NCBI GenBank assembly: GCA_903840265.1 | Contig: CAIMFH010000185.1 | Coordinates: 1-64,000 of the forward strand | Direction: 5' to 3' | DNA from: an uncultured Schlesneria sp. | Lineage (GTDB): Bacteria; Planctomycetota; Planctomycetia; Planctomycetales; Planctomycetaceae | Length of the DNA stretch: 64,000 bases | Shown here: positions 1-64,000 of the stretch, in pieces | Layout: each line of letters begins with the position of its first letter | How positions within the stretch are numbered: position 1 is the first letter of the stretch | Program-made: the position numbers and the translations under genes | Notes under the pieces: generated by a model | The model's input: the letters and a program-made list of their open reading frames with translations, nothing else | Database searches by the model: none | Told to the model about the DNA's origin: nothing

Positions 1-198
1 GCAGGGTCCGCACCAATCGGCACCAAACTTGACCAGTACAATGTCGGACGATTCGATTTGCGCGGCCAACGAGGAATCGTTCGGAAGGGGCTTGAGAGCG
101 GGCTTCGGAGTGATCGCGAACACGAGCAACGCGACGGCAATACCTGCCATCGCAATGAAATTCAGTGTCGAATTGAGCTTACTCACGGGATATTCCAT
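1..198 (-). CDS. Membrane-anchored thioredoxin-like protein, truncated by the window edge
   Basis: The reverse strand opens with ATG at 198 and reads without a stop for 66 codons to the window edge, so only the N-terminus is visible. Residues about 13-29 form one hydrophobic segment, a signal anchor or uncleaved signal peptide. A beta-strand then leads into VLVKFGADWCGPC at the edge. The WCGPC active site is the classic thioredoxin CxxC motif, so the protein probably carries out thiol-disulfide exchange on the outer face of the cytoplasmic membrane. The rest of the fold lies outside the window. Family assignment is strong for so short a piece; substrate and exact subfamily cannot be told. Confidence 0.85.
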   Translation of the reverse strand, partial: MEYPVSKLNSTLNFIAMAGIAVALLVFAITPKPALKPLPNDSSLAAQIESSDIVLVKFGADWCGPC

Positions 199-454
199 GC
201 CGGAGACACGATCGTGGCCGTCGTAAGTGTAGGGCGCATTTCGATGCGATCTAGACTTCGTGTCCAAATTGCGAACGGAACTCAGCAAAAATCGTGCAGA
301 GATCAGCGTTTGCTGGCCTTCCCCTGGAACGATCTCACCGAGTCGGCAGGGGTTTCGTGCGTCTCGGTGAGCATTTGAGTCGCTCGCACCCCGCAGCGGC
401 CGGTTGACTCGCAACGGTCAAGTAATATCACCCGGCCGGGCTGTTCACAGGCTC

Positions 455-985
455 TTACCAATCGTGTTTGTTCGGCAGTTCAATCCCCCAGTCTTCGCTG
501 ACGAACTTCGGAATAAGATCGAAGCTGGCGCGACCGTCTGCCCACTGGATCATTTGTTTGGACTTGGCTGCATCGGTACAGAGCCGAGCTGGAACGGGCG
601 TGATGCCGACTCGTCCGAGATCGAGTCGATCGGAGTCCCAGCAGGTCTGGATGGTGATGTCAGGGTGAGTCAACTCGTGCGTGTGGCCTTCGCAGGCTCG
701 ATAAAGCAGTTGGAACGCCTCATCAGAGATGTCGAATAGTCGACCACGCAGAGTGGCGGCAAAATCGGCACCACGCAGACCGTGAAGTGGGTCATGGAAT
801 TCGTTGATGCGACGTGAATCATGCAGGACGGCGAAGAGCGAGACGACAGTGAGATTTGCCTTGGTCAATTCCGAGAGACGGCGTCCGTTTTCAAGAACTC
901 GTGCCCAGTGAGCAACACCGTGATCGCCGTCAATCGGCAAAGGGTAGTTGATCAAAACTTCCTGGACGATCCGTTTCAGATCCAC
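455..985 (-). CDS. HD-domain protein (putative metal-dependent phosphohydrolase)
   Basis: A 176-residue protein starting at GTG. The HD-superfamily metal ligands can be followed: His near residues 22-26 in DHGVAHW, the His-Asp pair at 55-56 in LHDSRR, His at about 101-103 in GHTHE, and Asp at 117-119 in WDSDRLDL. The spacing fits a compact HD phosphohydrolase of the kind often annotated as 'HD domain-containing protein'. The substrate is unknown. It is soluble, with no signal peptide or membrane segment. It lies 110 bp downstream of the CstA gene on the same strand, with no clear functional link. An alternative is a catalytically inactive HD-fold regulator, but the ligands look intact. Confidence 0.8.
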   Translation of the reverse strand: MDLKRIVQEVLINYPLPIDGDHGVAHWARVLENGRRLSELTKANLTVVSLFAVLHDSRRINEFHDPLHGLRGADFAATLRGRLFDISDEAFQLLYRACEGHTHELTHPDITIQTCWDSDRLDLGRVGITPVPARLCTDAAKSKQMIQWADGRASFDLIPKFVSEDWGIELPNKHDW

Positions 986-1095
986 GGTTTCACTCGTGTT
1001 GCTCTGGGATACCTTTTGCGATTTGGAATGCTAAGTTGCCACGATGTCGAGAAGATCGAATCAAGAGCCAGAGGTTGTTGATCGACTGACATCAC

Positions 1096-2916
1096 TTAAC
1101 CTGCCGCCAAGGCCGGAGCCGTGGCGTTTGGTTCGGATTGCTTGGGTTCTCGACCTGAGAGGGCGATCACAGCTTCGACGAGCATGGCGAGGGCCAGCAG
1201 CATTAACAGACTAGAGATCGACAGCAGGACGTAGGTGATCATCTGAGGATGCGGCTGATTGATCTGTTTCAGGTTGGTCAGGATCATGCGACCCAACGCC
1301 CACATGCTCATGGTGTACATCCAGATGGTGGGGATGCCGGTCACGAAGAAGACCCAGGTGGCTCGACGTGTGCGCCACAGCCAGACGGTGATGCCCAACA
1401 ATGTGAGGGCGGCCAGTAGTTGATTGCTGGCACCGAACAGGGCCCAGAAGATCTTCCAGAGCGGCGCGGGCTTGCCGTCGACTCCCAGGATGTTCTGCAT
1501 GACGAAGAAGGCCGGAGCACCACCTGTCAGAATCGTGCCGAGCCAGCGTCCTTTAGCGTCGTGCCAGCCGGTGAGTTCCTGGATGATGTAACGACCCAGG
1601 CGAGTACAGACATCGAGTGTGTCGTAGACGAATGTCGTGAAAGCCATCAGTGCGAACGACACAGTGAGTTGAGCGGAAAGATTGAAGTTGGACCAGCCCA
1701 TGCTGCGGACGGTGCCGGCGAACTTCTCCAGCAGCGTGCCGATCCCTTGAGCGTAGATCAGACTGGGTGGGGCCTTGCTGACGATCAATGGTGAATCCTT
1801 GGCGAGGATCATCACGCAACTTAACGAGACGATCGCGACCATGGCTTCCAGCAGCATCGCGCCGTAGCCAATCAGCTTGGCATCGGTTTCGTAACGAAGC
1901 TGCTTGGAGGTGGTACCGGAGGCAATCAGTGAATGAAAGCCCGAGCAGGCTCCGCAGGCGATCGTGATGAAGAGGACAGGGAAGAGCGTATCGCCGGCTG
2001 GTGTCGTCCAAGCGGTGAAGTGATCGAATTGAATCTGGGGTCCGCCAAACAGCAGGCCGACCGCCCCTGCGGCCAAAGCGACATAGAGGAAGTAGCCGCC
2101 GAGATGTCCGCGCGGTTGCAGCAGCAGCCACATCGGGACCACGGACGCCACGCAGCAATAGGCCAGCAGAAGGATGTCCCAAGTCTTATGTGCCCACTCC
2201 ATCGCCTGCTTGTCCGTGGCCGTGGGGACGACTTGTTTCACCAGCAGTGTCATGTCGAGTGGCAGATGTTGGCCGGCATAGATCGACAGGCCGACCAGAG
2301 GGAGGAAGATGATCGTGGCGAGCCAGACCGGCATGCGAGCATACCGCATCATCAGGCCCATGATGATTGGCAAGGCGAGGTACATGAGTGACGACGAAGC
2401 GATGCCGGCTCCAGTGACTTCTTCGCCGTTTTCCAGCTTCTGGACACCAATGAATGATGCGGCGGTGACATCGGTGAAGGCCACGATGATGTAGACGAGG
2501 GCCAACCAGACGAAGGTCAGGAACAGCAGGAACGCGCGGCGGCTCATGTGATCGCGAACGACTTCGGCGATGGAACGTGCCTTGTGTCGGATTGAGGCGA
2601 CGAGAGCGGTGAAGTCATGCACGCCGCCGATCAGGATCGAACCGACCAGGATCCAGATCAGCGCCGGCAACCAGCCGAACATGACGCCCGCCATGATTGG
2701 GCCGACAATCGGTCCCGCCGCCGCAATGGCCGAGAAGTGCTGGCTGAGCAATTCGTTCGGCGCGATCGGGGCATAGTCGACATCGTCGCGTAATTCGTAG
2801 GCGGGGGTTTTGGCCTTTGGATCCAGCTTCAGCAAGCGGACCAGGATCGGTCCGTACGTTAAATAGGCGACCGACAAAATCGCCGCAGAACCCAACACGA
2901 TGGCGAGCATGCTCAT
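1096..2916 (-). CDS. cstA: Carbon starvation protein A (CstA-family peptide/pyruvate transporter)
   Basis: A very hydrophobic protein of about 606 residues with well over a dozen membrane segments. The N-terminal half carries typical CstA sequence: a first helix ending in YGPILVRLL, then LLSQHFSAIAAAGPIVGPIMAG, GVHDFTALVASIRHKARSIAEV, and later IACGACSGFHSLIASGTTSKQL. CstA proteins take up peptides or, in some relatives, pyruvate under carbon limitation. The frame is open to an ATG at 2970, but that ATG directly abuts its only GA-rich stretch. The ATG at 2916 (MSMLAIVLG) has GGAAG eight bases upstream and matches the family N-terminus, so I prefer it. The tail ends in a short Ala/Pro-rich cytoplasmic stretch. 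Confidence 0.93.
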   Translation of the reverse strand: MSMLAIVLGSAAILSVAYLTYGPILVRLLKLDPKAKTPAYELRDDVDYAPIAPNELLSQHFSAIAAAGPIVGPIMAGVMFGWLPALIWILVGSILIGGVHDFTALVASIRHKARSIAEVVRDHMSRRAFLLFLTFVWLALVYIIVAFTDVTAASFIGVQKLENGEEVTGAGIASSSLMYLALPIIMGLMMRYARMPVWLATIIFLPLVGLSIYAGQHLPLDMTLLVKQVVPTATDKQAMEWAHKTWDILLLAYCCVASVVPMWLLLQPRGHLGGYFLYVALAAGAVGLLFGGPQIQFDHFTAWTTPAGDTLFPVLFITIACGACSGFHSLIASGTTSKQLRYETDAKLIGYGAMLLEAMVAIVSLSCVMILAKDSPLIVSKAPPSLIYAQGIGTLLEKFAGTVRSMGWSNFNLSAQLTVSFALMAFTTFVYDTLDVCTRLGRYIIQELTGWHDAKGRWLGTILTGGAPAFFVMQNILGVDGKPAPLWKIFWALFGASNQLLAALTLLGITVWLWRTRRATWVFFVTGIPTIWMYTMSMWALGRMILTNLKQINQPHPQMITYVLLSISSLLMLLALAMLVEAVIALSGREPKQSEPNATAPALAAG

Positions 2917-3077
2917 GGGGAACGCTTCCAATCCGAACGACAACAGAGCCCGATAGTTTCGGGCTAACATCCACCTCGCGATTGTAGCGGAGGAGTAAGA
3001 TCAACGAAATGGGATGTTTAAAGTAGACTGCGCGCCGAAGAAAACAACGGCGTTCGGCACACGGAGTCTGCCTACTA

Positions 3078-5435
3078 CTATGCGGCCGGTCGTCGAAGCC
3101 AGGTTAACGTCACGGCGATTACTGACACGAGTAGCAGCGCGGCGCCTGAGAGGGGTGAGGCGGACCAGGCCCAGGTTGTGATGGCGATCAGGATTACGGC
3201 GAACAGCAGGATCGTGCCGGGTGTGAAACGCCAGGCCATGACTTGTTCGATGACCAGCAGGCACAGTGCTGCCAACAGGAATGATCGCGACAGTCCGCTG
3301 CTGGTGCTGACGACTCGGACCGTCTTTTCCGCAGCGACGGGGGTGTCTTCCCACTCGGTCTGATAGCCGAAGTCGATCCCCGGCAGCACCTCGGACCGCA
3401 GATCGTCTTGCCGCAGCGAAGCCAGATCACTCTCTTGAGTATCGACGTTGACCGCGAACCATTCGCTGCGACCGAGGGGCGGTCCGAGCACCATTTTGTG
3501 AAAGCCGGCTCGCGTGGTGGGCTCGCTGATGACGCTACGGCCGTCACCAGCGGCGACGGGAGCTTGCGAATCTCCGTTCGGTGTTTGTAGGACGGCGGCG
3601 ACATCGGAGGCTCGAACGGGCAGGTGACTGATGATTGACTGACCGACCAGAATATCGCGATCTGACCAGCGGTTGGAGACGGCAAAGTTCACGATCTCGT
3701 GCATCAACGGAATCAGGCTGTGTCCCCAGACGGCCCACGTGCTCCATTCGCGATCCACCGAAGTCGTGATCAGGATGACACGTCCTCGTCCGAAGGGGGC
3801 TTCGATGATGGCGGGATCGCCCGAGCTAAATCGCAAGGCGACGCTGGCTCCTCGTTCGTCGGAGACCTGGGCCTTGAAGTAGGCGAATGTCTTCGTCAGC
3901 TCCAAGCCTGCGCCGGGGTTGCCTTGGAAGGGACGCACGATCGGGTGGCTATAGTCGCCGGGATCGAATTCGAACGACGTCTCTTTGCGCTTGGCGTCGC
4001 CGACTTTTTCGATCAACTTCGCGGGCAACAGGCTGGTCGCCGTGCCACTGGAGCCGCGAACGTTGGCGGGGATCTTCGAAAGAACCTGGTTGTAGTTGTC
4101 CGGGCGAACTTGATCACCCAGGCAGAAGACAACGCCGCCCCCCGCTTCCAGATAGCTGCGCAGAACCTCGGCCTCGCGATCGGTCAGCATCGCAACGTTG
4201 CAGACGAAGACGCAGTCGAATCGGGCCAGGTCGGTTCCCAGCAGTTCACCTTCGCGAATCACTGTCGGTCGAATCGGGCTGATCTGCGTTCGATTGGGAA
4301 GTTCGGGGGCCAGCGCCAGCTTCAGGAAGTCGGTCGCATTCCCCATGGGCTCGCCCGATGGTTTGCCGTTCACCAGCAGGACCTGCAATTCGTCGCGGAC
4401 CGGAATCGCCAGCCGGCGTGAGTCGTCCACTTTCAGACCATCAGGTTTCAAACGGACTTCGACTCGATGCTCGCCGTTGGCAAATGCGGGCTTGAAGTCG
4501 ACACGAACATCGGTTTCGGCGGGGAGATCGACTTGTTGGGTATCGGCCAGCCGATCATCGACCAGCAGTTCCACCAGTTGGCCCACGGCCCCCGACGTGC
4601 CGTAGTTGCGGATCGTCGCCGACAGGGGAACGGAGCGGCCCGAGAGGACAAAGCCGTCCGCAGCACGCAGACTGGTGATCGCGGTATTCGCTGTGCCGGG
4701 TTGACCGGCGTCCAGGAAGAACAGCTTGGCTCGTTCGGAGAGTCTCTTCAGCCCCGATTTCACTCGAACGGCCTCAGTCGAATCTTTCGGAGCCCAACCC
4801 GCTGTTTGCAGATCGGTCAGGAAGTAGATCTCTTTGCGGGAGATCTCCGGCACCATCGTCAGAAGTTCGTCGATTTCGTTCAGGACGACAGAGACATCCA
4901 CTCGTTCGTCCAGCAGGGGGAGTTGCTCGATTTCCTCCAGCACAGCCGATGCCTGGTAGGCGGGTTGCTTGACGATGACTCGCGGCATCGATTCGCCGAT
5001 GCGGACGAGCTGCATGGCATCTCCCTGACGAGCGGTTCCGGCGATCTGTCGAGCCAGTTCGCGGGCACGATCGAAACGGGACTTGTCCTGCGACCGATAG
5101 CCCATGCTGAACGTCGCATCAATGACGATGATTCTGTGTCGGGGCCCTTCGGCGCGGAAATATTCGCCGAACGTTTCGACCGAGGGGCGAGCCAGCGCCA
5201 TGGCGACCAGCAGGACGATCAGCGTCCTGACGACCAGCAGCAGAATTTGCTCGAAGCGCAGTCGCCGCGACTGTTTCTTTGTGGCGGCGATTAAAAACCG
5301 CATCGCCGCCCAAGGCATTTCAATGTACCGCCGCCGATGCAACAGGTGGATCAATATCGGCGCGCCGCCAATCGCCAGTCCCCACAGCATCAGGGGGCTG
5401 GCAAATCCAAAGGCGAGCAACAATGCAGACGACAT
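3078..5435 (-). CDS. BatA/VWA-domain membrane protein (aerotolerance-type)
   Basis: A protein of about 785 residues. It begins with two membrane segments around the BatA-type (PF07584-like) block with IHLLHRRRYIEMPWAAMRFL and the helix ILLLVVRTLIVLLVAMALARP. A von Willebrand A domain follows; its MIDAS site reads DATFSMG (D-x-T-x-S). The middle of the protein resembles the beta-sandwich plus glutamine-amidotransferase-like fold seen in planctomycetal BatA-like proteins, and two or three membrane helices close the C-terminus. Such proteins usually work with a MoxR AAA+ ATPase and a DUF58 protein; neither is adjacent here. The frame extends to 5528, but the conserved N-terminal helix starts at the ATG at 5435. 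No clear ribosome binding site decides the start. Confidence 0.85.
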   Translation of the reverse strand: MSSALLLAFGFASPLMLWGLAIGGAPILIHLLHRRRYIEMPWAAMRFLIAATKKQSRRLRFEQILLLVVRTLIVLLVAMALARPSVETFGEYFRAEGPRHRIIVIDATFSMGYRSQDKSRFDRARELARQIAGTARQGDAMQLVRIGESMPRVIVKQPAYQASAVLEEIEQLPLLDERVDVSVVLNEIDELLTMVPEISRKEIYFLTDLQTAGWAPKDSTEAVRVKSGLKRLSERAKLFFLDAGQPGTANTAITSLRAADGFVLSGRSVPLSATIRNYGTSGAVGQLVELLVDDRLADTQQVDLPAETDVRVDFKPAFANGEHRVEVRLKPDGLKVDDSRRLAIPVRDELQVLLVNGKPSGEPMGNATDFLKLALAPELPNRTQISPIRPTVIREGELLGTDLARFDCVFVCNVAMLTDREAEVLRSYLEAGGGVVFCLGDQVRPDNYNQVLSKIPANVRGSSGTATSLLPAKLIEKVGDAKRKETSFEFDPGDYSHPIVRPFQGNPGAGLELTKTFAYFKAQVSDERGASVALRFSSGDPAIIEAPFGRGRVILITTSVDREWSTWAVWGHSLIPLMHEIVNFAVSNRWSDRDILVGQSIISHLPVRASDVAAVLQTPNGDSQAPVAAGDGRSVISEPTTRAGFHKMVLGPPLGRSEWFAVNVDTQESDLASLRQDDLRSEVLPGIDFGYQTEWEDTPVAAEKTVRVVSTSSGLSRSFLLAALCLLVIEQVMAWRFTPGTILLFAVILIAITTWAWSASPLSGAALLLVSVIAVTLTWLRRPAA

Positions 5436-5533
5436 CGACGGTCCCATCGGTACGAGTTTCAGGCCGTTCAGCATACCGACGCGGCTGATCAGCGGGTAGC
5501 AGCAGGCAGGTTCTACGCTCGTCAGCATCTTTG

Positions 5534-5904
5534 ATGATTCATCAGATTCGCCGAGCGCTTAAATCGCGCGTTCACGCCACATCTGTATGCGCACAAGATT
5601 GCACAAGAAAAAGCGAGAATGCCTTTATTTCATGTGGGATTCCACTCAATTCTGAGAACTCGAGTTCATCTTACCGAAGGCTGGAATCACAATTTCGGTT
5701 ACCGCGTTCGCATTCCCGAACGCGCAACTCGCATGACGACAACTTATGCGGATTGCGCGGAGTAGTTCATTGTCACCTCCGAAACTTTGGCATCTCAGTT
5801 GCGTCACGTGTGTTATTCACATCACACGAATCAGAGGGCTTCTTTCGTCCTTTGAATTTTTGCCGAGTTCCGTTTCATTTCTTTTGTTCCAGGAAGTACG
5901 AATC
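5534..5904 (+). promoter_or_regulatory. Structured leader of pseudopilin cassette, copy A
   Basis: A non-coding stretch upstream of the first DUF1559 gene. About 270 bp of it can be aligned by eye (roughly 70 percent identity) with the leader of copy B at 7524-7891. Shared blocks include TGATTCATC at the left boundary, AGCGCTT, TGCGCGCACAAG-like sequence, CTCAATT-TGAGAA, TTACCGAAG and CTTATGCGG. Several can pair: GTTCG-CATTCC-CGAAC within 5704-5723 (extended by CGC/GCG here), ACCGAA with TTCGGT at 5673-5700, and CTCA/TGAG at 5645-5656. AGGAAG lies about ten bases before the ATG at 5905. The leader probably carries the promoter and a folded 5' UTR. Confidence 0.6.
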
Positions 5905-6852
5905 ATGCGAGTGCGTCGTCGAGGGTTTACGTTGATTGAGTTGCTGGTGGTGATTGCGATCATCGCCGTCTTGATTGCCCTGCTGTTGCCCGCCGTTCAG
6001 CAGGCACGCGAAGCCGCTCGGCGGACGCAGTGCAAGAACAACATGAAGCAGATTGGTCTGGCGCTGCATAATTACCACGACACCTACGACCAGTTCCCAT
6101 TGGGCGTTTTGAACAAGCTCAACTGGCGAGTCTCGGTCTTGCCAATGATGGATCAGGCGCCGGCCTACAATCAGCTCAACTTCACGAGTGGTGCCTTTGA
6201 CGGCAACGTGACCGATGTGAACACGCCAATACTCAAGAGCTGGAGATTGAATGCCTTTGTCTGTCCATCCAGCCCGCTGGAAACGAATCCCAACTATGGC
6301 GGCTGGAATCCGAATCGTTATCAGGGACATCACTACGCTGCCGTGGGCGGTGCGTACAATGCCGGTTATGGCAACTGCCTGAATTACTACGGAATTCTGT
6401 GCGACAACGGCCCGATGGAGATCAATCGTCGACACGGGCTGGCTGACATCACGGACGGTTCCAGCAACGTCATGCTGATCGCTGAACAGTCCAACACGGT
6501 CAAGTGGACCGGGTCCGCCAGCTGGGAATTTGCAAACGGAAAATCGCAGGGTGTTGGCGGGATGCGCGGCGGATGGGGTGGTCCGCAGAACACAGATGTC
6601 TCGACAAGTGAGTACAGCAGCACGGTGGCAGGGATGTCGGTTGTGCAATACGGGCCGAACGCCAGTTGTGGTGACTTCTTCGTCTGCGGCGTCGTGTACT
6701 GTGCCTCAAACAATCTCGCCTCGGCTCATACAGGTGGTATCCACACACTGATGGCCGACGGCTCTGTCCGCTTCGTCTCAGACAATATCGATCTGACGAC
6801 GTTCAAGCGCGCAGCAATGCGTGCTGACGGCAACCCCATCAGCCTGGACTGA
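5905..6852 (+). CDS. DUF1559 pseudopilin-like protein, cassette copy A
   Basis: 315 residues. The N-terminus [20 protein letters not shown] is a textbook type IV prepilin/pseudopilin signal: basic leader, cleavage between Gly7 and Phe8, Glu at mature position 5, and a long hydrophobic helix. The DUF1559 block follows ([27 protein letters not shown]). The C-terminus has HTGGIHTLMADGSVRF, the 'H-X9-DG' motif of this planctomycete-expanded family. It is likely processed by a prepilin peptidase and anchored or assembled at the cell surface; its real role is not established. I chose ATG 5905 because of the upstream AGGAAG and the signal sequence. It is closely similar and equal in length to the protein at 7892-8839. 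Confidence 0.93.
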   Translation: MRVRRRGFTLIELLVVIAIIAVLIALLLPAVQQAREAARRTQCKNNMKQIGLALHNYHDTYDQFPLGVLNKLNWRVSVLPMMDQAPAYNQLNFTSGAFDGNVTDVNTPILKSWRLNAFVCPSSPLETNPNYGGWNPNRYQGHHYAAVGGAYNAGYGNCLNYYGILCDNGPMEINRRHGLADITDGSSNVMLIAEQSNTVKWTGSASWEFANGKSQGVGGMRGGWGGPQNTDVSTSEYSSTVAGMSVVQYGPNASCGDFFVCGVVYCASNNLASAHTGGIHTLMADGSVRFVSDNIDLTTFKRAAMRADGNPISLD

Positions 6853-6870
6853 TTATTACAGGTGACCCCG

Positions 6871-6898
6871 AGCTCGCCTCGGTTACTCGAGGCGAGCT
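6871..6898 (+). terminator. Hairpin between pseudopilin and lipoprotein, copy A
   Basis: The 11-base arm AGCTCGCCTCG (6871-6881) pairs perfectly with CGAGGCGAGCT (6888-6898) around a six-base loop, 18 bp after the pseudopilin stop. Only a weak T-run (TGTTCTCT) follows, so it may act as a partial terminator or as an mRNA 3'-end stabiliser. That would let the pseudopilin be expressed above the lipoprotein downstream. Copy B has a matching hairpin at the same place with compensated base changes. Confidence 0.75.
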
Positions 6899-6982
6899 TG
6901 TTCTCTATCGGTTCAATTCAATCGGGCGATCCGTGCCAGTATGCACAGGATTCAACGAATTCATTCTGGGAAAATGCGGTGC

Positions 6983-7462
6983 ATGATGGTGTCGTCAGTC
7001 AGATATTCAATGGTCGTCGCCGTGAGCTGCCTGGCACTGGGATGCGGTAAATCCGATCCTCCTGCCGAAATCGTCACCGGTCGCGTGACTTACAAAGGCA
7101 AGCCAGTCGTCGGCGCGGGAATCCGCTTTTATGAGTCGCGGATCGGATTTGGTCTGGTCGCGAATCTGGATGCCGACGGACGATATGTGACACCTTCGCC
7201 GCTACCGGTCGGCGAATATCAGGTGTCGATTACAGGCGCACAGCCAGGTGGCCCCGAGATCCCGGGTGCTCCTCCTCCGTCGCCTATTCCGCCCGCCTAT
7301 GTCGATGAAGGATATCGAGACGGATCGACGAGCGGCTTAGATGCGAGGGTCTCGTCCAAATCCACGACATTCGATTATGACATTTCCGAAGGTCCTCCCA
7401 AAGAGGTCATTCCCGCTGGGCGGGTCTTGGTTCGAATGGCACCCGAAAAGCCATCAAAATAA
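6983..7462 (+). CDS. Small lipoprotein with carboxypeptidase-regulatory-like fold, copy A
   Basis: 159 residues. The start MMVSSVRYSMVVAVSCLALGC gives a lipoprotein signal with lipobox LALGC, lipidated at the Cys. A single small beta domain follows: VTGRVTYKGKPVVGAGIRFY, then DADGRYVTPSPLPVGEYQVSI. This is the carboxypeptidase regulatory-like/transthyretin-like pattern seen in many planctomycetal lipoproteins encoded next to DUF1559 genes. It probably sits in the envelope as a partner of the pseudopilin. I chose ATG 6983 because it aligns with the start of the copy B protein; the frame is open from 6941. The mid-region is rich in Pro and Gly (GAPPPSPIPP). Confidence 0.82.
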   Translation: MMVSSVRYSMVVAVSCLALGCGKSDPPAEIVTGRVTYKGKPVVGAGIRFYESRIGFGLVANLDADGRYVTPSPLPVGEYQVSITGAQPGGPEIPGAPPPSPIPPAYVDEGYRDGSTSGLDARVSSKSTTFDYDISEGPPKEVIPAGRVLVRMAPEKPSK

Positions 7463-7523
7463 GCACTCCCTTCTCTTACAGCTTCAAATGCGACTGATCG
7501 TTTGGCCTCGCAATCATATTTGG

Positions 7524-7891
7524 TGATTCATCGGACCTACCAAGCGCTTTAATCGGGCGTCAACGCCGAATGTGTGCGCGCACAAGGTCGTCCAAACAGA
7601 AACGTGAACACCTTTGTGTGACGTTTGGATTCGCTCAATTTTGAGAATCCGTCTTCGTATTACCGAAGCTTCGGCTCATATCTTCGGATATCACGTTCGC
7701 ATTTCCGAACGCGAAATATGCATGCCGACCTCTTATGCGGTTTACGTTGATCAGTTCGTTACCGCTAGCCGGCACTTAGGCATATCAGTTGCTTAAGTTG
7801 AAACTCAGAGGATGCGGATCCAAGAGGTCTCTCTCTGGTGCGTTCAACCTCGATACCAGTTCATTCTTTTGTTTTGATGAAAGTGCCAATG
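7524..7891 (+). promoter_or_regulatory. Structured leader of pseudopilin cassette, copy B
   Basis: Non-coding, with alignable homology to 5534-5904. It retains the CGTTCG-CATTTC-CGAACG hairpin (7694-7711), a CCGAAGCTTCGG palindrome that can alternatively pair with the later CTTCGG, and a CTCAATTTTGAG palindrome at 7634-7645 that is perfect here but has one mismatch in copy A. Its left boundary, TGATTCATC at 7524, falls 62 bp after the copy A lipoprotein stop. The duplicated unit is therefore about 1,990 bp long. The part next to the ATG has diverged most. Confidence 0.6.
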
Positions 7892-8839
<948 letters not shown>

Positions 8840-8856
8840 TCACTATGACTGCAATG

Positions 8857-8887
8857 GGTTCGCTTCAATTGAGGCGAACCTTTTTTT
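8857..8887 (+). terminator. Rho-independent-type terminator, copy B
   Basis: GGTTCGCTTC (8857-8866) pairs with GAGGCGAACC (8871-8880) around a four-base AATT loop, with one G-T wobble, and runs straight into seven T residues (8881-8887). This is the form of a strong intrinsic terminator, 17 bp after the pseudopilin stop. It occupies the same position as the hairpin at 6871-6898. The downstream lipoprotein would then need readthrough or its own promoter. Confidence 0.85.
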
Positions 8888-8979
8888 GCGACCGGATTGT
8901 CGAGTCGCAACCGAGTATGGGCCTGGGTTTGTCAGAAGTGAACTGCAATCTATCCCGCGTGGGGAGATACGGATCTGAA

Positions 8980-9456
8980 ATGATGTTCTCAGCAAGATAT
9001 ACGATGGTACTTGGTTTGGGCTGCCTGGCTTTGGTTGGCTGTTCCAAAGGGCCCGATCCCGCCGAGATCGTGACCGGACGTGTGGTCTTTAAGGGCAAAC
9101 CGGTCGCCGGGGCTGGAATTCGGTTTTATGGACCGCACAACGGATTTGGTCTGGTTGCGAATCTGGATGCCGACGGACGGTACGTGACGCCGTCCCCCTT
9201 GCCGGTGGGTTTCTACGAAATTTCGATCACTGGCAGTCAGGGCGGCATGGCTGAGGGTCCCGGTGCACCGCTCCCTTCGCCAGTTGCACCGACTTATGTC
9301 GATGAGGCCTATCACGACGGCGCGACAAGTGGGCTGGAAGCGAGAGTCACATTCTCGCAGACGACGTTTGATTTCGACGTCTCCGAACCACCGAAAGTTC
9401 CCGAAGTTCGTCCCGGAATGCTGGTTCGGATGGCCCCGGCGAAAGGACACAAGTGA
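8980..9456 (+). CDS. Small lipoprotein with carboxypeptidase-regulatory-like fold, copy B
   Basis: 158 residues, the paralogue of the protein at 6983-7462. MMFSARYTMVLGLGCLALVGC supplies a signal peptide with lipobox ALVGC. The domain keeps EIVTGRVVFKGKPVAGAGIR and FGLVANLDADGRYVTPSPLP nearly unchanged. Differences cluster in the Pro-rich loop and the C-terminus. The frame is open from 8845, but that start would put the signal peptide 46 residues inside the protein and overlap the terminator, so ATG 8980 is chosen. It is probably an envelope lipoprotein partnered with the adjacent pseudopilin. No enzymatic residues are visible. Confidence 0.82.
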   Translation: MMFSARYTMVLGLGCLALVGCSKGPDPAEIVTGRVVFKGKPVAGAGIRFYGPHNGFGLVANLDADGRYVTPSPLPVGFYEISITGSQGGMAEGPGAPLPSPVAPTYVDEAYHDGATSGLEARVTFSQTTFDFDVSEPPKVPEVRPGMLVRMAPAKGHK

Positions 9457-9556
9457 TCAGTCTGTTCGAGGCCAGTGATTTTCGTAGGACGGATTGAAAT
9501 CAGTCGCGTGCTGACGCAGCGAGGCTCGGCCGGGGTCGGGTTCGTGCGGCCTCTCG

Positions 9557-12196
9557 TTACTTCGCTGGCTCGATCATCACCGGCGTCTGTTCGGCGTTGA
9601 CGCGTGATTGTGCTGATTCGAGCTGTGTTTTGAGATAGTCGAACAGCTCTTGGGCAGTCAGATGCAGATCGCGATTCGTATCGGCGGCACCTTGGATCGC
9701 TTCGGCCAAAGTCCAGGCAAACAAGCTGCGACCTTTTTCATCCCAAGTTCGCGATTGCTGACCCTGGTCGCACGAAATGATCACGGTGGTCGACTTCAGC
9801 GGCGTCTTGAGGCTATCGAGCAACGCCTTGCCTGCCAGTTGTCGTTTGACATCTTTACCGGTGCCGGGCGGTGTCACGTCCAGGATCAGGATTCTATCGT
9901 TTGCCGGACATTCGTTCAGCTTTTCGGCCAGCCAATCGAGTGACACGCCGGTATTGGCCATGTTGTCCAGACGGAAGTCCTTCGGGGCCAGGTAGACGGT
10001 CTTGTCATCGCCCTGATAGGCATGGCCTGAAATGGAGATCAACACCTGCATTTGCGGGCGTGCGCTACTGAGTGTTTCGGTGAGTTGTCTCTCCCAGTCC
10101 TTACGAGTCCCATCGACGATGAGCGCGCCCCGCTGATCGGAAACGGCATAGCGCGACAATAGCGCCGACTGGACGAGCCTCGCATCATTGAGAGCTGTCT
10201 TCAAAGGGGAGAGCGATGAATCGGTGTAGGATTGAGTGCCCAGCACGACGGTCCAGCGATCCGTCTGCGCGGGGCGTCGGGCGTCGATGGTGGTGGCGGT
10301 CAACGCTCCGTCAGGCATCTCAGAGTAGGCAACTCGCACGTTATCGAACTGTCGCAGATCCGCTAGCTTGACCTTGTCGAGAGCCAACGTGATTTCGGTC
10401 TTGGTGTCCGTGGTCAGCGTATGCCGCTCACCGTTGGCGAGTGAAACGGTCAGTTCATTCGTCTTGGGGTCAACGGATTGCACGGCACCATCGAACTGCT
10501 GACTGCGGGTCGCAGTGACCTCCACAATTTCGGTATCGTGCTGGATCGAGACGCGATCGCCTGGCTTCAGTGCGGCAGCGGTCAGCGGCATATTCTCAGC
10601 GGTGGTCGAACCATTGATCGAGACCTTGCACTTGGCATCGACCGGCAGCTTCAGGGAACTGGCTGCCGCACCCTGGCCAATCTGGATCGAGAGGATCGCC
10701 TGATCGGGATCGTAGCCGGCAACCGATCCGACCGTCGTGACGACGCGCCGTGCGTTCAATGAATTGAGCACACGTCCACGGGTTTGACCCGGTTCCGACA
10801 AGTGGGTGATGTCCAGTCGATCGCCGTGCTGCAGGTCGCGCAGTTCGATCGTCTGGCCATTCAATTTCATCACGGCACTCTTGGGGACTCGCACTGGCAG
10901 GTCATCGCGCGTGTTCCCTTCTTCCATCGACAGAATCAGCCGCGAATCATGCAGCAGTAGTTCTTTCAGCGTGCCATGCGTCGGGACCGGCCGGTCGACA
11001 ATCATGTTCACCACTAAATCCGACTGATTCTTGTCGACATCCATCTCGACATGATCGCCCGGCTTCAATTCGCGCAGCAGGATGTTCTTCTTGTCGTTCA
11101 GCAGGAAGATGCGTTGTTTGCGAGGCACCTTGAATGGTTCGAGTGCTCCGGTGTTCAAATCCTGCACGACGAATTCGTTTTTGTCGCCGTTCACTTCGCG
11201 AATCAGCCCATGCGCCTTTTGGCCGGGGCCTTGGTTCGCTTTGGAATCCGGCCACAGCATCAGACCGCTCATCAGGACCGAGGCTCCTAGAGCCGCGGCT
11301 GCCATGTAGGTGCGCCGATTGTTGTTCTTGCTCGGTTCGTCCAAGACCATCTCGCCGGTTTGCCCACCGACGAGTTTAAGATCGATCTGCAGATCGGACA
11401 GTGCTTCGTCTGCAGTCTTGTATCGCAGGGCCTGATCTTTTTGAGTCAGCTTTTGCACGACCTTTGCCAAGTCGGGAGGGACCCCTTCCAGAACACGACC
11501 GATTTCGGGCAGTCTTCGATCCGGGGCGGCGTGCCACATCATCCAGGCGACCTGCTGGTTGCGTCCTTTCGCATTCAGACCCGGGAACAGCTCTTCGAAG
11601 TTTCCGCCGCACATCAGGTCGTACGCTGAGAAACCGAGCGAGTACAGATCGCTGGCCGGGCCGACATCGCCGAAGTCATCGGACACCGTTTCCGGCGCCA
11701 TGTACTTGGTCGTGCCCTTCAGCAGGCTGCCATCGACGGTGGCGACACGACAGGCCAGACCAAAGTCACCCAGTTTGACGCGGCGTCGCGCATCGATCAT
11801 CAGGTTGCCCGGCTTGATGTCGCCGTGGATCACCCCTTGAGCGTGGAGGTACTTGAGAGCTCGCAAGACATGAGCCAGGGTGGCTCGCAACGCCCGCAGA
11901 TCGATCTGGCGCCCCGACAATCGCTCGGCCAGACTCGACTGCATCAGTTCCATCACCAGCCAACCTCGTTCTTTGACGATGTCGAAGATGGTGACAATGT
12001 TGGGATGCTGCAGAGACGCCAGCAACTGGGCTTCCTGCCAGAAACGCTCCAGTCGCTTGGGGTCGTCGACAAATTCCTGGTGCAGTTGCTTGATCGCGAC
12101 TTCGCGACCGAGTTCGGTATCTCGAGCTCGATAAACAGTTGCAAAGCTGCCCGAGCCGATTTTTTCGAGAATCTTATAACGCGTATCGAGCGACAC
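9557..12196 (-). CDS. Ser/Thr protein kinase with membrane anchor, beta-repeat region and caspase-like domain
   Basis: 879 residues. Residues 7-270 form a Hanks-type kinase: Gly loop GSGSFATV, Lys36 in VAIK, Glu55, catalytic HGD at 124-126 (His-Gly-Asp in place of HRD), DFG at 144-146 and APE at 167-169. A single membrane helix lies at about 296-315. Residues about 330-640 hold roughly four beta-rich repeats, each with a 'lkpGDhV' element (ELKPGDHV, DLQHGDRL, ALKPGDRV, DLRQFDNV), resembling DUF5666/OB-like modules. Residues about 645-870 look like a caspase (peptidase C14) fold: VVLGTQSY start, SISGHA with His725, and ILDVTPPG where the family has DxC. The Cys is replaced by Thr775, so proteolysis is unlikely. 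The kinase looks active; the C-terminal part would be extracytoplasmic and may be a sensor. Confidence 0.88.
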   Translation of the reverse strand: MSLDTRYKILEKIGSGSFATVYRARDTELGREVAIKQLHQEFVDDPKRLERFWQEAQLLASLQHPNIVTIFDIVKERGWLVMELMQSSLAERLSGRQIDLRALRATLAHVLRALKYLHAQGVIHGDIKPGNLMIDARRRVKLGDFGLACRVATVDGSLLKGTTKYMAPETVSDDFGDVGPASDLYSLGFSAYDLMCGGNFEELFPGLNAKGRNQQVAWMMWHAAPDRRLPEIGRVLEGVPPDLAKVVQKLTQKDQALRYKTADEALSDLQIDLKLVGGQTGEMVLDEPSKNNNRRTYMAAAALGASVLMSGLMLWPDSKANQGPGQKAHGLIREVNGDKNEFVVQDLNTGALEPFKVPRKQRIFLLNDKKNILLRELKPGDHVEMDVDKNQSDLVVNMIVDRPVPTHGTLKELLLHDSRLILSMEEGNTRDDLPVRVPKSAVMKLNGQTIELRDLQHGDRLDITHLSEPGQTRGRVLNSLNARRVVTTVGSVAGYDPDQAILSIQIGQGAAASSLKLPVDAKCKVSINGSTTAENMPLTAAALKPGDRVSIQHDTEIVEVTATRSQQFDGAVQSVDPKTNELTVSLANGERHTLTTDTKTEITLALDKVKLADLRQFDNVRVAYSEMPDGALTATTIDARRPAQTDRWTVVLGTQSYTDSSLSPLKTALNDARLVQSALLSRYAVSDQRGALIVDGTRKDWERQLTETLSSARPQMQVLISISGHAYQGDDKTVYLAPKDFRLDNMANTGVSLDWLAEKLNECPANDRILILDVTPPGTGKDVKRQLAGKALLDSLKTPLKSTTVIISCDQGQQSRTWDEKGRSLFAWTLAEAIQGAADTNRDLHLTAQELFDYLKTQLESAQSRVNAEQTPVMIEPAK

Positions 12197-12474
12197 AATC
12201 TGATCTCACGAAGCCGTCAATTCTGGTTGCTGTCCCGCAAGAATGAAGCATCCGAGCGTTTGGTTCAAGCTGTCTAACGAATTCGCGAGGGATTTCGCAA
12301 CATCGCGGTCGGTTTGGGCAGACTTAGGGACCGTTCTTGAGATGACAGGGCGCAATTTTGGGCACTGAAATTATCAGCGAAGCCTTTGATTGAACCGTAT
12401 TTCTTGATCAAAGACACGGCTTTGTCGAGGACTCCAAAACCGTGGCACACGATCATCTGGCAGTCAAGAATGCA

Positions 12475-13644
12475 CTACTTCTGCTCGGATAGCAGCTTTC
12501 TGGTGGCCAGCAGTTCTCGTGTGAAGCCTTCGACGATGTTGGGCGTTCCGCCACCGGGAAGGACTTCCCACGTGTAGGTTTCCACCTCCAAGTGGGGGGC
12601 ATAGTCAAGTTCGGGGATGACCGCCAGCGCTTTCTTTAGCTCGCCGCGGGTCGTCCCCAGCGGGCCCAGGTGTTCGGCGTCGACGGGGACGTGGAAGTGA
12701 ACTCGCCACATCGGGGCGTCTCGAAAATCGGCGGGTGGGGTCGATGCGAGCGGTTCGTCGAGATCGACTTGTCGTACGATCGAGCCTGATTTGGTGCGTG
12801 CAAACGTCTGATGCAGATAGCGGGGTTCGACGTATCGGGCGAGGGCCGTGCGTGCGGCGGCGTTGCTGCCGGGATTGGCAATCTCGATCGCGCAGGTGAT
12901 GTGGACTTTGTTGATGCGGATCTGGGCCGCCGTCAGCGAGCGGATCGAAGCGGCCACGTCCTCGAATTCGACGGCCTGATGACAGACATCGTAGCAAACA
13001 CCCAGGTGGGTCTGGACGACATCCAACGCGCCGGCGTCGGCGGCTCGTTCGCGAAGGCGGGCGAAGAACTGCAGGGTCTCGTCGGTGGTCTCGATCACGC
13101 AGAAGGGTTCGGGTTCGATCGCCAGGCGAATGAGCTTGCCTGTTTCCGCGTGCAGGCGGTCCAAGCCGCGGGCGAGTTCAATCAATTGGTCCGCGCAGCG
13201 ATCAGCGAAGTCCGTGGGATGTTCGAATGGTTTGAAGCCCAGCGGCACCGTCGAGATGCTCCCTTCCGCTCCGGCGGGTAACAGAGCCGCGAGGACGCGG
13301 GCACAGCCCAACGTGTATTGCAGCCGATTGGGAGCGGTCCAGTCGGGGAGGTAGACGTTCTCTTTGACTCGTGCCGAGTGAAAATCGCCGTAGGGAAACG
13401 CATTCAGCGTGTAGCAGGTCAGGCCTCGTCGAGCGAGCCCCTCGCCGAATTGGCGAACGGCGTCGGGCGAGGCGTCAAGTTCCTGAATTACCGGGGCCGC
13501 CAGCCACAACCCGGCGGCCAGGTCGTGACCGTATCCCTGTTTGATCGGCAGCGTAAATCGATCCAGCCCGTCTTCGACTTCCGCGACAGATCGACCGGGG
13601 TGAACATTGGTGCAGTAACTTAGTGGTAAAGAACTAATCGTCAT
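12475..13644 (-). CDS. eboE: EboE-like TIM-barrel metabolite-traffic protein
   Basis: 389 residues, soluble, with ATG at 13644. The N-terminus SLPLSYCTNVHPGRSVAEVE and the block TCYTLNAFPYGDFH match the EboE family, a sugar-phosphate isomerase/epimerase-like (xylose isomerase-type) TIM barrel encoded in ebo clusters. Those clusters are linked to moving secondary metabolites or precursors to the periplasm. Barrel signatures include LAIEPEPFCVIETTDE, HLGVCYDVCHQAVEF and a C-terminal HLEVETYTWEVLPGG. The other ebo genes (UbiA-like prenyltransferase, EboA, EboC and so on) are not in this window, so it stands alone between the kinase and the sigma factor. The family call is fairly secure; its role here is not. 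Confidence 0.78.
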   Translation of the reverse strand: MTISSLPLSYCTNVHPGRSVAEVEDGLDRFTLPIKQGYGHDLAAGLWLAAPVIQELDASPDAVRQFGEGLARRGLTCYTLNAFPYGDFHSARVKENVYLPDWTAPNRLQYTLGCARVLAALLPAGAEGSISTVPLGFKPFEHPTDFADRCADQLIELARGLDRLHAETGKLIRLAIEPEPFCVIETTDETLQFFARLRERAADAGALDVVQTHLGVCYDVCHQAVEFEDVAASIRSLTAAQIRINKVHITCAIEIANPGSNAAARTALARYVEPRYLHQTFARTKSGSIVRQVDLDEPLASTPPADFRDAPMWRVHFHVPVDAEHLGPLGTTRGELKKALAVIPELDYAPHLEVETYTWEVLPGGGTPNIVEGFTRELLATRKLLSEQK

Positions 13645-13965
13645 TGGAGTGTTACGGCCTTTGTGGCGGGTTGATGAGGCTGTTTTTCAGATGGTGTGTC
13701 AGGTCCCTGAGTCTTCGCAGGGTATGGTGCCAGGTTGCAAGACCAGGCCCTTCCCAAAGCATCAAGGACGAGCCACCCAAACCGGCTCGACCGCGGCATT
13801 TCGATTCTGGTTCGATTCCGGGAGGGAGGGTGATTATACTCTCGGGACAACCGGGCCACGACCGCCATCGGCAACGAAAGTGAAGAACTTAGGGCGTGGT
13901 TCGGCGTTCCATGTGCAATCGCAGATTCCGTCGAGCTGGCGCTGGCTCTCAGAGATTTTTCGTCC
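13645..13965. other. Intergenic region between eboE and the ECF sigma gene
   Basis: 321 bp between divergent genes. No coding frame with a convincing start or composition is visible on either strand, and no repeat is shared with the rest of the window. It must hold promoters for both neighbours, but I cannot single out -35/-10 boxes reliably. Confidence 0.5.
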
Positions 13966-14613
13966 GTGCCAACACAGATCAAACCAGGATCCCCTGTCGA
14001 AGACTCAGGTTACCTGCATGATCCCGAAGTGCAATTGATGCTTCGGGCCAAGCAAGGTGATGAAGGTGCGTTTACGCAGTTGGTCAAAGCGTATCAAGAC
14101 CGGCTGACAAACATCTTCTATCACATGCTGCAAAGTCAGGAAGCGGCCGAAGATCTGGCTCAAGATGTGTTCCTGCGGATCTATCGAGCCCGCCACGGTT
14201 ACCAGCCGACTGCGCGGTTTTCGACGTGGTTGTTCCGGATTGCGAATAACCTGGCCAGCAATTCACGCCGGGCAAAGGGACGTCGCAAAGAAGTGAATCT
14301 GGCCGGCACCGAATCGGGGCCGCTGGGCGTTCGGCCGACCGAACAACTCGCTACGGAAAAATCGGGACTGATGCCGAATCGACAGTTGGATCGGCGGGAA
14401 TTGCAGGCTGTGGTGCAACAGGCGATGGAACAGTTGAACGAGCGACAGCGGATGGCTGTCCTGCTGCACAAATATGAAGAAATGAGCTACGAAGATATTG
14501 CCGACGCGATGGAATTGACGTCCACAGCGGTGAAGTCGCTGTTGTCGCGAGCCCGCGAAAACCTGCGGATCGTGTTAGAGCCCTATATGCAGATGGGGAA
14601 AGAGGCCAAGTAA
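13966..14613 (+). CDS. ECF-type RNA polymerase sigma factor
   Basis: 215 residues with GTG start. Region 2 is clear: GDEGAFTQLVKAYQDRLTNI, then QEAAEDLAQDVFLRIYRARH and FSTWLFRIANNLASNSRRAK. A linker of about 55 residues leads to region 4: QAMEQLNERQRMAVLLHKYE, then MSYEDIADAMELTSTAVKSL with the helix-turn-helix. There is no region 1.2 or 3, so this is an extracytoplasmic-function sigma factor. The next gene, 205 bp downstream, encodes a membrane protein with an anti-sigma-like N-terminus, the usual arrangement for a regulated pair. No strong Shine-Dalgarno precedes the GTG; the next in-frame ATG at 14038 would cut the first 24 residues before region 2. Confidence 0.93.
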   Translation: MPTQIKPGSPVEDSGYLHDPEVQLMLRAKQGDEGAFTQLVKAYQDRLTNIFYHMLQSQEAAEDLAQDVFLRIYRARHGYQPTARFSTWLFRIANNLASNSRRAKGRRKEVNLAGTESGPLGVRPTEQLATEKSGLMPNRQLDRRELQAVVQQAMEQLNERQRMAVLLHKYEEMSYEDIADAMELTSTAVKSLLSRARENLRIVLEPYMQMGKEAK

Positions 14614-14625
14614 TCACCAGTGAAT

Positions 14626-14690
14626 CCTCGAATCCGTGATTTCGAGGTTCAAATAGCAGATTTCAGATCTCAAATCTAAAATTTGAGATC
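14626..14690 (+). repeat. Two hairpins between sigma and anti-sigma genes
   Basis: CCTCGAA (14626-14632) pairs with TTCGAGG (14641-14647). Further on, GATCTCAAAT (14666-14675) pairs with ATTTGAGATC (14681-14690), a perfect 10-bp stem. Neither is followed by a clean T-run. A third short stem, ACGAGA/TCTCGT, follows near 14697-14712. They may adjust expression of the two genes relative to each other. Confidence 0.55.
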
Positions 14691-14818
14691 ACAAAAACGA
14701 GACAATTCTCGTCGAGTCGGGTTCATACAGAGAAGGATCAAAGACAACATCGAGTCGAGATGATTGGCCGCCCCGTTGTTGGGCGATGCCAGTTGAGACT
14801 CGTCAGCGACCGCGAATC

Positions 14819-16441
14819 ATGGAAAAAACACTTCGACTTTCTGCCGAGCAGCGCGAAGATCTGGTGGCTTATCTGGACGGTGAATTGCCGGACACAAAGT
14901 CACAGTCGATCGATCAGGTGTTGGCGCGCAGTGAAGTGGCACGGCACGAAGTGGAAGCCCTGGCTCGCACCTGGGAAATGCTCGACGTTTTGCCGACCCC
15001 CAAGGCACCACCCGAATTTACCGAGCGGACTATGACCACCTTAAAGGTGGGTGAAACTCCGTTCGATGTGACTCAGCAGGCTTGGTTCAATCCGCTGAAA
15101 CGTGCTGGTGTGGCTGTCGTCTGGCTGGTGGCGCTGGGTCTGTCGGGATGGCTGGGCTATCAGATCACGAATGTCTGGATCGCCAACCCCAGCCAGCAAC
15201 TGCTGGCCAACCTGCCGATCGTGCAGAAGATTGATCAGTATAAAGAGGTCGAGTCGATCGATTTCCTCGACAAGCTGCAGAAGAGTCGTCTGTTCGAAGA
15301 CTCGACCGGCGAGTCGACGCCAGTCGATAACAAGAGTCTGCAGGAACGGCATCAGCAGATCGTCAAGATGTCGCAAATCGAACGCGATCGCTTGCAACGA
15401 AATCTGAACATTTTCCAGCAACTCAATCCCGACCAGCAAAGCCAGTATCGGCAGCTCAGCGAGCAACTCGACGAAAACAAAAAAGGGGGCGGGAACCTTT
15501 CCAGCCTGCTGCAGACCTACACCGCCTGGCTGCAGACACTGACACCCGGCCAGCGGGAATCGTTGCGTTCGGAAGCCGACAGCTCGCGCAAGTTTGCGAT
15601 TGTTCAGAAGATCAAGGAGGAACAGTTCCGCAAGTTCGAAACCGTTTCCAGCGACTTGCCGGATTGGGATCCTTCGATGCTGCGACAGGGTCGACAATTA
15701 TTGTCGGTTCCCGAACTGACGGCGATCATGAAAGCCCTCTCGGCTGATTTGCCGGAGGAGCAGCAAGTGAAAATCGATAGCGCGGTGCGACCGGATCAGT
15801 GTGTGGAAGTGTTGCGTCGCAGCATCGGACGGGCGTCGGAGCCCGAGAGCTGGCCATCGGCGACGATTCAAAATCAGATCCTCGATTCACTGTCTCTTCC
15901 GCTGAAGACGTGGATGAAGCGTAATCCCGCCATGCAACGCGAACGCACGGTCGGAATGCTGATCATGAGCGTGCTGCATGCGTACGAGGACGGGCGACCG
16001 AAGTGGCCGAACGAATCGGAATTGAATCAGGTTCTGAATTCATTGGATGAGAACGAGCGGGCTCGAATCGAGAAGGAGCCGCCGGACGAACGGCAGCACG
16101 ATCTGCAACGTCGTTACTTTGGAGAGCACGAGCGACACCGTCACCAACTGCAACATCAACTTGGACAGCTAATGGGCGATGTCGGCGTTCATCCGCCACC
16201 GCCGCCACCGCGCGGTCCCAACGATCCGCAGGGTCCACGTGGCGAGCGGGGACCCGGACCTGGCCGTGGCGGACGCGGCCCTGGATTCGGCCCCGGTCCA
16301 GGACCGGGCGAGCGAGGTGGTCCCGGTCCAGGTGACAGAGGTGGCCCTGGTGAACGAGGTGATCGTCCGCCACCGCGACCCGATGGCCGTGGTGGCGACA
16401 GACCGCCTCGTGACGGTCGAGATGACCGGCCGCCCCAGTAG
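14819..16441 (+). CDS. Putative membrane anti-sigma factor with collagen-like Pro/Gly tail
   Basis: 540 residues from the ATG at 14819. The first 60 residues (LSAEQREDLVAYLDGELPDT and the following helices) have the layout of an anti-sigma N-terminal domain, though without the zinc-binding His/Cys of the ZAS motif. One membrane helix lies at about 81-103 (VAVVWLVALGLSGWLGYQI). The extracytoplasmic part is helical and charged, with many Gln/Arg/Glu, suggesting a coiled coil. The last 75 residues (DNA from about 16195) are almost entirely Gly, Pro, Arg and Asp in short GPG/RGG/GER-type steps, collagen-like and probably disordered. It lies directly after the ECF sigma gene, so a partner role is inferred from context. 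The tail is unusual for this family. Confidence 0.75.
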   Translation: MEKTLRLSAEQREDLVAYLDGELPDTKSQSIDQVLARSEVARHEVEALARTWEMLDVLPTPKAPPEFTERTMTTLKVGETPFDVTQQAWFNPLKRAGVAVVWLVALGLSGWLGYQITNVWIANPSQQLLANLPIVQKIDQYKEVESIDFLDKLQKSRLFEDSTGESTPVDNKSLQERHQQIVKMSQIERDRLQRNLNIFQQLNPDQQSQYRQLSEQLDENKKGGGNLSSLLQTYTAWLQTLTPGQRESLRSEADSSRKFAIVQKIKEEQFRKFETVSSDLPDWDPSMLRQGRQLLSVPELTAIMKALSADLPEEQQVKIDSAVRPDQCVEVLRRSIGRASEPESWPSATIQNQILDSLSLPLKTWMKRNPAMQRERTVGMLIMSVLHAYEDGRPKWPNESELNQVLNSLDENERARIEKEPPDERQHDLQRRYFGEHERHRHQLQHQLGQLMGDVGVHPPPPPPRGPNDPQGPRGERGPGPGRGGRGPGFGPGPGPGERGGPGPGDRGGPGERGDRPPPRPDGRGGDRPPRDGRDDRPPQ

Positions 16442-16476
16442 TTGGCAAACGATTCCCCCTATCGCAGAGTTGCCTT

Positions 16477-17190
16477 ATGTTCCGGATGTCTTTCGCCGTT
16501 CTGACGTTGGCGGTCTCCGTATACATCGCCAGCGCGTGTCAGGCACATGCCGAAGAGCCTGCGAAAGAGCTGCTGGGATTGCCGCTGGTCTTTCAAGATG
16601 ATTTCGAAATGGGCGACCCGGCGACTCGCTGGGAACCGAGCGATCCGAAGGCCTGGAAACTGACTGAACAGAACGGCAATAAGGTCTGGAGCCAGTTTCA
16701 GCATATCGTGACGCAAACACCTGTCCGTTCGCCGTTCAACCGATCCGTCGCGAAGGACGTGGTTGTTGGCAGTTGCGTGCTGGATGTGAAACTGCAATCG
16801 ACCGCTCGTGACTATCCTCATCGGTCATTGTGTCTCTTCTTCGGCTATCAGGATCCTGCGCACCTGTACTATGTGCATCTGGGGCAGAAGACCGACGATA
16901 ACGCGAACCAGATTTTCATTGTGAACAATGCACCTCGCACCAAGATCTCGACCAAGACGACGGACGGGACAAAGTGGGACAATGAATGGCATCATGTGCG
17001 CGTTGTTCGAGATGTCGAGAGCGGCAAGATCGATGTCTTTTTCGATAACATGAAAGAACCGGTGATGACGGCGGTCGATAAGACGTTTACGTGGGGGCAG
17101 GTTGGCATCGGTTCGTTTGACGACACCGGCAATTTCGACAATGTGCTGGTCTATGGCAACAAGGTTTCGCGCCCGGCCAAGAATCCGTAA
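16477..17190 (+). CDS. Exported LamG/DUF1080-like beta-sandwich protein
   Basis: 237 residues. Residues 1-25 are a signal peptide ending AHA before EEPAKE. The rest is a single concanavalin-like beta-sandwich of the DUF1080/LamG type: VFQDDFEMGDPATRWEPSD at the start, VGSCVLDVKLQ, YYVHLGQ, WHHVRVVRDVESGKIDVFFD and GQVGIGSFDDTGNFDNVLV at the end. Members of this fold in planctomycetes bind or cleave sugars; catalytic residues cannot be judged here. The gene begins 36 bp after the anti-sigma-like gene and 18 bp before the dgkA-like gene, so it is probably co-transcribed with both. A secreted glycan-binding protein is the safest reading. Confidence 0.75.
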   Translation: MFRMSFAVLTLAVSVYIASACQAHAEEPAKELLGLPLVFQDDFEMGDPATRWEPSDPKAWKLTEQNGNKVWSQFQHIVTQTPVRSPFNRSVAKDVVVGSCVLDVKLQSTARDYPHRSLCLFFGYQDPAHLYYVHLGQKTDDNANQIFIVNNAPRTKISTKTTDGTKWDNEWHHVRVVRDVESGKIDVFFDNMKEPVMTAVDKTFTWGQVGIGSFDDTGNFDNVLVYGNKVSRPAKNP

Positions 17191-17208
17191 CCGTTGGAAA
17201 TTGGTCTG

Positions 17209-17583
17209 ATGCGACAACCCAGCTTCTGGCGCAGCGTCTCTCATGCATGGGCCGGACTGGTCTATACGTTTCACACTCAACGAAACGCCCGTTGGCACAC
17301 AATCGCTGCACTCGCCGCGATCGCTCTGGCAAGCTGGCTGCAACTGGATGCAACTCGCTGGGCGATCCTGATTCTGACGATCGGAGCCGTCTGCGCGGGC
17401 GAGACGATCAATACGACCGTCGAAGCGCTAGTCGACCTGCTGTCCCCTGAATGGCACGAACGCGCGAAAGTAGCCAAGGATGTCTCGGCTGGGGCTGTCT
17501 TGCTGCTGGCGATCACCGCGATTGCTGTCGGGGCGTTGTTACTCGGTCCGCCGCTGTGGGCGAAGTTGTTCGCGGGTGGTTGA
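17209..17583 (+). CDS. dgkA: Diacylglycerol/undecaprenol kinase family membrane protein
   Basis: About 124 residues with three membrane helices, the normal size and topology of the prokaryotic DgkA family (PF01219). The signature GETINTTVEALVDLLSPEWH, followed by AKVAKDVSAGAVLL, carries the conserved Glu and Asn residues and the Lys-Asp pair that bind ATP-Mg. The enzyme phosphorylates diacylglycerol or undecaprenol at the cytoplasmic membrane and so recycles lipid carrier. The frame opens at TTG 17194, but ATG 17209 (MRQPSFWRSV) fits the family start. It is the last gene of the apparent sigma/anti-sigma operon. Diacylglycerol versus undecaprenol specificity cannot be settled from sequence alone. 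Confidence 0.88.
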   Translation: MRQPSFWRSVSHAWAGLVYTFHTQRNARWHTIAALAAIALASWLQLDATRWAILILTIGAVCAGETINTTVEALVDLLSPEWHERAKVAKDVSAGAVLLLAITAIAVGALLLGPPLWAKLFAGG

Positions 17584-17594
17584 GTTGCTGTCTT

Positions 17595-17729
17595 CTTTGG
17601 AGTGCTCCGGCTCGACGGAGCTTTGGCTTCAGTCAGCATGGTGGTGAGATCGCGAGTTGCCTCTCTGATGTATTGATGCCCATCACTGAACTGGAGCCAA
17701 AGCGGTGTCGAGCCACCACACTCCAAAAG
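17595..17729. repeat. Imperfect long inverted repeat (CTTTGGAGTG family)
   Basis: The left arm 17595-17628 (starting CTTTGGAGTG, ending CTTTGGCT) and the right arm 17695-17729 (starting AGCCAAAG, ending CACTCCAAAAG) are imperfect reverse complements over about 34 bp, with GGCTCGAC shared in the centre. A 66-bp loop separates them. No coding frame. This is one of several unrelated palindromic intergenic repeats in the window. Confidence 0.75.
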
Positions 17730-17821
17730 GAATGATTAGCGGCAGCTTGAATTGACAACGGATGCTAATCCGACATGCTGGCTGAGCGTTATCAGTCCCA
17801 GGGACGAAAAGCGGGCGAGCA

Positions 17822-18757
17822 ATGAAGGATCGGGAACCAACTGTGACGTGGCTGCGAACAAAAACTCGACTGCGATTGCCGATCACGCTCAGCGTGGTGC
17901 TGATGGCTCTCAACGTGTCGCTGATGATTTGCTGGATCGTGCTGTTGGCTCGGCAGACGGGTTGGGGTGCGCTGATCGTCGGCGTGATCGTCTTCGCAGT
18001 CATCCTGCTGGGCCTGTCGTTCTATCTGGTGCTGATTATTAAAGAAGTACGGCTGAACCAGCGGCAGGCGAACTTTGTCGACAGCGTGACTCACGAACTG
18101 AAATCGCCGATTGCCTCTCTAAAGCTGTATCTGGAAACGCTGGTGATGCGGTCGGTCACCGACGAGCAACGCAACCGGTTCTATCATGTGATGGGAGAAG
18201 AGCTGGACCGGCTGGACCACTTGATCTCGCAACTGCTGGAAGTCGGTCGGCTGGATGCGATTGGCGAACAATCCGAACCCGAAGACATCCACCTGGAAGC
18301 GATGTTGCACAAATGTGGTGCCGCCGCGTGTGCTCACCATAAGCGAGAAGAGCAAACGACGATCACCTATGATGTGCAACCGGCGGTGATTCATGCGCGA
18401 CCGCTCGTGGTGGAGACGGTGTTTCGCAACCTGATGGATAATGCCATCAAGTATGCGGGAGATCCGCCCGCTGTCGAAGTCCAAGTTCGCGTGACAGATC
18501 GAGGTCGCGTGGCGACGCGGATCAGCGATAATGGGCATGGCGTACCTCCGGAACTGCGGAAACGGATCTTTGGGATGTTTTATCGAGCCGGTAGCGAGCT
18601 GACTCGACGGCAAAAGGGAACAGGTTTGGGTCTGTATATTGTGAACACGCTGGTTCGGCAGATGCAGGGACGTGTTAGCGTCCATGGCCGCACGAACCAG
18701 ACCGGTAGCGTGTTTGAAGTCGATTTGCCGGGAAGAAAGGGAAATGGCGAACTGTGA
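17822..18757 (+). CDS. Sensor histidine kinase (first two-component pair)
   Basis: 311 residues. There are two membrane helices (about 20-43 and 48-73) with almost no extracytoplasmic loop, so it probably senses within the membrane or from the cytoplasm. The DHp domain has FVDSVTHELKSPIASLK with phospho-acceptor His91. The ATPase domain follows with N box NLMDNAIKYA, G1 box DNGHGVP, F box FGMFYR and G2 box GTGLGLYIV. All catalytic elements are intact. The stop codon overlaps the GTG of the next gene (GTGA), so kinase and regulator are translationally coupled. The signal is unknown. Confidence 0.92.
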   Translation: MKDREPTVTWLRTKTRLRLPITLSVVLMALNVSLMICWIVLLARQTGWGALIVGVIVFAVILLGLSFYLVLIIKEVRLNQRQANFVDSVTHELKSPIASLKLYLETLVMRSVTDEQRNRFYHVMGEELDRLDHLISQLLEVGRLDAIGEQSEPEDIHLEAMLHKCGAAACAHHKREEQTTITYDVQPAVIHARPLVVETVFRNLMDNAIKYAGDPPAVEVQVRVTDRGRVATRISDNGHGVPPELRKRIFGMFYRAGSELTRRQKGTGLGLYIVNTLVRQMQGRVSVHGRTNQTGSVFEVDLPGRKGNGEL

Positions 18758-19536
18758 TCGGAAAAATTCCGGCCCCCACGGCCAACGCCAGCACCATGCG
18801 AATTTTGATTGTTGAGGACGAAGAAGCACTGGCCCAAGGGCTGAAGTTCAACTTTGAACAGGAAGGGTACGCAGTCTTATTGGCGGGGGACGGCCCCACG
18901 GCCCTGAAGCTGTTTGACGATGTGAACGCCCCTGTGGATCTATTGATCCTGGATCTGATGCTGCCCGGTATGAGCGGCTATGAAATCTGCACCGTAGTTC
19001 GCTCGAAGAACAAGACGGTGCCGATTCTGGTGCTCAGCGCCCGAACGCTGAGCGAGGACCGGATGCATGCATTCGATTGCGGGACAGATCAATACATCAC
19101 CAAGCCATTCGATCTGCCCGAGTTACTAAATCGCGTCCGCAATCTCCTCGAGCGCCACAAAACTTTGCTGACCGCCTCGAAAGTGGCGAGTGCCGAACCG
19201 ACGCCGCCACAGTACGAATTCACCCATTTCCGAGTTGAGCTGCAATCGTTTGAAGTCATCGTCGGCAACAAGCGACACAGTTTGACGACTCAGGAAATGC
19301 AGTTGCTGAAGTACTTCATCGAACATGAAGGGGAAGTGCTGTCGCGCTATCGCATTCTGGATGAAGTCTGGGACGAACACGTCGATGTGACGACACGAAC
19401 CATCGACAACTTCGTGTTGCGACTACGAAAGCTGATCGAGCCGGACCCGGCGCGGCCGCAGTACATCTTGTCGGTGCGTGGGACAGGGTATCGGTTTGTC
19501 AGTGGACGGAGTGAGGTCGCCGGTTCGAAGCCCTGA
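18754..19536 (+). CDS. OmpR/PhoB-family response regulator (first pair)
   Basis: 260 residues from the overlapping GTG, or 246 from ATG 18796, whose MRILIVEDEEAL is the canonical receiver start. The receiver has acidic pocket EDE, phospho-acceptor Asp67 (numbering from the GTG) in LLILDLMLPGMSGYE, and Lys in YITKPFDLPEL. The winged-helix DNA-binding domain is complete: LTTQEMQLLKYFIEHEGEVL, RTIDNFVLRLRKLIEPDP and VRGTGYRFV. It is the partner of the kinase directly upstream. The GTGA overlap favours the longer form; the ATG has no Shine-Dalgarno. Confidence 0.92.
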   Translation: MIGKIPAPTANASTMRILIVEDEEALAQGLKFNFEQEGYAVLLAGDGPTALKLFDDVNAPVDLLILDLMLPGMSGYEICTVVRSKNKTVPILVLSARTLSEDRMHAFDCGTDQYITKPFDLPELLNRVRNLLERHKTLLTASKVASAEPTPPQYEFTHFRVELQSFEVIVGNKRHSLTTQEMQLLKYFIEHEGEVLSRYRILDEVWDEHVDVTTRTIDNFVLRLRKLIEPDPARPQYILSVRGTGYRFVSGRSEVAGSKP

Positions 19537-19576
19537 GCGCCGCCTGCAGATTGTGGGCTCGGATTTGTGGTGTATG

Positions 19577-19617
19577 TTTTTCAACGCAAAGTCGCCAGGG
19601 CACAAAGACGCGAAGGA
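19577..19617. repeat. Left arm of AACGCAAAG-family inverted repeat
   Basis: Reads TTTTCAACGCAAAGTCGCC and on through CACAAAGACGCGAAGG. It is an imperfect reverse complement of 20329-20370, with the gene at 19662-20243 lying between the arms. The same motif family forms a compact perfect palindrome at 41694-41787. Confidence 0.7.
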
Positions 19618-19661
19618 AAATGTTTGCTGAATTGTGATCTCCCAATTTCTCGAGGTAGACA

Positions 19662-20243
19662 ATGGCTGCACGGTTGATGTTGCGAATGCATCTTGAGGAA
19701 GCGTGGAGGCGAACAATTGCTCAGGAATACGCCGGTCAGCTAATCAATTCGGAAAAGGGATTGCAGGTCTTCTTCTGCAAACATCTGCTTGATTGTTTTA
19801 AGAGCGATAAAGTTTCTCGCAGGCTCTTCATCGAACCTCGCGTAAGCATGCCAGGATCTGACGACCCAAAGTATGCGAGGCACCCTGATATCGTCATATG
19901 TCACACTCGGAAGATTATTGGAATTGTCGAGATCAAGTATCTGCCACGTACGCGGGCCAAGTTTAAGAAGGACCTTCTCACTTTGGACTGGCTACTCGAA
20001 GGGCAGGTAGACGTAGCCCTTTCCAACGATCGTTACCGTGGCCCGCGAGCTGTTCACAAGGGATATTCGCTCGCAGGCGATGCGGTTTATTGCTGGGCAG
20101 GCGTTCATTGCGAACCTGAGACAAAGGTTGCCTTACCCGATGCCCGCGCAATCAATGATCGCGTTTTCGTACTGCATGCGATCACGTCACGCGAGGCGGT
20201 TCCAATTGTTCGCGTTGCCGGGAACACAGGGCTATCAGAGTAA
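19662..20243 (+). CDS. Uncharacterised protein with a PD-(D/E)XK nuclease-like motif
   Basis: 193 residues, soluble. Residues 75-92 read PDIVICHTRKIIGIVEIK. A Pro-Asp pair, a short hairpin and then E-x-K is the core of the PD-(D/E)XK nuclease fold, and the helix with Glu31 (NSEKGLQVFFCKHLLD) could supply the further acidic residue. The second half (LDWLLEGQVDVALS, YCWAGVHCEPETKVALPDA) is not recognised. Codon use looks more A/T-rich at third positions than in its neighbours. It sits between two two-component systems and is enclosed by inverted repeats, which suggests a separate history. It could be a restriction-like or DNA-repair enzyme, or a non-catalytic relative of the fold. Confidence 0.65.
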   Translation: MAARLMLRMHLEEAWRRTIAQEYAGQLINSEKGLQVFFCKHLLDCFKSDKVSRRLFIEPRVSMPGSDDPKYARHPDIVICHTRKIIGIVEIKYLPRTRAKFKKDLLTLDWLLEGQVDVALSNDRYRGPRAVHKGYSLAGDAVYCWAGVHCEPETKVALPDARAINDRVFVLHAITSREAVPIVRVAGNTGLSE

Positions 20244-20287
20244 TTCGATAATTCGTCTGCTGATGTGAGTGTTGGTCATGCCTTTTG

Positions 20288-20370
20288 AGCGAGAAGATGC
20301 CAAGGAAAACGGGAGTGCATTGATTTGCTCCTCTTTGCGTCTCCGCGCCTTTGCGACTTTGCGTTGAAAA
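20288..20370. repeat. Right arm of AACGCAAAG-family inverted repeat
   Basis: CTCTTTGCGTCTCCGCGCC followed by TTTGCGACTTTGCGTTGAAAA (20331-20370) is the reverse complement, with mismatches, of 19577-19617. Immediately before it, AGAAGATGCCAAGGAAAA (20291-20308) resembles the same arm in the opposite direction, so this side may itself be a decayed palindrome. Confidence 0.65.
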
Positions 20371-20395
20371 CGTCACCGACGCAGAACAAAGAATG

Positions 20396-20435
20396 ACGCA
20401 GGCCCGGCACTCACCGTTGAGCACCGGGCCTGCGT
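20396..20435. terminator. GC-rich hairpin, terminator-like
   Basis: ACGCAGGCCCGG (20396-20407) pairs perfectly with CCGGGCCTGCGT (20424-20435), a 12-bp stem with a 16-base loop. Outside it, GAACAAAG-like and GTTTCGTTC sequences extend the symmetry. GTTTC follows, only a weak T-run. It could end transcripts from either side of the PD-(D/E)XK gene region. Confidence 0.55.
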
Positions 20436-20968
20436 GTTTCGTTCTCGTTCGGAGCATTGAAGAATCTCGAACGAGGGGTGGCCGTCCGTACGGCAGCCCG
20501 TCGACGCCGTTAGGCTTCGCCACCTCGCTGGCGTTTACTGTCTGGATTCACGCGATCACCGTCCTTTCGTGCTAGAGTTCCCTGCTTCTACCGGACAGCC
20601 AGTGCCGGTTGCTTCGCAAGCTTTCCTAGTTCGCCGCGTACGTTCCCGCGGCACACATCGAAATCATTTCCAAATTTCCAGATCGAGACAAGAGAAATCT
20701 TCGCGTTCCGCCAACTTTTGGCAGATTCCTTTCGGCAAGTTTAGGCTGCTGGTCACTGATGCCGACCTCTTTTCGTGAATCGTTATGCCATTCACGATTG
20801 ATTTGAGGGCTTTAACACTTACATGTCCGTAAAGACAGCATTGAGTGCCTGTTGATTCCAGATAACATTCGTAATGTTACGCCTGAGGGGATACAAATGT
20901 GGTCACCCCTTCTGAGATGACACGGTGTCCATCGGGCTAGTTTCACAATCCTGTTCAAGGTGTGGGCA
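20436..20968. other. Intergenic region upstream of second response regulator
   Basis: About 530 bp with no convincing gene on either strand. It contains one clear small hairpin, TCGTGAAT/ATTCACGA at 20773-20797 with a nine-base loop. The last 200 bp are A/T-rich and presumably carry the promoter of the response regulator at 20969. Confidence 0.45.
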
Positions 20969-21658
20969 ATGCGAATTCTCGTGATTGAGGATGATCCATC
21001 GATCGGTCGGGCTTTGCTGCAAGGCTTCACGGAAGCGGGACATTCCTGCGACTGGGTACAGGATGGAGCAGCAGGAACTGAATCGGCGAAGTCTCAGCAG
21101 GCCGATGCCATTATTCTGGATTTGATGCTGCCGAAGCGAAGTGGCCAGGAAGTCTTGCGAGACATCCGCAGCATGGGCGTGCTCTGTCCTGTGATCCTGC
21201 TGACCGCAGTCAGTTCGGTGGACGAACGAGTGATGGCACTCAACGCCGGGGCCGACGACTATGTCTGCAAGCCGTTTGAGTTCGCCGAGTTACTCGCCCG
21301 TGTGAATGCAGTCGTTCGCCGGACCAGCGTGCGTCCCAGCCCGGTACTTTCGGTGGGCGATTTGACGCTGGACCTGACGACGCGACGAGTTTCACGTTCG
21401 GGACGCGATATCGATCTGACTCCGATTGAATTCAGCATGCTGGAATTGCTGCTGCGATTCGCGGGACAGGTAGTCACACGCAAGATGTTGTGCGAACACG
21501 TCTGGGGCTTTAACTGGGACGGCACAACGAACGTCATTGAGGTCCATGTGAATCGCCTGCGCGGCAAGCTGGACAAAGGTCGCACAGAATCGATCATCAA
21601 GACGGTGCGCGGTCGAGGCTACGCCATCGCTGGCGAGGAAACGGCAGACGTCGTCTGA
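20969..21658 (+). CDS. OmpR-family response regulator (second pair)
   Basis: 229 residues from ATG 20969; the frame also has a GTG three codons upstream. The receiver starts MRILVIEDDPSIGRALL, with phospho-acceptor Asp51 in IILDLMLPKRSGQE, Thr in LLTAVSSVDE and Lys in DDYVCKPFEFAELL. The winged helix follows: LTPIEFSMLELLLRFAGQVV, HVWGFNWDGTTNVIEVHVNR and VRGRGYAIAGEE. It resembles CopR/QseB-type regulators of metal or envelope stress. The histidine kinase lies 272 bp downstream on the same strand; the gap holds a palindromic repeat, an unusually wide spacing for a pair of this kind. Confidence 0.92.
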   Translation: MRILVIEDDPSIGRALLQGFTEAGHSCDWVQDGAAGTESAKSQQADAIILDLMLPKRSGQEVLRDIRSMGVLCPVILLTAVSSVDERVMALNAGADDYVCKPFEFAELLARVNAVVRRTSVRPSPVLSVGDLTLDLTTRRVSRSGRDIDLTPIEFSMLELLLRFAGQVVTRKMLCEHVWGFNWDGTTNVIEVHVNRLRGKLDKGRTESIIKTVRGRGYAIAGEETADVV

Positions 21659-21673
21659 TTCGGCGGGGGGGGT

Positions 21674-21756
21674 GTGGCACGCCATGAGTCTTCGAAGGGC
21701 GTGGGATTTCGACTTTATTCATGACCACGCCCTTCGCAAAACTCAGAGCGTGCCAC
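21674..21756. repeat. Palindromic repeat, GTGGCACGCC family, copy 1
   Basis: 83 bp. GTGGCACGCC at the left end pairs with GCGTGCCAC at the right, and inside GAAGGGCGTGG pairs with CCACGCCCTTC. The other copy, at 55178-55261, is nearly identical in the arms and differs in the loop. Located between a response regulator gene and its histidine kinase gene. Confidence 0.85.
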
Positions 21757-21930
21757 TCAAATTGAAAAAGCAATTGCCTTGGCGGGATTTGGGCCGCTGG
21801 TCTACGGAATTCTGTCGCATCCGCGTATGATCCCGATGTCAGGGGCCTTCGTGCCCGACGGGGGTTGGCTGCCTAGCCTCAGGCAGCCCTCGCGGATGAT
21901 CGAACTTTGTCTTGTGGTTGTTACTGAGTT

Positions 21931-23400
21931 ATGTCGCACAATGGACTGATGCGGTTCGCCATCAAGATGCGGACACTACGTGTCCGGTTGACCGTTTGGA
22001 ACACTGTCGTCGTCCTGTTGACGGTGTTGATTGCGCTCTTTGCCGTTCGTGAAGGTCTGCGCTTTTATCTGTTGCTGGAAACAGACGAAGTCCTGGAAGC
22101 GGAAGCGAACGAACTGCTGCTGGCGGTCGAAGAGTTCTACCATACCGACCAGTCGCAGATCATCGCGGAAATGAAACGCAAAGCGGAAGCCCACCGCAAA
22201 AGCGACTGGTACATTCGCTGGGTCGATAAGACGCACGAGCACGATTTATGGCACAGCGGCAATGTCCCGGCGGAGCCGCAAACTCGTTTTCTGGGATCGT
22301 ATAGCGGTCATAATGTCTGGGGTTCGGCCAGCCACCGGTCGATCGAGGTCGAACTCAATAAGCCCGGGCTTCCTCGACAATACATTCTGGTCGGAACTCC
22401 GATTGCATTCGTCGACGATGACGTCAATCGACTGACGCGCATCCTGGCACCGGTCGGGTTGGCAATTTTCCTGCTGGCTCCACTAGGTGGTTTACTGCTG
22501 GCCGAGCGGGCAATCGAACCTCTGCAAGAAATCATTCATACCACCGAGCGTCTGCGACCAAGCCACTTGAACGAGCGGCTTGTCGTTCGTGGTGTCGGCG
22601 ATGAACTGGATCAACTGGCTACCAAGATCAACACGTTCCTGGATGTCATCGCGACGCATCTGCAGAAGAACCGGGAATTCGTCGCAAATGCCGCTCACGA
22701 ACTGCGGTCACCGCTGACGGCGATTCAAAGTCTGGTCGAAGTGACGCTCGATAAGCCTCGCGAAACTGCGGAATACGAAGAGCTCTTGTTTCAGATCAAT
22801 GACGAATGCCGCCATCTGGCTCAGGTGGTCAACCAGTTGCTGCAGTTGACTCAAAGCGAAGCGCTGGCGGCAGAGACTCGGCAGGAACTGGTCAGCCTTG
22901 ATGAAATGGCGAATAAAGCGATGGAGATGTTTGAACCCGTCGCCGAAGAGCGACAGGTCAAGCTGAGTTCCTCTCTGACAGACGTTCAGATTTCAGGCAA
23001 TCCACGCGAAATCCGCCAACTGATGACAAACCTGGTGGACAACGCGATCAAGTTCACTCCCGCGGGCGGTACGGTGCATATCGGTTTGAAACGCCATGAC
23101 GACAAGATGGTTTGCCTAACGGTGCGGGACACGGGGATCGGAATTCCCGAGGCCGATCTCAGTCGCGTTTTTGATCGCTTCTTTCAAGTCGATAAATCGC
23201 GGCAACGTGGGATCGAGACGCGAGGAAACGGACTCGGTCTGGCCATTTGTCAGGCGATCGTGCATGCCCATCATGGGACGATCACGGTGGGCAGTAAGCT
23301 GGATGTCGGGACGACGTTCACGGTGATGCTGCCGATGGCGCGCAGTCCGGCAGTGGTCCCCGATATTGGCAGCCGTCACAAATCGCCAGTCGATCTTTGA
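21931..23400 (+). CDS. Sensor histidine kinase with periplasmic domain (second pair)
   Basis: 489 residues. TM1 lies at about 24-46, then a sensor domain of about 120 residues, and TM2 at about 171-191. HAMP-like sequence follows (AIEPLQEIIHTTERLRPSHL). The DHp has FVANAAHELRSPLTAIQSLV with His256. The ATPase domain has NLVDNAIKFTPAGG, DTGIGIPEADLSRVFDRFFQ and GNGLGLAICQAIVHAHHGTI. This is the layout of CusS/QseC-type kinases that partner OmpR-type regulators, matching the gene upstream. All catalytic boxes are intact. The sensor domain is not recognised. ATG 21931 is used; ATG 21949 and 21967 are possible. Confidence 0.92.
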   Translation: MSHNGLMRFAIKMRTLRVRLTVWNTVVVLLTVLIALFAVREGLRFYLLLETDEVLEAEANELLLAVEEFYHTDQSQIIAEMKRKAEAHRKSDWYIRWVDKTHEHDLWHSGNVPAEPQTRFLGSYSGHNVWGSASHRSIEVELNKPGLPRQYILVGTPIAFVDDDVNRLTRILAPVGLAIFLLAPLGGLLLAERAIEPLQEIIHTTERLRPSHLNERLVVRGVGDELDQLATKINTFLDVIATHLQKNREFVANAAHELRSPLTAIQSLVEVTLDKPRETAEYEELLFQINDECRHLAQVVNQLLQLTQSEALAAETRQELVSLDEMANKAMEMFEPVAEERQVKLSSSLTDVQISGNPREIRQLMTNLVDNAIKFTPAGGTVHIGLKRHDDKMVCLTVRDTGIGIPEADLSRVFDRFFQVDKSRQRGIETRGNGLGLAICQAIVHAHHGTITVGSKLDVGTTFTVMLPMARSPAVVPDIGSRHKSPVDL

Positions 23401-23410
23401 AGGTGCTGAC

Positions 23411-24499
23411 GTGACACCTGAATCATCGGCATCGATTCCGTTTGAGCATTGCGATGCGCCGGCAGCGACTCTGACCGTCGGCACGCGAGTCCTCCCGACG
23501 CATTACTGTCTGGCTCCGCTGGCTGGCTACACGCACCTTGCCTTTCGACGAGCGCTGCGCGAAGTCGGAGGTTTGGGGCTGGCCACGACTGATCTGGTGC
23601 ATGCCACTCAACTGGTCGGTGGGCATCGCCACTCGCTCGAACTGATTGAAACCCATCCCGAAGATCGACCGTTGTCCGTGCAGATCTTCAGTGGTCGAGA
23701 TGAGCACCTCATCAGTGCCGCGCGCTGGTTGCAGGATCGCGGCTACGAGGGGGTCGACATCAATATGGGCTGCCCAATGGCCAAGGTGAACGGGCAGGGG
23801 GGCGGGGCTCGTTTGTTGTGTGACGCGGATCATGCGAGTCGGCTGGTCGAGCAAGTTGTGAATGCGGTCAGCATCCCCGTCACGGTGAAGATGCGGCTGG
23901 GCTGGGATCGCGACACGATCGCCTCGCCGATGTTGGCACGTCGCTTCGAATCGGTGGGTGTGGCGGCGATTACCATTCATGGTCGAACGCGGCAGCAGGG
24001 GTTTCATGGTCAAGTCGACCTGGCGGGTATTCAAGCGACAGTGGAAGCGGTCGAGCGAATTCCGGTGATCGGCAACGGAGATGTGCGATCTGTCGAAGAC
24101 GCGTTGCACATGCGACGCGTGACGGGCTGTGCGGCGGTGGCGATCGGTCGCGGGGCGATGCTCGACCCGTGGTTGTTCCGCAAGATCGAAGACTACGAAG
24201 CAGGGCGGCCTGTGCGCGAGCCAACATCAGATGAGCAAGTCGACTTCCTGGCTCGGCATTTCCATCTGATGACCGAACAGCATGGCGATCGAAGTTGCTT
24301 CTTGTTCCGCAAGTTCGCAGCGTGGTACGGCGCGCGACTGGGAGTGCCCGAGGATTTAGAGCAGCGATTGCGGCTGTTCACCAGCCATGCCGAGTTCGAC
24401 GAGATCATCGCGGAAATCCGGCAACGGCACGGCGAACGGCGGACTTCGGTCGCCACAGCACTCGTGAAGGTTCCGAACGGCCCGGTCGAGCGCTGGTAA
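23411..24499 (+). CDS. dus: tRNA-dihydrouridine synthase
   Basis: 362 residues from GTG 23411, which has GAAGGTG eight or so bases upstream and lies 11 bp after the kinase stop; the open frame begins earlier, inside the kinase gene. FMN-binding TIM barrel: LAPLAGYTHLAFRRALREVG at the start, VDINMGCPMAKVNGQGGGARLL with the conserved Cys and Gly-rich loop, VTVKMRLGWD, ITIHGRTRQQGFHG with the His, and VIGNGDVRS for phosphate binding. The enzyme reduces uridine in the tRNA D-loop, using NADPH and FMN. It is probably cotranscribed with the kinase. Dus subfamily and target position cannot be read by eye. Confidence 0.93.
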   Translation: MTPESSASIPFEHCDAPAATLTVGTRVLPTHYCLAPLAGYTHLAFRRALREVGGLGLATTDLVHATQLVGGHRHSLELIETHPEDRPLSVQIFSGRDEHLISAARWLQDRGYEGVDINMGCPMAKVNGQGGGARLLCDADHASRLVEQVVNAVSIPVTVKMRLGWDRDTIASPMLARRFESVGVAAITIHGRTRQQGFHGQVDLAGIQATVEAVERIPVIGNGDVRSVEDALHMRRVTGCAAVAIGRGAMLDPWLFRKIEDYEAGRPVREPTSDEQVDFLARHFHLMTEQHGDRSCFLFRKFAAWYGARLGVPEDLEQRLRLFTSHAEFDEIIAEIRQRHGERRTSVATALVKVPNGPVERW

Positions 24500-24546
24500 T
24501 CGGCTCTGTCGAAATCAGGCTGCGAGAGGACACGGAGGAGGAAGGG

Positions 24547-24628
24547 AACCACGGAATACACAAAAAACACGGAACAAACAAGAATTGAAGCCTTTCTCCA
24601 TTTCGTGTGTTCAGTGTATTCCGTGGTT
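24547..24628. repeat. Palindromic repeat, AACCACGGAATACAC family, copy 1
   Basis: The 15-base arm AACCACGGAATACAC (24547-24561) is an exact reverse complement of GTGTATTCCGTGGTT (24614-24628); ACACGGAA and TTTCGTGTGT add partial inner pairing. The same arms and spacing recur at 46439-46520. Located between dus and the MFS-spermidine synthase gene. Confidence 0.88.
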
Positions 24629-24797
24629 TAATTCTCCAGTTTCTCTCCGTGTCTCTGAGTTTCAAATCGCTTCTTTTCACAGCGATGTTGGGAAAGGTCT
24701 CTAAACGGTTAGTCCGATGCTTTGGCGGCTTCGTCGCACTGTCGTATGATTGGGTGGCCGCGATCACCTCTCTACTGTGACTTCGAGATCTCTGCTG

Positions 24798-27743
24798 ATG
24801 TCGACCGACAATCCTAAGCCTGCCGACTCTGAGCCGACCTTGCCAGCTTCGGCGAGCAGTTCCATTGATGACGCGGTCAACACCTATCGGCTGACGATTC
24901 CATCGCCGATGGTTCTCGACCCCGATGCACCACCGGTGCTGACGCCAACGCGGCCCACGGCGAAGAAGGGGGTCAAGAAATCAAAAATCTCCGGTGCCTG
25001 GATGCTGTGGGGATACAACGCGCTCGTGTTCGTGACCAGCATCTGCGTGATGGTGCTGGAACTGACCGCGTCGAGGTTGATCGCCAAGACGGTCGGTTCG
25101 TCGCTGTATACGTGGACCAGTGTGATTGGTGTCGTCCTGGCGGGAATCACCCTGGGCAACTTCCTGGGTGGGTGGCTGGCTGATCGATATGACCGCAGGA
25201 AGACGCTCGCCTGGACATATCTGTTCGGTAGCGTGTCATGTGCCAGTGTTCTGTGGTTAGACCAGATCGTGGCACCGATGTCGCGACCTGCTTATTTAAG
25301 CTGGCCGACGTGGGTGCTGACAGTCGTCGCAGCGATGTTTCTGCTCCCCTCATTGGCGCTGGGAACGATCTCGCCTTTGGTCGCGAGTATGGCATTGGCC
25401 CGCAGTTCGCGGCTTGGCGCCACCGTTGGCAATGTTTATGCGTGGGGAGCCCTTGGTTCGATTATTGGAACATTTCTGACGGGCTTCTATCTGATGGATG
25501 TGTGGGGGACTCGCACAATCATCGGCTTGACCGCAGCAACGCTGGGGGTGCTGGCCATCATTGTTGGCGGAGCCCCGCGACTGTTCCGGACGGCGGTCAT
25601 CTGCGGGTGGATGCAATTGCTGGGCTGGATCGTTCTGGCCGCGACATGCACCGAACAGGCGATGGCGTATGTGTCCGAGACTGCAGGCACCTTGACGACG
25701 ATCGCACAAACGGGGCAGCAGGCGGCAGAGACGCGGTCGCAATGGGAACAGTTCGGCACCAACTTGGGAACAAGGCTGCACGAACTGGGGCTGGCTCTCA
25801 AGCTGCGCGACGATCAAGTCGGTGCCTACTACGATGAGAGCAACTACTCGACGATCATGGTCACCGAGGGAAAGCATCGCGGGCGGCCAATCAAGCATTT
25901 GCGGTTGGATAAGCTGATTCATAGCTACTACGATGCGTCGAATCCCACGGCGTTGCACGACGAATATGAACAGATCTACGCGGCAGTCACCAAGCGGACT
26001 GCTCATCTGCTGACTCAGCCAGTGTCGCTGTCGACGAAAGCCATTCCGAGTGAACGGATCGACTCCAGTCAGTTGCCAGCCGGAACAAGCTTTGACGCGG
26101 CGACCGCGACGATGCAAGTCAATCAACCAAGTCCTGAAGTCTTCGACGCCCTGTTGTCTTTAGCACCAGAGGCGGCCTACTGGCAGGCGATCGACAAGCT
26201 CTATCAGGAGACGAACAAGCCGCTGTGGGGTGGTTTTGCTTCGACCGAATTCTCTCAGACATCCGATGAGATTGTCATTCCAGAAGATCTGCAAACCAAG
26301 ATTCGCATCGATCAGACGCTGCAGGTCATTACCGCCTATGAAGTGGTGACGCCCGAGATGCGAGACCAACTGGTGGAGGGCACGCCGACCGCCGCCTGGT
26401 TTCAAGAAGTTCAGCGGGCTCGCGGGATGTCTCAGCGAGCGACCGCGCTGTTCATGGGCGGTGGCGGGTACATCTTCCCGCGTTGGTTTTTGAAGGAGTT
26501 TCCCGGCAGTCCTCGCATCGAAGTGGCTGAACTGGACCCGGCAGTCTATCGAGCCACGATTGAATGCCTCGGACTGACTGCGGTCCAACAATCACGCATT
26601 CTCACCACGATTGGCGATGCCAGAAACCTGATCGATGACCGACTGCGAGACAATCGCGATCTGATTGCTACAGGAAAAACTCCGATTCGCTACGACTTCA
26701 TTTATGGCGACGCCTTCAACGATTTCAGTGTACCGGCTCATCTGACGACGCTGGAATTTCTGCAGAAACTGCATGATTTGCTGAACGATGATGGGGTCTT
26801 TCAAGGCAACGTCATCGACATCTATCCGCGAACGGAGTATCCCGGCACGACAAAAGGGGAGGGAGAAGTCAGCTATCACGGACCGCTTCCCGTCGGCTTG
26901 GCAAGTCGCGATTGGCCTCCGGGTCGTTACGAACCGGCAGGTCGACGGTTCGCACCGCTGGAGATTAAATCCTTCGGGAACAGCGAGTACTGGCTGCGAG
27001 TCAAGCAGACCATCGGCGCTGTCGACCAAGCTCGAATGACCAATGTCGATCTGGCAAAGGAGGCATCGGGCCCAGCGGTCAAGCCGAGGCAACCGAACGC
27101 GCCTGATTGGCAGCAGGTGATCGAAACGCTGGCCGCTCAGACTCGTCAGCAGAAATGGTTTGAAGGTTCGATCCCATCGGCGGTGGTTGCGACGGAAGGA
27201 CTGTTGGAAGCGTGGACCCCCGCCAAAGATCCGTGGGAGTTCGTCGAGTACTGTCGCCTGGGCAACAATGGGCAGTCGAGTCGATACGTGCTTGGCTTTC
27301 GCGGGATAGTGTCGACGAAGCAGGAATCGCAATTGGTCGAACTGGATCGCAACAACCGCGACTGGGTTTCGGCAGTGGGGGATGCCGCCAGGCGAACGCG
27401 TCAACCCGGACCAGGGCGTTTCCTGGGACGCTACGTGAAGACCGCGACCGCCGTCTTTCCGAATGTCTACTTGTTCAGTACCTCAGGTGCGCAACCCGGA
27501 AGTGATCGCGACACGTTTGTCATGGTCTGTTCTCGGCGACCGCTGGATCTGAAAATGCTCGGCGATACCGGAGACTGGAACAGCGATTGGTTTGCCGCCT
27601 TCGAAAAAGGGACTGGCGATACCAAACCAAAGCTGATGGGTCAGATGGACGCCGTGCTATCGCTAGCGGAAGGGCAGATCTTGACCGACGATTTCGCCCC
27701 CGTCGACAATTTGCTGCGTCCCGTGTTTGCCGATCAACAATGA
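24798..27743 (+). CDS. MFS-type membrane domain fused to spermidine synthase-like domain
   Basis: 981 residues from ATG 24798. After about 60 soluble residues come some seven or eight membrane helices (FVTSICVMVLELTASRLIAK, GVVLAGITLGNFLGGWLADR, FLLPSLALGTISPLVASMAL), the transporter-like half of fused MFS/spermidine synthases. The soluble C-terminal half contains LFMGGGGYIFPRWFL, VAELDPAVYRATIECLGL and a later YDFIYGDAFNDFSVP, the aminopropyltransferase Rossmann fold with its SAM-type pocket. A region of about 150 residues between the two halves is not recognised. Such fusions are widespread and rarely characterised; true spermidine synthesis is not assured. No polyamine genes lie nearby. 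Confidence 0.85.
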   Translation: MSTDNPKPADSEPTLPASASSSIDDAVNTYRLTIPSPMVLDPDAPPVLTPTRPTAKKGVKKSKISGAWMLWGYNALVFVTSICVMVLELTASRLIAKTVGSSLYTWTSVIGVVLAGITLGNFLGGWLADRYDRRKTLAWTYLFGSVSCASVLWLDQIVAPMSRPAYLSWPTWVLTVVAAMFLLPSLALGTISPLVASMALARSSRLGATVGNVYAWGALGSIIGTFLTGFYLMDVWGTRTIIGLTAATLGVLAIIVGGAPRLFRTAVICGWMQLLGWIVLAATCTEQAMAYVSETAGTLTTIAQTGQQAAETRSQWEQFGTNLGTRLHELGLALKLRDDQVGAYYDESNYSTIMVTEGKHRGRPIKHLRLDKLIHSYYDASNPTALHDEYEQIYAAVTKRTAHLLTQPVSLSTKAIPSERIDSSQLPAGTSFDAATATMQVNQPSPEVFDALLSLAPEAAYWQAIDKLYQETNKPLWGGFASTEFSQTSDEIVIPEDLQTKIRIDQTLQVITAYEVVTPEMRDQLVEGTPTAAWFQEVQRARGMSQRATALFMGGGGYIFPRWFLKEFPGSPRIEVAELDPAVYRATIECLGLTAVQQSRILTTIGDARNLIDDRLRDNRDLIATGKTPIRYDFIYGDAFNDFSVPAHLTTLEFLQKLHDLLNDDGVFQGNVIDIYPRTEYPGTTKGEGEVSYHGPLPVGLASRDWPPGRYEPAGRRFAPLEIKSFGNSEYWLRVKQTIGAVDQARMTNVDLAKEASGPAVKPRQPNAPDWQQVIETLAAQTRQQKWFEGSIPSAVVATEGLLEAWTPAKDPWEFVEYCRLGNNGQSSRYVLGFRGIVSTKQESQLVELDRNNRDWVSAVGDAARRTRQPGPGRFLGRYVKTATAVFPNVYLFSTSGAQPGSDRDTFVMVCSRRPLDLKMLGDTGDWNSDWFAAFEKGTGDTKPKLMGQMDAVLSLAEGQILTDDFAPVDNLLRPVFADQQ

Positions 27744-27828
27744 GATTGGCAATGATTTCCTGGAATACTCCGCGTTGATACCATGCTCGCGTGATCGGAA
27801 TCTGCCACGTCTTTAGCGAAGGGCTGCC

Positions 27829-28341
27829 ATGCCGCGCAATACTGATGAGCCTGATTCGTTCGACGAAGACAATCCCTTTATGCCGCCGGAATCGGATTTG
27901 TCTCGCGCTCGCGACGAGCTAGACCGGGAAGCAGACGCTGATGTCACAGGCTTGGTGATGCCACCGGCGATCTGTCTGCTGCTCGTGGGTTCGCTCGGGC
28001 TGGCCGCCTCGATCCTAAATATTGTTCTCGCGGTGGCGTTCGAGGCGCCCGCCGCGGATCCCAACGCTCCCCCGTTCATGCAGGGATTTCAGCGAGGTGG
28101 TTTTGGCCCGGTCGCCACCATCGTTCACAGCGGTTTTCTGCTGCTCAATTTGCTGATCGTTTTCGGCGGTGTCCAGATGCTGCGTCACAAGAATCGCACA
28201 TTGGCCATCGCCGCATCGGTGTTGGCGATGATGAATTTTGGAACGTGCTGCTGCCTGCTTGGGCTGCCGGTTGGAATCTGGAGTCTAGTCATTCTCTTGA
28301 GAGAAGATGTGACCAAAGCGTTTGATGATGCCGCCGATTAG
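27829..28341 (+). CDS. Small membrane protein, uncharacterised
   Basis: 170 residues, ATG 27829 preceded by GAAGGG at a suitable distance. An acidic N-terminus of about 40 residues (many Asp/Glu) is followed by three or four membrane helices: MPPAICLLLVGSLGLAASIL, VATIVHSGFLLLNLLIVFGG, and LAIAASVLAMMNFGTCCCLL leading into GIWSLVILL. It resembles DUF4064-like small membrane proteins of planctomycetes in layout. No catalytic motif. It is 85 bp downstream of the MFS fusion gene on the same strand, so possibly in its transcript, and convergent with the next gene. Confidence 0.72.
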   Translation: MPRNTDEPDSFDEDNPFMPPESDLSRARDELDREADADVTGLVMPPAICLLLVGSLGLAASILNIVLAVAFEAPAADPNAPPFMQGFQRGGFGPVATIVHSGFLLLNLLIVFGGVQMLRHKNRTLAIAASVLAMMNFGTCCCLLGLPVGIWSLVILLREDVTKAFDDAAD

Positions 28342-28389
28342 GTCGGTACCATGGACGTGGCTGTGAATCTCAAGTCGATCATCAATAAA

Positions 28390-28794
28390 TCACAGCGTGG
28401 GAAGCTGAATGCCGGCGATATTGAAGAGTGCCGCTGTCACGAGGCAGATCGCCGTGACCCACGCAATACGTGCGGCCCAGCGACCTGCTGTGGTATTCGG
28501 GTAGATGGAATCGTGAGGCAGAACTTCTTCGACTTGTTCCAGTGCGACCAGCACGCCGTCGCCTTTTGACTCCTGCCGAGTAACTCGAACGATGTAACTC
28601 AGGCCACGAAACTTCAAGTGCGCCAACGGGTCAGCCAAGGCGTCCGAGAGCGGTTCCGGGACCATGACCGCAAAGCTTCCCAGCGACAATTCGACCATCT
28701 GACAAGCAATCTTGCGGCCCGAGACCACCAGCACGGCCGATGTCTGCACCGTCTCATGCTTGCAGCGGGAATAGAGTCGTTGATTCAGCAACAT
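28390..28794 (-). CDS. Small PilZ-like protein with C-terminal membrane helix
   Basis: 134 residues, ATG 28794. The first 95 residues form a beta-rich domain: VLVVSGRKIACQMVELSLGS, then FRGLSYIVRVTRQESKGDGV. The order of strands and the ELSLGSF step resemble the D-x-S-x-x-G part of PilZ domains, but the N-terminal RxxxR that binds cyclic di-GMP is not clear, so ligand binding is doubtful. One membrane helix (WVTAICLVTAALFNIAGI) closes the protein, an unusual order for PilZ. It lies downstream of the AAA+ ATPase gene on the same strand. I regard the gene as real and the PilZ call as tentative. Confidence 0.6.
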   Translation of the reverse strand: MLLNQRLYSRCKHETVQTSAVLVVSGRKIACQMVELSLGSFAVMVPEPLSDALADPLAHLKFRGLSYIVRVTRQESKGDGVLVALEQVEEVLPHDSIYPNTTAGRWAARIAWVTAICLVTAALFNIAGIQLPTL

Positions 28795-28972
28795 GAAGTT
28801 TCAAAACAAGAGGACAGGTACAGATCATCAGACAACTAGTGGTGATTTACCTCGTCGATCACTTGGTCCCAGTCCGAACTTTCACCGATGCCCCGGAATC
28901 AGCCACCTGTGGTTGGGGCTGTATCGAAAATTCCGGAGATACCGTCGGCGATTGTGTTCACTGATGTCTCTG

Positions 28973-30400
28973 TCAGCCGTAAGTGGATGAGCGTGTTTTC
29001 CGCGTTCGGTTCAAGCGATTGTGGCTGTGCAGTCCCTGCAGCAGGAATTCGGCAACGCTGGCGAGCAACCCTTCGGACGACGCCCCGCGAGCCTCGCCCG
29101 TGTCCAATGTCGCCGCGATCTGGTCCAGTTGAGTCCGGAAGCCGCGAATGGCGTCGACTTGCTTCAAGACTTCCTTGGCCGACAGCCCATCATCCAGGTC
29201 AAGCGTTTTGCCCCCTTCGAAGAATTCGACCACGTTGCGGAACTGTTTTGGATTCAAATCGTGAAGATCGAACACGGCTTTGACCGCTTCATCGATTAAG
29301 CGTTCGATTAGCCGATCCTCCTGACCGGGCTCGTCGCTCATCGTCAGTTCCAGCTTGCCGCGGGAACTGGCTTCCAGATGCCACAGATCGCTGGGCCGTG
29401 CGACCGCGATGGTTTCACCGGCAATGGCACCTCGCCGCTCGGCCGACGAGATCAGGTTTTCGTAGTTCGCGATCGACATGCGCACACTGACCCCCGACGC
29501 CTGATTGACGTGCGGGCTGTTGCGAGCCAGTCGTGATGTCTCTTCGACAACTTCCTGCAGAAATGTCGGCACCACGACTTTGACGCCGTCTTCGCGAGCG
29601 GTCCAGGCGTTGTCGGACGTGATCTTCATCCCCAACTCGCGAGTGGTGGGGTAGTGGGTTCGAATGACCGAGCCGATGCGGTCTTTCAGTGGCGTGACGA
29701 TGCGGCCGCGATTGGTATAGTCCTCGGGATTCGCACTGAAGACCATGCAGACATCCAGGTTCAAGCGGATCGGAAAGCCACGAATTTGCACGTCGCGCTC
29801 TTCCAAGACATTGAATAAGCCAACTTGAATCTTGGGGCTTAAATCGGGTAGTTCATTCATGCAGAAGATGCCACGATGGCTGCGCGGGATCAGGCCGAAA
29901 TGCAGCACATCTTCACTGGACAGATGGCGGCCTTCGGCGTGCTTGACCAGATCGACCTCACCGATCAAGTCGGCGATCGTGACATCGGGGGTCGCCAGTT
30001 TCTCGTGATAGCGGTCGTCGCGGCCAATCCATTCGATTGGTGTCTGATCACCTTGCGACGCGATCAGATCGCGTGCGAATTTGGAAAGCGGTGCCAGCGG
30101 GTCATCGTGAATCTCGGATCCCGCGACAATGGGGATCGCCTCGTCCAGTAGCGTGGTCAGCATGCGCAGCATACGGGTTTTTCCCTGGCCGCGCAGTCCG
30201 AGAAACAGAATATCGTGCTGCGACAAAATTGCATTTTGAATCTGCGGGATGACCGTTTCTTCGTAACCCAGAATGCCTGGAAACAGCGGCTGTTTGTTCC
30301 GCAGTTTGGTCAACAGATTGCGTCGAAGTTCGTGTTTGACCGGAGTCGAGCGGTAGCCGGATTCGCGAAGTTCGCGCAACGTTTTCGGTCGATCAGACAT
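28973..30400 (-). CDS. ChlI/MoxR-type AAA+ ATPase
   Basis: 475 residues, ATG 30400. Walker A GLRGQGKTR at about 68-76; Walker B region HRGIFCMNELPDL, where the usual Asp before Glu is Asn; sensor-1 region VCMVFSANPEDYTNRGRIVT; and an arginine-containing LKDRIGSVIRTHYP. The pre-sensor helix insert and order match the Mg-chelatase subunit I / MoxR group, ATPases that remodel partner proteins carrying a VWA domain. No VWA protein gene adjoins; the only VWA gene in the window is at 3078-5435. The C-terminal 100 residues contain helices and end in a basic tail (NRLNRTRKTR). The target is unknown. Confidence 0.83.
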   Translation of the reverse strand: MSDRPKTLRELRESGYRSTPVKHELRRNLLTKLRNKQPLFPGILGYEETVIPQIQNAILSQHDILFLGLRGQGKTRMLRMLTTLLDEAIPIVAGSEIHDDPLAPLSKFARDLIASQGDQTPIEWIGRDDRYHEKLATPDVTIADLIGEVDLVKHAEGRHLSSEDVLHFGLIPRSHRGIFCMNELPDLSPKIQVGLFNVLEERDVQIRGFPIRLNLDVCMVFSANPEDYTNRGRIVTPLKDRIGSVIRTHYPTTRELGMKITSDNAWTAREDGVKVVVPTFLQEVVEETSRLARNSPHVNQASGVSVRMSIANYENLISSAERRGAIAGETIAVARPSDLWHLEASSRGKLELTMSDEPGQEDRLIERLIDEAVKAVFDLHDLNPKQFRNVVEFFEGGKTLDLDDGLSAKEVLKQVDAIRGFRTQLDQIAATLDTGEARGASSEGLLASVAEFLLQGLHSHNRLNRTRKTRSSTYG

Positions 30401-30603
30401 TCGTGGAAGACTCCGTTGCCGGACGACGCCCGTTCGTCCGGCCGATTTTCTAGTGGCTCATCGCAAAGCGACTGCGCGCCGCGACAGACAAGTGTAGTCA
30501 CGCCACCTTGTGGAGACCACAGTTGAAGCGACTCAGTGGCGAATACTCGTCACAAATCGCGCTGCTCTGTCTCTCGGTCAAACAACTGTCCGACGAGGAC
30601 GGA

Positions 30604-32841
30604 TCAGTTGCCACGATTGCCACTTAGACCTTGCGCCGCCAGGCCGAACAGCGCTGTTTCCAACAGATTTCGCTCGAAGAAAGCGCCGACTGCTTCCAGG
30701 CAGGTGTATTGCAGCAGAATAAAGTCGCCGGGCTGAATCACGATTCGTTCGGACAGATCGGTCCGAGCGCGATACAAGTCGATTTTGATCGGCACCTCGC
30801 CACCGTCGGGCAGCTTACGCAGGACAATCGCAGTACTGGGGCTGATCGAGACGTCGTTGTTCAACGCGGACACGCCGCCGACGGCTCGGCTGGCACCCAT
30901 CACTCCGCGCGATTGAGCCAACGAAATCGCTTGCATAATGTCGAGGTCATAATCGCGCGGCAGCGTGTATTGTCCACCACCCAGCAGACCGCCGGTGTAG
31001 AAGACTTCCGTATCGCGAGATTCGATAAAGACGATGTCGCCGTCATAGAGGATCACGTCTTCAGGACGGATGTCGGCTGTTTCGCCAGGGCCTAGCCGGA
31101 TCGGGATGCGGATCACATGTCGGCCATCCATGGTGCCACCGCCGGTCAAGACACCATGGCCAGGGTCGAGTTCCTGAAAGCCCAGCGGAGGTCCTCCTTC
31201 GGGATTGCCGTCGGGCTGAACCGCGGGCGGTGTCCAAGGAACAAACGGTGTCGTGCCATTAGGCGACATTCCATTTGACGGAGCGCCTTGAGGTCCGGCT
31301 GGTGTCGTCGGATAGTTCGGTCCTGACGAGCCAGGATTCATCATGTTATTCGGCATGACACTATTGCTGAGTGGTGGTCCACCCGCTGGAGGTGCCGGAG
31401 GGGGAGTCCAGCCGCCGTTCGGTGTCATCGGCAGATTGTTAACGCGAGGATCCCGGAAGCGCGGATCGTTGTAGCGCGAATCGATCGGAGTCGGTCCGCC
31501 TTGATTCATTGGATTGGGATACTGCGTCTGAATAATTTGTGGATTGTATTCCAGCTGTCCGTCCGTCTGGCGCCACGAGGCAAGTCCGGACCTGTCACCG
31601 CTTTGAATGATGCTATCGCTGCGCGGTAGCCCGCCCGTTGGGGGGGCTGAGGGCGGAGTCCAACCACCGTTTGGAATCATCGGCAGATTGTTGACGCGGG
31701 GATCGCCATAACGCGGATCGTTGAGGGCCGGTGCCCCTTGATTGAATTGATTCGGATACTGTGTTTGCACAATCTGCGGCTCATACTCCAACTGCCCACC
31801 GACAGGACGATCAGACCAGATCTTGGGTGGAGCTAGCGGAGCGTTCTCGTCGACGCCAGGAGGTGCGATGTTGAGTCCGTGGCCGGGGGCCATGGGGAGC
31901 GTGCCACTCGCGTACTGAACGCGCTGGTTCGGTTGCCCGACAAAGTTCGCTTGAGTGACGTTATTGGAATTGTGATATCCCGCGTTGTCGCTGTACCCCG
32001 GCGATTGTCCACGAATGATCGGGGTTTCTGATTGCAGTCCGAGTGGCCCGATGTTTCGCAGCAGGTCCGGATTCAAGTCAGTCGGCCAGCGTGGATCGAG
32101 CGTTCCTGACTGGTTCGCCGCACGACGGCGAATGACGTAGACAGCGTTCTCGGCATCCAGGCCGGGTAAGCCGTCGGTCGCTGTGAGGGCGTTCAAAACG
32201 TCGTTGCTGTAGACGGGTAAGTTAACCACTTTGCCAGTCCCGCGTTTCACCATCCCGATGTTCACTTGGCCAAGGAACGCATTCGACTGCGGTTCGTTTC
32301 GCGAATCCTGACGGATGACCAGAACTCGATACTGCCGAGGTCGCTGCAGGTTCACCTGGACTCGATGGTAGTCTGGCTTGATCAACTGACGCGGCGTCAA
32401 ATAAGCTTGCTTGACTCGCTCTTCGGCTTCGCCCAGAGTCATGCCACGCACGTTGACAGATCCGACGAACGGCAACGAAATTGTGCCATCTTCGCGGACA
32501 GGGTAAGGCATGCCGAAGGACGGCGGTGTGTCATTGTTGATGGGGAAGTAGACCGGTGGAGGATCGGTCGATTTGCCGACGAAGCCTTCCACGTAAATCC
32601 CCAGTACGTCGCCACCATCGATGCGATGAACGAGGCTACCGGTCTTGGGATCAAGTGGCGGGGGCTGGCGCAACAGCGACAGGTCGATCGTGCGACGATT
32701 GCTGCGATCGCCAATCTTCATTTCGGTCGGAAGATAGCGCGCAGGGACGCCATGCACAGGACGGAATGCAGCGCATCCCGACTGCCAGCAGAGCAGCAGA
32801 CACAGTCCGGCGAAGAGTCTTCGCTGGGTTGAGTCTCGCAT
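30604..32841 (-). CDS. Polysaccharide export (Wza-type) lipoprotein with long Pro/Asn-rich insert
   Basis: 745 residues from ATG 32841 (the frame opens at 32922). The signal MRDSTQRRLFAGLCLLLCWQ ends in a lipobox of the type WQSGC, so it is an outer-membrane-type lipoprotein. The polysaccharide export (Poly_export) domain follows: HRIDGGDVLGIYVEGFVGKS, VREDGTISLPFVGSVNVRGM and TLGEAEERVKQAY. SLBB-like sequence appears next (VLVIRQDSR to PVYSNDVLNALTATDGLPG) and again near the C-terminus (ILYDGDIVFIESRDTEVFYT, LPRDYDLDIMQAISLAQ). Between lies about 250 residues rich in Pro, Asn, Gly and Gln, with an internal tandem duplication. It probably forms the outer channel of a capsule or exopolysaccharide exporter; no other export genes are in the window. 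Confidence 0.88.
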   Translation of the reverse strand: MRDSTQRRLFAGLCLLLCWQSGCAAFRPVHGVPARYLPTEMKIGDRSNRRTIDLSLLRQPPPLDPKTGSLVHRIDGGDVLGIYVEGFVGKSTDPPPVYFPINNDTPPSFGMPYPVREDGTISLPFVGSVNVRGMTLGEAEERVKQAYLTPRQLIKPDYHRVQVNLQRPRQYRVLVIRQDSRNEPQSNAFLGQVNIGMVKRGTGKVVNLPVYSNDVLNALTATDGLPGLDAENAVYVIRRRAANQSGTLDPRWPTDLNPDLLRNIGPLGLQSETPIIRGQSPGYSDNAGYHNSNNVTQANFVGQPNQRVQYASGTLPMAPGHGLNIAPPGVDENAPLAPPKIWSDRPVGGQLEYEPQIVQTQYPNQFNQGAPALNDPRYGDPRVNNLPMIPNGGWTPPSAPPTGGLPRSDSIIQSGDRSGLASWRQTDGQLEYNPQIIQTQYPNPMNQGGPTPIDSRYNDPRFRDPRVNNLPMTPNGGWTPPPAPPAGGPPLSNSVMPNNMMNPGSSGPNYPTTPAGPQGAPSNGMSPNGTTPFVPWTPPAVQPDGNPEGGPPLGFQELDPGHGVLTGGGTMDGRHVIRIPIRLGPGETADIRPEDVILYDGDIVFIESRDTEVFYTGGLLGGGQYTLPRDYDLDIMQAISLAQSRGVMGASRAVGGVSALNNDVSISPSTAIVLRKLPDGGEVPIKIDLYRARTDLSERIVIQPGDFILLQYTCLEAVGAFFERNLLETALFGLAAQGLSGNRGN
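31345..31797 (-). repeat. Tandem duplication inside the export lipoprotein gene
   Basis: Two neighbouring segments, coding order 31797-31597 and 31560-31345, encode alignable stretches of 67 and 72 residues. Both begin GQLEY, run through QTQYPN, RY-DPR, DPRVNNLP and PNGGWTPP-APP-GG, and end in a similar Ser-rich step. A five-residue insertion (FRDPR-like) explains the length difference. Confidence 0.85.
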
Positions 32842-33254
32842 TGCGATACGATCCTTGGAAACGGTCAGCACGATCAGCCTGATGAGCACATGCATCAACA
32901 GGCTGCGTGCGTTGTATGCCACGTGGGCAGAAGGGCGAAGCGATTTTCGTGATAGGTCATTCTAGTCTTACTGCTACATGTCAGATCGTAAGTCGATTTT
33001 GAATATCGTTTTACGTAAATATTGCGAAATCGTAATTATGTCGATGCGGCGAAGTGACGCAGTCAGAAAGTGGATGTTCGAATCCCCCTTCGGCAAGAAC
33101 TGCCTTCCCAGACAGCGCCGTGGCTAACCACGAGCCACAAATCTCCGTCTCGACGTTGTGCGGTCCGATCCGGCAACACTCGAATGGTCCAAGTCTGGTC
33201 CAGTCGCTGCGGTGGGGCGTTCGGACGTTCGTTTCCTTACGAAATGGCAGAATT

Positions 33255-33667
33255 TGTCAGTCCATGGCAGGTTTTTGGGGGGGTACCGATTTTGTCAGCG
33301 AGATGTCTAGCGAGATTTTGAGAATTGACAGTGTGACACTGACACATCGATCTGCCTCCTACGAAAAACGGCCACACCTGTAGACCCCGATTTCGGCGGT
33401 CGACACGTGTGGCCGTTGGTTACGGTCCACTGATTTTCAGTACGTGGTGGATGTTCGTTATGCCATATTTCGCGTGAGTCGAGCTAGACGGTGTTTTGGG
33501 TATTTTGCCATTTTTCGCGAAATGTCTCGTCGCTCGCGGGTGGATGCTCGCCTGCGAAGTCGACGGTCACTGACAAATTTTGACACCCCAGGACACTTTT
33601 TGACATTGGGGGACAAAACAGGCCTGTTTTTGGCGGTTTTCCTCAAAAAAGTGGATGTTTTGTGACA
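33255..33667. promoter_or_regulatory. Cluster of TGACA motifs
   Basis: TGACA occurs at 33326, 33334, 33340, 33571, 33581, 33601 and 33663 on the plus strand, and as TGTCA at 33255 and 33293. That is nine in about 410 bp, where fewer than one would be expected for random sequence. The copies at 33571, 33581 and 33601 are spaced 10 and 20 bp apart, that is, on about the same face of the helix. This looks like an operator array for an unknown regulator of one or both flanking genes. Confidence 0.4.
33367..33417. repeat. Hairpin within the divergent region
   Basis: AACGGCCACAC (33367-33377) is an exact reverse complement of GTGTGGCCGTT (33407-33417). Inside, TGTAGACC and GGTCGACA pair with one mismatch, around a CCGATTTCGG core that can itself close. 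The whole can form one long hairpin with little loop. Confidence 0.7.
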
Positions 33668-33740
33668 GATCGATGTTTCGGAGAGCATGAGGAGTTGGGC
33701 TGTGTTGGAACGCACTCTTCTTAGGCCGAATGGGCTGGCC

Positions 33741-33829
33741 CTTCAGGCCTCAAGCAGGCTTATCTGTGGGCTAATTTCCAGGGCCGAAGGGCCCTGGCTG
33801 GGCAAAGTGCCGGCCCTTTGGGCCTGAAG
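33741..33829. repeat. Nested GC-rich palindrome upstream of DUF1501 gene
   Basis: The outer arms CTTCAGGCC (33741-33749) and GGCCTGAAG (33821-33829) enclose a perfect inner hairpin, CCAGGGCC-GAAG-GGCCCTGG-type, at 33778-33797 (8-bp stem, four-base loop). Many further GGCC/GGGC steps allow alternative pairings. It ends 160 bp before the DUF1501 start. Confidence 0.65.
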
Positions 33830-33989
33830 ACAATGGCTCGGAGATCATGAGGACCGAGGGATCGCCGTTCGCCGGAAAGGTGTACGCAATTTCCTGCGCG
33901 ACTCCACCTACTTATAGACCGATGTTGATGCACGGGGCTGATTCGGTCACAATCTGCGGACATGATTCCGCCGCATTGAGGGTCAGCCG

Positions 33990-35402
33990 ATGTTCAGCAT
34001 CTTCGGGAAACAGAATCGTCTGTGCGATGGAATCAGCCGTCGTGAGATCCTGCGCGTTGGTGGTCTGGGGGCGTTCGGGCTGAGCTTGCCGTTTCTGGCT
34101 TCACAGCGCCAGACTCGGGCTGAGACGGTGCCGGGTGCCAATGCGGGCGCGAAGCGGGCTAAGTCGTGCATCGTACTGTTTCTGATGGGGGGGCCGCCGC
34201 AGCATTCGACGTGGGATCCCAAGCCGGATGCTCCGAAGGAAGTGCGGGGCGAGTTTGGTCCGATCAGCACCAGCGTGCCGGGGACTCAGTTCTGCGAACT
34301 GCTGCCGCGGATGTCGCAACTGGCCGACCGACTGGCCGTGCTGCGGGCTGTGTCGAGCAATGACAATGCGCATTCGTCGAGCGGCTATTACATGATGACT
34401 GGCCAGCCGCATGCGCCGATGAATTTTGAGAACGCCAATCCCGGCTTTCCGAATGACCATCCCAACATGGGTTCGATCGTTCGCAAGCTGGTCCCCGATC
34501 GTGGCAGCTTGCCCTCGTCGATTCGCCTGCCGCACCGGATCTTCAATACCGATGGCAGCGTCTGGCCGGGGCAGGATGCAGGCTTCCTTGGTCGATCTGT
34601 CGAACCGTGGTTATTGAATTGTAAGCCGGCCGATCCCGGCTTTCGCGTTGATGAACTGACGTTGAATGCGGAGATCTCTGATCATCGCCTGGCGGGACGC
34701 AGGACGTTGTTGGATCACGTCAACCAGCGATTGGATGCGACAGAGAAAGCTGGCAGCAAGAACGGCTATGGCCGGTTGGCCGAGCAGGCCTTCAATGTGC
34801 TGAATTCGAATGACTCGCGCCAGGCCTTTCAGCTCGATCGGGAATCGGCGGAGATGCGCGATCGGTATGGTCGCAATCAGTTTGGTCAAAGCGTACTGCT
34901 AGGCCGGCGACTGGTGGAGGCAGGAGTCTCGCTGGTTCAAGTTAACTGGTATCGCGGCGCGGATGAGCCATCAGACGCTCCTTGCTGGGATAGCCACGCG
35001 CGAGAAGCTGAACGGCTGAAGACCGTGCTTGCACCGCCTGCTGATCAAGCGATGTCGGCATTAATCCATGATCTGGAACAACGCGGCATGCTGGACGACA
35101 CGCTGGTCGTCTGCATGGCCGAATTCGGCCGCACGCCGCGATTTAACGGAGCCGGTGGTCGTGACCACTGGGGCCATGTCTATTCGGTCGCGATGGCTGG
35201 GGGCGGCATCAAGGGTGGTGTAGTCCACGGTTCGTCCGATGCGATCGGCGCGTATCCCGCCTCGGGTCGAGTCCAACCGCAAGACCTGACCGCCACCATC
35301 TTCCACTGTCTGGGCCTAAATCCCGAATCCGAGATCCACGACACACTCGGTCGACCAATCCCGATTAGTCGCGGCGATGTGATTCAGCAGATCCTGGCTT
35401 AG
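33990..35402 (+). CDS. DUF1501 family protein (first)
   Basis: 470 residues. The N-terminus has a twin-arginine signal, SRREILRVGG, followed by a hydrophobic stretch ending near Ala-Gln residues, so it is probably exported folded by Tat. The DUF1501 fold is alkaline-phosphatase/sulfatase-like: CIVLFLMGGPPQHSTWDPKP at the start, LRAVSSNDNAHSSSGYYMMT, and VCMAEFGRTPRFNGAGGRDH with the His-containing GGRDHWGHVYSV near the end. The family is very large in planctomycetes and is usually paired with DUF1549/DUF1553 cytochrome-like proteins. Its substrates are unknown. It is the first of three such genes in a row, separated by palindromic repeats. Confidence 0.9.
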   Translation: MFSIFGKQNRLCDGISRREILRVGGLGAFGLSLPFLASQRQTRAETVPGANAGAKRAKSCIVLFLMGGPPQHSTWDPKPDAPKEVRGEFGPISTSVPGTQFCELLPRMSQLADRLAVLRAVSSNDNAHSSSGYYMMTGQPHAPMNFENANPGFPNDHPNMGSIVRKLVPDRGSLPSSIRLPHRIFNTDGSVWPGQDAGFLGRSVEPWLLNCKPADPGFRVDELTLNAEISDHRLAGRRTLLDHVNQRLDATEKAGSKNGYGRLAEQAFNVLNSNDSRQAFQLDRESAEMRDRYGRNQFGQSVLLGRRLVEAGVSLVQVNWYRGADEPSDAPCWDSHAREAERLKTVLAPPADQAMSALIHDLEQRGMLDDTLVVCMAEFGRTPRFNGAGGRDHWGHVYSVAMAGGGIKGGVVHGSSDAIGAYPASGRVQPQDLTATIFHCLGLNPESEIHDTLGRPIPISRGDVIQQILA

Positions 35403-35529
35403 CGTTTAACCGCGTGGGCATCGCCCCGCGCGTGATGAAGAGTTGGACGACATTCTTCGATCGACTGATGATGAACAATTCTTATGTTGTCCCACTTCAC
35501 GCGCGGGGCGATGCCCACGCGGCTAAACG
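35403..35529. repeat. Long inverted repeat after first DUF1501 gene
   Basis: The left arm 35403-35440 starts directly after the stop codon (CGTTTAACCGCGTGGGCATC and on) and matches the reverse complement of the right arm 35495-35529 with only two differences over 35 bp: one substitution and a three-base insertion. A 54-bp loop lies between. The stem contains GCCCCGCGCGTGA. No second copy is seen in the window. Confidence 0.85.
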
Positions 35530-35703
35530 AGTAAGATGCATTACTGCAGGATCGATGATAATTCATGAACAACCCGGCCATGATCGATCCTCTCGGCGCG
35601 AGCTGCTCGCACCGACTCATGCTTCCCGCTGAGGTGCTGGGATAGCGATTGCACCCGCAGTACGGCGGGTTATGCTGCATGTGACGCAGCGTTGTGGGAA
35701 GAC

Positions 35704-35725
35704 GTTATGCTGAAGCATAACCTAC
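35704..35725. repeat. GTTATGCTGAAGCATAACCTAC repeat, copy 1 (22 bp)
   Basis: A 22-base sequence identical to 37315-37336. Its first 18 bases form a palindrome (GTTATGCT, GA, AGCATAAC). It contains an ATG (35707) in frame with the second DUF1501 gene. Confidence 0.85.
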
Positions 35726-35742
35726 GGGAAGAGGCTTTTTGC

Positions 35743-37179
35743 ATGCATCCTATGCCCCAAGTCGAGAGATCTTCGCGCCGCGCTTTCTTGTCGCAGGCGG
35801 GGGGTGGGTTTGGGGCGATCGCTTTGGCTTCACTGCTGGCTGATGATGGCCGCGGTTTGGGTGGCGAGAAATCGGCTCAGGCCGATGCTGGGGTGCAGCC
35901 GCATTTTGCTCCGCGCGTCAAACGCGTGATCTGGCTGTTCATGCATGGCGGGCCCAGTCATGTCGATCTGTTCGATCCGAAGTTGGATTTGATTCGCTAT
36001 GCGGGCAAGCCGCTACCCGAGAGCTTTGGCAGCGTGATGACGCGTCGAAAGGTGGCGGAGAATCCACTGCTGGCACCGGTCAAACCGTTTCAGCAGCGCG
36101 GTGAATCGGGGCTGCCGGTCAGCGACTTCCTGCCTGAGATCGCCAGTCATGCCGATGAACTGTGCGTGATTCGCAGTATGCACGGTGACAGTGTCAATCA
36201 TCCGCAGTCCGTCTATCAGATGAATACCGGCAACATCCTGATGGGACGGCCGAGTGTCGGTAGTTGGGTCTCGTATGGACTGGGAAGTGAGAATCGTGAT
36301 CTGCCCGCGTTTGTCGTGCTGCCTGATCCGAGTGGCGGTGTCAAAGGGGGCCCGCCGGCGTGGGGGAGTGGTTACCTGCCTGCGAACTACCAGGGAGTGA
36401 CGATGCGAGCGGGGTCGCAGCCGATTCTGCATCTGCGACCGCAGCCGCAAATCAGCACGGCTCAGCAACGCTCGACGCTCGACCTGATTCAGCAATTGAA
36501 CCGAGATCACCTGGCCTTACGCGACAACGATGATGAACTGGCCGCTCGGATGCGAGCTTATGAACTGGCCTACCGGATGCAGACCGCGGCACCGGAACTG
36601 GTGGATTTGACAGGTGAGACGGCAGACACTCAGGCGATGTACGGACTCGATCAGAAGGATACTCGGGACTTTGGTCAGCGCTGCCTGCTGGCTCGGCGAA
36701 TGGCGGAACGCGGTGTTCGGTTCGTGCAGGTCTATTCGGGCGATACGAATGGCTGGGACGCCCACAGCGATGTGATGAAGAATCACACGCAGATGTGCCG
36801 GGCGACCGATAAGCCGGTCGCCGCGTTACTGACCGACCTCAAGCAACGCGGCTTGTGGGACGACACATTGGTGATCTGGGGCGGTGAGTTTGGTCGCATG
36901 CCGATGAGTGAGCAAGGGACGGGCCGAGACCATAATCCTTGGGGCTATTCGGTGTGGCTGGCGGGTGGCGGTGTGAAACCGGGGATGGCTTACGGGGCGA
37001 CTGACGACGTGGGCTTGCGAGCGACTGAGAAGCCGGTACACGTTCGTAACTTCCATGCGACGTTGCTGCATCTACTCGGCTTAGATCCGCACTCGCTGTC
37101 GTATTTTCATAATGGCTTGAACGAGCGGCTGATCGGTCCGTCGGATGATGTTGAGATCGTGAAGGAGATCCTGAGTTAG
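35743..37179 (+). CDS. DUF1501 family protein (second)
   Basis: 478 residues from ATG 35743. In-frame ATG 35707 lies inside a repeat and would add MLKHNLREEAFC; the frame opens at 35692. The signal SSRRAFLSQAGGGFGAIALA is twin-arginine-like. The DUF1501 fold has VIWLFMHGGPSHVDLFDPKL, LCVIRSMHGDSVNHPQSVYQ, VYSGDTNGWDAHSDVMKNHT, and VIWGGEFGRMPMSEQGTGRD followed by HNPWGYSVWLAGGG. The conserved Asp/His residues of the phosphatase-like metal site look preserved. It differs clearly from the first DUF1501 protein, so it is not a recent duplicate. It is probably exported and works with the DUF1549/DUF1553 protein encoded next. Confidence 0.9.
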   Translation: MHPMPQVERSSRRAFLSQAGGGFGAIALASLLADDGRGLGGEKSAQADAGVQPHFAPRVKRVIWLFMHGGPSHVDLFDPKLDLIRYAGKPLPESFGSVMTRRKVAENPLLAPVKPFQQRGESGLPVSDFLPEIASHADELCVIRSMHGDSVNHPQSVYQMNTGNILMGRPSVGSWVSYGLGSENRDLPAFVVLPDPSGGVKGGPPAWGSGYLPANYQGVTMRAGSQPILHLRPQPQISTAQQRSTLDLIQQLNRDHLALRDNDDELAARMRAYELAYRMQTAAPELVDLTGETADTQAMYGLDQKDTRDFGQRCLLARRMAERGVRFVQVYSGDTNGWDAHSDVMKNHTQMCRATDKPVAALLTDLKQRGLWDDTLVIWGGEFGRMPMSEQGTGRDHNPWGYSVWLAGGGVKPGMAYGATDDVGLRATEKPVHVRNFHATLLHLLGLDPHSLSYFHNGLNERLIGPSDDVEIVKEILS

Positions 37180-37191
37180 ACTCCTGTCTTA

Positions 37192-37296
37192 TCTGAGCGG
37201 GGCGGCGTAAGCCCCCTGGCACTACGCGAATCGAGGTCCTGTGGCTAGCAGAGTCGGAGAACAGATGGGCCAGGGGGCTTACGTCCCCCGCTCAGA
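37192..37296. repeat. Long inverted repeat after second DUF1501 gene
   Basis: The left arm 37192-37220 (TCTGAGCGGGGCGGCGTAAG, then CCCCCTGGC) is the reverse complement, with a few mismatches, of the right arm 37269-37296 (GCCAGGGGGCTTACG, then TCCCCCGCTCAGA). The loop is 48 bp. The sequence is unrelated to the repeat at 35403-35529. Confidence 0.82.
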
Positions 37297-37314
37297 AGTT
37301 CATAAGAAAGAAGA

Positions 37315-37336
37315 GTTATGCTGAAGCATAACCTAC
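37315..37336. repeat. GTTATGCTGAAGCATAACCTAC repeat, copy 2 (22 bp)
   Basis: Identical to 35704-35725. Here the ATG in the palindrome (37318) is the only plausible start of the DUF1549/DUF1553 gene, so the repeat supplies its first residues MLKHNL. Confidence 0.85.
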
Positions 37337-39285
37337 AAAAGACGTCTCTCCTGATCGCGATTGTCGGCTTGTTCCCGACAATGGTGGTCGGTCAGGAGGA
37401 CGTTGCGCCGGTTGTTCGCAAGGACGTTGAAGAAGAACTGCTCGTGTCCGAAACGCCGTTGACGGATGCCGATCGTGATCATTGGGCCTTTCGCGCGGTG
37501 ACTCGACCGGCGTTGCCGGCAGTACGCCAAGGCGAATGGCCGCGGAATGGGTTGGATAGTTTCATTCTCTCGCGTTTGGAGTTGGCGACGCTGAAGCCCA
37601 CAGGCGAGGCGGATCGAGCCGTGCTGTTGCGGCGGTTGTCTTTCGATCTGATTGGGTTGCCACCGACACCTACTGAGCTAGCCGACTTCGAATCGGATGC
37701 TGCTGCCGATGCCTATGAGCGGCAGGTGGAGCGGTTGCTGACCTTGCCGGGTTATGGCGAGCGATGGGGGCAACATTGGCTCGACCTGGCTCGGTTCGCA
37801 GAGACTGATGGGTTTGAACATGACAAGGTGCGTGCCGACGCCTGGAAGTATCGTGATTGGGTGATTGGGGCGTTCAATGAAAACATGCCTTACGATCGCT
37901 TCGCCCAACTGCAGATTGCGGGCGATGAATTGGACGATGGATCGCAAGCGGTGGCGACGATGTTCTGCTTGTCGGGGCCGGATATGCCCGACATCAACGA
38001 TCAGCTCGAGCGTCGACATTTGATGCTGAACGAGATGACAGCGACCGTCGGGGCGGTCTTTTTAGGTCTGCAGGTTGGTTGCGCCGAGTGTCACGATCAC
38101 AAGTACGATCCGATCAGCCAGGCCGACTTCTATCGCCTGCGCGCAGTCTTCGAAACTGGCGTCCCCGTGCTGAAGCGTGATGCTCCGTATTCGCAGTTGA
38201 AGCAACAGGGCGAGGTGATTCCGGCCCGGTTCTGGATTCGGGGCGATCATCGTCGGGCTGGACCGAAGATTGAAGCGGCGTTCCCAAGGATCGCCAGTGA
38301 GAAAGCGATTGGCGACGCACCGAACAATGGCATGTCGCCGCGCGCGGCGTTCGCTGAATGGTTGACTCGTCCGGACAACCCGTTGACGGCGCGCGTGATG
38401 GTGAATCGAGTCTGGAGGCACCACTTCGGACGAGGCCTGTTCGAGACACCCAGCGATGTCGGTCTGCTGAATGCGGAACCGTCGCATCCCGAGTTGCTCG
38501 ATTGGCTGGCGTCGGAGTTTCAGGCTCACGGCTGGGATCTGAAGTGGCTGCATCGTCAAATCGTGACCTCGGCAACTTATCGGCAAGCGAGTCGCATGCC
38601 GGTGGGAGATTCGGAATGGGAGCGGCGGCTGCAGCTTGATCCTAGCAACGTGCTCTACAGTCGAGGAAACCGGCGGCGATTGGATGCGGAATCCATTCGT
38701 GATGCGATGTTGCAGGTGTCAGGAATGCTGGCGGATGAACGAGGGGGTCCTGGAGTGATGCCGCCATTGCCACCGGAACTGGTCGAGACGCTCTTGAAAG
38801 GGCAATGGGTCACCAGCCCGCGCGCGGCCGATCATGATCGCCGCAGCGTCTATCTGTTCGCTCGCCGAAATCTGCGATACCCGCTGTTTGAGGTCTTCGA
38901 TCGTCCTGATGCCAATGCCAGTTGTGCAGTCCGCAATCGCTCGACAACGCCGACTCAATCGCTGCTGCTGTTGAATAGCGAGCTGGCACTGAAGGCGGCT
39001 CGACATCTGGCAGGCGAGATATCGCGCGAGTCGACAGACAACGAACCGCCGATCGATCGCTTATTCCGCCGAGCGTTCGCGCGTCGACCAACGTCCGAGG
39101 AAACTGCGCGAATCCGTAGTTTCATCCTCGACGAACACGATGGCTTGTTGAAAGAAAATCGGAGCGATGAACGACTGGCGCTGCCTTATGAAATGGATCT
39201 TCATGTTGATCGATACATCGCGGCGGCTTGGGTCGAAGTCTGCCTGGCCGTGCTGAACGCCAGTGAAATGCTGTATGTGGACTGA
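37318..39285 (+). CDS. DUF1549/DUF1553 (PSCyt2/PSD1) exported protein
   Basis: 655 residues. The signal peptide MLKHNLQKTSLLIAIVGLFP is followed by TMVVGQ. The N-terminal part has the DUF1549 (PSCyt2) domain: FRAVTRPALPAV, LDSFILSRLELATLKPTGEA, LSFDLIGLPPTPTELADFES, and GYGERWGQHWLDLARFAETD. Midway, VGCAECHDHKYDPISQADFY carries the C-x-x-C-H of a possible haem site. The DUF1553 (PSD1) domain forms the C-terminus: NPLTARVMVNRVWRHHFGRG, SDVGLLNAEPSHPELLDWLA, STTPTQSLLLLNSELALKAA. No separate N-terminal cytochrome c domain (PSCyt1) is present, a short form of the family. Paired with DUF1501 proteins; function in the group is unproven. Confidence 0.9.
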   Translation: MLKHNLQKTSLLIAIVGLFPTMVVGQEDVAPVVRKDVEEELLVSETPLTDADRDHWAFRAVTRPALPAVRQGEWPRNGLDSFILSRLELATLKPTGEADRAVLLRRLSFDLIGLPPTPTELADFESDAAADAYERQVERLLTLPGYGERWGQHWLDLARFAETDGFEHDKVRADAWKYRDWVIGAFNENMPYDRFAQLQIAGDELDDGSQAVATMFCLSGPDMPDINDQLERRHLMLNEMTATVGAVFLGLQVGCAECHDHKYDPISQADFYRLRAVFETGVPVLKRDAPYSQLKQQGEVIPARFWIRGDHRRAGPKIEAAFPRIASEKAIGDAPNNGMSPRAAFAEWLTRPDNPLTARVMVNRVWRHHFGRGLFETPSDVGLLNAEPSHPELLDWLASEFQAHGWDLKWLHRQIVTSATYRQASRMPVGDSEWERRLQLDPSNVLYSRGNRRRLDAESIRDAMLQVSGMLADERGGPGVMPPLPPELVETLLKGQWVTSPRAADHDRRSVYLFARRNLRYPLFEVFDRPDANASCAVRNRSTTPTQSLLLLNSELALKAARHLAGEISRESTDNEPPIDRLFRRAFARRPTSEETARIRSFILDEHDGLLKENRSDERLALPYEMDLHVDRYIAAAWVEVCLAVLNASEMLYVD

Positions 39286-39330
39286 ATCGCGGCGAGTTGA
39301 GAAGCATTGATCGTGATCGGGCAAGGCGCT

Positions 39331-40371
39331 ATGCAAACGAATGTGAATGCCAATCGTCGCAGGGGAATCACCCTGGTCGAAGTGATCGTGGTCATCATCA
39401 TTGTCGCGTTGTTCTTGGGGTTGCTCATCCCGTCCATTCTTGGTGCCCGCGAAGCCGCACGAAGAACACAGTGCAAGAATAATCTCAAGCAGATTGGGCT
39501 GGCGCTGCACAACTATCACGACACATCCAACACTTTTCCGCCGGGATATGTACTCGGGGAGAATAGTCCTTACCTCGGTTGGGGTTGGGGAGTGATGATT
39601 ACTCCCTACATTGATGGCAGCCCTTACTACAGCCGGATTTCTGGACGTTTTGGGAATGGTCTTCAACACGAATTTCTGAATGCGCAGTTGAATCCGAGTT
39701 ATCCTGGCTACAAATGTCCGTCCTCGCCTGCGACAAACACGATCCCGCATGCCAGCGTCGTCAGCACGGATGTTGATGAGTGGCAAGTCACACCAGGAAC
39801 CATCGATGTGCCAGACACGTTCTCACGACTCACCTATTTCGGTGTCGCAGGTTATCTGCAGGAGCGTGTCGGCGGGATTGCTCCACAAGCTTCAGGTGAA
39901 CCACCAGCCGCCGAGCCATTCGTCAACGCCGGAAGTTTGGGCAACATCGGAATGCCGTTCTCACTGGAACACAGATATTGTGACCACCAGAACTTCGGGG
40001 GGATCTTCGGTCAGAACAGTCGTGTCAGACTGAAAGACATCCATGATGGAACGTCACAAGTGATCATGGTTGGGGAGCGATACGTCCCGCGGAATACAGG
40101 TGCGAACAGCATTGGGCACGGCACCTGGATTGGGGTTCCAGACTGTACCACGGCGGCTGGATTGGCGATGTCCCTGGGCGATACCAGCATCCGACTGAAC
40201 GCTGGGGCGAGAACGCGAACTGAGACGACAGGCTTTGGCAGCCATCACAGCGGCGGTGCTCATTTCCTACTGGCAGATGGATCTGTTCGATTCCTCGCCA
40301 ATAGCATGAACATTCAATCTTATCGCATGGTTTCCGTGATTGACGATAATCCGCCTGGGGACGAGTTCTGA
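39331..40371 (+). CDS. DUF1559 pseudopilin-like protein (third, divergent)
   Basis: 346 residues from ATG 39331; a TTG 24 bp upstream is in frame. The prepilin signal is RRRGITLVEVIVVIIIVALF, with cleavage between Gly and Ile and Glu at mature position 5. Then come [20 protein letters not shown] and LHNYHDTSNTFPPGYV of DUF1559, and C-terminal HHSGGAHFLLADGSVRFL, the H-X9-DG motif. It is much more divergent than the pair at 5.9-8.8 kb and lacks their linked lipoprotein gene. It follows the DUF1553 gene by 45 bp, so it is probably cotranscribed, an arrangement common in planctomycetes. Confidence 0.9.
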   Translation: MQTNVNANRRRGITLVEVIVVIIIVALFLGLLIPSILGAREAARRTQCKNNLKQIGLALHNYHDTSNTFPPGYVLGENSPYLGWGWGVMITPYIDGSPYYSRISGRFGNGLQHEFLNAQLNPSYPGYKCPSSPATNTIPHASVVSTDVDEWQVTPGTIDVPDTFSRLTYFGVAGYLQERVGGIAPQASGEPPAAEPFVNAGSLGNIGMPFSLEHRYCDHQNFGGIFGQNSRVRLKDIHDGTSQVIMVGERYVPRNTGANSIGHGTWIGVPDCTTAAGLAMSLGDTSIRLNAGARTRTETTGFGSHHSGGAHFLLADGSVRFLANSMNIQSYRMVSVIDDNPPGDEF

Positions 40372-40377
40372 TCCAAA

Positions 40378-41169
40378 CTAACCAACAAACTGGCGTATCG
40401 CCGCGTTGACCAATTCGGGTTGCTCCATCGGGGCCATGTGACCGGCGTTGGGGATTTGGACGAATGCGGCGTTGGGGATCTGCTCGGCGATCGATTTCAT
40501 TTCGGCGGCGGGTGAGATGGCGTCGTGTTCGCCGCAGATGATGAGCGTTGGCAGTTGCAGGCTCGGGAGCCACGCGGTGACATCGGGGCGGACGGCCATG
40601 CCACGGTGGGCCGCAGCGATGGCGACGGGGTTGGATGCCATCACCATTTCACGAACTTTGGCGATGATCGCGGGGCAGTGGTCGTCGGAGCATTTGGCGA
40701 ACAGCTTGGGCATCATCGCCCAGGCGACTGGTTCCGGTCCTTCTCGTAACACGATGTCGGCCATCTTCAGGCGATTGGCGGCGGCTTCGGGGGAATCGGC
40801 GGCGGCGCGGCTATCGCAGATGATCAGCTTGGAGACTCGTGACGGATGTCGCTGCACGAACTGCCAGCCGATGTAGCCGCCCATCGACAGGCCACAGAAG
40901 GTGACGGGGACGCGGACGGGGAGGGCCTCGAGCAGGTCGGCCAGATCATCGGCGAACTGCTCCATCGAGACGGAGTACAGAGCGCCGTCGGTGCCACCGA
41001 ATCCGCGCAGGTCGGGGGCGATGACGCGATGCGTGCGCGAGAACTCGGCGATCTGGGCTTCCCACATCGTGTAGTTGAGCGGGAATCCATGCACGAACAG
41101 GATGACGGGGCCTTCGCCTTCGTCGGCCACTCGAAAGCGAACGCCTTTTACGTCGACTTCACGCAACAT
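40378..41169 (-). CDS. Alpha/beta hydrolase
   Basis: 263 residues from ATG 41169, which has AAGGAG eight bases upstream; the frame opens earlier at 41262. The fold starts with ILFVHGFPLNYTMWEAQI (oxyanion HG), then APDLRGFGGTDG, nucleophile elbow GLSMGGYIG with the catalytic Ser, ICGEHDAISPAAEMKSI with the Asp, and NAGHMAPMEQPELVNAAI with the His. The triad is complete. It is a cytoplasmic esterase, lactonase or related hydrolase; the substrate is not predictable. A terminator-like hairpin separates it from rpsU upstream. Confidence 0.9.
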   Translation of the reverse strand: MLREVDVKGVRFRVADEGEGPVILFVHGFPLNYTMWEAQIAEFSRTHRVIAPDLRGFGGTDGALYSVSMEQFADDLADLLEALPVRVPVTFCGLSMGGYIGWQFVQRHPSRVSKLIICDSRAAADSPEAAANRLKMADIVLREGPEPVAWAMMPKLFAKCSDDHCPAIIAKVREMVMASNPVAIAAAHRGMAVRPDVTAWLPSLQLPTLIICGEHDAISPAAEMKSIAEQIPNAAFVQIPNAGHMAPMEQPELVNAAIRQFVG

Positions 41170-41206
41170 CGGATGGGCTCCTTCGAATCGATCGCAAAGA
41201 ATGACA

Positions 41207-41228
41207 CAGGCCGGACGAAGCCGGCCTG
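41207..41228 (-). terminator. Terminator-like hairpin after rpsU
   Basis: On the minus strand CAGGCCGG pairs perfectly with CCGGCCTG around the six-base loop CTTCGT, followed by TGTCATTCTTT. It lies 30 bp after the rpsU stop and before the hydrolase start. Confidence 0.7.
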
Positions 41229-41258
41229 GTGATGTCTGCGTGGCAATCGTTTGACGAA

Positions 41259-41465
41259 TCAAACGGTTCCGGTGTTACCGACCATGCGTTGAATCTTGGC
41301 GCGGCGTTCGGCGCGACGACGAGAGCGGCGGCTGGTTTCGCTTGGCTTTTCATAGAATTCGCGCCGACGCATTTCCTTCTTGATGCCGGCATGCTCAACC
41401 AACTTACGAAACCGCTTCACTGCATCGTTAATCGACTCGTTATCCCGCAACCGCAACTTGACCAC
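41259..41465 (-). CDS. rpsU: 30S ribosomal protein S21
   Basis: 68 residues with GTG start, preceded by GGAGGA at close spacing. The sequence [20 protein letters not shown], then [15 protein letters not shown] and a run of Arg ([17 protein letters not shown]), is the S21 family in full length. S21 is a small basic protein of the 30S subunit involved in initiation on many mRNAs. The strong Shine-Dalgarno and the hairpin after the gene support an independent transcript. Confidence 0.96.
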
Positions 41466-41693
41466 ACAGTCCTCCGTCAGGGTTATTCAAGAACTACCCA
41501 AAAAATGCCGCCGGTCGACCGGCACCATCGCCGAAACCTCTGAAGCGGACCGAGGATTCTAGCGGGTGAGCTAGTCAGTGGGAAGTCAGGCCGAAAATTG
41601 AATTTCTGGCGAGTTTTGGGTCGCGCGCCGGTGGCTGACTCGAAAAGAGTGGTCTCGAGACGAGCGGCGCAAGTGATTATAGGTAAAGGTATT

Positions 41694-41787
41694 AACGCAA
41701 AGGCGCAAAGGCGCGAAGGCGCAAAGGGGGGCCGGTCGATTGGTCACTGCTCTTCTTTGCGCCTTCGCGCCTTTGCGCCTTTGCGTT
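41694..41787. repeat. Perfect inverted repeat, AACGCAAAGG family
   Basis: The left arm 41694-41726 and the right arm 41755-41787 are perfect reverse complements over 33 bp, each made of internally repeated GCAAAGGCGC-type steps. The loop is 28 bp. The motif matches the arms that flank 19662-20243. It lies in the 356-bp gap between rpsU and the esterase gene; nothing else is seen in that gap. Confidence 0.9.
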
Positions 41788-41821
41788 CCTTTGATCACCG
41801 ATTCGTGACAGATTTGAGGTG

Positions 41822-42949
41822 TTAGCGACCCCGATTTTCTGTGGGATGTAGCTCATTCCAGAGGGCGGTGAACCATAGCAAGGCGGCTCGCTTTTGGCCG
41901 AGGCTGCTGAAGTGGCGCTTCGATTTCGCGTCGCCACGGTTGTCGCCGCCCAAGAGGTCGGTGTCGGGGCCGGGGCGGAATCCGGGCAGCTTCCAGAGTT
42001 CGGCGGTTCCGGTCCGGATGCGGCGTTCCCCGATCGGGTCGTTGTAGACGGTCGGATGCAGCGTCGATTTGGCGAGTAACCACGGCGGATTGAATCCCCA
42101 GGCCTCGGTCGCGGCATCGTGAATCTCCTGCATGTTCTTGATGTAGTCGGAGGTCGATGTTTTCTCGATCACGTCCGATTCGCCCTGCTGCCACAGCACC
42201 GCGCGGAATGAACCGATCTCGCGCCCCACGTCTCGCAGGCGTTTGTGCAGCGGTCCGTCGGGCATCCACTTTGTTGTCGACGTCGCACCGACCGACACGT
42301 TGACGAAGGCGACCGGGACGCGCAAGGTCGGAGCCAGCAGGTCGCCGAGTGGCGGCCAGATCGATCCGCCGTCACCGTTTTGAGGCGGAGGATCGTTGGC
42401 GATGCGCCAGGTTTTTGTTGGCCAGTCGTAAGTCGAAACGGCTTGCGACAGATCGGTCACTTTCATCACTTCGTCATTGTGTCCGCCGGCGTACGATTGA
42501 CCCGCGACGAGGAAGACCTCGCCCACGCCGATCGGTTCGACCTGGCCCTGGGCGGTGATCTTTTCTTCGTCAATGCAGCGAATCTTCAACCTGTACCAAC
42601 CGCCTGCGGGAACTTCTGCCAACCCTTTTAATTGTTGGTCATTCCCTTCGTCGTCGAGGGGATACCAGTCATGGGTGTCCCCGAAGCCGTGTTCCATCAA
42701 CTCCAACTGGAACTCCCATTTTCCCGTCACGCCTTTCGGCTTCGCCGCTTTCACAGTGATATCGGCATAACCGAGTTCCGGTCCGCCCGGTTCATGAATC
42801 GATGACAGATTCGGTTCGAAGCCTTCCCGCTGCACAACCTGAAACGGCTTCGGCTGCTCAATCACTAGCTTGGCCGGTTCTTCGGCAAAGCTTGGTGCGC
42901 AGATCAGAGTGACCATTGCGGCCAGCAGGGACACGTTGCGACAATTCAT
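41822..42949 (-). CDS. Exported SGNH/sialate O-acetylesterase-like protein
   Basis: 375 residues from ATG 42949, which has GGAG eight bases upstream (the frame opens at 43009). Signal peptide MNCRNVSLLAAMVTLICAPS ends in FAEE. A beta-sandwich region of about 120 residues is followed by an SGNH-type domain: VFLVAGQSYAGGHND (block I with Ser), VNVSVGATSTTKW, VLWQQGESDVIEKTS (block III), and a late KRHFSSLGQKRAALLWF carrying the His. This is the layout of SASA/DUF303 acetylesterases, which remove acetyl groups from sialic acids or plant polysaccharides. It is probably periplasmic or secreted. No neighbouring glycan-degradation genes. Confidence 0.85.
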   Translation of the reverse strand: MNCRNVSLLAAMVTLICAPSFAEEPAKLVIEQPKPFQVVQREGFEPNLSSIHEPGGPELGYADITVKAAKPKGVTGKWEFQLELMEHGFGDTHDWYPLDDEGNDQQLKGLAEVPAGGWYRLKIRCIDEEKITAQGQVEPIGVGEVFLVAGQSYAGGHNDEVMKVTDLSQAVSTYDWPTKTWRIANDPPPQNGDGGSIWPPLGDLLAPTLRVPVAFVNVSVGATSTTKWMPDGPLHKRLRDVGREIGSFRAVLWQQGESDVIEKTSTSDYIKNMQEIHDAATEAWGFNPPWLLAKSTLHPTVYNDPIGERRIRTGTAELWKLPGFRPGPDTDLLGGDNRGDAKSKRHFSSLGQKRAALLWFTALWNELHPTENRGR

Positions 42950-43239
42950 CGAGAGAACTCCGTTCAGCAGCGAATTCAGAATGAGATGATCGTAAAACGA
43001 TTGATCCACTTCGACAATTCGCCAGGTCCGCCGATTGGAATAATTTGTGTTGGCTTTAGCGACTGGTCGGGAGCCAGATCCGTTAAAATAGCGGGTCCGG
43101 TCGCGGTTGGTGCGTGTCGCGACTTACGTGTCGCGTTGGAACATGGGTTAGACTAAGCGGATTTCCGCTCGCGGGACGCCACACGTACTTGGGGTGGCTC
43201 TAGTAGAAAAACACCTGACTGGCGGGATTTGAGTCTGTC

Positions 43240-45234
43240 ATGCCTGATTGGTCGTATCGCACTCTATTTCAGCCGCTGATGTTCTCGTTTTCGGCGGAAA
43301 CGGGGCGGGATCTGGCACTGGGGGCAATGGGGCGACTGAGCCGTCTGCCTTTCGGCCCGACGATCATCGACTTGTTCGGTCATATGCGACCTGACGCCCG
43401 TCTGCAAACGCACTTGCAGCAGCTGCCAATCGACAGTCCGGTCGGTATCGGGCATCTCGTCGATCCGCACGGTGTGGCGACTGCGGCGATGACTCGTTTT
43501 GGGATTGGTCTGATTGAAGTCGGGCCGATCGCCGTCCGCGAACTTCCGTTGTTGCAACCGATGCAGCGGCGCGACATGAACAAAGCGATTCGAATCCCAG
43601 AGGCAGCGTTCGCGGACAGTGTCGACGACTGGGCGGAGCGGCTGTCTCGATTCGATCGCCAGTCGGTCCGCGTTCTGGCTCGAATCGTGGTGGGGGCCAA
43701 CACGTCTGCTGAACAAGCGACGGCGGAATGCCTGCGGCTGCAATCGCGATTGGCTCCGTATGTCGATGGGTTCGTGCTCGCCACGGCCGACGAATCATTG
43801 CGATTTTGCTGGTCGCCAGACGCATGGCGGCAGCATGTACAGACGATCATCACGGCCATCAAGTCTGCTAACCGACTGGCTTGCGTGGCAATTCCAGCCG
43901 AATTGAATCCTCATCAGCTCCATTCGATTGTTGCCCCTGCCATTGAAGCGGGCTGTCGAGTGATCCAGGTCGAAAGTCGTCTGGTTGATGCTCCGGACAG
44001 TTGGCTCATCGGGCACCTGGCGCTGAAGTCCGTCAGATTGACAATCGATCATCTGCGAGCGGAATTTGGGGCAGACGTTTCTGTGATTGCTGGCGGTGTT
44101 CACGAGCCGATTGATGCCATCGAGCTGCAAAGTCATGGCGCGGATTGTGTGCTCGTGGATACCGGTCTAGTCTATTCCGGGCCGGGGTTGCCCAAGCGAA
44201 TCAATGAAGCGGTGCTGTACGCGAGCTTGGCGAAGTCGCGTGAGTTGAATTCGTCTGCGTCGGAGTCAGTGAGACCTCCGTTGCCGATTCAAAAGTACAC
44301 CTGGTTCTGGAGTCTGGTGCTGGGAGCGGCGATGCTGCTGGGGGCGGTGCTGGCGTTTGGCATTGCGTCGACGCGCGTCATTCTGCCCTATGACGAAGTC
44401 TTTGTGGGGATGTCGCGTCACGAGTTGGACATGATCAACCCGCGACTGCTGGCGTTCATGCAGCATGATCGCGTGACGTTGTCGGGGACGATGTTCGCGA
44501 TCGCCGCGCTGTATCTGTTCTTGTCGTGGTACGGCATCCGTCAGGGGATGCATTGGGCCATGGTGGCCGTGCTGACATCGGCCTTCTTCGGCTTTGTCAG
44601 CTTTTTCTGGTTTCTGGGGTTTGGCTATTTCGATCCGTTTCACGCGTTCGTGACGACCATCATGTTTCAGTTTTTGCTGATGGCGTGGCAGGGGGATCTT
44701 GGTCAGGCGCAATTGACTTCGCTCCCCAATTTGCGCGAGACACCTGCCTGGCGAGCGGCTCAATGGGGACAACTGCTGTTCGTGATTCATGGTGCGGTGC
44801 TGGTCGGCGCGGGAGTCGTGATTTCGGGAGTGGGGTGTACAGACGTGTTCGTTCGCGAAGATCTGCAATTTATGGACACCTGTCCCGGTGATCTTTCGCT
44901 GGCGAATCCGAGACTCATTCCGTTGATCGCTCATGACCGGGCCAGCTTTGGTGGGATGCTGATCACGACCGGGCTGGCGGTGTTGTTGACGGCGCTGTGG
45001 GGATTCCGGCAGGGAATGCGCTGGCAGTGGTGGATGCTGCTGCTGGCTGGGATTCCCGCGTACACTCTGGCGATCGGTGTGCATTGGGCTGTCGGCTATA
45101 CGAATTGGTGGCATCTGGCTCCGGCCTATGGCGGATTGATCCTGCTGGTTGCAGGCCTGGCGTTGCTCTGGCCGTGGTTGGGTCGCGTGGATCCTGTTCA
45201 TCGCGATGAATGGAATCGGCTGTTGTCGAGTTGA
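43240..45234 (+). CDS. Dihydroorotate dehydrogenase-like barrel fused to a duplicated membrane domain
   Basis: 664 residues. Residues 1-345 follow the class 2 DHODH pattern: an N-terminal helical part (LFQPLMFSFSAETGRDLALG), SPVGIGHLVDPHG where active enzymes have SPVGLAAGFDKN, FGIGLIEVGPIAV, and near the end VIAGGVHEPIDAIELQSHGA and VDTGLVYSGPGL. FMN and orotate contacts in the first half look lost, so it is probably not an active PyrD. Residues about 355-650 contain seven or eight membrane helices in two alignable halves: NPRLLAFMQHDR ... GIRQGMHW (400-439) and NPRLIPLIAHDR ... GFRQGMRW (556-595). Function unknown. The fusion is not a frame artefact: one uninterrupted frame with uniform codon use. 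Confidence 0.8.
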   Translation: MPDWSYRTLFQPLMFSFSAETGRDLALGAMGRLSRLPFGPTIIDLFGHMRPDARLQTHLQQLPIDSPVGIGHLVDPHGVATAAMTRFGIGLIEVGPIAVRELPLLQPMQRRDMNKAIRIPEAAFADSVDDWAERLSRFDRQSVRVLARIVVGANTSAEQATAECLRLQSRLAPYVDGFVLATADESLRFCWSPDAWRQHVQTIITAIKSANRLACVAIPAELNPHQLHSIVAPAIEAGCRVIQVESRLVDAPDSWLIGHLALKSVRLTIDHLRAEFGADVSVIAGGVHEPIDAIELQSHGADCVLVDTGLVYSGPGLPKRINEAVLYASLAKSRELNSSASESVRPPLPIQKYTWFWSLVLGAAMLLGAVLAFGIASTRVILPYDEVFVGMSRHELDMINPRLLAFMQHDRVTLSGTMFAIAALYLFLSWYGIRQGMHWAMVAVLTSAFFGFVSFFWFLGFGYFDPFHAFVTTIMFQFLLMAWQGDLGQAQLTSLPNLRETPAWRAAQWGQLLFVIHGAVLVGAGVVISGVGCTDVFVREDLQFMDTCPGDLSLANPRLIPLIAHDRASFGGMLITTGLAVLLTALWGFRQGMRWQWWMLLLAGIPAYTLAIGVHWAVGYTNWWHLAPAYGGLILLVAGLALLWPWLGRVDPVHRDEWNRLLSS

Positions 45235-45326
45235 CCGCGGCGGCATTCCGCTATCTGATGCGTCGCAATCTTCTTTGATCTGGTTTCAACCGGACGATTG
45301 ATGTCCGCTGACCGATGTAGGGCGAA

Positions 45327-45761
45327 GTGGTGACGCAACGATTAACGGCTTTGGTCGCTTTGCTGCGAATATTGGGACTGATCAACTTCGCGGCTGTCGT
45401 TGCCGTCGTCGCACCAAGCCGTTGGATTGTCTGGTGTCATGAACTGCTGGGAATGGGGTCGTTTCCCACTGCGCCGATTGCCGGATACCTGGCGCGGTCG
45501 ACGTCGCTGTGGTTTGCTTCATTCGGTGTGCTCTTGTGGTTTGTTTCTTGCGATGTGACGCGATATCGCGGCCTGATCACTTTTTTGGGATGGGCGATGG
45601 TGGTTCAAGGGCTGTTCATGCTCGGCATTGATTACGCTGAACAAATGCCCCGTTGGTGGATCGCGATGGAAGGTCCGACCTGCTTGCTGTTGGGGGCATC
45701 GATCTTGAGACTGGTCGGGACGGGGTCGGCTGAAATTGTGCCACCTCGTGCGGGAGAATAG
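45327..45761 (+). CDS. Small membrane protein, uncharacterised
   Basis: 144 residues with GTG start (a second GTG follows immediately). Four hydrophobic helices: ALLRILGLINFAAVVAVVAP, the region around FASFGVLLWFVSC, GLITFLGWAMVVQGLFMLGI and GPTCLLLGASILRLVG. Charged residues are few. It follows the DHODH-like membrane fusion by 93 bp on the same strand, so the two may be cotranscribed, but I do not recognise a family. Confidence 0.65.
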   Translation: MVTQRLTALVALLRILGLINFAAVVAVVAPSRWIVWCHELLGMGSFPTAPIAGYLARSTSLWFASFGVLLWFVSCDVTRYRGLITFLGWAMVVQGLFMLGIDYAEQMPRWWIAMEGPTCLLLGASILRLVGTGSAEIVPPRAGE

Positions 45762-45870
45762 TCTCGATTCGGATGTGGGCCTATGATGAGGTCTACAAAA
45801 GTACGAAGTGATTGCCGGCGCTGTTGGCGTCGGTCGCTCATAATTTAATATTGGTTTGAAAGGGATGGCG

Positions 45871-46389
45871 ATGGCATCAAGTGCAAAGCGAATTCTGATC
45901 TTCGTTGGTGATGACTATGAAGATCTGGAGCTGTGGTATCCCAAGCTGCGGTTGATCGAAGCGGGGTTCCAAGTGACTATCGCCGGGCAGCAGTCTGGTA
46001 AGGTCTATGCGGGGAAGAATGGATATCCCTGCACATCGGATGCGTTAATCTCCGACATGAAATCGGCTGATTTCCAGGGTGTCGTTTGCGCGGGGGGCTG
46101 GATGCCCGACAAGCTGCGGCGCGATCCGAAGGTGCTCAGTCTGACTCAAGAATTCGCGGCCGCCGGTAAGTTGGTCGCTGCGATTTGTCACGGCGGCTGG
46201 ATCCCGATTTCGGCGAATGTCTATCGCGGAGTTAAAGTGACGGGCTCACCGGGGATCAAAGACGATCTGATCAATGCGGGTGGAATCTACGAAGACGCCG
46301 CTGTGACCGTGGACCGGCACTTCGTCAGCAGCCGCAAGCCAGATGACTTGCCGCAATTCTGTCAGGGGATGTTGAAAGTGTTGGGATAG
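45871..46389 (+). CDS. DJ-1/PfpI family protein
   Basis: 172 residues from ATG 45871, chosen because AAAGGG lies six bases upstream; ATG 45865 abuts that site. The class I glutamine-amidotransferase-like fold has ILIFVGDDYEDLELWYPKLR with the conserved Glu, then QGVVCAGGWMPDKLRRDP and the nucleophile elbow AAICHGGWIPISA with Cys next to His. The C-terminus GIKDDLINAGGIYEDAAVTV is also typical. Members act as glyoxalase-like deglycases, chaperones or proteases; which applies here cannot be told. Soluble. Confidence 0.9.
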   Translation: MASSAKRILIFVGDDYEDLELWYPKLRLIEAGFQVTIAGQQSGKVYAGKNGYPCTSDALISDMKSADFQGVVCAGGWMPDKLRRDPKVLSLTQEFAAAGKLVAAICHGGWIPISANVYRGVKVTGSPGIKDDLINAGGIYEDAAVTVDRHFVSSRKPDDLPQFCQGMLKVLG

Positions 46390-46438
46390 CGAGGAAAGAG
46401 TAGAGGGTAGAACCACAGAAGGATAAGAAGAAATCGTG

Positions 46439-46520
46439 AACCACGGAATACACTGAAAACACGGAATGAGTAACAAGAAAAAATGTATTTCTTTTCGTGT
46501 GTTCAGTGTATTCCGTGGTT
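46439..46520. repeat. Palindromic repeat, AACCACGGAATACAC family, copy 2
   Basis: Arms AACCACGGAATACAC (46439-46453) and GTGTATTCCGTGGTT (46506-46520), the same arms and the same 82-bp overall length as the copy at 24547-24628. The inner loop has diverged. It lies between convergent genes (pfpI-like and truD). Confidence 0.88.
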
Positions 46521-46542
46521 TAACTCTGTTCCTTACTCGTGA

Positions 46543-47718
46543 CTACGCTTGCTCGGTCAGGCGTTTGACGAAGATGGTGGCGTAGGCACCGCGGGGGAGG
46601 ACGAATTGCAGGGTGACTCGGTGGCGGCCTTCGTTCAGGTCGTCTTCGTCGGCGTGTAGATTCAGATTGCGTGGGATGACGATGGCGGCTCGTTCGCCTT
46701 TGGAGAAGAAGGCGTCGCGTGGGTATTTGATTCGCACTTCGCGCAGGGCGATCCCTTCATCTTCCATCACCTGTTCGTAGAGCGACAGCAGCGGGCCGGG
46801 CTCCATGTGCAAGCGCGCTGATGGTAATGGTAAGACGGTCTCGGTCAAGGTTGCTCGTTCGGTGTCGGTCAGCTCGATGGGGAACGGCACGTTGGCCGTG
46901 GCGAGTTCGACCTTGAAGAGTCTTGATCGATCGACTTGCTGCTGCAGCCACGCCGAGAGGATCAGGTTCCACAGGTCGCTCTGGAAGGCGGCCAGCCACA
47001 GGCTGCGCATGTCTTGTCGGAACAGGGCGAGTGCTTCGCGGTAGCGAGTGGGGTGATCGCAGAGATAGGTCACGATGCTGCGGCGTGAACACTTGGGCAG
47101 GGCGGCTTTGCATTCGATCCAGCGGTTCCAATGATCGCGGATCGTCTGCTTTTCATCGCGGTCGCCGGGGCGGTCATGAGGATTCGATTCGGCCAGGGCC
47201 AGCCAGAGGGCTTTTTCGTAGTCGCCCAGGCACCAGGGCTTGGCGATGAATTCGCCTGATTCGCCGAGTGATCCGAATCGTTGGTCGTCGAAGTAATTGG
47301 GCACACCATCGCGAGCGATCTGGTCTTTTAGCGAGACGATGCGTTCCGCGTTCTCGCGAGTCAGGTTGCGCATGACGACTCGAAACCGATTGGCGGCGAT
47401 GTCGTGCGGGCCGAATTCGCGATTTGATTGACCCTGGTAGGCCAAGGTGAAGTGGTCCTGCTTCATGTCTCGTCGCGGTCCGTGATGGATCGTGACCCAC
47501 TGACGAGTGACCGCGTGCTTATCCTTCAGGCCGCCATAGCTGATTTGTCGTCGCGACAAGTTCCAGCGATCCGCAATCGCCGTGATTGCTTCGGGTGTGC
47601 CAAGTGATCGTTTTGTCAGCAGATAGACGGCAAACGAACCGCTCCCCAGTTTGAAGTCGCTGAGTTCTTCGACTTCAAAGTCGTCGGGCGTCGTTTTCAG
47701 TTTCATCGAGGAAGGCAT
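46543..47718 (-). CDS. truD: tRNA pseudouridine synthase D
   Basis: 391 residues, ATG 47718. The catalytic motif YGGLKDKHAVTRQ places the nucleophile Asp at residue 66. FEVEEL near the N-terminus, NYFDDQRFGSLGESG, and the long TRUD insert domain are all present. TruD isomerises U13 of tRNA-Glu to pseudouridine. The length fits the family. It is separated from the PQQ-like lipoprotein gene upstream on the same strand by 52 bp, so it may be the second gene of a transcript. An internal ATG at residue 5 is an alternative start. Confidence 0.93.
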   Translation of the reverse strand: MPSSMKLKTTPDDFEVEELSDFKLGSGSFAVYLLTKRSLGTPEAITAIADRWNLSRRQISYGGLKDKHAVTRQWVTIHHGPRRDMKQDHFTLAYQGQSNREFGPHDIAANRFRVVMRNLTRENAERIVSLKDQIARDGVPNYFDDQRFGSLGESGEFIAKPWCLGDYEKALWLALAESNPHDRPGDRDEKQTIRDHWNRWIECKAALPKCSRRSIVTYLCDHPTRYREALALFRQDMRSLWLAAFQSDLWNLILSAWLQQQVDRSRLFKVELATANVPFPIELTDTERATLTETVLPLPSARLHMEPGPLLSLYEQVMEDEGIALREVRIKYPRDAFFSKGERAAIVIPRNLNLHADEDDLNEGRHRVTLQFVLPRGAYATIFVKRLTEQA

Positions 47719-47770
47719 AGTTGCGAATCAAGCACCGAAAGAAGAGAGATCAAAAACAAGACCGTTATCG

Positions 47771-49093
47771 TTACTGCTTCGAGCCAATACAGTACAGCCA
47801 TTCCTGGCGAGGCCCACTGGACGCATCGGCGACTCGCACGAACATCTGACCCTTGCTGCCGGCCGGACTCGCGAAGGATTCGGTCCCCAGGCGATTCTCG
47901 GCGACCAGTTCGAACGACTTGGGGTTGGCTTGAAACACTGTCGTCTTGCCAGCCATGTCGGTGACGTAGATGTTATCACCCGAGACGATCGGAGAGGTTC
48001 GAAAATCGCCGCCAATTCGCTTTTGCCAGGTTTCCTTGCCGGATTCAGCGTTAAAGCAACGGGCGATCCCGTCGTTGATCAGGTAGATGTGGCCCTTGAA
48101 TGCCAAGAGCGACGGAACGTATGAGTGCAATTTGTTTCGCCAGGCGACGCTGCCATCCGACTTCAGCGCGATGGTTTCTCGTTCGGGCCAGCCGGCGCTG
48201 GCGATGACGAGGTTGCCGGAAGTGACTGGCAGACCGACACCTGATTCAGCAGTCCCTGCGACCGTCCAGTTCTGATCACCCGTCAACGGGTTGTAGCTAC
48301 TGACTTCGCGGCAGCCGCAAATCACCAGTTGGTCCTGGCCGTCCAAAGTGACCACGCGTGGCGAGGCGTAACTCGATTTCGCGGGGCGTGGCTTTCGCCA
48401 GACGATCGAACCGTCTGCGCGATTCACGGCGGCGAGGAAGCCACCTTCCTGGTGATCGGCTGCCAGTAAGACGAGGGATTTATACAAAGTGGGCGAAGCC
48501 GAGTATCCGAACTTCGACGAGAAACTGCCGACTTCTGTCTTCCAGATCAGCTCGCCATCCAGATTGAGAGCGATCGCCCAGATCTTGCGATCATTTAAAA
48601 ACAGGCAGTAGAGGCTGTTGCCGTCGGATGCCAATGTGCTGGCAGCTTGTGAGCTCTCGCGATGCATCTGGGTTTCGAGGTGGCCTTCGAACAATGTCTT
48701 TCGCCAGATCTCCTGGCCGTTCTCGCGGTTGAAACAGATCACCAGTTGTGTCTTCTGCTGTTCATTGGCGGTTTCCAGAAAGATGCGGTCCCCGATAATG
48801 ATTGGCGAAGGATGACCTTGGCCGGGGACGGCGGTTTTCCAGGTCACTTTGTCAGTGGCCGACCACGTGGTCGGCAGAGCAGGGCCGGTGACGATGCCGT
48901 CGGCATTCGGTCCGCGCCACATCGGCCAGTCGTCCGGCTTAAATGTCAGATCAGCAGATTCTGTTGTGGCCGGGGTTTCCTTCGCCGTAATCTCCGTTGT
49001 CATAGCGACCGGAGGGCCGGGAGGCCGTGGCGGTCGTCCACAGCCGATCAGCATTGTGACCAGCAGGCTTGCCGCAACGGTCTGAAATCGCAT
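47771..49093 (-). CDS. PQQ-binding-like beta-propeller lipoprotein
   Basis: 440 residues, ATG 49093 with AGGA about nine bases upstream. MRFQTVAASLLVTMLIGCGR gives a lipobox LIGC. A Pro-rich linker leads to WPMWRGPNADGIVTG, the start typical of planctomycetal PQQ-like propellers. Repeated blades have G-x-x-x-W: GQEIWRKTLF, GELIWKTEVG, GSIVWRKPRP, GDQNWTVAGT, GSVAWRNKLH and GKETWQKRIG. The real cofactor is doubtful; such propellers more often serve as binding scaffolds, as in BamB. It sits on the outside of a membrane. Two further proteins with propeller-like repeats lie at 55-62 kb. Confidence 0.87.
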   Translation of the reverse strand: MRFQTVAASLLVTMLIGCGRPPRPPGPPVAMTTEITAKETPATTESADLTFKPDDWPMWRGPNADGIVTGPALPTTWSATDKVTWKTAVPGQGHPSPIIIGDRIFLETANEQQKTQLVICFNRENGQEIWRKTLFEGHLETQMHRESSQAASTLASDGNSLYCLFLNDRKIWAIALNLDGELIWKTEVGSFSSKFGYSASPTLYKSLVLLAADHQEGGFLAAVNRADGSIVWRKPRPAKSSYASPRVVTLDGQDQLVICGCREVSSYNPLTGDQNWTVAGTAESGVGLPVTSGNLVIASAGWPERETIALKSDGSVAWRNKLHSYVPSLLAFKGHIYLINDGIARCFNAESGKETWQKRIGGDFRTSPIVSGDNIYVTDMAGKTTVFQANPKSFELVAENRLGTESFASPAGSKGQMFVRVADASSGPRQEWLYCIGSKQ

Positions 49094-49222
49094 GGCCAGA
49101 ATTCCTGATAAACTGTCAGAGAGATGTCGAGGGTCTTGAGTTCGCGGCGAATGGCAGGCATTCTAGGCCGCGAAACAAGCGCTTCCTACCGTAAAAAGGT
49201 CTTGTCGAATCTGGAGATGTTG

Positions 49223-50800
49223 ATGGCTACCTTTGATCTGTCGATGCACGGCATCACAGCGAAGACGATTTTGCGCAATGTGGCGCCTTCGAAGTTGTAC
49301 GAAGAAGCGATTCGTTTTGAACCCGGGACGACCATTTCGGACACCGGGGCGCTGATTGCCTATTCGGGCGACAAGACGGGGCGTTCCCCTCAGGATAAGA
49401 GGCTGGTCAAGCACCCCGACTCTGAAGAAAACATCTGGTGGGGGCCGGTCAATTTCCCCTTGGATCAAGTGTCGTTCTCGATCAACCGCGAACGAGCCAA
49501 AGATTATCTGAATACGCGCGATCGCCTGTACGTGGTGGATGGCTACGCAGGCTGGGATCCGCAGTATCAGATCAAGGTCCGCATCATCTGTTCGCGGCCG
49601 TATCACGCGTTGTTCATGCACCAGATGCTGATTCGCCCCACCGACGAACAGCTGAAGACTTACCAAGATCCTGACTTCGTCGTCTATAACGCGGGCAGTT
49701 TCCCCGCCAACCGGTTCACGACCGGCATGACATCGAAGACCAGCGTCGATGTCAGCTTCGAAAACGGCGAAGTAGTAATCCTGGGGACCGAGTATGCCGG
49801 CGAGATGAAGAAGGGCATCTTCACGATCATGAATTACCTGATGCCGAAGCGGAACGTGCTGTCGATGCACTGTTCAGCAACGGCGGACCGCCAGACGGGA
49901 CAGTCCTCGATCCTGTTTGGTCTGTCTGGAACCGGCAAGACGACTCTGTCGGCCGATCCCAAGCGAGCGTTGATTGGCGACGATGAACATTGCTGGTCCA
50001 GCGAAGGGATCTTCAATATCGAAGGGGGCTGCTACGCGAAGGCGATTTATCTGTCGCGCGAATCCGAGCCAGAAATCTTCCAGGCATTGCGATTCGGAGC
50101 GGTGCTTGAAAACGTGGTCTATGACGACGCTCATCACCACGTCGATTTCGACAATTCGATCATCACGCAGAACACACGCGGCGCATATCCGATTGAGTAT
50201 GTGACGAACGCTCGCATCCCCTGCACGGCGGGGCATCCGACCGACGTGATCTTTTTGACCTGTGATGCGTTTGGTGTCTTGCCGCCTGTCAGCCGATTGA
50301 CATCGGAACAGGCGATGTACCACTTTATCAACGGTTACACCGCCAAAATTGCAGGGACAGAGGTGGGAATCAAAGAGCCACAAGCGACGTTCTCACCTTG
50401 CTTTGGGGGGCCGTTCCTGGTCTGGCATCCACGTAAGTATGCGGAACTGCTGGCCGAGAAAATTCAGAAGCACAAGGCGAATGTCTGGCTGGTGAATACC
50501 GGTTGGAGTGGCGGTCCGTATGGAGTCGGTTCGCGGATGAAGTTGCACTACACGCGGGCGATCGTCGACGCGATTCATTCTGGCAAGCTGCAGAATGCAC
50601 CGACGCAGGTCGATCCGATCTTTGGTTTGCAAGTGATCACTCAATGCCCAGAGGTTCCCGATGCAGTCCTCAACCCGCGGCAGACTTGGTCCGATCCAGC
50701 CGCCTACGACAACACCGCTCGCAAACTGGCTCGCCTTTTCGAAGAAAACTACGCCCAGTTCAAAGAGGGGGGCGTCTTCAAGGGAACGATGGACGGGTGA
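49223..50800 (+). CDS. pckA: Phosphoenolpyruvate carboxykinase (ATP)
   Basis: 525 residues from ATG 49223, with GGAG six bases upstream; the frame opens at 49124, and another ATG at 49217 abuts the GGAG. P-loop GLSGTGKTTLSADPKRALIG, then DDEHCWSSEGIFNIEGGCYA with metal-binding Asp; substrate sites SGDKTGRSPQDKRLV and later FSPCFGGPFLVWHP. The length and motifs fit the ATP-dependent (PF01293) family rather than the GTP form. It converts oxaloacetate to PEP in gluconeogenesis. It is divergent from the PQQ lipoprotein gene and not in an operon with other central metabolic genes here. Confidence 0.95.
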   Translation: MATFDLSMHGITAKTILRNVAPSKLYEEAIRFEPGTTISDTGALIAYSGDKTGRSPQDKRLVKHPDSEENIWWGPVNFPLDQVSFSINRERAKDYLNTRDRLYVVDGYAGWDPQYQIKVRIICSRPYHALFMHQMLIRPTDEQLKTYQDPDFVVYNAGSFPANRFTTGMTSKTSVDVSFENGEVVILGTEYAGEMKKGIFTIMNYLMPKRNVLSMHCSATADRQTGQSSILFGLSGTGKTTLSADPKRALIGDDEHCWSSEGIFNIEGGCYAKAIYLSRESEPEIFQALRFGAVLENVVYDDAHHHVDFDNSIITQNTRGAYPIEYVTNARIPCTAGHPTDVIFLTCDAFGVLPPVSRLTSEQAMYHFINGYTAKIAGTEVGIKEPQATFSPCFGGPFLVWHPRKYAELLAEKIQKHKANVWLVNTGWSGGPYGVGSRMKLHYTRAIVDAIHSGKLQNAPTQVDPIFGLQVITQCPEVPDAVLNPRQTWSDPAAYDNTARKLARLFEENYAQFKEGGVFKGTMDG

Positions 50801-51296
50801 GGGCAGTCTGCAACTGAAGCCGAAAGTCAACTGGCAGATTCGCATTCCGATTCTCGTTGTCCTGTTGCTCCCGGTGTTAATTGCACCGGGATTGTCGGGG
50901 CCGGGGCGGATCCTGGCGTGCGTTATGCCGCTGATGTTGTGCGGCACGTTTCGGATTTCGCGAATCAGCGATGGTTGGCTGCGTTCGCGCTTGTTCATGG
51001 GTTTCGTGCCGGTACAAACGCACAAGTGTAAGCTGGCCGCCGTCGTTTACATCGGGACGAAGTATGGTGGGGATGAACCGGGGGTCGGCACGTTTGTGCT
51101 GTTCGGTCCGGTGCAATACTTCTTCGGATACATCTTCGACTTCCTGATCCCGGCGATGGGAGGTCCCTACGAACTCTGGCTAGAAACCGCCAAGGGCCGC
51201 GAGTTCATCGTGTGGCAGGGCTTCAATCAGGAGTATTTTGAGAAGAACCTGGAGCTGCTGCGGAATCAGACTGGGGCGGAGATCAAGACGAAGTGA
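50661..51296 (+). CDS. Small membrane-associated protein overlapping pckA, start uncertain
   Basis: The frame runs 211 codons from ATG 50661, inside the pckA 3' end, with AGAGG six bases upstream. The first 50 residues are Arg/Ser/Thr-rich and look like out-of-frame pckA sequence. The plausible protein begins near residue 53: VNWQIRIPILVVLLLPVLIA, a membrane helix, then a second hydrophobic stretch and a soluble C-terminus with FVLFGPVQYFFGYIFDFLIP and FIVWQGFNQEYFEKNLELLR. No ATG, GTG or TTG suits that point: the first in-frame candidates are CTG at 50808 or a TTG within the helix. Either translation overlaps pckA by 140 bp or it uses a rare start. Family not recognised. Confidence 0.55.
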   Translation: MQSSTRGRLGPIQPPTTTPLANWLAFSKKTTPSSKRGASSRERWTGEGSLQLKPKVNWQIRIPILVVLLLPVLIAPGLSGPGRILACVMPLMLCGTFRISRISDGWLRSRLFMGFVPVQTHKCKLAAVVYIGTKYGGDEPGVGTFVLFGPVQYFFGYIFDFLIPAMGGPYELWLETAKGREFIVWQGFNQEYFEKNLELLRNQTGAEIKTK

Positions 51297-51318
51297 CGGA
51301 ATTGTGGCGAGGCCGTTG

Positions 51319-51681
51319 ATGTCGTTTCCTCCCGATAACGCGCGATCATGGTCCCAAATTGTCGCGCACTACGAGGGCTTCCTTGACCAGCCTTGGGCAG
51401 TCGCAATGCATCGCTTGACGACGTTCCTCGATACGCGGGGATACGTCGAGGCAGGCTTGCACGGCACAACTTCGATGGCGGATCTGCTGTTAGGAAGAGC
51501 GAGTGATGTCTTGAATAATCCTCGGATACGAATCCAACCAACTGCGGCCAATATCCGAATTGCCTATGAAGACGGATCACCAGAACCTTGGGCTATCGAA
51601 GTCGGTTTTGATGAACTCTGCGATCGAGTCGAAAGAGTTCTGGTAAAACGCGCACGTTGGTTCAAGATCGCCGGTACGTGA
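51319..51681 (+). CDS. Uncharacterised small protein
   Basis: 120 residues from ATG 51319, preceded by GAGG at about seven bases. Soluble, mixed alpha/beta: SWSQIVAHYEGFLDQPWAVA, RLTTFLDTRGYVEAGLHGTT, PAANIRIAYEDGSPEPWAIE-like and VERVLVKRARWFKI. No motif is recognised. Third positions are less GC-rich than in pckA or truD, like the CHAT gene nearby, suggesting it belongs to the same accessory patch. It is convergent with the CHAT gene, leaving 200 bp between them. Confidence 0.5.
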   Translation: MSFPPDNARSWSQIVAHYEGFLDQPWAVAMHRLTTFLDTRGYVEAGLHGTTSMADLLLGRASDVLNNPRIRIQPTAANIRIAYEDGSPEPWAIEVGFDELCDRVERVLVKRARWFKIAGT

Positions 51682-51880
51682 TTGACGTGCGTTGCGAGAC
51701 CTCCTGGAACTTGAAGAGATAACAGCAGACTCCTTGCTTCAAATCTCGCTATCCAAGCTGAATGACCGGGGTAACCCCGAGGTTTATATCGGAATCTGCA
51801 AGTCTTTCTTGTTTGAAGGTTGCGGCCACAACGTTGCGGAAGCGTTAGCGACCCAAATCAATGGTTGTCATCCTGGCGGT

Positions 51881-54250
51881 CTAGAGTGCCTGGTGATCAC
51901 TGCCCACGTACACTCCCCAACCCAAAGCGTTCCATGCTCCTGCCACGTGCATGGAATTTACGAACCGCATTACATCCTCCGCCAAACGCCAAGGGTCGGA
52001 ATTAAGCGTGGAATCAGCGAGGCCCAACAATAAATCGCGGTAGAGATCGAACGTCGCTGGCAACATCCACGCTGGCCATGAAGATGCGACTGCCGCACGA
52101 GCCCCGGCACGTAGTGCCAGTGATGCGACCGAACCAAACTCGCCGGTCGCCTGAGTTACACCGCCGCCACCGAAGCATGTGAATCCGACCACAATCGAAG
52201 CGCGGAGAAGACGCACTCCCTGCCATACCTTCAGCGCGTCCTCCTGCTCAGCACCGAATTGCAGCTGGAGTTCGTTCAGGATACCGCCTTGGATGCCGTG
52301 CCCTCCCGTTAGAATGAGGCGAGCGGGAGCAGCTTGGAGGGCTTCGCAGAACGTTGCTCGGGCCGAACATCGCACGACTTTTGCGCCGACTGCAACGGCA
52401 AGTTCCATGAACATGCCATCGAGTGGATCGCCGACTTTAAAGCAGTTCAGGGCCAGAATACCGTCTTGCTCGTCAGCGGCGGCAGCTGCGGATTGCGGGG
52501 CGATATCCAGATCAGACACGAGCACGGCGCTGGGGCGGAGGCTTGATTCTGCGAGAAGTCCGCACCACGGCATGTGCAGGCCATTGCCGTATGTTTCCAC
52601 CAGAACTGGGCAACCTGCTGGAGATCTCAGGGACACCTCCGATAGTAGATTGTTGACGCCGAGTTGTCCGCGGAGCCGGTCTGCGAGTTCATTCCATCGC
52701 AGGCCTGAATCCGGTGCCTGCTTTGTCTTTTCAAAATGCAAGAGATCGTGGCGAGCTTGTTGAGAGATCGACTGCAAATCGGTGAAGCACTCCAGCGTCC
52801 CGCGCATGCCAATTTCATTAGCCTTATCGCCATAGGACGCGCGGATCACGATATTCGGATGTGAGACGCACACCTGTAACAGCGCTGCACGCAAAGAGCG
52901 ATCGGGCTTTGACCACGGTGTTCCGCGCAGTTCTTGGTACGCCTGGTTAAAAAAACGCTCTGAGTTATCGAGCTCATCGACGCTGCAGAGATGGGCATAG
53001 CCGAGCCAGTCGTTGGCAGAGCGGAGGAAGAAGCTGCGCGTGACAGGATCGGTAATCTTGGGGAGCACCAAGGCAAGGTTTTTGATTGCCACGGCCACCC
53101 ACTGTCGGCACCGACCGTAGTCGCACAGCAGGGCGTAGCACTCCACCAGCCGTGTTGCTGAGTCATGGAAATCTGGATGGTGGGGGGGTACCTGAGACAT
53201 CGCCTCATCGAGCCGCTTGGCCAACTGCTCAATGGTGCCTTTGAATTCAAGTAGGTCCTGAGGACGATGTCGAAGGCGGAAGGCAATATGTCCAACCTCG
53301 CTGGATAAAATGTGTGCCTCCTTCAAACCCACAGTACGGTAATCGTCCGCCAGTCGCTCAAAATCTTCGTGTGGAAATCGCGGCCATTCCCCCTCAGCCT
53401 GTGCCCGCGCCAATTCAAAAACGAACCGAAGATAGCGGCAGGCGAGGTCCGCTCGACGGAAATCTTCGCCAGTGCGATCCGGCCAAGTCTGCCTTTCGCC
53501 GGCTTCTCGCCAGACTCTCATCTCCGCCTCGAGTTCGCGCAGAGCTCCGGCTGGACCAATTTCCGCTTCGTTCTTGATGGCCGCGGCCCGCTCAATCAAG
53601 GTGAGTAACTGGCAGGATTCCAAATGCTCCCAAATAAGGTTGCAGATGGTTCTGGCGAGCGCGGCGCACGTCGCGTGCAGATGCAAGTCGTCGCGTCGCT
53701 CGGAAAGCAACTGGTTCGCGACTAACGCGCGAATGCTGCAGAGCAACTTTAGTCCAGCATCCGTGTCACCGGCTACCGTGTACAATCGGCAGCCTCGGAT
53801 CGCGACTAGGCTGAGGGCGAATTGCAATCGAGGCTGATGTTCCATCATCGGCCAAGCACACATTAAGTGGGCATGTAACCTTTCGATCGCGCTCTGGTCG
53901 ATAAGTTCCGGCGCGGCGGTATAGGCCAGCAAGTCGATGACCACAGGAAGGAACACGCTGCGTGCCTGAGGTCCAATTTCTCGGCGGATCGCCTCGGCCA
54001 GCAACGGCAGACCTTCCTCATCCGTGCCGCAAGTCGCCGTTAGCCAGTCAAATTGAACTGCAGCTCTGGCGAGTTCGGCGCGTCGCAAAAGTTCGAGAGC
54101 AGGAGGGAACGGATATTCGAGTGGCAGGTTGTATAGGTCGCTGAGCAGGCAGTTTAAGCTCCAGCGGTCGCCAGCGAATTCAACGGTATCGTCGGCGCTA
54201 AGACCGGCCTCCAGAAACTCTTGGAGACCGCTAACTCTGATGTGCGTCAT
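51881..54250 (-). CDS. CHAT-domain protein (caspase-like protease) with helical N-terminus
   Basis: 789 residues, ATG 54250. Residues 1-530 are almost wholly alpha-helical and TPR-like, but without clean TPR consensus. Residues about 540-789 form a CHAT domain: PVLVETYGNGLHMPWCGLLA at the start, LILTGGHGIQGG with catalytic His651, VVGFTCFGGG with Cys692, then GEFGSVASLALRAGARAAVA and SSWPAWMLPATFDLYRDLLL, the 'fallen into gaps but still supplied' end of the fold. The His/Cys dyad is intact, so it is probably an active protease. CHAT proteases act in bacterial defence and programmed cell death, often activated by a partner; no obvious partner is adjacent. Its GC3 appears lower than that of flanking housekeeping genes. 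Confidence 0.82.
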   Translation of the reverse strand: MTHIRVSGLQEFLEAGLSADDTVEFAGDRWSLNCLLSDLYNLPLEYPFPPALELLRRAELARAAVQFDWLTATCGTDEEGLPLLAEAIRREIGPQARSVFLPVVIDLLAYTAAPELIDQSAIERLHAHLMCAWPMMEHQPRLQFALSLVAIRGCRLYTVAGDTDAGLKLLCSIRALVANQLLSERRDDLHLHATCAALARTICNLIWEHLESCQLLTLIERAAAIKNEAEIGPAGALRELEAEMRVWREAGERQTWPDRTGEDFRRADLACRYLRFVFELARAQAEGEWPRFPHEDFERLADDYRTVGLKEAHILSSEVGHIAFRLRHRPQDLLEFKGTIEQLAKRLDEAMSQVPPHHPDFHDSATRLVECYALLCDYGRCRQWVAVAIKNLALVLPKITDPVTRSFFLRSANDWLGYAHLCSVDELDNSERFFNQAYQELRGTPWSKPDRSLRAALLQVCVSHPNIVIRASYGDKANEIGMRGTLECFTDLQSISQQARHDLLHFEKTKQAPDSGLRWNELADRLRGQLGVNNLLSEVSLRSPAGCPVLVETYGNGLHMPWCGLLAESSLRPSAVLVSDLDIAPQSAAAAADEQDGILALNCFKVGDPLDGMFMELAVAVGAKVVRCSARATFCEALQAAPARLILTGGHGIQGGILNELQLQFGAEQEDALKVWQGVRLLRASIVVGFTCFGGGGVTQATGEFGSVASLALRAGARAAVASSWPAWMLPATFDLYRDLLLGLADSTLNSDPWRLAEDVMRFVNSMHVAGAWNALGWGVYVGSDHQAL

Positions 54251-54547
54251 TTGTGTTGTTTTTCGATTTAAGCTGACTGCGTTCTGATGTGACCAGAGAT
54301 GTTCAGCGCAACTCTCGCGAAGGTTGCTACGATTGATCCTCCGTAACGATCCGATTGTCCAACCTTTTCGGTTGCCTTGCGATTCGAAGTGCTGCCGCGA
54401 TTTCGGCCCCGCTGCTGACGGTAATGCTCAGGGTACCTGCCCTTGACGACATTCAACTAGCTTGGTCCCTAAGAGCCGCTGCAACGAAACGTGATGGCGA
54501 TCGAGTACCGATTCAAGTTCGTTTGAGCAAACCTGTTGCTTTCGACA

Positions 54548-55153
54548 TCAGATCCCGGTCAACGCTTTGAAGGAATCGACCCACCAGCCGAAGAGCATGC
54601 AATAGGTGATCAGCGTCAGGTGGATCATCACGATCACCCAGAACACGACTCGGAATGACACCTTCAGCGTCTTGTGGCGAAAGGTGATTCGCGCGAGGTG
54701 GGCTCCTGGCCAGCCACCGAAGACGGATAGCAAATGCAGGGTTCGTTCGGAGATTCTCGGTTTGTCGCGGATGGCGCTGCGTTTATCGACTCCGTACAGC
54801 ACGAATGCCAGCGAACTGCAGACGACTGTGGCCAACAGGTAGATCGCAAACGTGGCCGACAGCTTGATGCCATCGGTTGTGAAGGCGCGATAGAGCAGAT
54901 AGCTGGCCACCAATAGCCAGACAATCGCAAAAAAGGTGAACCAGCGTTGAAAGCGGCTGAACGGGTTCAACCATTCCAACCAGGTGCGTTTACGTGCCAC
55001 GATAATCCATTCAGGCCGACTTAGATCTAATGCCAGTGATCTCGGGTGAGATTGGCGAAACCGATATTTCTCACAACGGAATTGCCGCAAAAAAGGATCA
55101 TAACCGGTCTGCGGGCGAAACTCTTGCAGATCAGATGTCGAGTCCAGGGCCAT
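54548..55153 (-). CDS. DUF1294 membrane protein
   Basis: 201 residues. About 65 polar residues are followed by two membrane helices (FTFFAIVWLLVASYLLYRAF, AIYLLATVVCSSLAFVLYGV), then the DUF1294 signature YGVDKRSAIRDKPRISERTL, LSVFGGWPGAHLARITFRHK, and a final helix. DUF1294 proteins are small membrane proteins, in some bacteria fused to a cold-shock domain; there is no cold-shock domain here, and the N-terminal part is not recognised. Function unknown. Confidence 0.82.
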   Translation of the reverse strand: MALDSTSDLQEFRPQTGYDPFLRQFRCEKYRFRQSHPRSLALDLSRPEWIIVARKRTWLEWLNPFSRFQRWFTFFAIVWLLVASYLLYRAFTTDGIKLSATFAIYLLATVVCSSLAFVLYGVDKRSAIRDKPRISERTLHLLSVFGGWPGAHLARITFRHKTLKVSFRVVFWVIVMIHLTLITYCMLFGWWVDSFKALTGI

Positions 55154-55177
55154 CGCCTATATCACGATGCGGAAAGT

Positions 55178-55261
55178 GTGGCACGCCATGAGTCTTCGAA
55201 GGGCGTGGGATTTCGGCTTCAGTCATAACCACGCCCTTCGCAAAGCCTCAGGGCGTGCCAC
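55178..55261. repeat. Palindromic repeat, GTGGCACGCC family, copy 2
   Basis: 84 bp; the arms are nearly identical to those of 21674-21756 (GTGGCACGCCATGAGTCTTC shared), while the loop and right inner arm show several changes. It lies 100 bp upstream of the start of the 1503-residue PQQ-like protein gene and may influence its expression. Confidence 0.85.
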
Positions 55262-55365
55262 CCAGTCTGCGTCTGCCGCGGACTTCCGATCCGGGTCCGC
55301 GCTGACAACTGCGGTCCCGATCGGGTATCCTGTCGCTTGCTCGAACTCCCCAGGCGGAGACAAGG

Positions 55366-58300
55366 ATGCGACGATTTTCATTGATTTGTTCATTGGCGGT
55401 GGCCTTTCAGGCACTGCTTGGCACCATGGTTGGTGCGCAGAACAATTTTGGCGTTACCGAAGTCCCTTCGTTGACGGTGGAAGCAGACCGCGAAGATCTG
55501 GAGGCGTGGCAAGAAGCCAAGCAGGCGATCGACCGCAAGCAGTATTTGTCAGCGGTGCGATTGCTGCAGTTTCTGATCGACCGGCCCGAAGACAGCTTTC
55601 TGAAGAAGGATTTTAAGAACGAGCACGCTGCTGAAGGGGGGCTGCGCAAACAGGCGGTCCGCTTAATTCAGTCGTTGCCCGCCGATGGGATTGCAGCCTA
55701 CGATCTGGAATACGGAGCGACTGCCAGCCAGATGCTCGCGACGGCCATTGAGAACGACGACGATGCGGCTAAGGCCGAGGTGGCTCGTCGATTCGCGGCG
55801 ACGTCGGCCGGGTATCAGGCGGTGATCTCACTCGCTGCACAAGCTGCCGATCAGAATCATGCGCTTGAGGCGGCACTCTTGATCGAGCCACTGCGGTATC
55901 ACCCGAAGCGACAACCTCAACTCGCACTGCAGCGTGCGGTCTATTGGAGTCGCGCGGGTCGACTCGAACGAGGAGTCGCGGGACTCCGGGAACTCAAGAA
56001 GACGGTTCCGTCGGGCAAGCTGCACATTGCGGGCGACGAGATCACGCTGCCAACCAGTGACGACCAGGCGGCGCCCTGGCTGACGAACTATGTCGCGAAG
56101 ATTGGCGCGTCGCCGGTCGCCGTGGATTCGTGGTTGTTGCCGGGGGGCAACGCGGCCCGCAATGCATCGGCACAAGCCGCCAGTCCAGTGGGTGGCAACG
56201 CCTGGCGCGTCTCGACACTGGAGCACCTGTCGCTGGACGGCCGGCCTGACGAGGATCGTCGACATCGCGCCGGCTTTCAGGAAGTGATCGATCGCATCCG
56301 CCAGTCACTGATTGAAGAGAATCGGCCTTTACTGACGGCTGCGGAACCACTGGTGATCGGCGACAAGGTCGTCTATCGAACGATCGGTGATGTCACCGCC
56401 GTCAGTTTGAAAACCGGCGAACTGTTGTGGCGTTCCTCGCTGCTCGATGAATCGCTGGTCCGGTTAATTAATCCGCTGTCGATGGATGCGCGACTGCGAA
56501 ACAGCCGCGCGGTGATGACGGAATCTCATCTGGAACAGCGAGTCTATCGCGACCTCACGTCGGGGACGATCAGTAGCGATGGCGAGACGGTCTTCGCACT
56601 GGAAGAGTTGGAACGAGCCGCCAGCTTCTCGGCGAATGCCTTGGGGATGGTTTCTGAGCCGCGCCCCGTCAATAAGCTGGTGGCTTATGATCTGGCGGGC
56701 GGAAGGATGCTGTGGGAAGTCGGCGGTCCGCGCGGTTCGCTGCCGGAAGAGCTTTCGTCTCAATTCTTTCTTGGTCCGCCATTGCCGGTAGACGGACTGC
56801 TGTATGTCATGTCCGAAGTGCAGGGGGCTCTGAAGCTGTCGGCGCTGAAGCAGGATGAGGATCGACGTTCGGTCCAGGTGCTCTGGTCGCAGACGCTCGT
56901 TTCTGTCAATCGGCCCGTGTCGTTGCATATGCCTCGTCGATTATCGGGGCTTTCGCCGTCGATCTCGGATGGGATTCTGGTCTGCCCCACTTCCAGTGGT
57001 GCTGTCGTGGCGATCGATCTGGCCCGACGATCGCTGTTGTGGGGGTTCCAGTATCCTTCCGCCGTTCAGCCCGCCTGGCAGAATGGCTTTAATTTTCAAG
57101 GGCGGAGTCCGCAGGATATCCAGCTCGAAGAGGCCGATAAGTCCAGCCGTTGGACGGACAACACGGTCGTCATTGCTGAGGGAAAGGTGCTGGTCACTCC
57201 CCGCGATGCGGGTAGCCTGTACTGCCTTGATCTGGTCGACGGTCATGAGTTATGGAGGTTGAACCGCGAAGAATGGTTGTATGTGGCCTGCGTCGTCGAT
57301 GGTCGAGTTGTCCTCGTCGGTCGACACGGAGTCGGGGCTGTTCAATTGGCTGACGGCACGGAAGCGAAGTCATTTGCCGAAGCCGAAGTCGAGCCCGCAG
57401 GCCGCGGAGTACGGGTTGGCACGTCCTATTTTCTGCCAACCACAACCGGTGAAATTGCCACGATCGATCTGCGAACTGGGCAGGTGGTGGCACAATCGAA
57501 GTTGGCTCAAGGGATGATTCCCGGCAACCTCGCTGCCGGTAGCGGCGCGATTGTCGCGTTGGGTGCCAGCGACCTGATTGGCTTTGCTCCGCTCAGCACA
57601 ATTCAGCAGCGGATTGCCGATGAACTGAAGACGAACGCTCAAGATCCCCGTGCCCTGGCGCTGCGTGGCGAGTTGCGGCTGCATAGCGGTGACGAGGCCA
57701 ATGGACTGAAAGATCTGCGCGAGTCGCTGGCGAAGCGGCCCGACCCCTATGTCAAATCGGTATTGGCTGCGTCGCTATTGGCGAGTGCCCGAGCCAAGCC
57801 CGCAACGATTGGCGACTACGTCACGGAACTCGAAACGCTGACGGACGACCCCCAGCAGAAGAACGAGTATCTGCGCTTGTATTCGCAATCGCTGGAAGCT
57901 GCCGGAGATCGTCGTGGGGCGTTTGCTCAATTGATTCGACTGGCGCAGACCGCGCAGTTCCTGGACGACATGCTGGTGGTCGAATCGGGTTATTCGGTAC
58001 GCACCGGCCGATCGATTCGAGCGCGACTGATCGGCATGTATGCCGCCGCATCTCCGGAGGAACAAGTTGAATTAGATCGCACCCTGGAGCAGCACATTCG
58101 TTCGTCCGGCGAGGGGGTCGAGAAGGCCAAGCACCTGGAACGCTGCTTGCGATTCTTCAGCGGGCTTCCGAAAGCTGAATCGCTGTTGCTTCAGTTGACG
58201 ATGCAGTTAGAGGATGGGAAACGTCGCGCCGATTTGCTGAAGGCATTCCTGCGATCCAGTGACAACGCCATCGCCGCTCGTGCGACGGCGTCTCAGTGCG

Positions 58301-59877
58301 TGTCGCTGATTGCCGAAGAGCAGTATGCCGAGGCTGTCCCTTTGATCAGTCGACTGCGGACTGAGTTTGCTGATCAGGACTGCTTGAATGGTCAGAATGG
58401 TCGCAGCTTGGCCGAGAAATGGGGAGCAGAAGAGCCGCTACGAACGCTGATGGCGACGCCAACCGTCTGGGCCGCGGGCTCGATCGGTTTTCGCAGGATC
58501 AACACTCCAAATGGGAGTGATCAGCCAGCGAGTATCCCTTGTGAAGTCGTTTCGCGTGCCGGCCCGTCACTGGCGGGATGGTCGTTCGAGACCGACGTGA
58601 GAGGAGCCGTGTTAACGGCCCGCGATGCTGCAGGGGCTCTGCGCTGGGCACTTCCATTGTTGGCCGACGATGCCGGTGATCCAGAAGGGCGCAATGCTCT
58701 TTCCAGTCAGATTTGGATTCATGATAACTGGCTGATCATCTCTCGCTGGTCGCATTTCCTGGCGATCGATAGTTCGGCCGCGACTCCGCGGATTGCCTGG
58801 CAGCAATCGCTGAGAACATCGATCGACAATCAGCAGCAAACGGCACTCGCGATCGCCAGGCGCCAGAACGGACGGGTCGGGCAGATGGTCGGAGTGACTC
58901 GGCAAGGACAGGTTGTCGGGATTACGCGTGAAACCGTGATCTATACGATCGGCTCGAAATTCCGCGCGTGCGAACTGGAAACGGGGCGTCTGGCCTGGTC
59001 GCGACAAGATGTCGGTTCCGGGCGTTTCGAAGCGACGGCGGATGATCAGGCGGTGATGATTCACTTGAACGGTATCACGCTGCTGCGCACGTTGGATGGG
59101 GCACGATTGGCCAAGCGATTGCTGCACCCCGGGACCACACTTTGGAGCCGAGGATCGCAACTGCTGGTCGCACGTTCTAAGGGCGAGCGGACGAACTATG
59201 AGATGCGAAACACGGTCACTGATTCCGTGACCTGGAGCCAGGACTTTCCCAATCAATCTCTGGCTGCCGTTGTTGAGGATGAAGATCTGGCGGTGCTGGA
59301 GCCCAAGGGGCAGCTCGTCATGTTGCGTCTGGTGAATGGTCGCGAACGCTATCGCACGGAGTTGCCGATCAAGATTGAATCTCGCGACAAAAGCTGGTTC
59401 GCCGTTCAGCGGTGTCTGGATCGCGACATAGTTCTTGGCGGCGAGACCTATGTCCACCGGCCGGGTGCGCAAATCATGCCCTTCGTGAATCCGATTGCTC
59501 TTCCGGTGAATCGATCCGCTGTGGCGTTCGAGGGATTTGTGTGCTCGGTCGCACCAGCCGATGGCAAGCTGCAGTGGGCAACGGCTGTCGAAAAGGCTGC
59601 TTTTGATCGATCACAACAGGCCAGTCTGCCGGTCTTACTGCTGGCAACTCGTCACGCGGATGGACGTATGAACGGCAATCCGTTTTCGCAGCGTCTCCGC
59701 GTCAATGCCGATTTGCTTGACAAGCGAACTGGACGACGGATCTATTCGACGGAAGAGCTCTCGTCGCTGATGCCACCGCGGCTGGAAGCTGACCCGGATG
59801 AAGGGCGCATCACTGCGAACTTCAACGAGTGGCAACTGGAGTTGACGGTTCCTGCAGCACCGAAACTCGCTCCATAG
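55366..59877 (+). CDS. Very large exported PQQ-like beta-propeller protein
   Basis: 1503 residues, ATG 55366 with GGAG and AAGG just upstream. The signal peptide MRRFSLICSLAVAFQALLGT ends near MVGAQ. Residues about 40-230 are helical and TPR-like (QEAKQAIDRKQYLSAVRLLQ). The rest holds many propeller-type blades in two groups: TGELLWRSSLL, GRMLWEVGGPR, RSLLWGFQYPS, GHELWRLNRE, and after a helical stretch at about 760-1000 a second group with GALRWALPLL, PRIAWQQSL, GRLAWSRQD and DSVTWSQDF. Probably two propellers and two helical regions in one periplasmic protein. Whether it binds PQQ is not shown. It is likely cotranscribed with the next gene, 48 bp downstream. Confidence 0.85.
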   Translation: MRRFSLICSLAVAFQALLGTMVGAQNNFGVTEVPSLTVEADREDLEAWQEAKQAIDRKQYLSAVRLLQFLIDRPEDSFLKKDFKNEHAAEGGLRKQAVRLIQSLPADGIAAYDLEYGATASQMLATAIENDDDAAKAEVARRFAATSAGYQAVISLAAQAADQNHALEAALLIEPLRYHPKRQPQLALQRAVYWSRAGRLERGVAGLRELKKTVPSGKLHIAGDEITLPTSDDQAAPWLTNYVAKIGASPVAVDSWLLPGGNAARNASAQAASPVGGNAWRVSTLEHLSLDGRPDEDRRHRAGFQEVIDRIRQSLIEENRPLLTAAEPLVIGDKVVYRTIGDVTAVSLKTGELLWRSSLLDESLVRLINPLSMDARLRNSRAVMTESHLEQRVYRDLTSGTISSDGETVFALEELERAASFSANALGMVSEPRPVNKLVAYDLAGGRMLWEVGGPRGSLPEELSSQFFLGPPLPVDGLLYVMSEVQGALKLSALKQDEDRRSVQVLWSQTLVSVNRPVSLHMPRRLSGLSPSISDGILVCPTSSGAVVAIDLARRSLLWGFQYPSAVQPAWQNGFNFQGRSPQDIQLEEADKSSRWTDNTVVIAEGKVLVTPRDAGSLYCLDLVDGHELWRLNREEWLYVACVVDGRVVLVGRHGVGAVQLADGTEAKSFAEAEVEPAGRGVRVGTSYFLPTTTGEIATIDLRTGQVVAQSKLAQGMIPGNLAAGSGAIVALGASDLIGFAPLSTIQQRIADELKTNAQDPRALALRGELRLHSGDEANGLKDLRESLAKRPDPYVKSVLAASLLASARAKPATIGDYVTELETLTDDPQQKNEYLRLYSQSLEAAGDRRGAFAQLIRLAQTAQFLDDMLVVESGYSVRTGRSIRARLIGMYAAASPEEQVELDRTLEQHIRSSGEGVEKAKHLERCLRFFSGLPKAESLLLQLTMQLEDGKRRADLLKAFLRSSDNAIAARATASQCVSLIAEEQYAEAVPLISRLRTEFADQDCLNGQNGRSLAEKWGAEEPLRTLMATPTVWAAGSIGFRRINTPNGSDQPASIPCEVVSRAGPSLAGWSFETDVRGAVLTARDAAGALRWALPLLADDAGDPEGRNALSSQIWIHDNWLIISRWSHFLAIDSSAATPRIAWQQSLRTSIDNQQQTALAIARRQNGRVGQMVGVTRQGQVVGITRETVIYTIGSKFRACELETGRLAWSRQDVGSGRFEATADDQAVMIHLNGITLLRTLDGARLAKRLLHPGTTLWSRGSQLLVARSKGERTNYEMRNTVTDSVTWSQDFPNQSLAAVVEDEDLAVLEPKGQLVMLRLVNGRERYRTELPIKIESRDKSWFAVQRCLDRDIVLGGETYVHRPGAQIMPFVNPIALPVNRSAVAFEGFVCSVAPADGKLQWATAVEKAAFDRSQQASLPVLLLATRHADGRMNGNPFSQRLRVNADLLDKRTGRRIYSTEELSSLMPPRLEADPDEGRITANFNEWQLELTVPAAPKLAP

Positions 59878-59924
59878 TCGGGCCGGTTGAGCGCTCACAT
59901 GATGTTTGGATAACAGGTGCAAGT

Positions 59925-62453
59925 GTGCAACGTTCATACAGTCGAAGTGATCTTGCTGTTGTCGCCAATCGCGCCGGCGATTGGGCAGCGTTGCTGGCGT
60001 CATCACGGTTGGCGATGTTGGCGGCTGTGCTCGTGACGCTCGTTGGCTGCGGTAAGGCGACTTCGAAACCAAGTGTTGACGAAGCGGGCAAAGAGCCCGC
60101 CGCAGAGGTCGATACAACGCCTGCGGTGCAGAACCCTCAAGACATCGCGCTGCGTGGTAGGGCGACACTGACGGTTTCATCGAATCCGCCCGGTTGTCTG
60201 GTGATGGTGGATCTGATTCCGGTCAAGAACGAAAAAGAGGGGCTGGCCTTAACCCCGTGTGAAGTCGTGGTTGCGACGGGGTCGCATTCGATTTCGGTCG
60301 AGCGAGCAGGTGGTCGACGAGCGACTCAGGTGCAAGAGATCCAGGCCGATCGCGAACTGGAATTCGATGTCAGTTCGGAGAGTGGCGAACTGGACGACCC
60401 GGGGATCTGGAACGCACCTCTGTTCGAAGCCGCGGTCGGTCGCCCGATTGCTCTCACGGCGCTGAACACTCGTCAGAAGGAGCTGGATCCGTTCATTTCG
60501 GTTGATGGACGTACGATCTACTTCGTCAGTGATCGGGACGGCACCAAGGGCGTCTACTCGGCGACGCGGCCCAGTCCGTATCATGACTTCGAGTCGCCAA
60601 AGGTGATCTCTGCCTCCAGCGGAGCCGACTTGCCGATCTCTCCGTCAGTCACCAACGATGGCCTGATGCTGGTCTACGCAGTTCCTGAAAAGTCGAGATT
60701 ATGGCAACTGACTCGGAAGGATGCCGAATCTCCGTTTAATGGCAAAGAAATCGCGAGGGCCGATGAACAAGGAGAACGCCCCTGGCGATCATCGCAACTC
60801 TCAAGTGACGGACTACGACTTTATTGGACTGAGGAAACGGAAGAGGCGCTGCTGACGCGTGCGACGGTGCGATCGGCGACGAACAAGCTGTTCGGTAAAA
60901 CGTTGGCGTTTGAACTGCCAGGGCATCATCCGCATCTTTCGTCAGACAGCTTGCGACAGTATTCGTTTGACGGAACGGTTCTGAAGCGGTCTCGCCGTGG
61001 AAATGTCCGCCAGCCGTTTGGCGAATTGGAAGTCGTCGCCGAGTTGCAATTGGACGGTTACGTCGCCAACCCACAGTATCGTCAATTCTGGCTGACCGAA
61101 GATGAGCAATGGATGTACTACTGCAACAATCCCAAAGGATTGAGTGATCTGTACGTCGTGCGCCTGTCGGACGGACCGGGCTGGGGGCGATCGTATGTCG
61201 GCAAGACTGTCGCCGATAAGATGGCTGTCGCCGCGACGGAAACGGAAATGAAGCCCCTCGTCGATGCTACGCCGACAGAGACAGTCGATCCGCGCACGCT
61301 CCCTTTGGCTTACACGACGCATTGGGCCAAGCTCACGAAATTGCTGGAAGACAATCAAGGAGATGACGCGGTTGCGTTGGTCAAAGAAGCATTGGCTGAC
61401 AAGAACCTGGAAGGTGATCGCGAGCTGCTGAACTGGGACTTGAAGTTGGCTGAAGCTTTAACCGAGTTCAATCAGGACGTGCAGCGCGGCTTGCAGGCAC
61501 TGAAGCCAGGTGCTCCCGTTCGCGTGGCCGGAACCAAGTTTGAGTTTGGTCGAGTCGATGGGGAGTCACTGCATCTGAAATTGAAAGACAAAGAGATCGT
61601 CAAGAAGCTGACTGACTTGTCACCGGGTGAACGAATTTCCATTGCCGAGACAGGCTTGGAAAAGGCCGCGGGGCCGCGTGCTTTTCGCTATGCGATCTAT
61701 CTGTATTTCCAAGGGAAGCTCAATCAGGCCAATGCCGACAACTGGTTCAAACGAGCGGAAAGCGAAGGGGACAAGTTTCGCGAACGACTGGCTTACCGAG
61801 TCTTTCATCAGGCTCAGTCCGAACTGGCACGTGGCAACACAGCGGCGGCAATGGCGTTCTTAGATGCCGTGCCGATTGTGTCGGGGCCGAATACGGATGC
61901 TGCCAAACAAGCGGCCAAAGTCCACGACACTCTGTACGAGGCGTTGGTCTGGAAAGAGGTCGGCAAGCGCAAATGGAAACGTGGTAATCAGGGCGAATTC
62001 ACGGCCGACGGAGTTCGCGCGAACGATTCGTATCTGGTCTCTGAAAAGGAATACGGGGACTTCGAACTGACCTGCGAATGGCAAGTCTTCGAGCCCAATG
62101 CGATGGGCGGGATTTACTTCCGCTACAGCGGCAAAGGCAAGCCGCTGGAAAGTGGAGCCAAGATTCATCTGGCCAATGATGCTGACCTGAGGAAGATGGA
62201 TCGCTTTGCGACGGGAGCGTTGTTTGCCGTCGCGTCCCCCGATGCCAACGCGAGTCACCCCAGCGGCCAGTGGAACACGCTGAAGATTCAAGTTCGCGGA
62301 ACCGCCGTGAAGGTGTGGATCAACGACAAACAAGTCCAGGAAGCCACCTTGCCGAAGGCCGTCCCAAGCAGTGGTACCGTGATGCTTGATGGTGTGATCG
62401 GCGGCATTAGCTACCGCAAAGTGCTGCTGTTCGACCTTACCAATTCGAAGTAA
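59925..62453 (+). CDS. PEGA / PD40-repeat / DUF1080 lipoprotein
   Basis: 842 residues from GTG 59925, chosen because the earlier open frame overlaps the previous gene. The N-terminal helix MLAAVLVTLVGC-type contains lipobox LVGC, though it lies about 40 residues in. Next is a PEGA-like domain (LTVSSNPPGCLVMVDLIPVK), then WD40-like PD40 repeats (DPFISVDGRTIYFVSDRDGT, SPSVTNDGLMLVYAV), a helical region with repeat units (about residues 480-640), and a C-terminal DUF1080-like sandwich (GDFELTCEWQVFEPNAMGGI, NTLKIQVRGTAVKVWINDKQ). This combination is unusual. Probably an envelope protein that senses or binds glycan; enzymatic activity is not evident. Confidence 0.78.
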   Translation: MQRSYSRSDLAVVANRAGDWAALLASSRLAMLAAVLVTLVGCGKATSKPSVDEAGKEPAAEVDTTPAVQNPQDIALRGRATLTVSSNPPGCLVMVDLIPVKNEKEGLALTPCEVVVATGSHSISVERAGGRRATQVQEIQADRELEFDVSSESGELDDPGIWNAPLFEAAVGRPIALTALNTRQKELDPFISVDGRTIYFVSDRDGTKGVYSATRPSPYHDFESPKVISASSGADLPISPSVTNDGLMLVYAVPEKSRLWQLTRKDAESPFNGKEIARADEQGERPWRSSQLSSDGLRLYWTEETEEALLTRATVRSATNKLFGKTLAFELPGHHPHLSSDSLRQYSFDGTVLKRSRRGNVRQPFGELEVVAELQLDGYVANPQYRQFWLTEDEQWMYYCNNPKGLSDLYVVRLSDGPGWGRSYVGKTVADKMAVAATETEMKPLVDATPTETVDPRTLPLAYTTHWAKLTKLLEDNQGDDAVALVKEALADKNLEGDRELLNWDLKLAEALTEFNQDVQRGLQALKPGAPVRVAGTKFEFGRVDGESLHLKLKDKEIVKKLTDLSPGERISIAETGLEKAAGPRAFRYAIYLYFQGKLNQANADNWFKRAESEGDKFRERLAYRVFHQAQSELARGNTAAAMAFLDAVPIVSGPNTDAAKQAAKVHDTLYEALVWKEVGKRKWKRGNQGEFTADGVRANDSYLVSEKEYGDFELTCEWQVFEPNAMGGIYFRYSGKGKPLESGAKIHLANDADLRKMDRFATGALFAVASPDANASHPSGQWNTLKIQVRGTAVKVWINDKQVQEATLPKAVPSSGTVMLDGVIGGISYRKVLLFDLTNSK

Positions 62454-62484
62454 AGCCGTGGCTACTTCTTCCCATGGCTGTTAA

Positions 62485-63168
62485 CTACGGTTGCCGAACA
62501 ACAGGCTGCGGTGAGGCGGGCTTGGCGACGGTCTTCAAGACCTCCACCGCCAGTCGATCATCTCCTTGCAGGCGGACGACTAGTTCGAGTTCGCGTGCGC
62601 CCGCTTCAGGGTAGCCCGCGACGATGTAGTGGTAGGCTTGTACGAATCGCGCACCGGCATCGGCCGGATGTTTTTTGGTGTACGCTTCCAATGTACGAAG
62701 CTGCTTGGTGTAGGTGGCCACGTCGGGATAGAGGCGAATCATGTCGGGCCACATCCAGTATCTTCGCCCGTTTGCCAAGGCGATGTGCGACGAGTTGGAT
62801 GCCGTTTCATAGTCCCCTTTGGCAAAGAAGACGAGCGAACGCAGTTCGTGCAATGTTGGATCATCAGGACACTGTGTCAGCGCCTGGTTCAAGATCTTCA
62901 GCGATGAGTCGTAGTCGCCTTGTTTGAAAGAGGCCGTCGCCTGGACCAATGACTGTTCACAGCGACCGACGACTTTGGAATTGATCGCCGTTGGCGCGGG
63001 TGCCACCGGAACGATGGTAACATCGGGCAGCGGAGTCGGCGGCACTACAACTGTTCTCGGAGCTTCGAACGCCGGCGGCACTGCTGGAGGAACTTGTGCA
63101 GCGGCAATCAGTGTCCATTGCAGCAGAACTCCTGTCGTTCCCAGAGCGGTCGAAAATCGTTGCATCAT
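62485..63168 (-). CDS. Exported TPR-like protein with Pro-rich N-terminus
   Basis: 227 residues. Signal peptide (MQRFSTALGTTGVLLQWTLI, ending AAAQ), a Pro/Val-rich linker of about 40 residues, then tetratricopeptide-type helices: EQSLVQATASFKQGDYDSSL, LNQALTQCPDDPTLHELRSL, FFAKGDYETASNSSHIALAN, and AGARFVQAYHYIVAGYPEAG. Likely a periplasmic scaffold for protein-protein contacts. It is convergent with the lipoprotein gene at 59925, leaving 31 bp. The frame opens with two adjacent ATG codons; the first is used. Confidence 0.82.
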   Translation of the reverse strand: MMQRFSTALGTTGVLLQWTLIAAAQVPPAVPPAFEAPRTVVVPPTPLPDVTIVPVAPAPTAINSKVVGRCEQSLVQATASFKQGDYDSSLKILNQALTQCPDDPTLHELRSLVFFAKGDYETASNSSHIALANGRRYWMWPDMIRLYPDVATYTKQLRTLEAYTKKHPADAGARFVQAYHYIVAGYPEAGARELELVVRLQGDDRLAVEVLKTVAKPASPQPVVRQP

Positions 63169-63497
63169 GATGGCATTCCGGATTTCAAAGACAGGACGGA
63201 CAGCGGCTTTGGAAGAAAGCCCACACTAGCCTATGCAATCGCAATGCCGCTAAGGAATAGCCAACTTGCGATGACGGACACCGAATGCGCGAGCCTGAAG
63301 AGCCGACGACTAGGAACATTCGCGACCAAAGTGGCCAAAAATCGACAAGGCAGTCGCACTCACAACCCAACTTCACTGGTCCTTGAACTCGATCGTCCAT
63401 AGGTGAGGCTGTCATTGTCCGGTTTAAGATTTGCAATGCAGTCTTATCGGGAATGGATCGAAATCAACTCTGAACCTCTGCTGGGAGTGAATCGAAA
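63169..63497. other. Intergenic region between TPR gene and PNPOx-like gene
   Basis: 329 bp between divergent genes. I see no coding frame, repeat or strong hairpin. It should contain both promoters; GGGAG at 63482-63486 is the likely ribosome binding site of the gene at 63498. Confidence 0.5.
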
Positions 63498-63992
63498 ATG
63501 ACAACGACACCCGACAACAAGTTGCGAGAACTGTTGCAAGATTTCGGAATTGCGATGCTGGTGACTCGCGGACCGCAGGGGCAATTGAGATCACGGCCGA
63601 TGGCGATGGTTCAAGTCGAACCAGATGGAACACTTTGGTTGCTGACTGATCGACACTCGGGAAAGTTGGACGAGATTTCGCAGGACAGTCACGTCAATGT
63701 TTCCGCGCAATCAAGCTCCAAATTCGTCTCTATCAGTGGCAAAGCTTCGGCAGTCGAAGATCGTCGCAAGATCGCCGAGCTGTGGAAGGAACCGTTCAAG
63801 GTGTGGTTCCCCGGCGGCAAAGAAGATCCTTCGTTGGTTCTGCTGAAGATCACCGGTGATGCCGGCGAATACTGGGATAACAGCGGCACGAGTGGGATCA
63901 AATACTTGATCGAAGCGGGTCGAGCGTATCTCAGTGGAACGCGACCGAATCTGGAGAATGACCCCAAGATTCATGGGAAAGTCACTCTGTGA
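63498..63992 (+). CDS. Pyridoxamine 5'-phosphate oxidase-family protein (general stress protein 26-like)
   Basis: 164 residues, ATG 63498 with GGGAG nine or so bases upstream. A split-barrel flavin-binding fold: FGIAMLVTRGPQGQLRSRPM, then DGTLWLLTDRHSGKLDEISQ, VNVSAQSSSKFVSISGKASA and LWKEPFKVWFPGGKEDPSLV. This is the pattern of the general-stress GSP26 branch of the PNPOx superfamily rather than the biosynthetic PdxH, since the PLP-binding signature of PdxH is not seen. It may bind FMN, FAD or a deazaflavin; reaction unknown. The gene is complete and ends 8 bp before the window edge. Confidence 0.88.
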   Translation: MTTTPDNKLRELLQDFGIAMLVTRGPQGQLRSRPMAMVQVEPDGTLWLLTDRHSGKLDEISQDSHVNVSAQSSSKFVSISGKASAVEDRRKIAELWKEPFKVWFPGGKEDPSLVLLKITGDAGEYWDNSGTSGIKYLIEAGRAYLSGTRPNLENDPKIHGKVTL

Positions 63993-64000
63993 ATGCCGTT

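Follow-up and report, generated by a model that had tools for sequence, protein, structure and literature searches.

The gene studied here encodes an intact receptor kinase that carries a maintained pseudocaspase ectodomain, and in many of its planctomycete relatives the gene terminates an FHA-bearing Tad-like operon. Receptor Ser/Thr kinases and pseudoproteases are each already known as kinds of protein; the link of this family to such an operon is new here. The literature searched contains no description of this kinase/pseudocaspase family, and the word "caspase" is absent from the main text of a survey of planctomycete kinases (PMC11032199).

The gene lies in a stretch of 64,000 nucleotides from an uncultured Schlesneria sp., the whole of which is referred to as the window. 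The genome is that of a planctomycete near Schlesneria: a named record of Schlesneria sp. RYN_441 (L061) has a homologue 98% identical to the window protein. The open reading frame delineated in the first-pass annotation proved to be real (Table 1), and the layout proposed there, with a kinase, a membrane helix, about four "GD-h-V" repeats and a caspase fold, was borne out by Pfam, hydropathy, hhalign and AlphaFold2. The numbering then given to His725 and Thr775 agrees with the family alignment.

Table 1. Features of the kinase/pseudocaspase gene, with positions in the window and residues of the encoded protein.
Feature	Residues	Position	Strand	Basis
Entire gene (879 aa; begins with GTG; stop codon 9557-9559)	1-879	9557-12196	minus	ORF list and full-length homologues
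Ser/Thr protein kinase domain	7-266	11399..12178	minus	Pfam PF00069, E 1.2e-49
Kinase motifs, all intact	Lys36; HGDIKPGN (124-131); DFG (144-146)		minus	Alignment motifs
Single membrane helix, K/R on kinase side	~296-316	11249..11311	minus	Hydropathy, 85/85 homologues
Beta-barrel repeat 1	326-403	10988..11221	minus	Predicted structure and hhalign between repeats
Beta-barrel repeat 2	404-485	10742..10987	minus	Predicted structure and hhalign
Beta-barrel repeat 3	486-565	10502..10741	minus	Predicted structure and hhalign
Beta-barrel repeat 4, DUF5666-like	566-642	10271..10501	minus	Predicted structure and hhalign
Caspase-fold domain without catalytic Cys	641-879	9560..10276	minus	AlphaFold2; Foldseek and VIA-align caspase matches
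Catalytic His position (SISGHAY)	His725	10022..10024	minus	Family and MALT1 alignments
Catalytic Cys position, occupied by Thr (ILDVTPPG)	Thr775	9872..9874	minus	Family and MALT1 alignments

The Pfam Pkinase match scores 169.5 bits against a gathering cut-off of 31.7, which identifies the domain as a Hanks-type kinase. The Lys, HGD and DFG motifs are intact in every member of the 85-protein homologue set that reaches those positions (L082 and L109 are truncated), and the kinase is of the non-RD type (HGD) in all homologues read. The initial description of the kinase as intact thus holds, and the window kinase is, to judge by its residues, probably active. The most hydrophobic 19-residue stretch of the window protein spans residues 296-314 (mean hydropathy 1.56); a hydrophobic helix occupies the same place, with no second such stretch, in 85/85 homologues, and an excess of K/R on its kinase side is seen in 83 of the 85. 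This single-helix topology supports the earlier placement of the caspase domain outside the membrane. The four barrels of about 80 residues each that cover residues 326-642 are mutually homologous, with all 6 pairwise hhalign comparisons giving E values between 2e-17 and 9e-21, and barrel 4 matches DUF5666 in Pfam at a sub-threshold E of 1.6e-5. Receptor kinases of the PknB/PASTA type likewise consist of a cytoplasmic Hanks kinase, one helix and repeated small ectodomains. By contrast, the ectodomain here is built of DUF5666-like barrels and a caspase fold: no PASTA match was found in the window protein with Pfam, and the PASTA kinase model NF033483 scores 204 bits, short of its 450-bit cut-off.

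Structure prediction of the C-terminal part, which had been set beforehand as a check, returned a caspase fold. Modelled with AlphaFold2 as a monomer, using 65 relatives, residues 641-879 have a mean pLDDT of 96 and a pTM of 0.93; the top PDB match in Foldseek is the MALT1 paracaspase (E 1.8e-12) and the top match in VIA-align is Arabidopsis metacaspase-4 (Z 21.2 over 207 residues, 2.9 Å). The model of the whole ectodomain has a mean pLDDT of 93 and a pTM of only 0.66, so the packing of the barrels against the caspase domain is uncertain. In the alignment of the family profile with MALT1, the His column falls on "AGHGY" and the Cys column on "LLDMC", which confirms the earlier observation that His725 is retained and the catalytic Cys replaced by Thr775. 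MALT1 and the metacaspases are cysteine proteases; the present protein shares the fold of the solved structures of MALT1 paracaspase and type II metacaspase and differs in having no catalytic Cys. Instead of the His-Cys dyad of active metacaspases and orthocaspases, the window protein contains His725 and Thr775. The sole NCBIfam match on the caspase part is caspase_w_EACC1 (NF047832), at 74 bits against a cut-off of 140.

No substitute Cys nucleophile was found, in line with the original reading of the domain as cysteine-less in the catalytic sense. C763 and C809 were considered as new nucleophiles and rejected: they occur in 35/46 and 32/46 of the other planctomycete caspases used as controls, nearly all of which have the catalytic Cys, and are therefore ancestral residues rather than replacements. 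Across the family, C774 and C809 were likewise rejected as replacement nucleophiles, the 55 rows without C775 having C809 in 27 cases and C774 in 21.

The search for proteins of the same architecture, with inspection of the Cys position, revealed that the Cys has been lost in most relatives. The homologue set comprises 85 non-redundant proteins, namely the window protein, those from 79 of 80 loci and 5 from further searches, with L108 (two frames), L018 to L020 (kinase-only matches) and duplicates dropped; the tree was built on residues 1-640 and omits L082, which starts at residue 193. A caspase domain is present in 78 of the 85 homologues, and only 10 of these 78 keep the His+Cys dyad. Cys-keeping homologues include L045 (DVCHSG) and L051 (DLCHSG). 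The remaining dyads are His-Ser (18 members), His-Thr (14 members) and 18 further pairings, among them Arg-Gly, Gln-Asp and His-Pro; Tyr at position 725 occurs in none of the 78. The 10 dyad-keeping members could, by their residues, still be proteases. At the other extreme, the 7 members without a caspase domain form one clade on the tree and end right after barrel 4, with no caspase remnants of note downstream of their genes (two 34-residue matches, E 0.004).

By contrast, the dyad is kept in 42/46 of the controls, which are other caspase domains from planctomycete genomes of the same class; they come from 40 regions at the top of the list, chosen for their similarity to the family profile rather than at random, with 9 ORFs below 80 bits dropped. 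The difference between 10/78 and 42/46 corresponds to a Fisher p of 7e-19, a value which ignores kinship and is descriptive only. Among 233 positions, position 775 ranks 15th in conservation in the controls and 153rd in the family, and position 725 ranks 14th and 48th, respectively, whereas the median column entropy is 2.27 in the family versus 2.43 in the controls. At position 716, D is found in 42/46 controls; most family members have one of T, S, D, A and G there, and the window protein has M. Plain parsimony on the tree requires at least 33 changes of the letter at position 775 and at least 9 changes in the presence of Cys. With equal costs, the Cys changes are read mostly as gains, and under a model of irreversible loss there are 25 losses; we prefer the direction of loss because 42/46 control caspases have the Cys. 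Loss of the catalytic residues is thus a trait of this family that sets it apart from other planctomycete caspases.

Departures from the dyad have precedents. As given in the available portion of one survey, the His-Cys dyad is kept in 84% of prokaryotic caspase homologues and in 64% of those from Planctomycetes (PMC3501461). Pseudo-orthocaspases with a substituted dyad are described, in the accessible text of another report, from cyanobacteria and other bacteria (PMC6426788). The likeness to the present family lies in a caspase-homologous p20 fold with an altered dyad, thought to function without catalysis; the cyanobacterial proteins typically have Tyr/Ser and a link to photosynthesis, whereas here His/Thr and many other letters are found, and that same portion of text makes no mention of Planctomycetes (PMC6426788). 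The window protein, with His-Thr, therefore does not have the Tyr-Ser pair of the cyanobacterial type, and in the present family, unlike in the pseudo-orthocaspases, the caspase domain is C-terminal to a transmembrane kinase and occurs in Planctomycetes.

The caspase domain is under purifying selection, and this makes it a maintained pseudoprotease. Comparison of the window protein with 4 relatives gave dN/dS values of 0.05, 0.08, 0.10 and 0.16 for the caspase domain. The barrels gave similar values (0.02 to 0.21), the kinase lower ones (0.004 to 0.04); all are rough because dS is saturated in 3 of the 4 pairs. Several residues of the caspase domain are conserved both in the family and in the controls (F826, G836, A838, D839, E850, L851, Q870 and P872), and others are conserved in the family and not in the controls (R647, R682, Y683, G750, L753 and P877). 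The suggestion of the first-pass annotation that a protease fold has been put to non-catalytic use thereby gains strong comparative support, from the contrast in dyad retention between family and controls and from purifying selection.

The most specific clue to function is the operon linkage in relatives. There, a same-strand run of genes encodes a TadE-like protein, an unassigned protein, a CpaB-like protein, a TadA/CpaF-type ATPase with an FHA domain at its N terminus (FHA-ATPase), the T2SSF membrane proteins TadB and TadC and a companion membrane protein, with the kinase gene last. The operon genes were found by clustering neighbouring ORFs. In the 47 loci whose upstream flank measures 6.5 kb or more, same-strand upstream genes encode the companion in 28 cases, TadC in 27, and TadB, the FHA-ATPase and the CpaB-like protein in 25 apiece; the unassigned gene was found in 23 and the TadE-like gene in 14, many flanks stopping before the TadE-like position. 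Of the 79 loci with flanks, 41 have the companion no more than 400 bp away, with distances taken between the stops of the open frames. In the one-contig genome G015, which encodes a protein with 58% identity to that of the window, all 7 genes stand in order on one strand directly before the kinase gene. Linked members occur to either side of the midpoint root of the tree and also inside the clade of the window protein, in which L036 and L037 have TadC and the companion, and L035 has the companion with its TadC on the opposite strand. The link of the family to the FHA-bearing Tad-like operon is widespread and probably old.

At L060, Pfam matches above cut-off were obtained for T2SSE (205.5 bits), T2SSF (72 and 50.9 bits) and FHA. 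We call the operon "Tad-like" because the NCBIfam equivalog cut-offs are not reached for TadA (TIGR03819, 333 bits versus 373) or CpaB (TIGR03177, 36.7 versus 71). The residues G-R...S-[RK]-x-H, which we take to be those that bind phosphothreonine, are kept in 24 of 27 FHA-ATPases. The companion consists of a zinc-ribbon or FHA-like domain, followed by a helix and by a short stretch outside the membrane; among the companions examined, from the 30 of 44 loci that passed a letter filter, 21 have the zinc-ribbon pattern CxxC...CxxC, and in L036 and L037 an FHA-like domain takes the place of the zinc-ribbon. This FHA-like domain is weak, being under the Pfam cut-offs in L036 and in the genome of the window. 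The operon is kept in 6/6 caspase-less members with an upstream flank, so the link can exist without the caspase domain. The dyad is kept in 2/41 operon-linked versus 7/26 unlinked members; since only 4 independent pairs are supported and the association of linkage with Cys state on the tree is not significant, we make no claim that linkage and dyad loss go together.

The flanks of the window gene contain none of the Tad-like operon genes. Its neighbours encode a TIM-barrel protein (with a weak AP_endonuc_2 match), pilin-like proteins and small proteins. Elsewhere in the same genome, on contig C123, a TadC gene (68% identical at the protein level to that of L037) adjoins a gene for an FHA-like companion (48%). 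A search with the L060 FHA-ATPase did not find an FHA-fused ATPase in this genome; it gave matches to the ATPase domain on C82, C139, C156 and C81, none of which extends to the FHA part. With TadC and the companion on another contig and the FHA-motor not found, the operon appears to have been broken up in the lineage of the window. Among 397 genomes of the class, 54 matches above 200 bits were assigned to the family from their extent and score, each from a separate genome. In a sample of 294 genomes from the phylum, 9 gave a match with an E-value under 1e-40; 2 of the 9 lie outside the class, and there only the caspase part is matched. None of 988 matching plasmid records covered 80% of the protein.

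We regard it as an evenly balanced proposition that the protein is a receptor kinase whose dead-caspase ectodomain senses a cue from the envelope or a pilus and signals to the FHA-containing parts of the Tad-like machine. Ligand binding, activation, substrates and direction of control are what we infer in this scheme. The protein would be a single-pass receptor-type Ser/Thr kinase with its catalytic part in the cytoplasm and the four barrels as a stalk that presents the non-cutting caspase fold outside the membrane. The dead fold, perhaps through its empty substrate groove, would bind an envelope peptide or protein, most likely a component of a Tad/Flp-like pilus or something that the pilus encounters, and binding would alter the pairing or activity of the kinase. 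In turn, the kinase would place phosphates on threonines that are recognised by the FHA domain of the TadA/CpaF-type ATPase and by the companion membrane protein, and this phosphorylation would switch the Tad-like machine on or off. In the genome of the window, where the gene lies outside the operon and the search found no FHA-fused ATPase, the companion and TadC would together receive the signal. Lost catalysis, a kept fold and a location outside the membrane speak for binding as the task of the caspase domain, the operon linkage speaks for the Tad-like machine as client, and the FHA domains for phosphothreonine signalling. Some of the sensing may fall to the barrels, since the caspase-less clade keeps both the barrels and the operon.

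Caspases dimerise, and the caspase fold might serve structure alone, as a module for dimerisation or docking that brings two receptors together and has no ligand of its own. We consider this unlikely, if the most serious of the alternatives: conservation of the fold core and of the late-domain residues in both family and controls, with the nucleophile free to vary, agrees with such a role, as does the existence of a clade without the domain, but the residues conserved specifically in the family fit either role. Repeated loss of Cys and His, together with the complete disappearance of the domain from one clade, might suggest that the caspase part is a decaying, functionless appendage. This is improbable in view of the low caspase-domain dN/dS (0.05-0.16), of a fold core that stays conserved in homologues down to 26% identity and of the confident model obtained for the window's own copy.

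Residual hydrolase or peptidase activity through Ser/Thr775 and His725 is a still more doubtful proposal. Position 775 is S or T in 41/77 caspase-bearing rows of the tree, and His+Ser or His+Thr pairs occur in 32/78 members, the window protein having His+Thr; however, 24/77 rows have one of G, A, V, P, N, F, D and R at this position, its letter changes repeatedly on the tree, and position 716, D in most controls, varies in the family and is M in the window protein. Thr is, moreover, a poor internal nucleophile. Least probable of all, in our estimate, is a conflict or defence kinase of the EACC1, VMAP or MAD6 type in which the caspase domain is an effector or decoy. It is true that, among NCBIfam models, caspase_w_EACC1 comes closest to the caspase part and that the PADLOC kinases MAD6 and PD-T4-6 match the window protein, but every NCBIfam defence score is below its cut-off (122.5 bits versus 460 for MAD6, NF047741), and the PADLOC matches listed lie on the kinase domain, one extending to residue 376, as expected of any Hanks kinase. 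In the available part of the work on vWA-MoxR conflict systems, about 70% of the caspases in the effector position are inactive and are suggested to be regulators or peptide binders, which would suit a role of this kind (PMC7159879). The EACC1 caspases, as described in that part, are N-terminal and have a small membrane partner, whereas the present domain is C-terminal and outside the membrane, with a score below cut-off in spite of EACC1 being its nearest profile (PMC7159879). Pfam gave no match to the EACC1 membrane partner in the subset of neighbours scanned, i.e., the two neighbours of the window gene and the scanned operon proteins. Furthermore, one family match per genome and the Tad-like operon point to a standing cell function.

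The preferred reading, that of a receptor for a Tad-like machine, also bears on systems described elsewhere. FHA-fused Tad ATPases are known as class III CpaF (PMC12019362) and from the Kil apparatus of Myxococcus xanthus (PMC8460266), and the available portions of both texts describe the same layout of a Tad-type ATPase with an N-terminal FHA domain as in the relatives' operon. Kil also has further FHA proteins nearby, and its authors suppose an upstream signalling cascade, with a kinase nowhere mentioned in the accessible text (PMC8460266). In the present family, by contrast with that account of Kil, a transmembrane kinase is the last gene of the operon.

The family spans the history of a pseudoprotease, from an intact dyad through Ser, Thr, Gly and other residues to loss of the domain. 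With this full range standing beside invariant kinase motifs, it offers a natural experiment in the conversion of a protease into a binding module. The operon link makes it testable which kinase and which outside cue address the FHA domains of Tad-type motor ATPases. Tentatively, and with some doubt, we propose that a caspase-fold receptor which has lost catalysis many times may sense for a Tad-like pilus, and that the kinase may be the missing upstream partner of the FHA-motor. If so, a protease turned receptor would gate a pilus motor across the membrane.

About half of the family of receptor Ser/Thr kinases, including the loci L060, L072, L011, L012, L015 and L017 together with many others, carries an additional C-terminal region of approximately 240 residues beyond the caspase domain; a Pfam search with the tested piece of this region from L060 returned no match. 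The caspase domain is absent from one clade of the family (L088, L090, L093, L098, L104, L105 and L107), in which the protein stops directly past the fourth beta-barrel, at approximately 650 amino acids. Tad-like genes are located upstream in all 6 members of this clade with an upstream flank (L090 has none). In L018, the kinase motifs are degenerate, with HGD replaced by HGK and DFG not clean, and the C-terminal part, judged by eye, looks FGE-sulfatase-like; this protein, a kinase related to the family, may be a pseudokinase.

Among planctomycete caspases, one group (L174, L176, L163, L147, L169, L173, L148 and L167) displays DACRN or DACRD in place of DxCHSG around the catalytic Cys, with the His-Cys dyad intact.

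The pilin-like proteins encoded in the window, which we take to be DUF1559-like, have a methylation-type helix at the N-terminus, and the accompanying small protein gives a weak carboxypeptidase-regulatory-like match.

Locations of the tandem gene pairs and of the kinase L018
Feature	Location	Strand	Description
Gene pair, copy 1	window 5746-7462		pilin-like protein gene, then small-protein gene
Gene pair, copy 2	window 7838-9456		pilin-like protein gene, then small-protein gene
L018	genome G040	reverse	kinase related to the family

Companions, the membrane proteins encoded next to the kinase in relatives, share a near-constant cytoplasmic stretch, [KR]xARFI[ST]...LGEDGxLPxLxL, which precedes the membrane helix. 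A Ser/Thr within it follows basic residues and is a candidate phosphosite.

Follow-up and report, generated by a model that had tools for sequence, protein, structure and literature searches.

A putative PD-(D/E)XK nuclease gene between the arms of a dispersed palindromic repeat in an uncultured Schlesneria

Introduction

How does a small nuclease-like gene come to stand between the two halves of a palindromic repeat, and what, if anything, ties the one to the other? The question is raised by a locus in the window (the whole stretch of 64,000 nucleotides that was analysed), which is part of a 7.49-Mb genome of an uncultured Schlesneria sp., here called G000. A first-pass annotation offered two readings of this locus: the gene had been inserted in the loop of a repeat, or the arms marked a small mobile unit that the nuclease-like protein moves. 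The reading favoured here is that a small nuclease gene of a horizontally spreading family entered a resident palindrome, and that palindromes of the CRCRRAG type are a general address or carrier for selfish nuclease genes; we hold it to be about evenly poised between right and wrong.

The gene and its arms

The locus, and a second palindrome further along the window, are made up as follows.

17822-18757 and 18754-19536, + strand: left flanking histidine kinase and response regulator, intact
19579-19616, + strand: left arm, TTTCAACGCAAAGTCGCCAGGGCACAAAGACGCGAAGG, 31/38 identical to the reverse complement of its partner; tandem CRCRRAG-type units AACGCAAAG TCGCCAGGG CACAAAGA CGCGAAG
19605-19620, + strand: left-hand member of an imperfect 16-bp direct repeat on either side of the insert, AAGACGCGAAGGAAAA
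19652-19656, + strand: Shine-Dalgarno-like GAGGT, 5 nt upstream of the ATG, read from the sequence
19662-20243, + strand: gene for a 193-aa protein of the putative PD-(D/E)XK nuclease family, with E31, PD75-76 and E90-x-K92, and with an INSER-LQ helix, RYRG and WAG as other motifs
20294-20309, + strand: right-hand member of that direct repeat, AAGATGCCAAGGAAAA, similar to the inner end of a left arm
20306-20332, + strand: loop-like remnant adjoining the right arm; it can be aligned with the 28-nt loop that the empty palindrome has in the congener G403
20333-20370, - strand: right arm, TTTTCAACGCAAAGTCGCAAAGGCGCGGAGACGCAAAG, which matches that of the empty G403 palindrome at 38/38 positions
20960-21658 and 21931-23400, + strand: right flanking response regulator and histidine kinase, intact
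41694-41787, no strand: compact gene-free palindrome of the same repeat family, with perfect 33-bp arms (33/33) and a 28-nt loop

The first-pass annotation was right to place a PD-(D/E)XK-motif gene between inverted arms and to call the second palindrome perfect and gene-free. The arms around 19662-20243 lie 716 nt from each other and score 23, whereas none of 2000 dinucleotide shuffles scored above 14, and they follow one grammar, that of CRCRRAG heptamers running inward in tandem, with 3 and 4 units. The palindrome at 41694-41787 folds at z = -12.8 and has an orthologue at G403:C22:48029-48124. Inside the arms of the gene-bearing copy, the two copies of the direct repeat are identical at 13-14 of 16 positions, with two mismatches (C/T and G/C), a score reached by 0.8% of shuffles; the right copy is comparable to the arm end AGACGCAAGGTAAAA in G403.

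It had also been claimed that the gene interrupts two two-component loci. It does stand between a histidine kinase/response regulator pair and a response regulator/histidine kinase pair, but both pairs are intact and the gene is intergenic. Its composition sets it apart from its surroundings, as had been suspected: GC3 is 0.534 against 0.635-0.688 in eight neighbours, and the mean log RSCU is -0.13 against +0.12 to +0.22 in the same genes. No credible Rfam RNA was found in the interval of gene and arms. Beside the element, at 20388-20443, lies a terminator-like inverted repeat (ACGCAGGCCCGG...CCGGGCCTGCGT) that is kept in G403, G402 and G400. An intergenic block at 20478-20678 is about 72-76% conserved in most genus members, often beside other genes; it has no Rfam match and is possibly an RNA of a new kind or a regulatory element.

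The 193-aa protein is a diverged, putative PD-(D/E)XK nuclease family without a Pfam or NCBIfam name. It has the acidic D...(D/E)xK motif of that superfamily and, in its model, the restriction-endonuclease-like core; P75-D76, E90, K92 and E31 are invariant in an alignment of 13 homologues. The AlphaFold2 model (pLDDT 86.4, pTM 0.85) gave no match at E <= 0.001 with Foldseek alone, and the top VIA-align matches were mostly restriction-endonuclease-like PD-(D/E)XK nucleases (Z of 8.0 for BglII, 7.9 for OkrAI, 7.7 for NucC and 7.4 for BstEII), with Card1 also among the structural neighbours. The Z scores are middling, so the structural matches weigh mainly jointly with the motif. Searches with the protein itself gave no Pfam, NCBIfam or significant PHROG match and no credible relative among PDB sequences, while its homologues have weak matches to HSDR_N and VRR_NUC. 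It was also tried as a known defence gene, an identity that was rejected with 0 PADLOC matches. We infer that the protein cuts DNA.

Occupied and empty sites

Evidence for insertion comes from the congener G403, whose genome carries the same locus without the gene, as the first-pass annotation had proposed to look for. The flanks are 92-97% identical between G000 and G403 on both sides, and where G000 has the gene-bearing element, G403 has a compact, near-perfect palindrome (G403:C22:24666-24760) in which TTCAACGCAAAGTCGCAAAGGCGCGGAGACGCAAGG is followed by a loop of 28 nt and then by the complementary arm. Neither palindrome nor gene is present in G402 (77-80% identical) or G400 (about 74%), in which the flanking genes or intergenic blocks are kept, and the two two-component pairs are adjacent, with no nuclease-like gene, in both G403 and G402. 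No orthologue of the gene was seen at this place without arms. Since G403 has the palindrome alone and G402 and G400 have neither, the simplest order is palindrome first and gene second, and the nuclease-like gene probably came into the loop of a repeat that was already there.

The left arm may tell how it entered. In G000 this arm matches its orthologue in G403 at 29 of 38 positions, and several other genomic copies at 33 of 38, which is what would be expected if it had arrived with the gene from another copy. Its divergence and the direct repeat both fit a course in which the gene came in where the left arm ends on the inside and a donor arm took the place of the resident one; decay of the left arm may account for the divergence instead. 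Outside the arms no clear target duplication of the sort left by a classical transposon or MITE emerged, the nearest palindrome-free genomes being only 74-80% identical and so too far diverged to fix the point of insertion.

The order could also be reversed, with the gene-bearing form ancestral and autonomous and the compact palindromes, that of G403 included, derived from it by internal deletion. Recombination between the 16-bp imperfect direct repeats would indeed yield the compact form, and GxxExxY genes, discussed below, stand mostly in arms. This reading is nonetheless improbable, as it is the G403 palindrome that is almost perfect and the left arm of G000 that is divergent, composition and phylogeny mark the nuclease gene as recently acquired, and unrelated genes occur in the same arms.

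The palindrome family in the genus

Arms were located across the genomes by pattern matching only. With up to two mismatches the pattern CAACGCAAAGNCGCNARGG has 46 matches in G000 and 4 in the control, and CAACGCAAAGNCGCNAAGG, with at most one mismatch, has 37 in G000, 36 in G403 and 0-10 in other members of the genus. Most matches pair into compact palindromes with arms about 70-150 bp apart, the rest being half elements, and most palindromes of G000 carry no gene.

Two arm pairs in G000 enclose about 700 bp, namely the window element and C85:27502-28213. The latter (L004 1457-2243) holds a 142-aa membrane-like ORF with two likely membrane helices; a hairpin stands on each side of it, with the arm nearer the gene degenerate in both. 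G403 lacks this element but has about 2.1 kb of other genes in its place and so does not offer a clean empty site. At another G403 locus (L100) a GxxExxY gene is enclosed by the same AACGCAAAG arms as the window gene, while in contig C104 of G000 only the last codons of a GxxExxY gene remain before the right arm. Two arm pairs in the congener G397 enclose inserts without a convincing gene. Unrelated genes, the window nuclease, GxxExxY and the 142-aa ORF, thus share one arm family, which argues for the palindrome as a socket or carrier and against its being the dedicated ends of the window gene alone.

Other repeats were seen as well. At five loci (L031, L035, L105, L104 and L027) half-palindromes adjoin a repeat containing CATGACACAACCTC, which seems to have split or replaced their other arm. 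A separate dispersed repeat of about 92 bp (L004 2895-2986) has dozens of copies in G403 and G404.

Homologues of the nuclease

The nuclease family was detected only by alignment-based searches; single-protein scans of genome contigs, viral contigs and phages returned 0 homologues. With the alignment, homologues turned up in 10 of the 170 genomes from the same family and in 14 of the 398 from the class, and further ones in Acidovorax, Comamonadaceae OS-4, Ideonella, Pelomonas, Dokdonella, Melioribacteraceae and Gemmatimonadetes, as well as on plasmids of Caballeronia, Paraburkholderia and Cupriavidus, a patchy spread over Planctomycetota, Proteobacteria, Ignavibacteriota and Gemmatimonadota. 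In the tree the window protein pairs with that of Acidovorax (97/93) and not with the planctomycete homologues, which suggests that the gene has spread by horizontal transfer. Three copies are decayed, one in G403 with one stop, one in G488 with several stops and a truncated one in G426. The G426 homologue (L206 / L223) ends after about 80 codons, beside transposase-like ORFs.

When a score of at least 20 was called as arms, 5 of 25 homologous loci were found to lie in inverted arms (window, G216, G659, G647 and G611), against 0 of 155 displaced controls, where the maximum was 15. G659, G647 and G611 have one neighbouring gene in common, so the five represent about three independent arm sites. 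The G647 arms contain ACGCAAAGGCGCGAAGGCGCAAAGG, a motif also present in the window arms; the G216 homologue lies in a different palindrome (TTAGCCGCGAGGcaaCGCCGAGCGCTG), which has about 65 pattern matches in the G216 genome. No usable empty site for the G647 element was found in its genus.

These counts bear on the two readings first offered. Insertion in the loop of a repeat is supported by G403, with its palindrome without the gene, and by G402 and G400, without both. There is no such support for a unit moved by the nuclease-like protein, as most palindromes are gene-free, 20 of the 25 homologous loci have no flanking arms, and some other copies have arms with no sequence relation to those of the window. 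Palindrome residence would accordingly be optional for the nuclease family.

Two further explanations meet their evidence here. In one, a restriction- or defence-like nuclease that benefits the host landed between the repeat halves by chance; its fold neighbours include restriction enzymes, NucC and Card1, most homologues lie outside arms, and one plasmid homologue is near an AbiEi/AbiEii pair. We consider this unlikely, given that PADLOC has no match, that the neighbouring ORFs examined include neither a methylase nor a conserved partner, and that arms recur at about three independent sites and in none of the controls. In the other, the arms are unrelated to the gene and their arrangement is accidental. 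Single (half) arms are common in the genome, but the shuffle statistics, the whole palindrome at the empty site and the recurrence leave this explanation with hardly any credibility.

GxxExxY and four-helix genes in hairpins

The favoured reading, in which palindromes of this type receive small nuclease genes, gains from a second family. A GxxExxY match over the cut-off was present in 95 of 199 sampled planctomycete genomes. Inverted arms surround 44 of 50 planctomycete GxxExxY loci, against 0 of 94 displaced controls at the same loci; a stricter control, in which flanks of different loci were paired, reached the threshold in 55 of 372, because arm families are common to several loci. Like the window gene, many have inward tandem CRCRRAG heptamers on both sides (32 of 58 GxxExxY genes, as compared with 0 of 110 displaced controls and 1 of 30 four-helix genes), and CRCRRAG-armed GxxExxY genes occur also in Bernardetia and Bacteroides (Bacteroidota) and on Sphingomonas plasmids. 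The GxxExxY and four-helix loci examined were mostly the best-scoring matches and not a random sample. On one Sphingomonas plasmid (L261) a GxxExxY gene with CRCRRAG-type arms lies between fabD and fabG, apparently within a fatty-acid synthesis operon.

Genes for four-helix-bundle proteins (PF05635) lie between inverted short-period repeats at 21 of 30 loci. Their arms (L139-L168) are made of short imperfect repeats in tandem, such as AGTGGTTAGTGG and GGGCATCGGGCACC, arrayed in opposite orientation on the two sides, an arm family that differs from that of GxxExxY. Since these genes are not nucleases, a nuclease is unnecessary to explain hairpin-enclosed genes.

In a further reading, another enzyme, such as a RAYT/TIRYT tyrosine transposase, moves the palindromes as units of MITE or REP type, and the nuclease gene is a passenger between their arms. 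REPtrons and TIRtrons have been described, many of them in R. baltica (PMC3733652), and in the genomes studied here most copies have no gene, while a single arm family serves different genes. We give this a minor chance of being correct, for none of the arm pairs examined enclosed a RAYT gene, there is no GTAG tag in the arms, and 44 of 50 GxxExxY genes in arms is seemingly beyond what chance passengers would give.

Probable entry into the palindrome and its implications

With an empty hairpin in G403, and GxxExxY genes usually in the same type of hairpin, it seems that hairpins of this kind serve small selfish nuclease genes as places to land or as carriers. The likeliest course of events begins with a small PD-(D/E)XK gene entering the loop of an intergenic palindrome at the inner end of the left arm. 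The nuclease would act at palindromes extruded as hairpins or cruciforms, and repair of the break by recombination with a gene-bearing palindrome would copy the gene into the empty one. Such a process would be homing-like but directed to a repeat, which would account for one gene family lying between arms that, from genome to genome, are those of the local repeats. Homing by palindrome cutting would be a plausible route.

A bolder version is that PD-(D/E)XK genes of both GxxExxY and the window family recognise the structure of palindromes and not any one sequence, cut them and are copied into the loop, so that one nuclease could colonise unrelated repeats in several phyla. This is tentative and, in our judgement, somewhat doubtful. 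If it were true, a large and so far undescribed class of minimal selfish elements would have intergenic hairpin repeats as its address, and if both families were palindrome-borne selfish nucleases, the genes and the dispersed CRCRRAG hairpins of several phyla would be explained together. G000 and G403 provide a simple occupied and empty system in which mobility could be tested directly.

Comparison with known systems

In a literature search that took in few subscription papers, no paper describing palindrome-enclosed small nuclease genes was found, nor any description of arms, function or mobility for GxxExxY / PF13366. GxxExxY (TIGR04256 / PF13366 PDDEXK_3) is among the closest known systems: it too is a small PD-(D/E)XK-family gene, usually in inverted arms, often of the inward tandem CRCRRAG grammar that surrounds the window gene, and in G403 it has the same AACGCAAAG arms as that gene. 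The window protein is longer, with 193 aa to about 125 in GxxExxY, and arms enclose its family only in some cases. Membership in TIGR04256 was rejected, there being no match above the curated cut-off, and comparison of the two family profiles gave a probability of 0.6% with no significant alignment.

REPtrons and TIRtrons consist of RAYT genes flanked by inverted REP or TIR repeats, and many are known from the planctomycete R. baltica (PMC3733652). As in the window, a nuclease-type gene lies between inverted, dispersed palindromic repeats, and gene-free copies abound (PMC3733652). The window enzyme is, however, of the putative PD-(D/E)XK type and not an HUH tyrosine transposase, and the arms are tandem heptamer arrays without the GTAG tag. 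Membership failed on the RAYT/Y1 (HUH) protein, as the enclosed ORF has no Pfam match and a predicted PD-(D/E)XK fold.

The intervening sequences of 23S rRNA with an S23 ORF, for example in Coxiella, form a stem of terminal inverted repeats with the ORF in the loop and are regarded as selfish (PMC4990558). The window element has the same arrangement of ORF, loop and stem, but its product is nuclease-like and not a four-helix bundle, and it is intergenic and not in an rRNA gene. Membership here failed too, since the window has no Rfam match and two-component genes flank the element. With the defining feature of GxxExxY, of REPtrons/TIRtrons and of the 23S intervening sequences each lacking, the window element is not classed with any of them.

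Entry of mobile DNA into palindromic repeats has a parallel in ISPpu9/10, ISPsy8, ISPa11 and other insertion sequences that target REP palindromes (PMC1525189), from which the window element differs in having a single 193-aa ORF and no transposase. Homing endonuclease genes differ in another respect, as the target of the window family is not constant in sequence and some of its palindromes have nothing in common with the others. The likeness of the window element to them lies in a nuclease-like protein encoded at a site for which both alleles are at hand, occupied in G000 and empty in G403.
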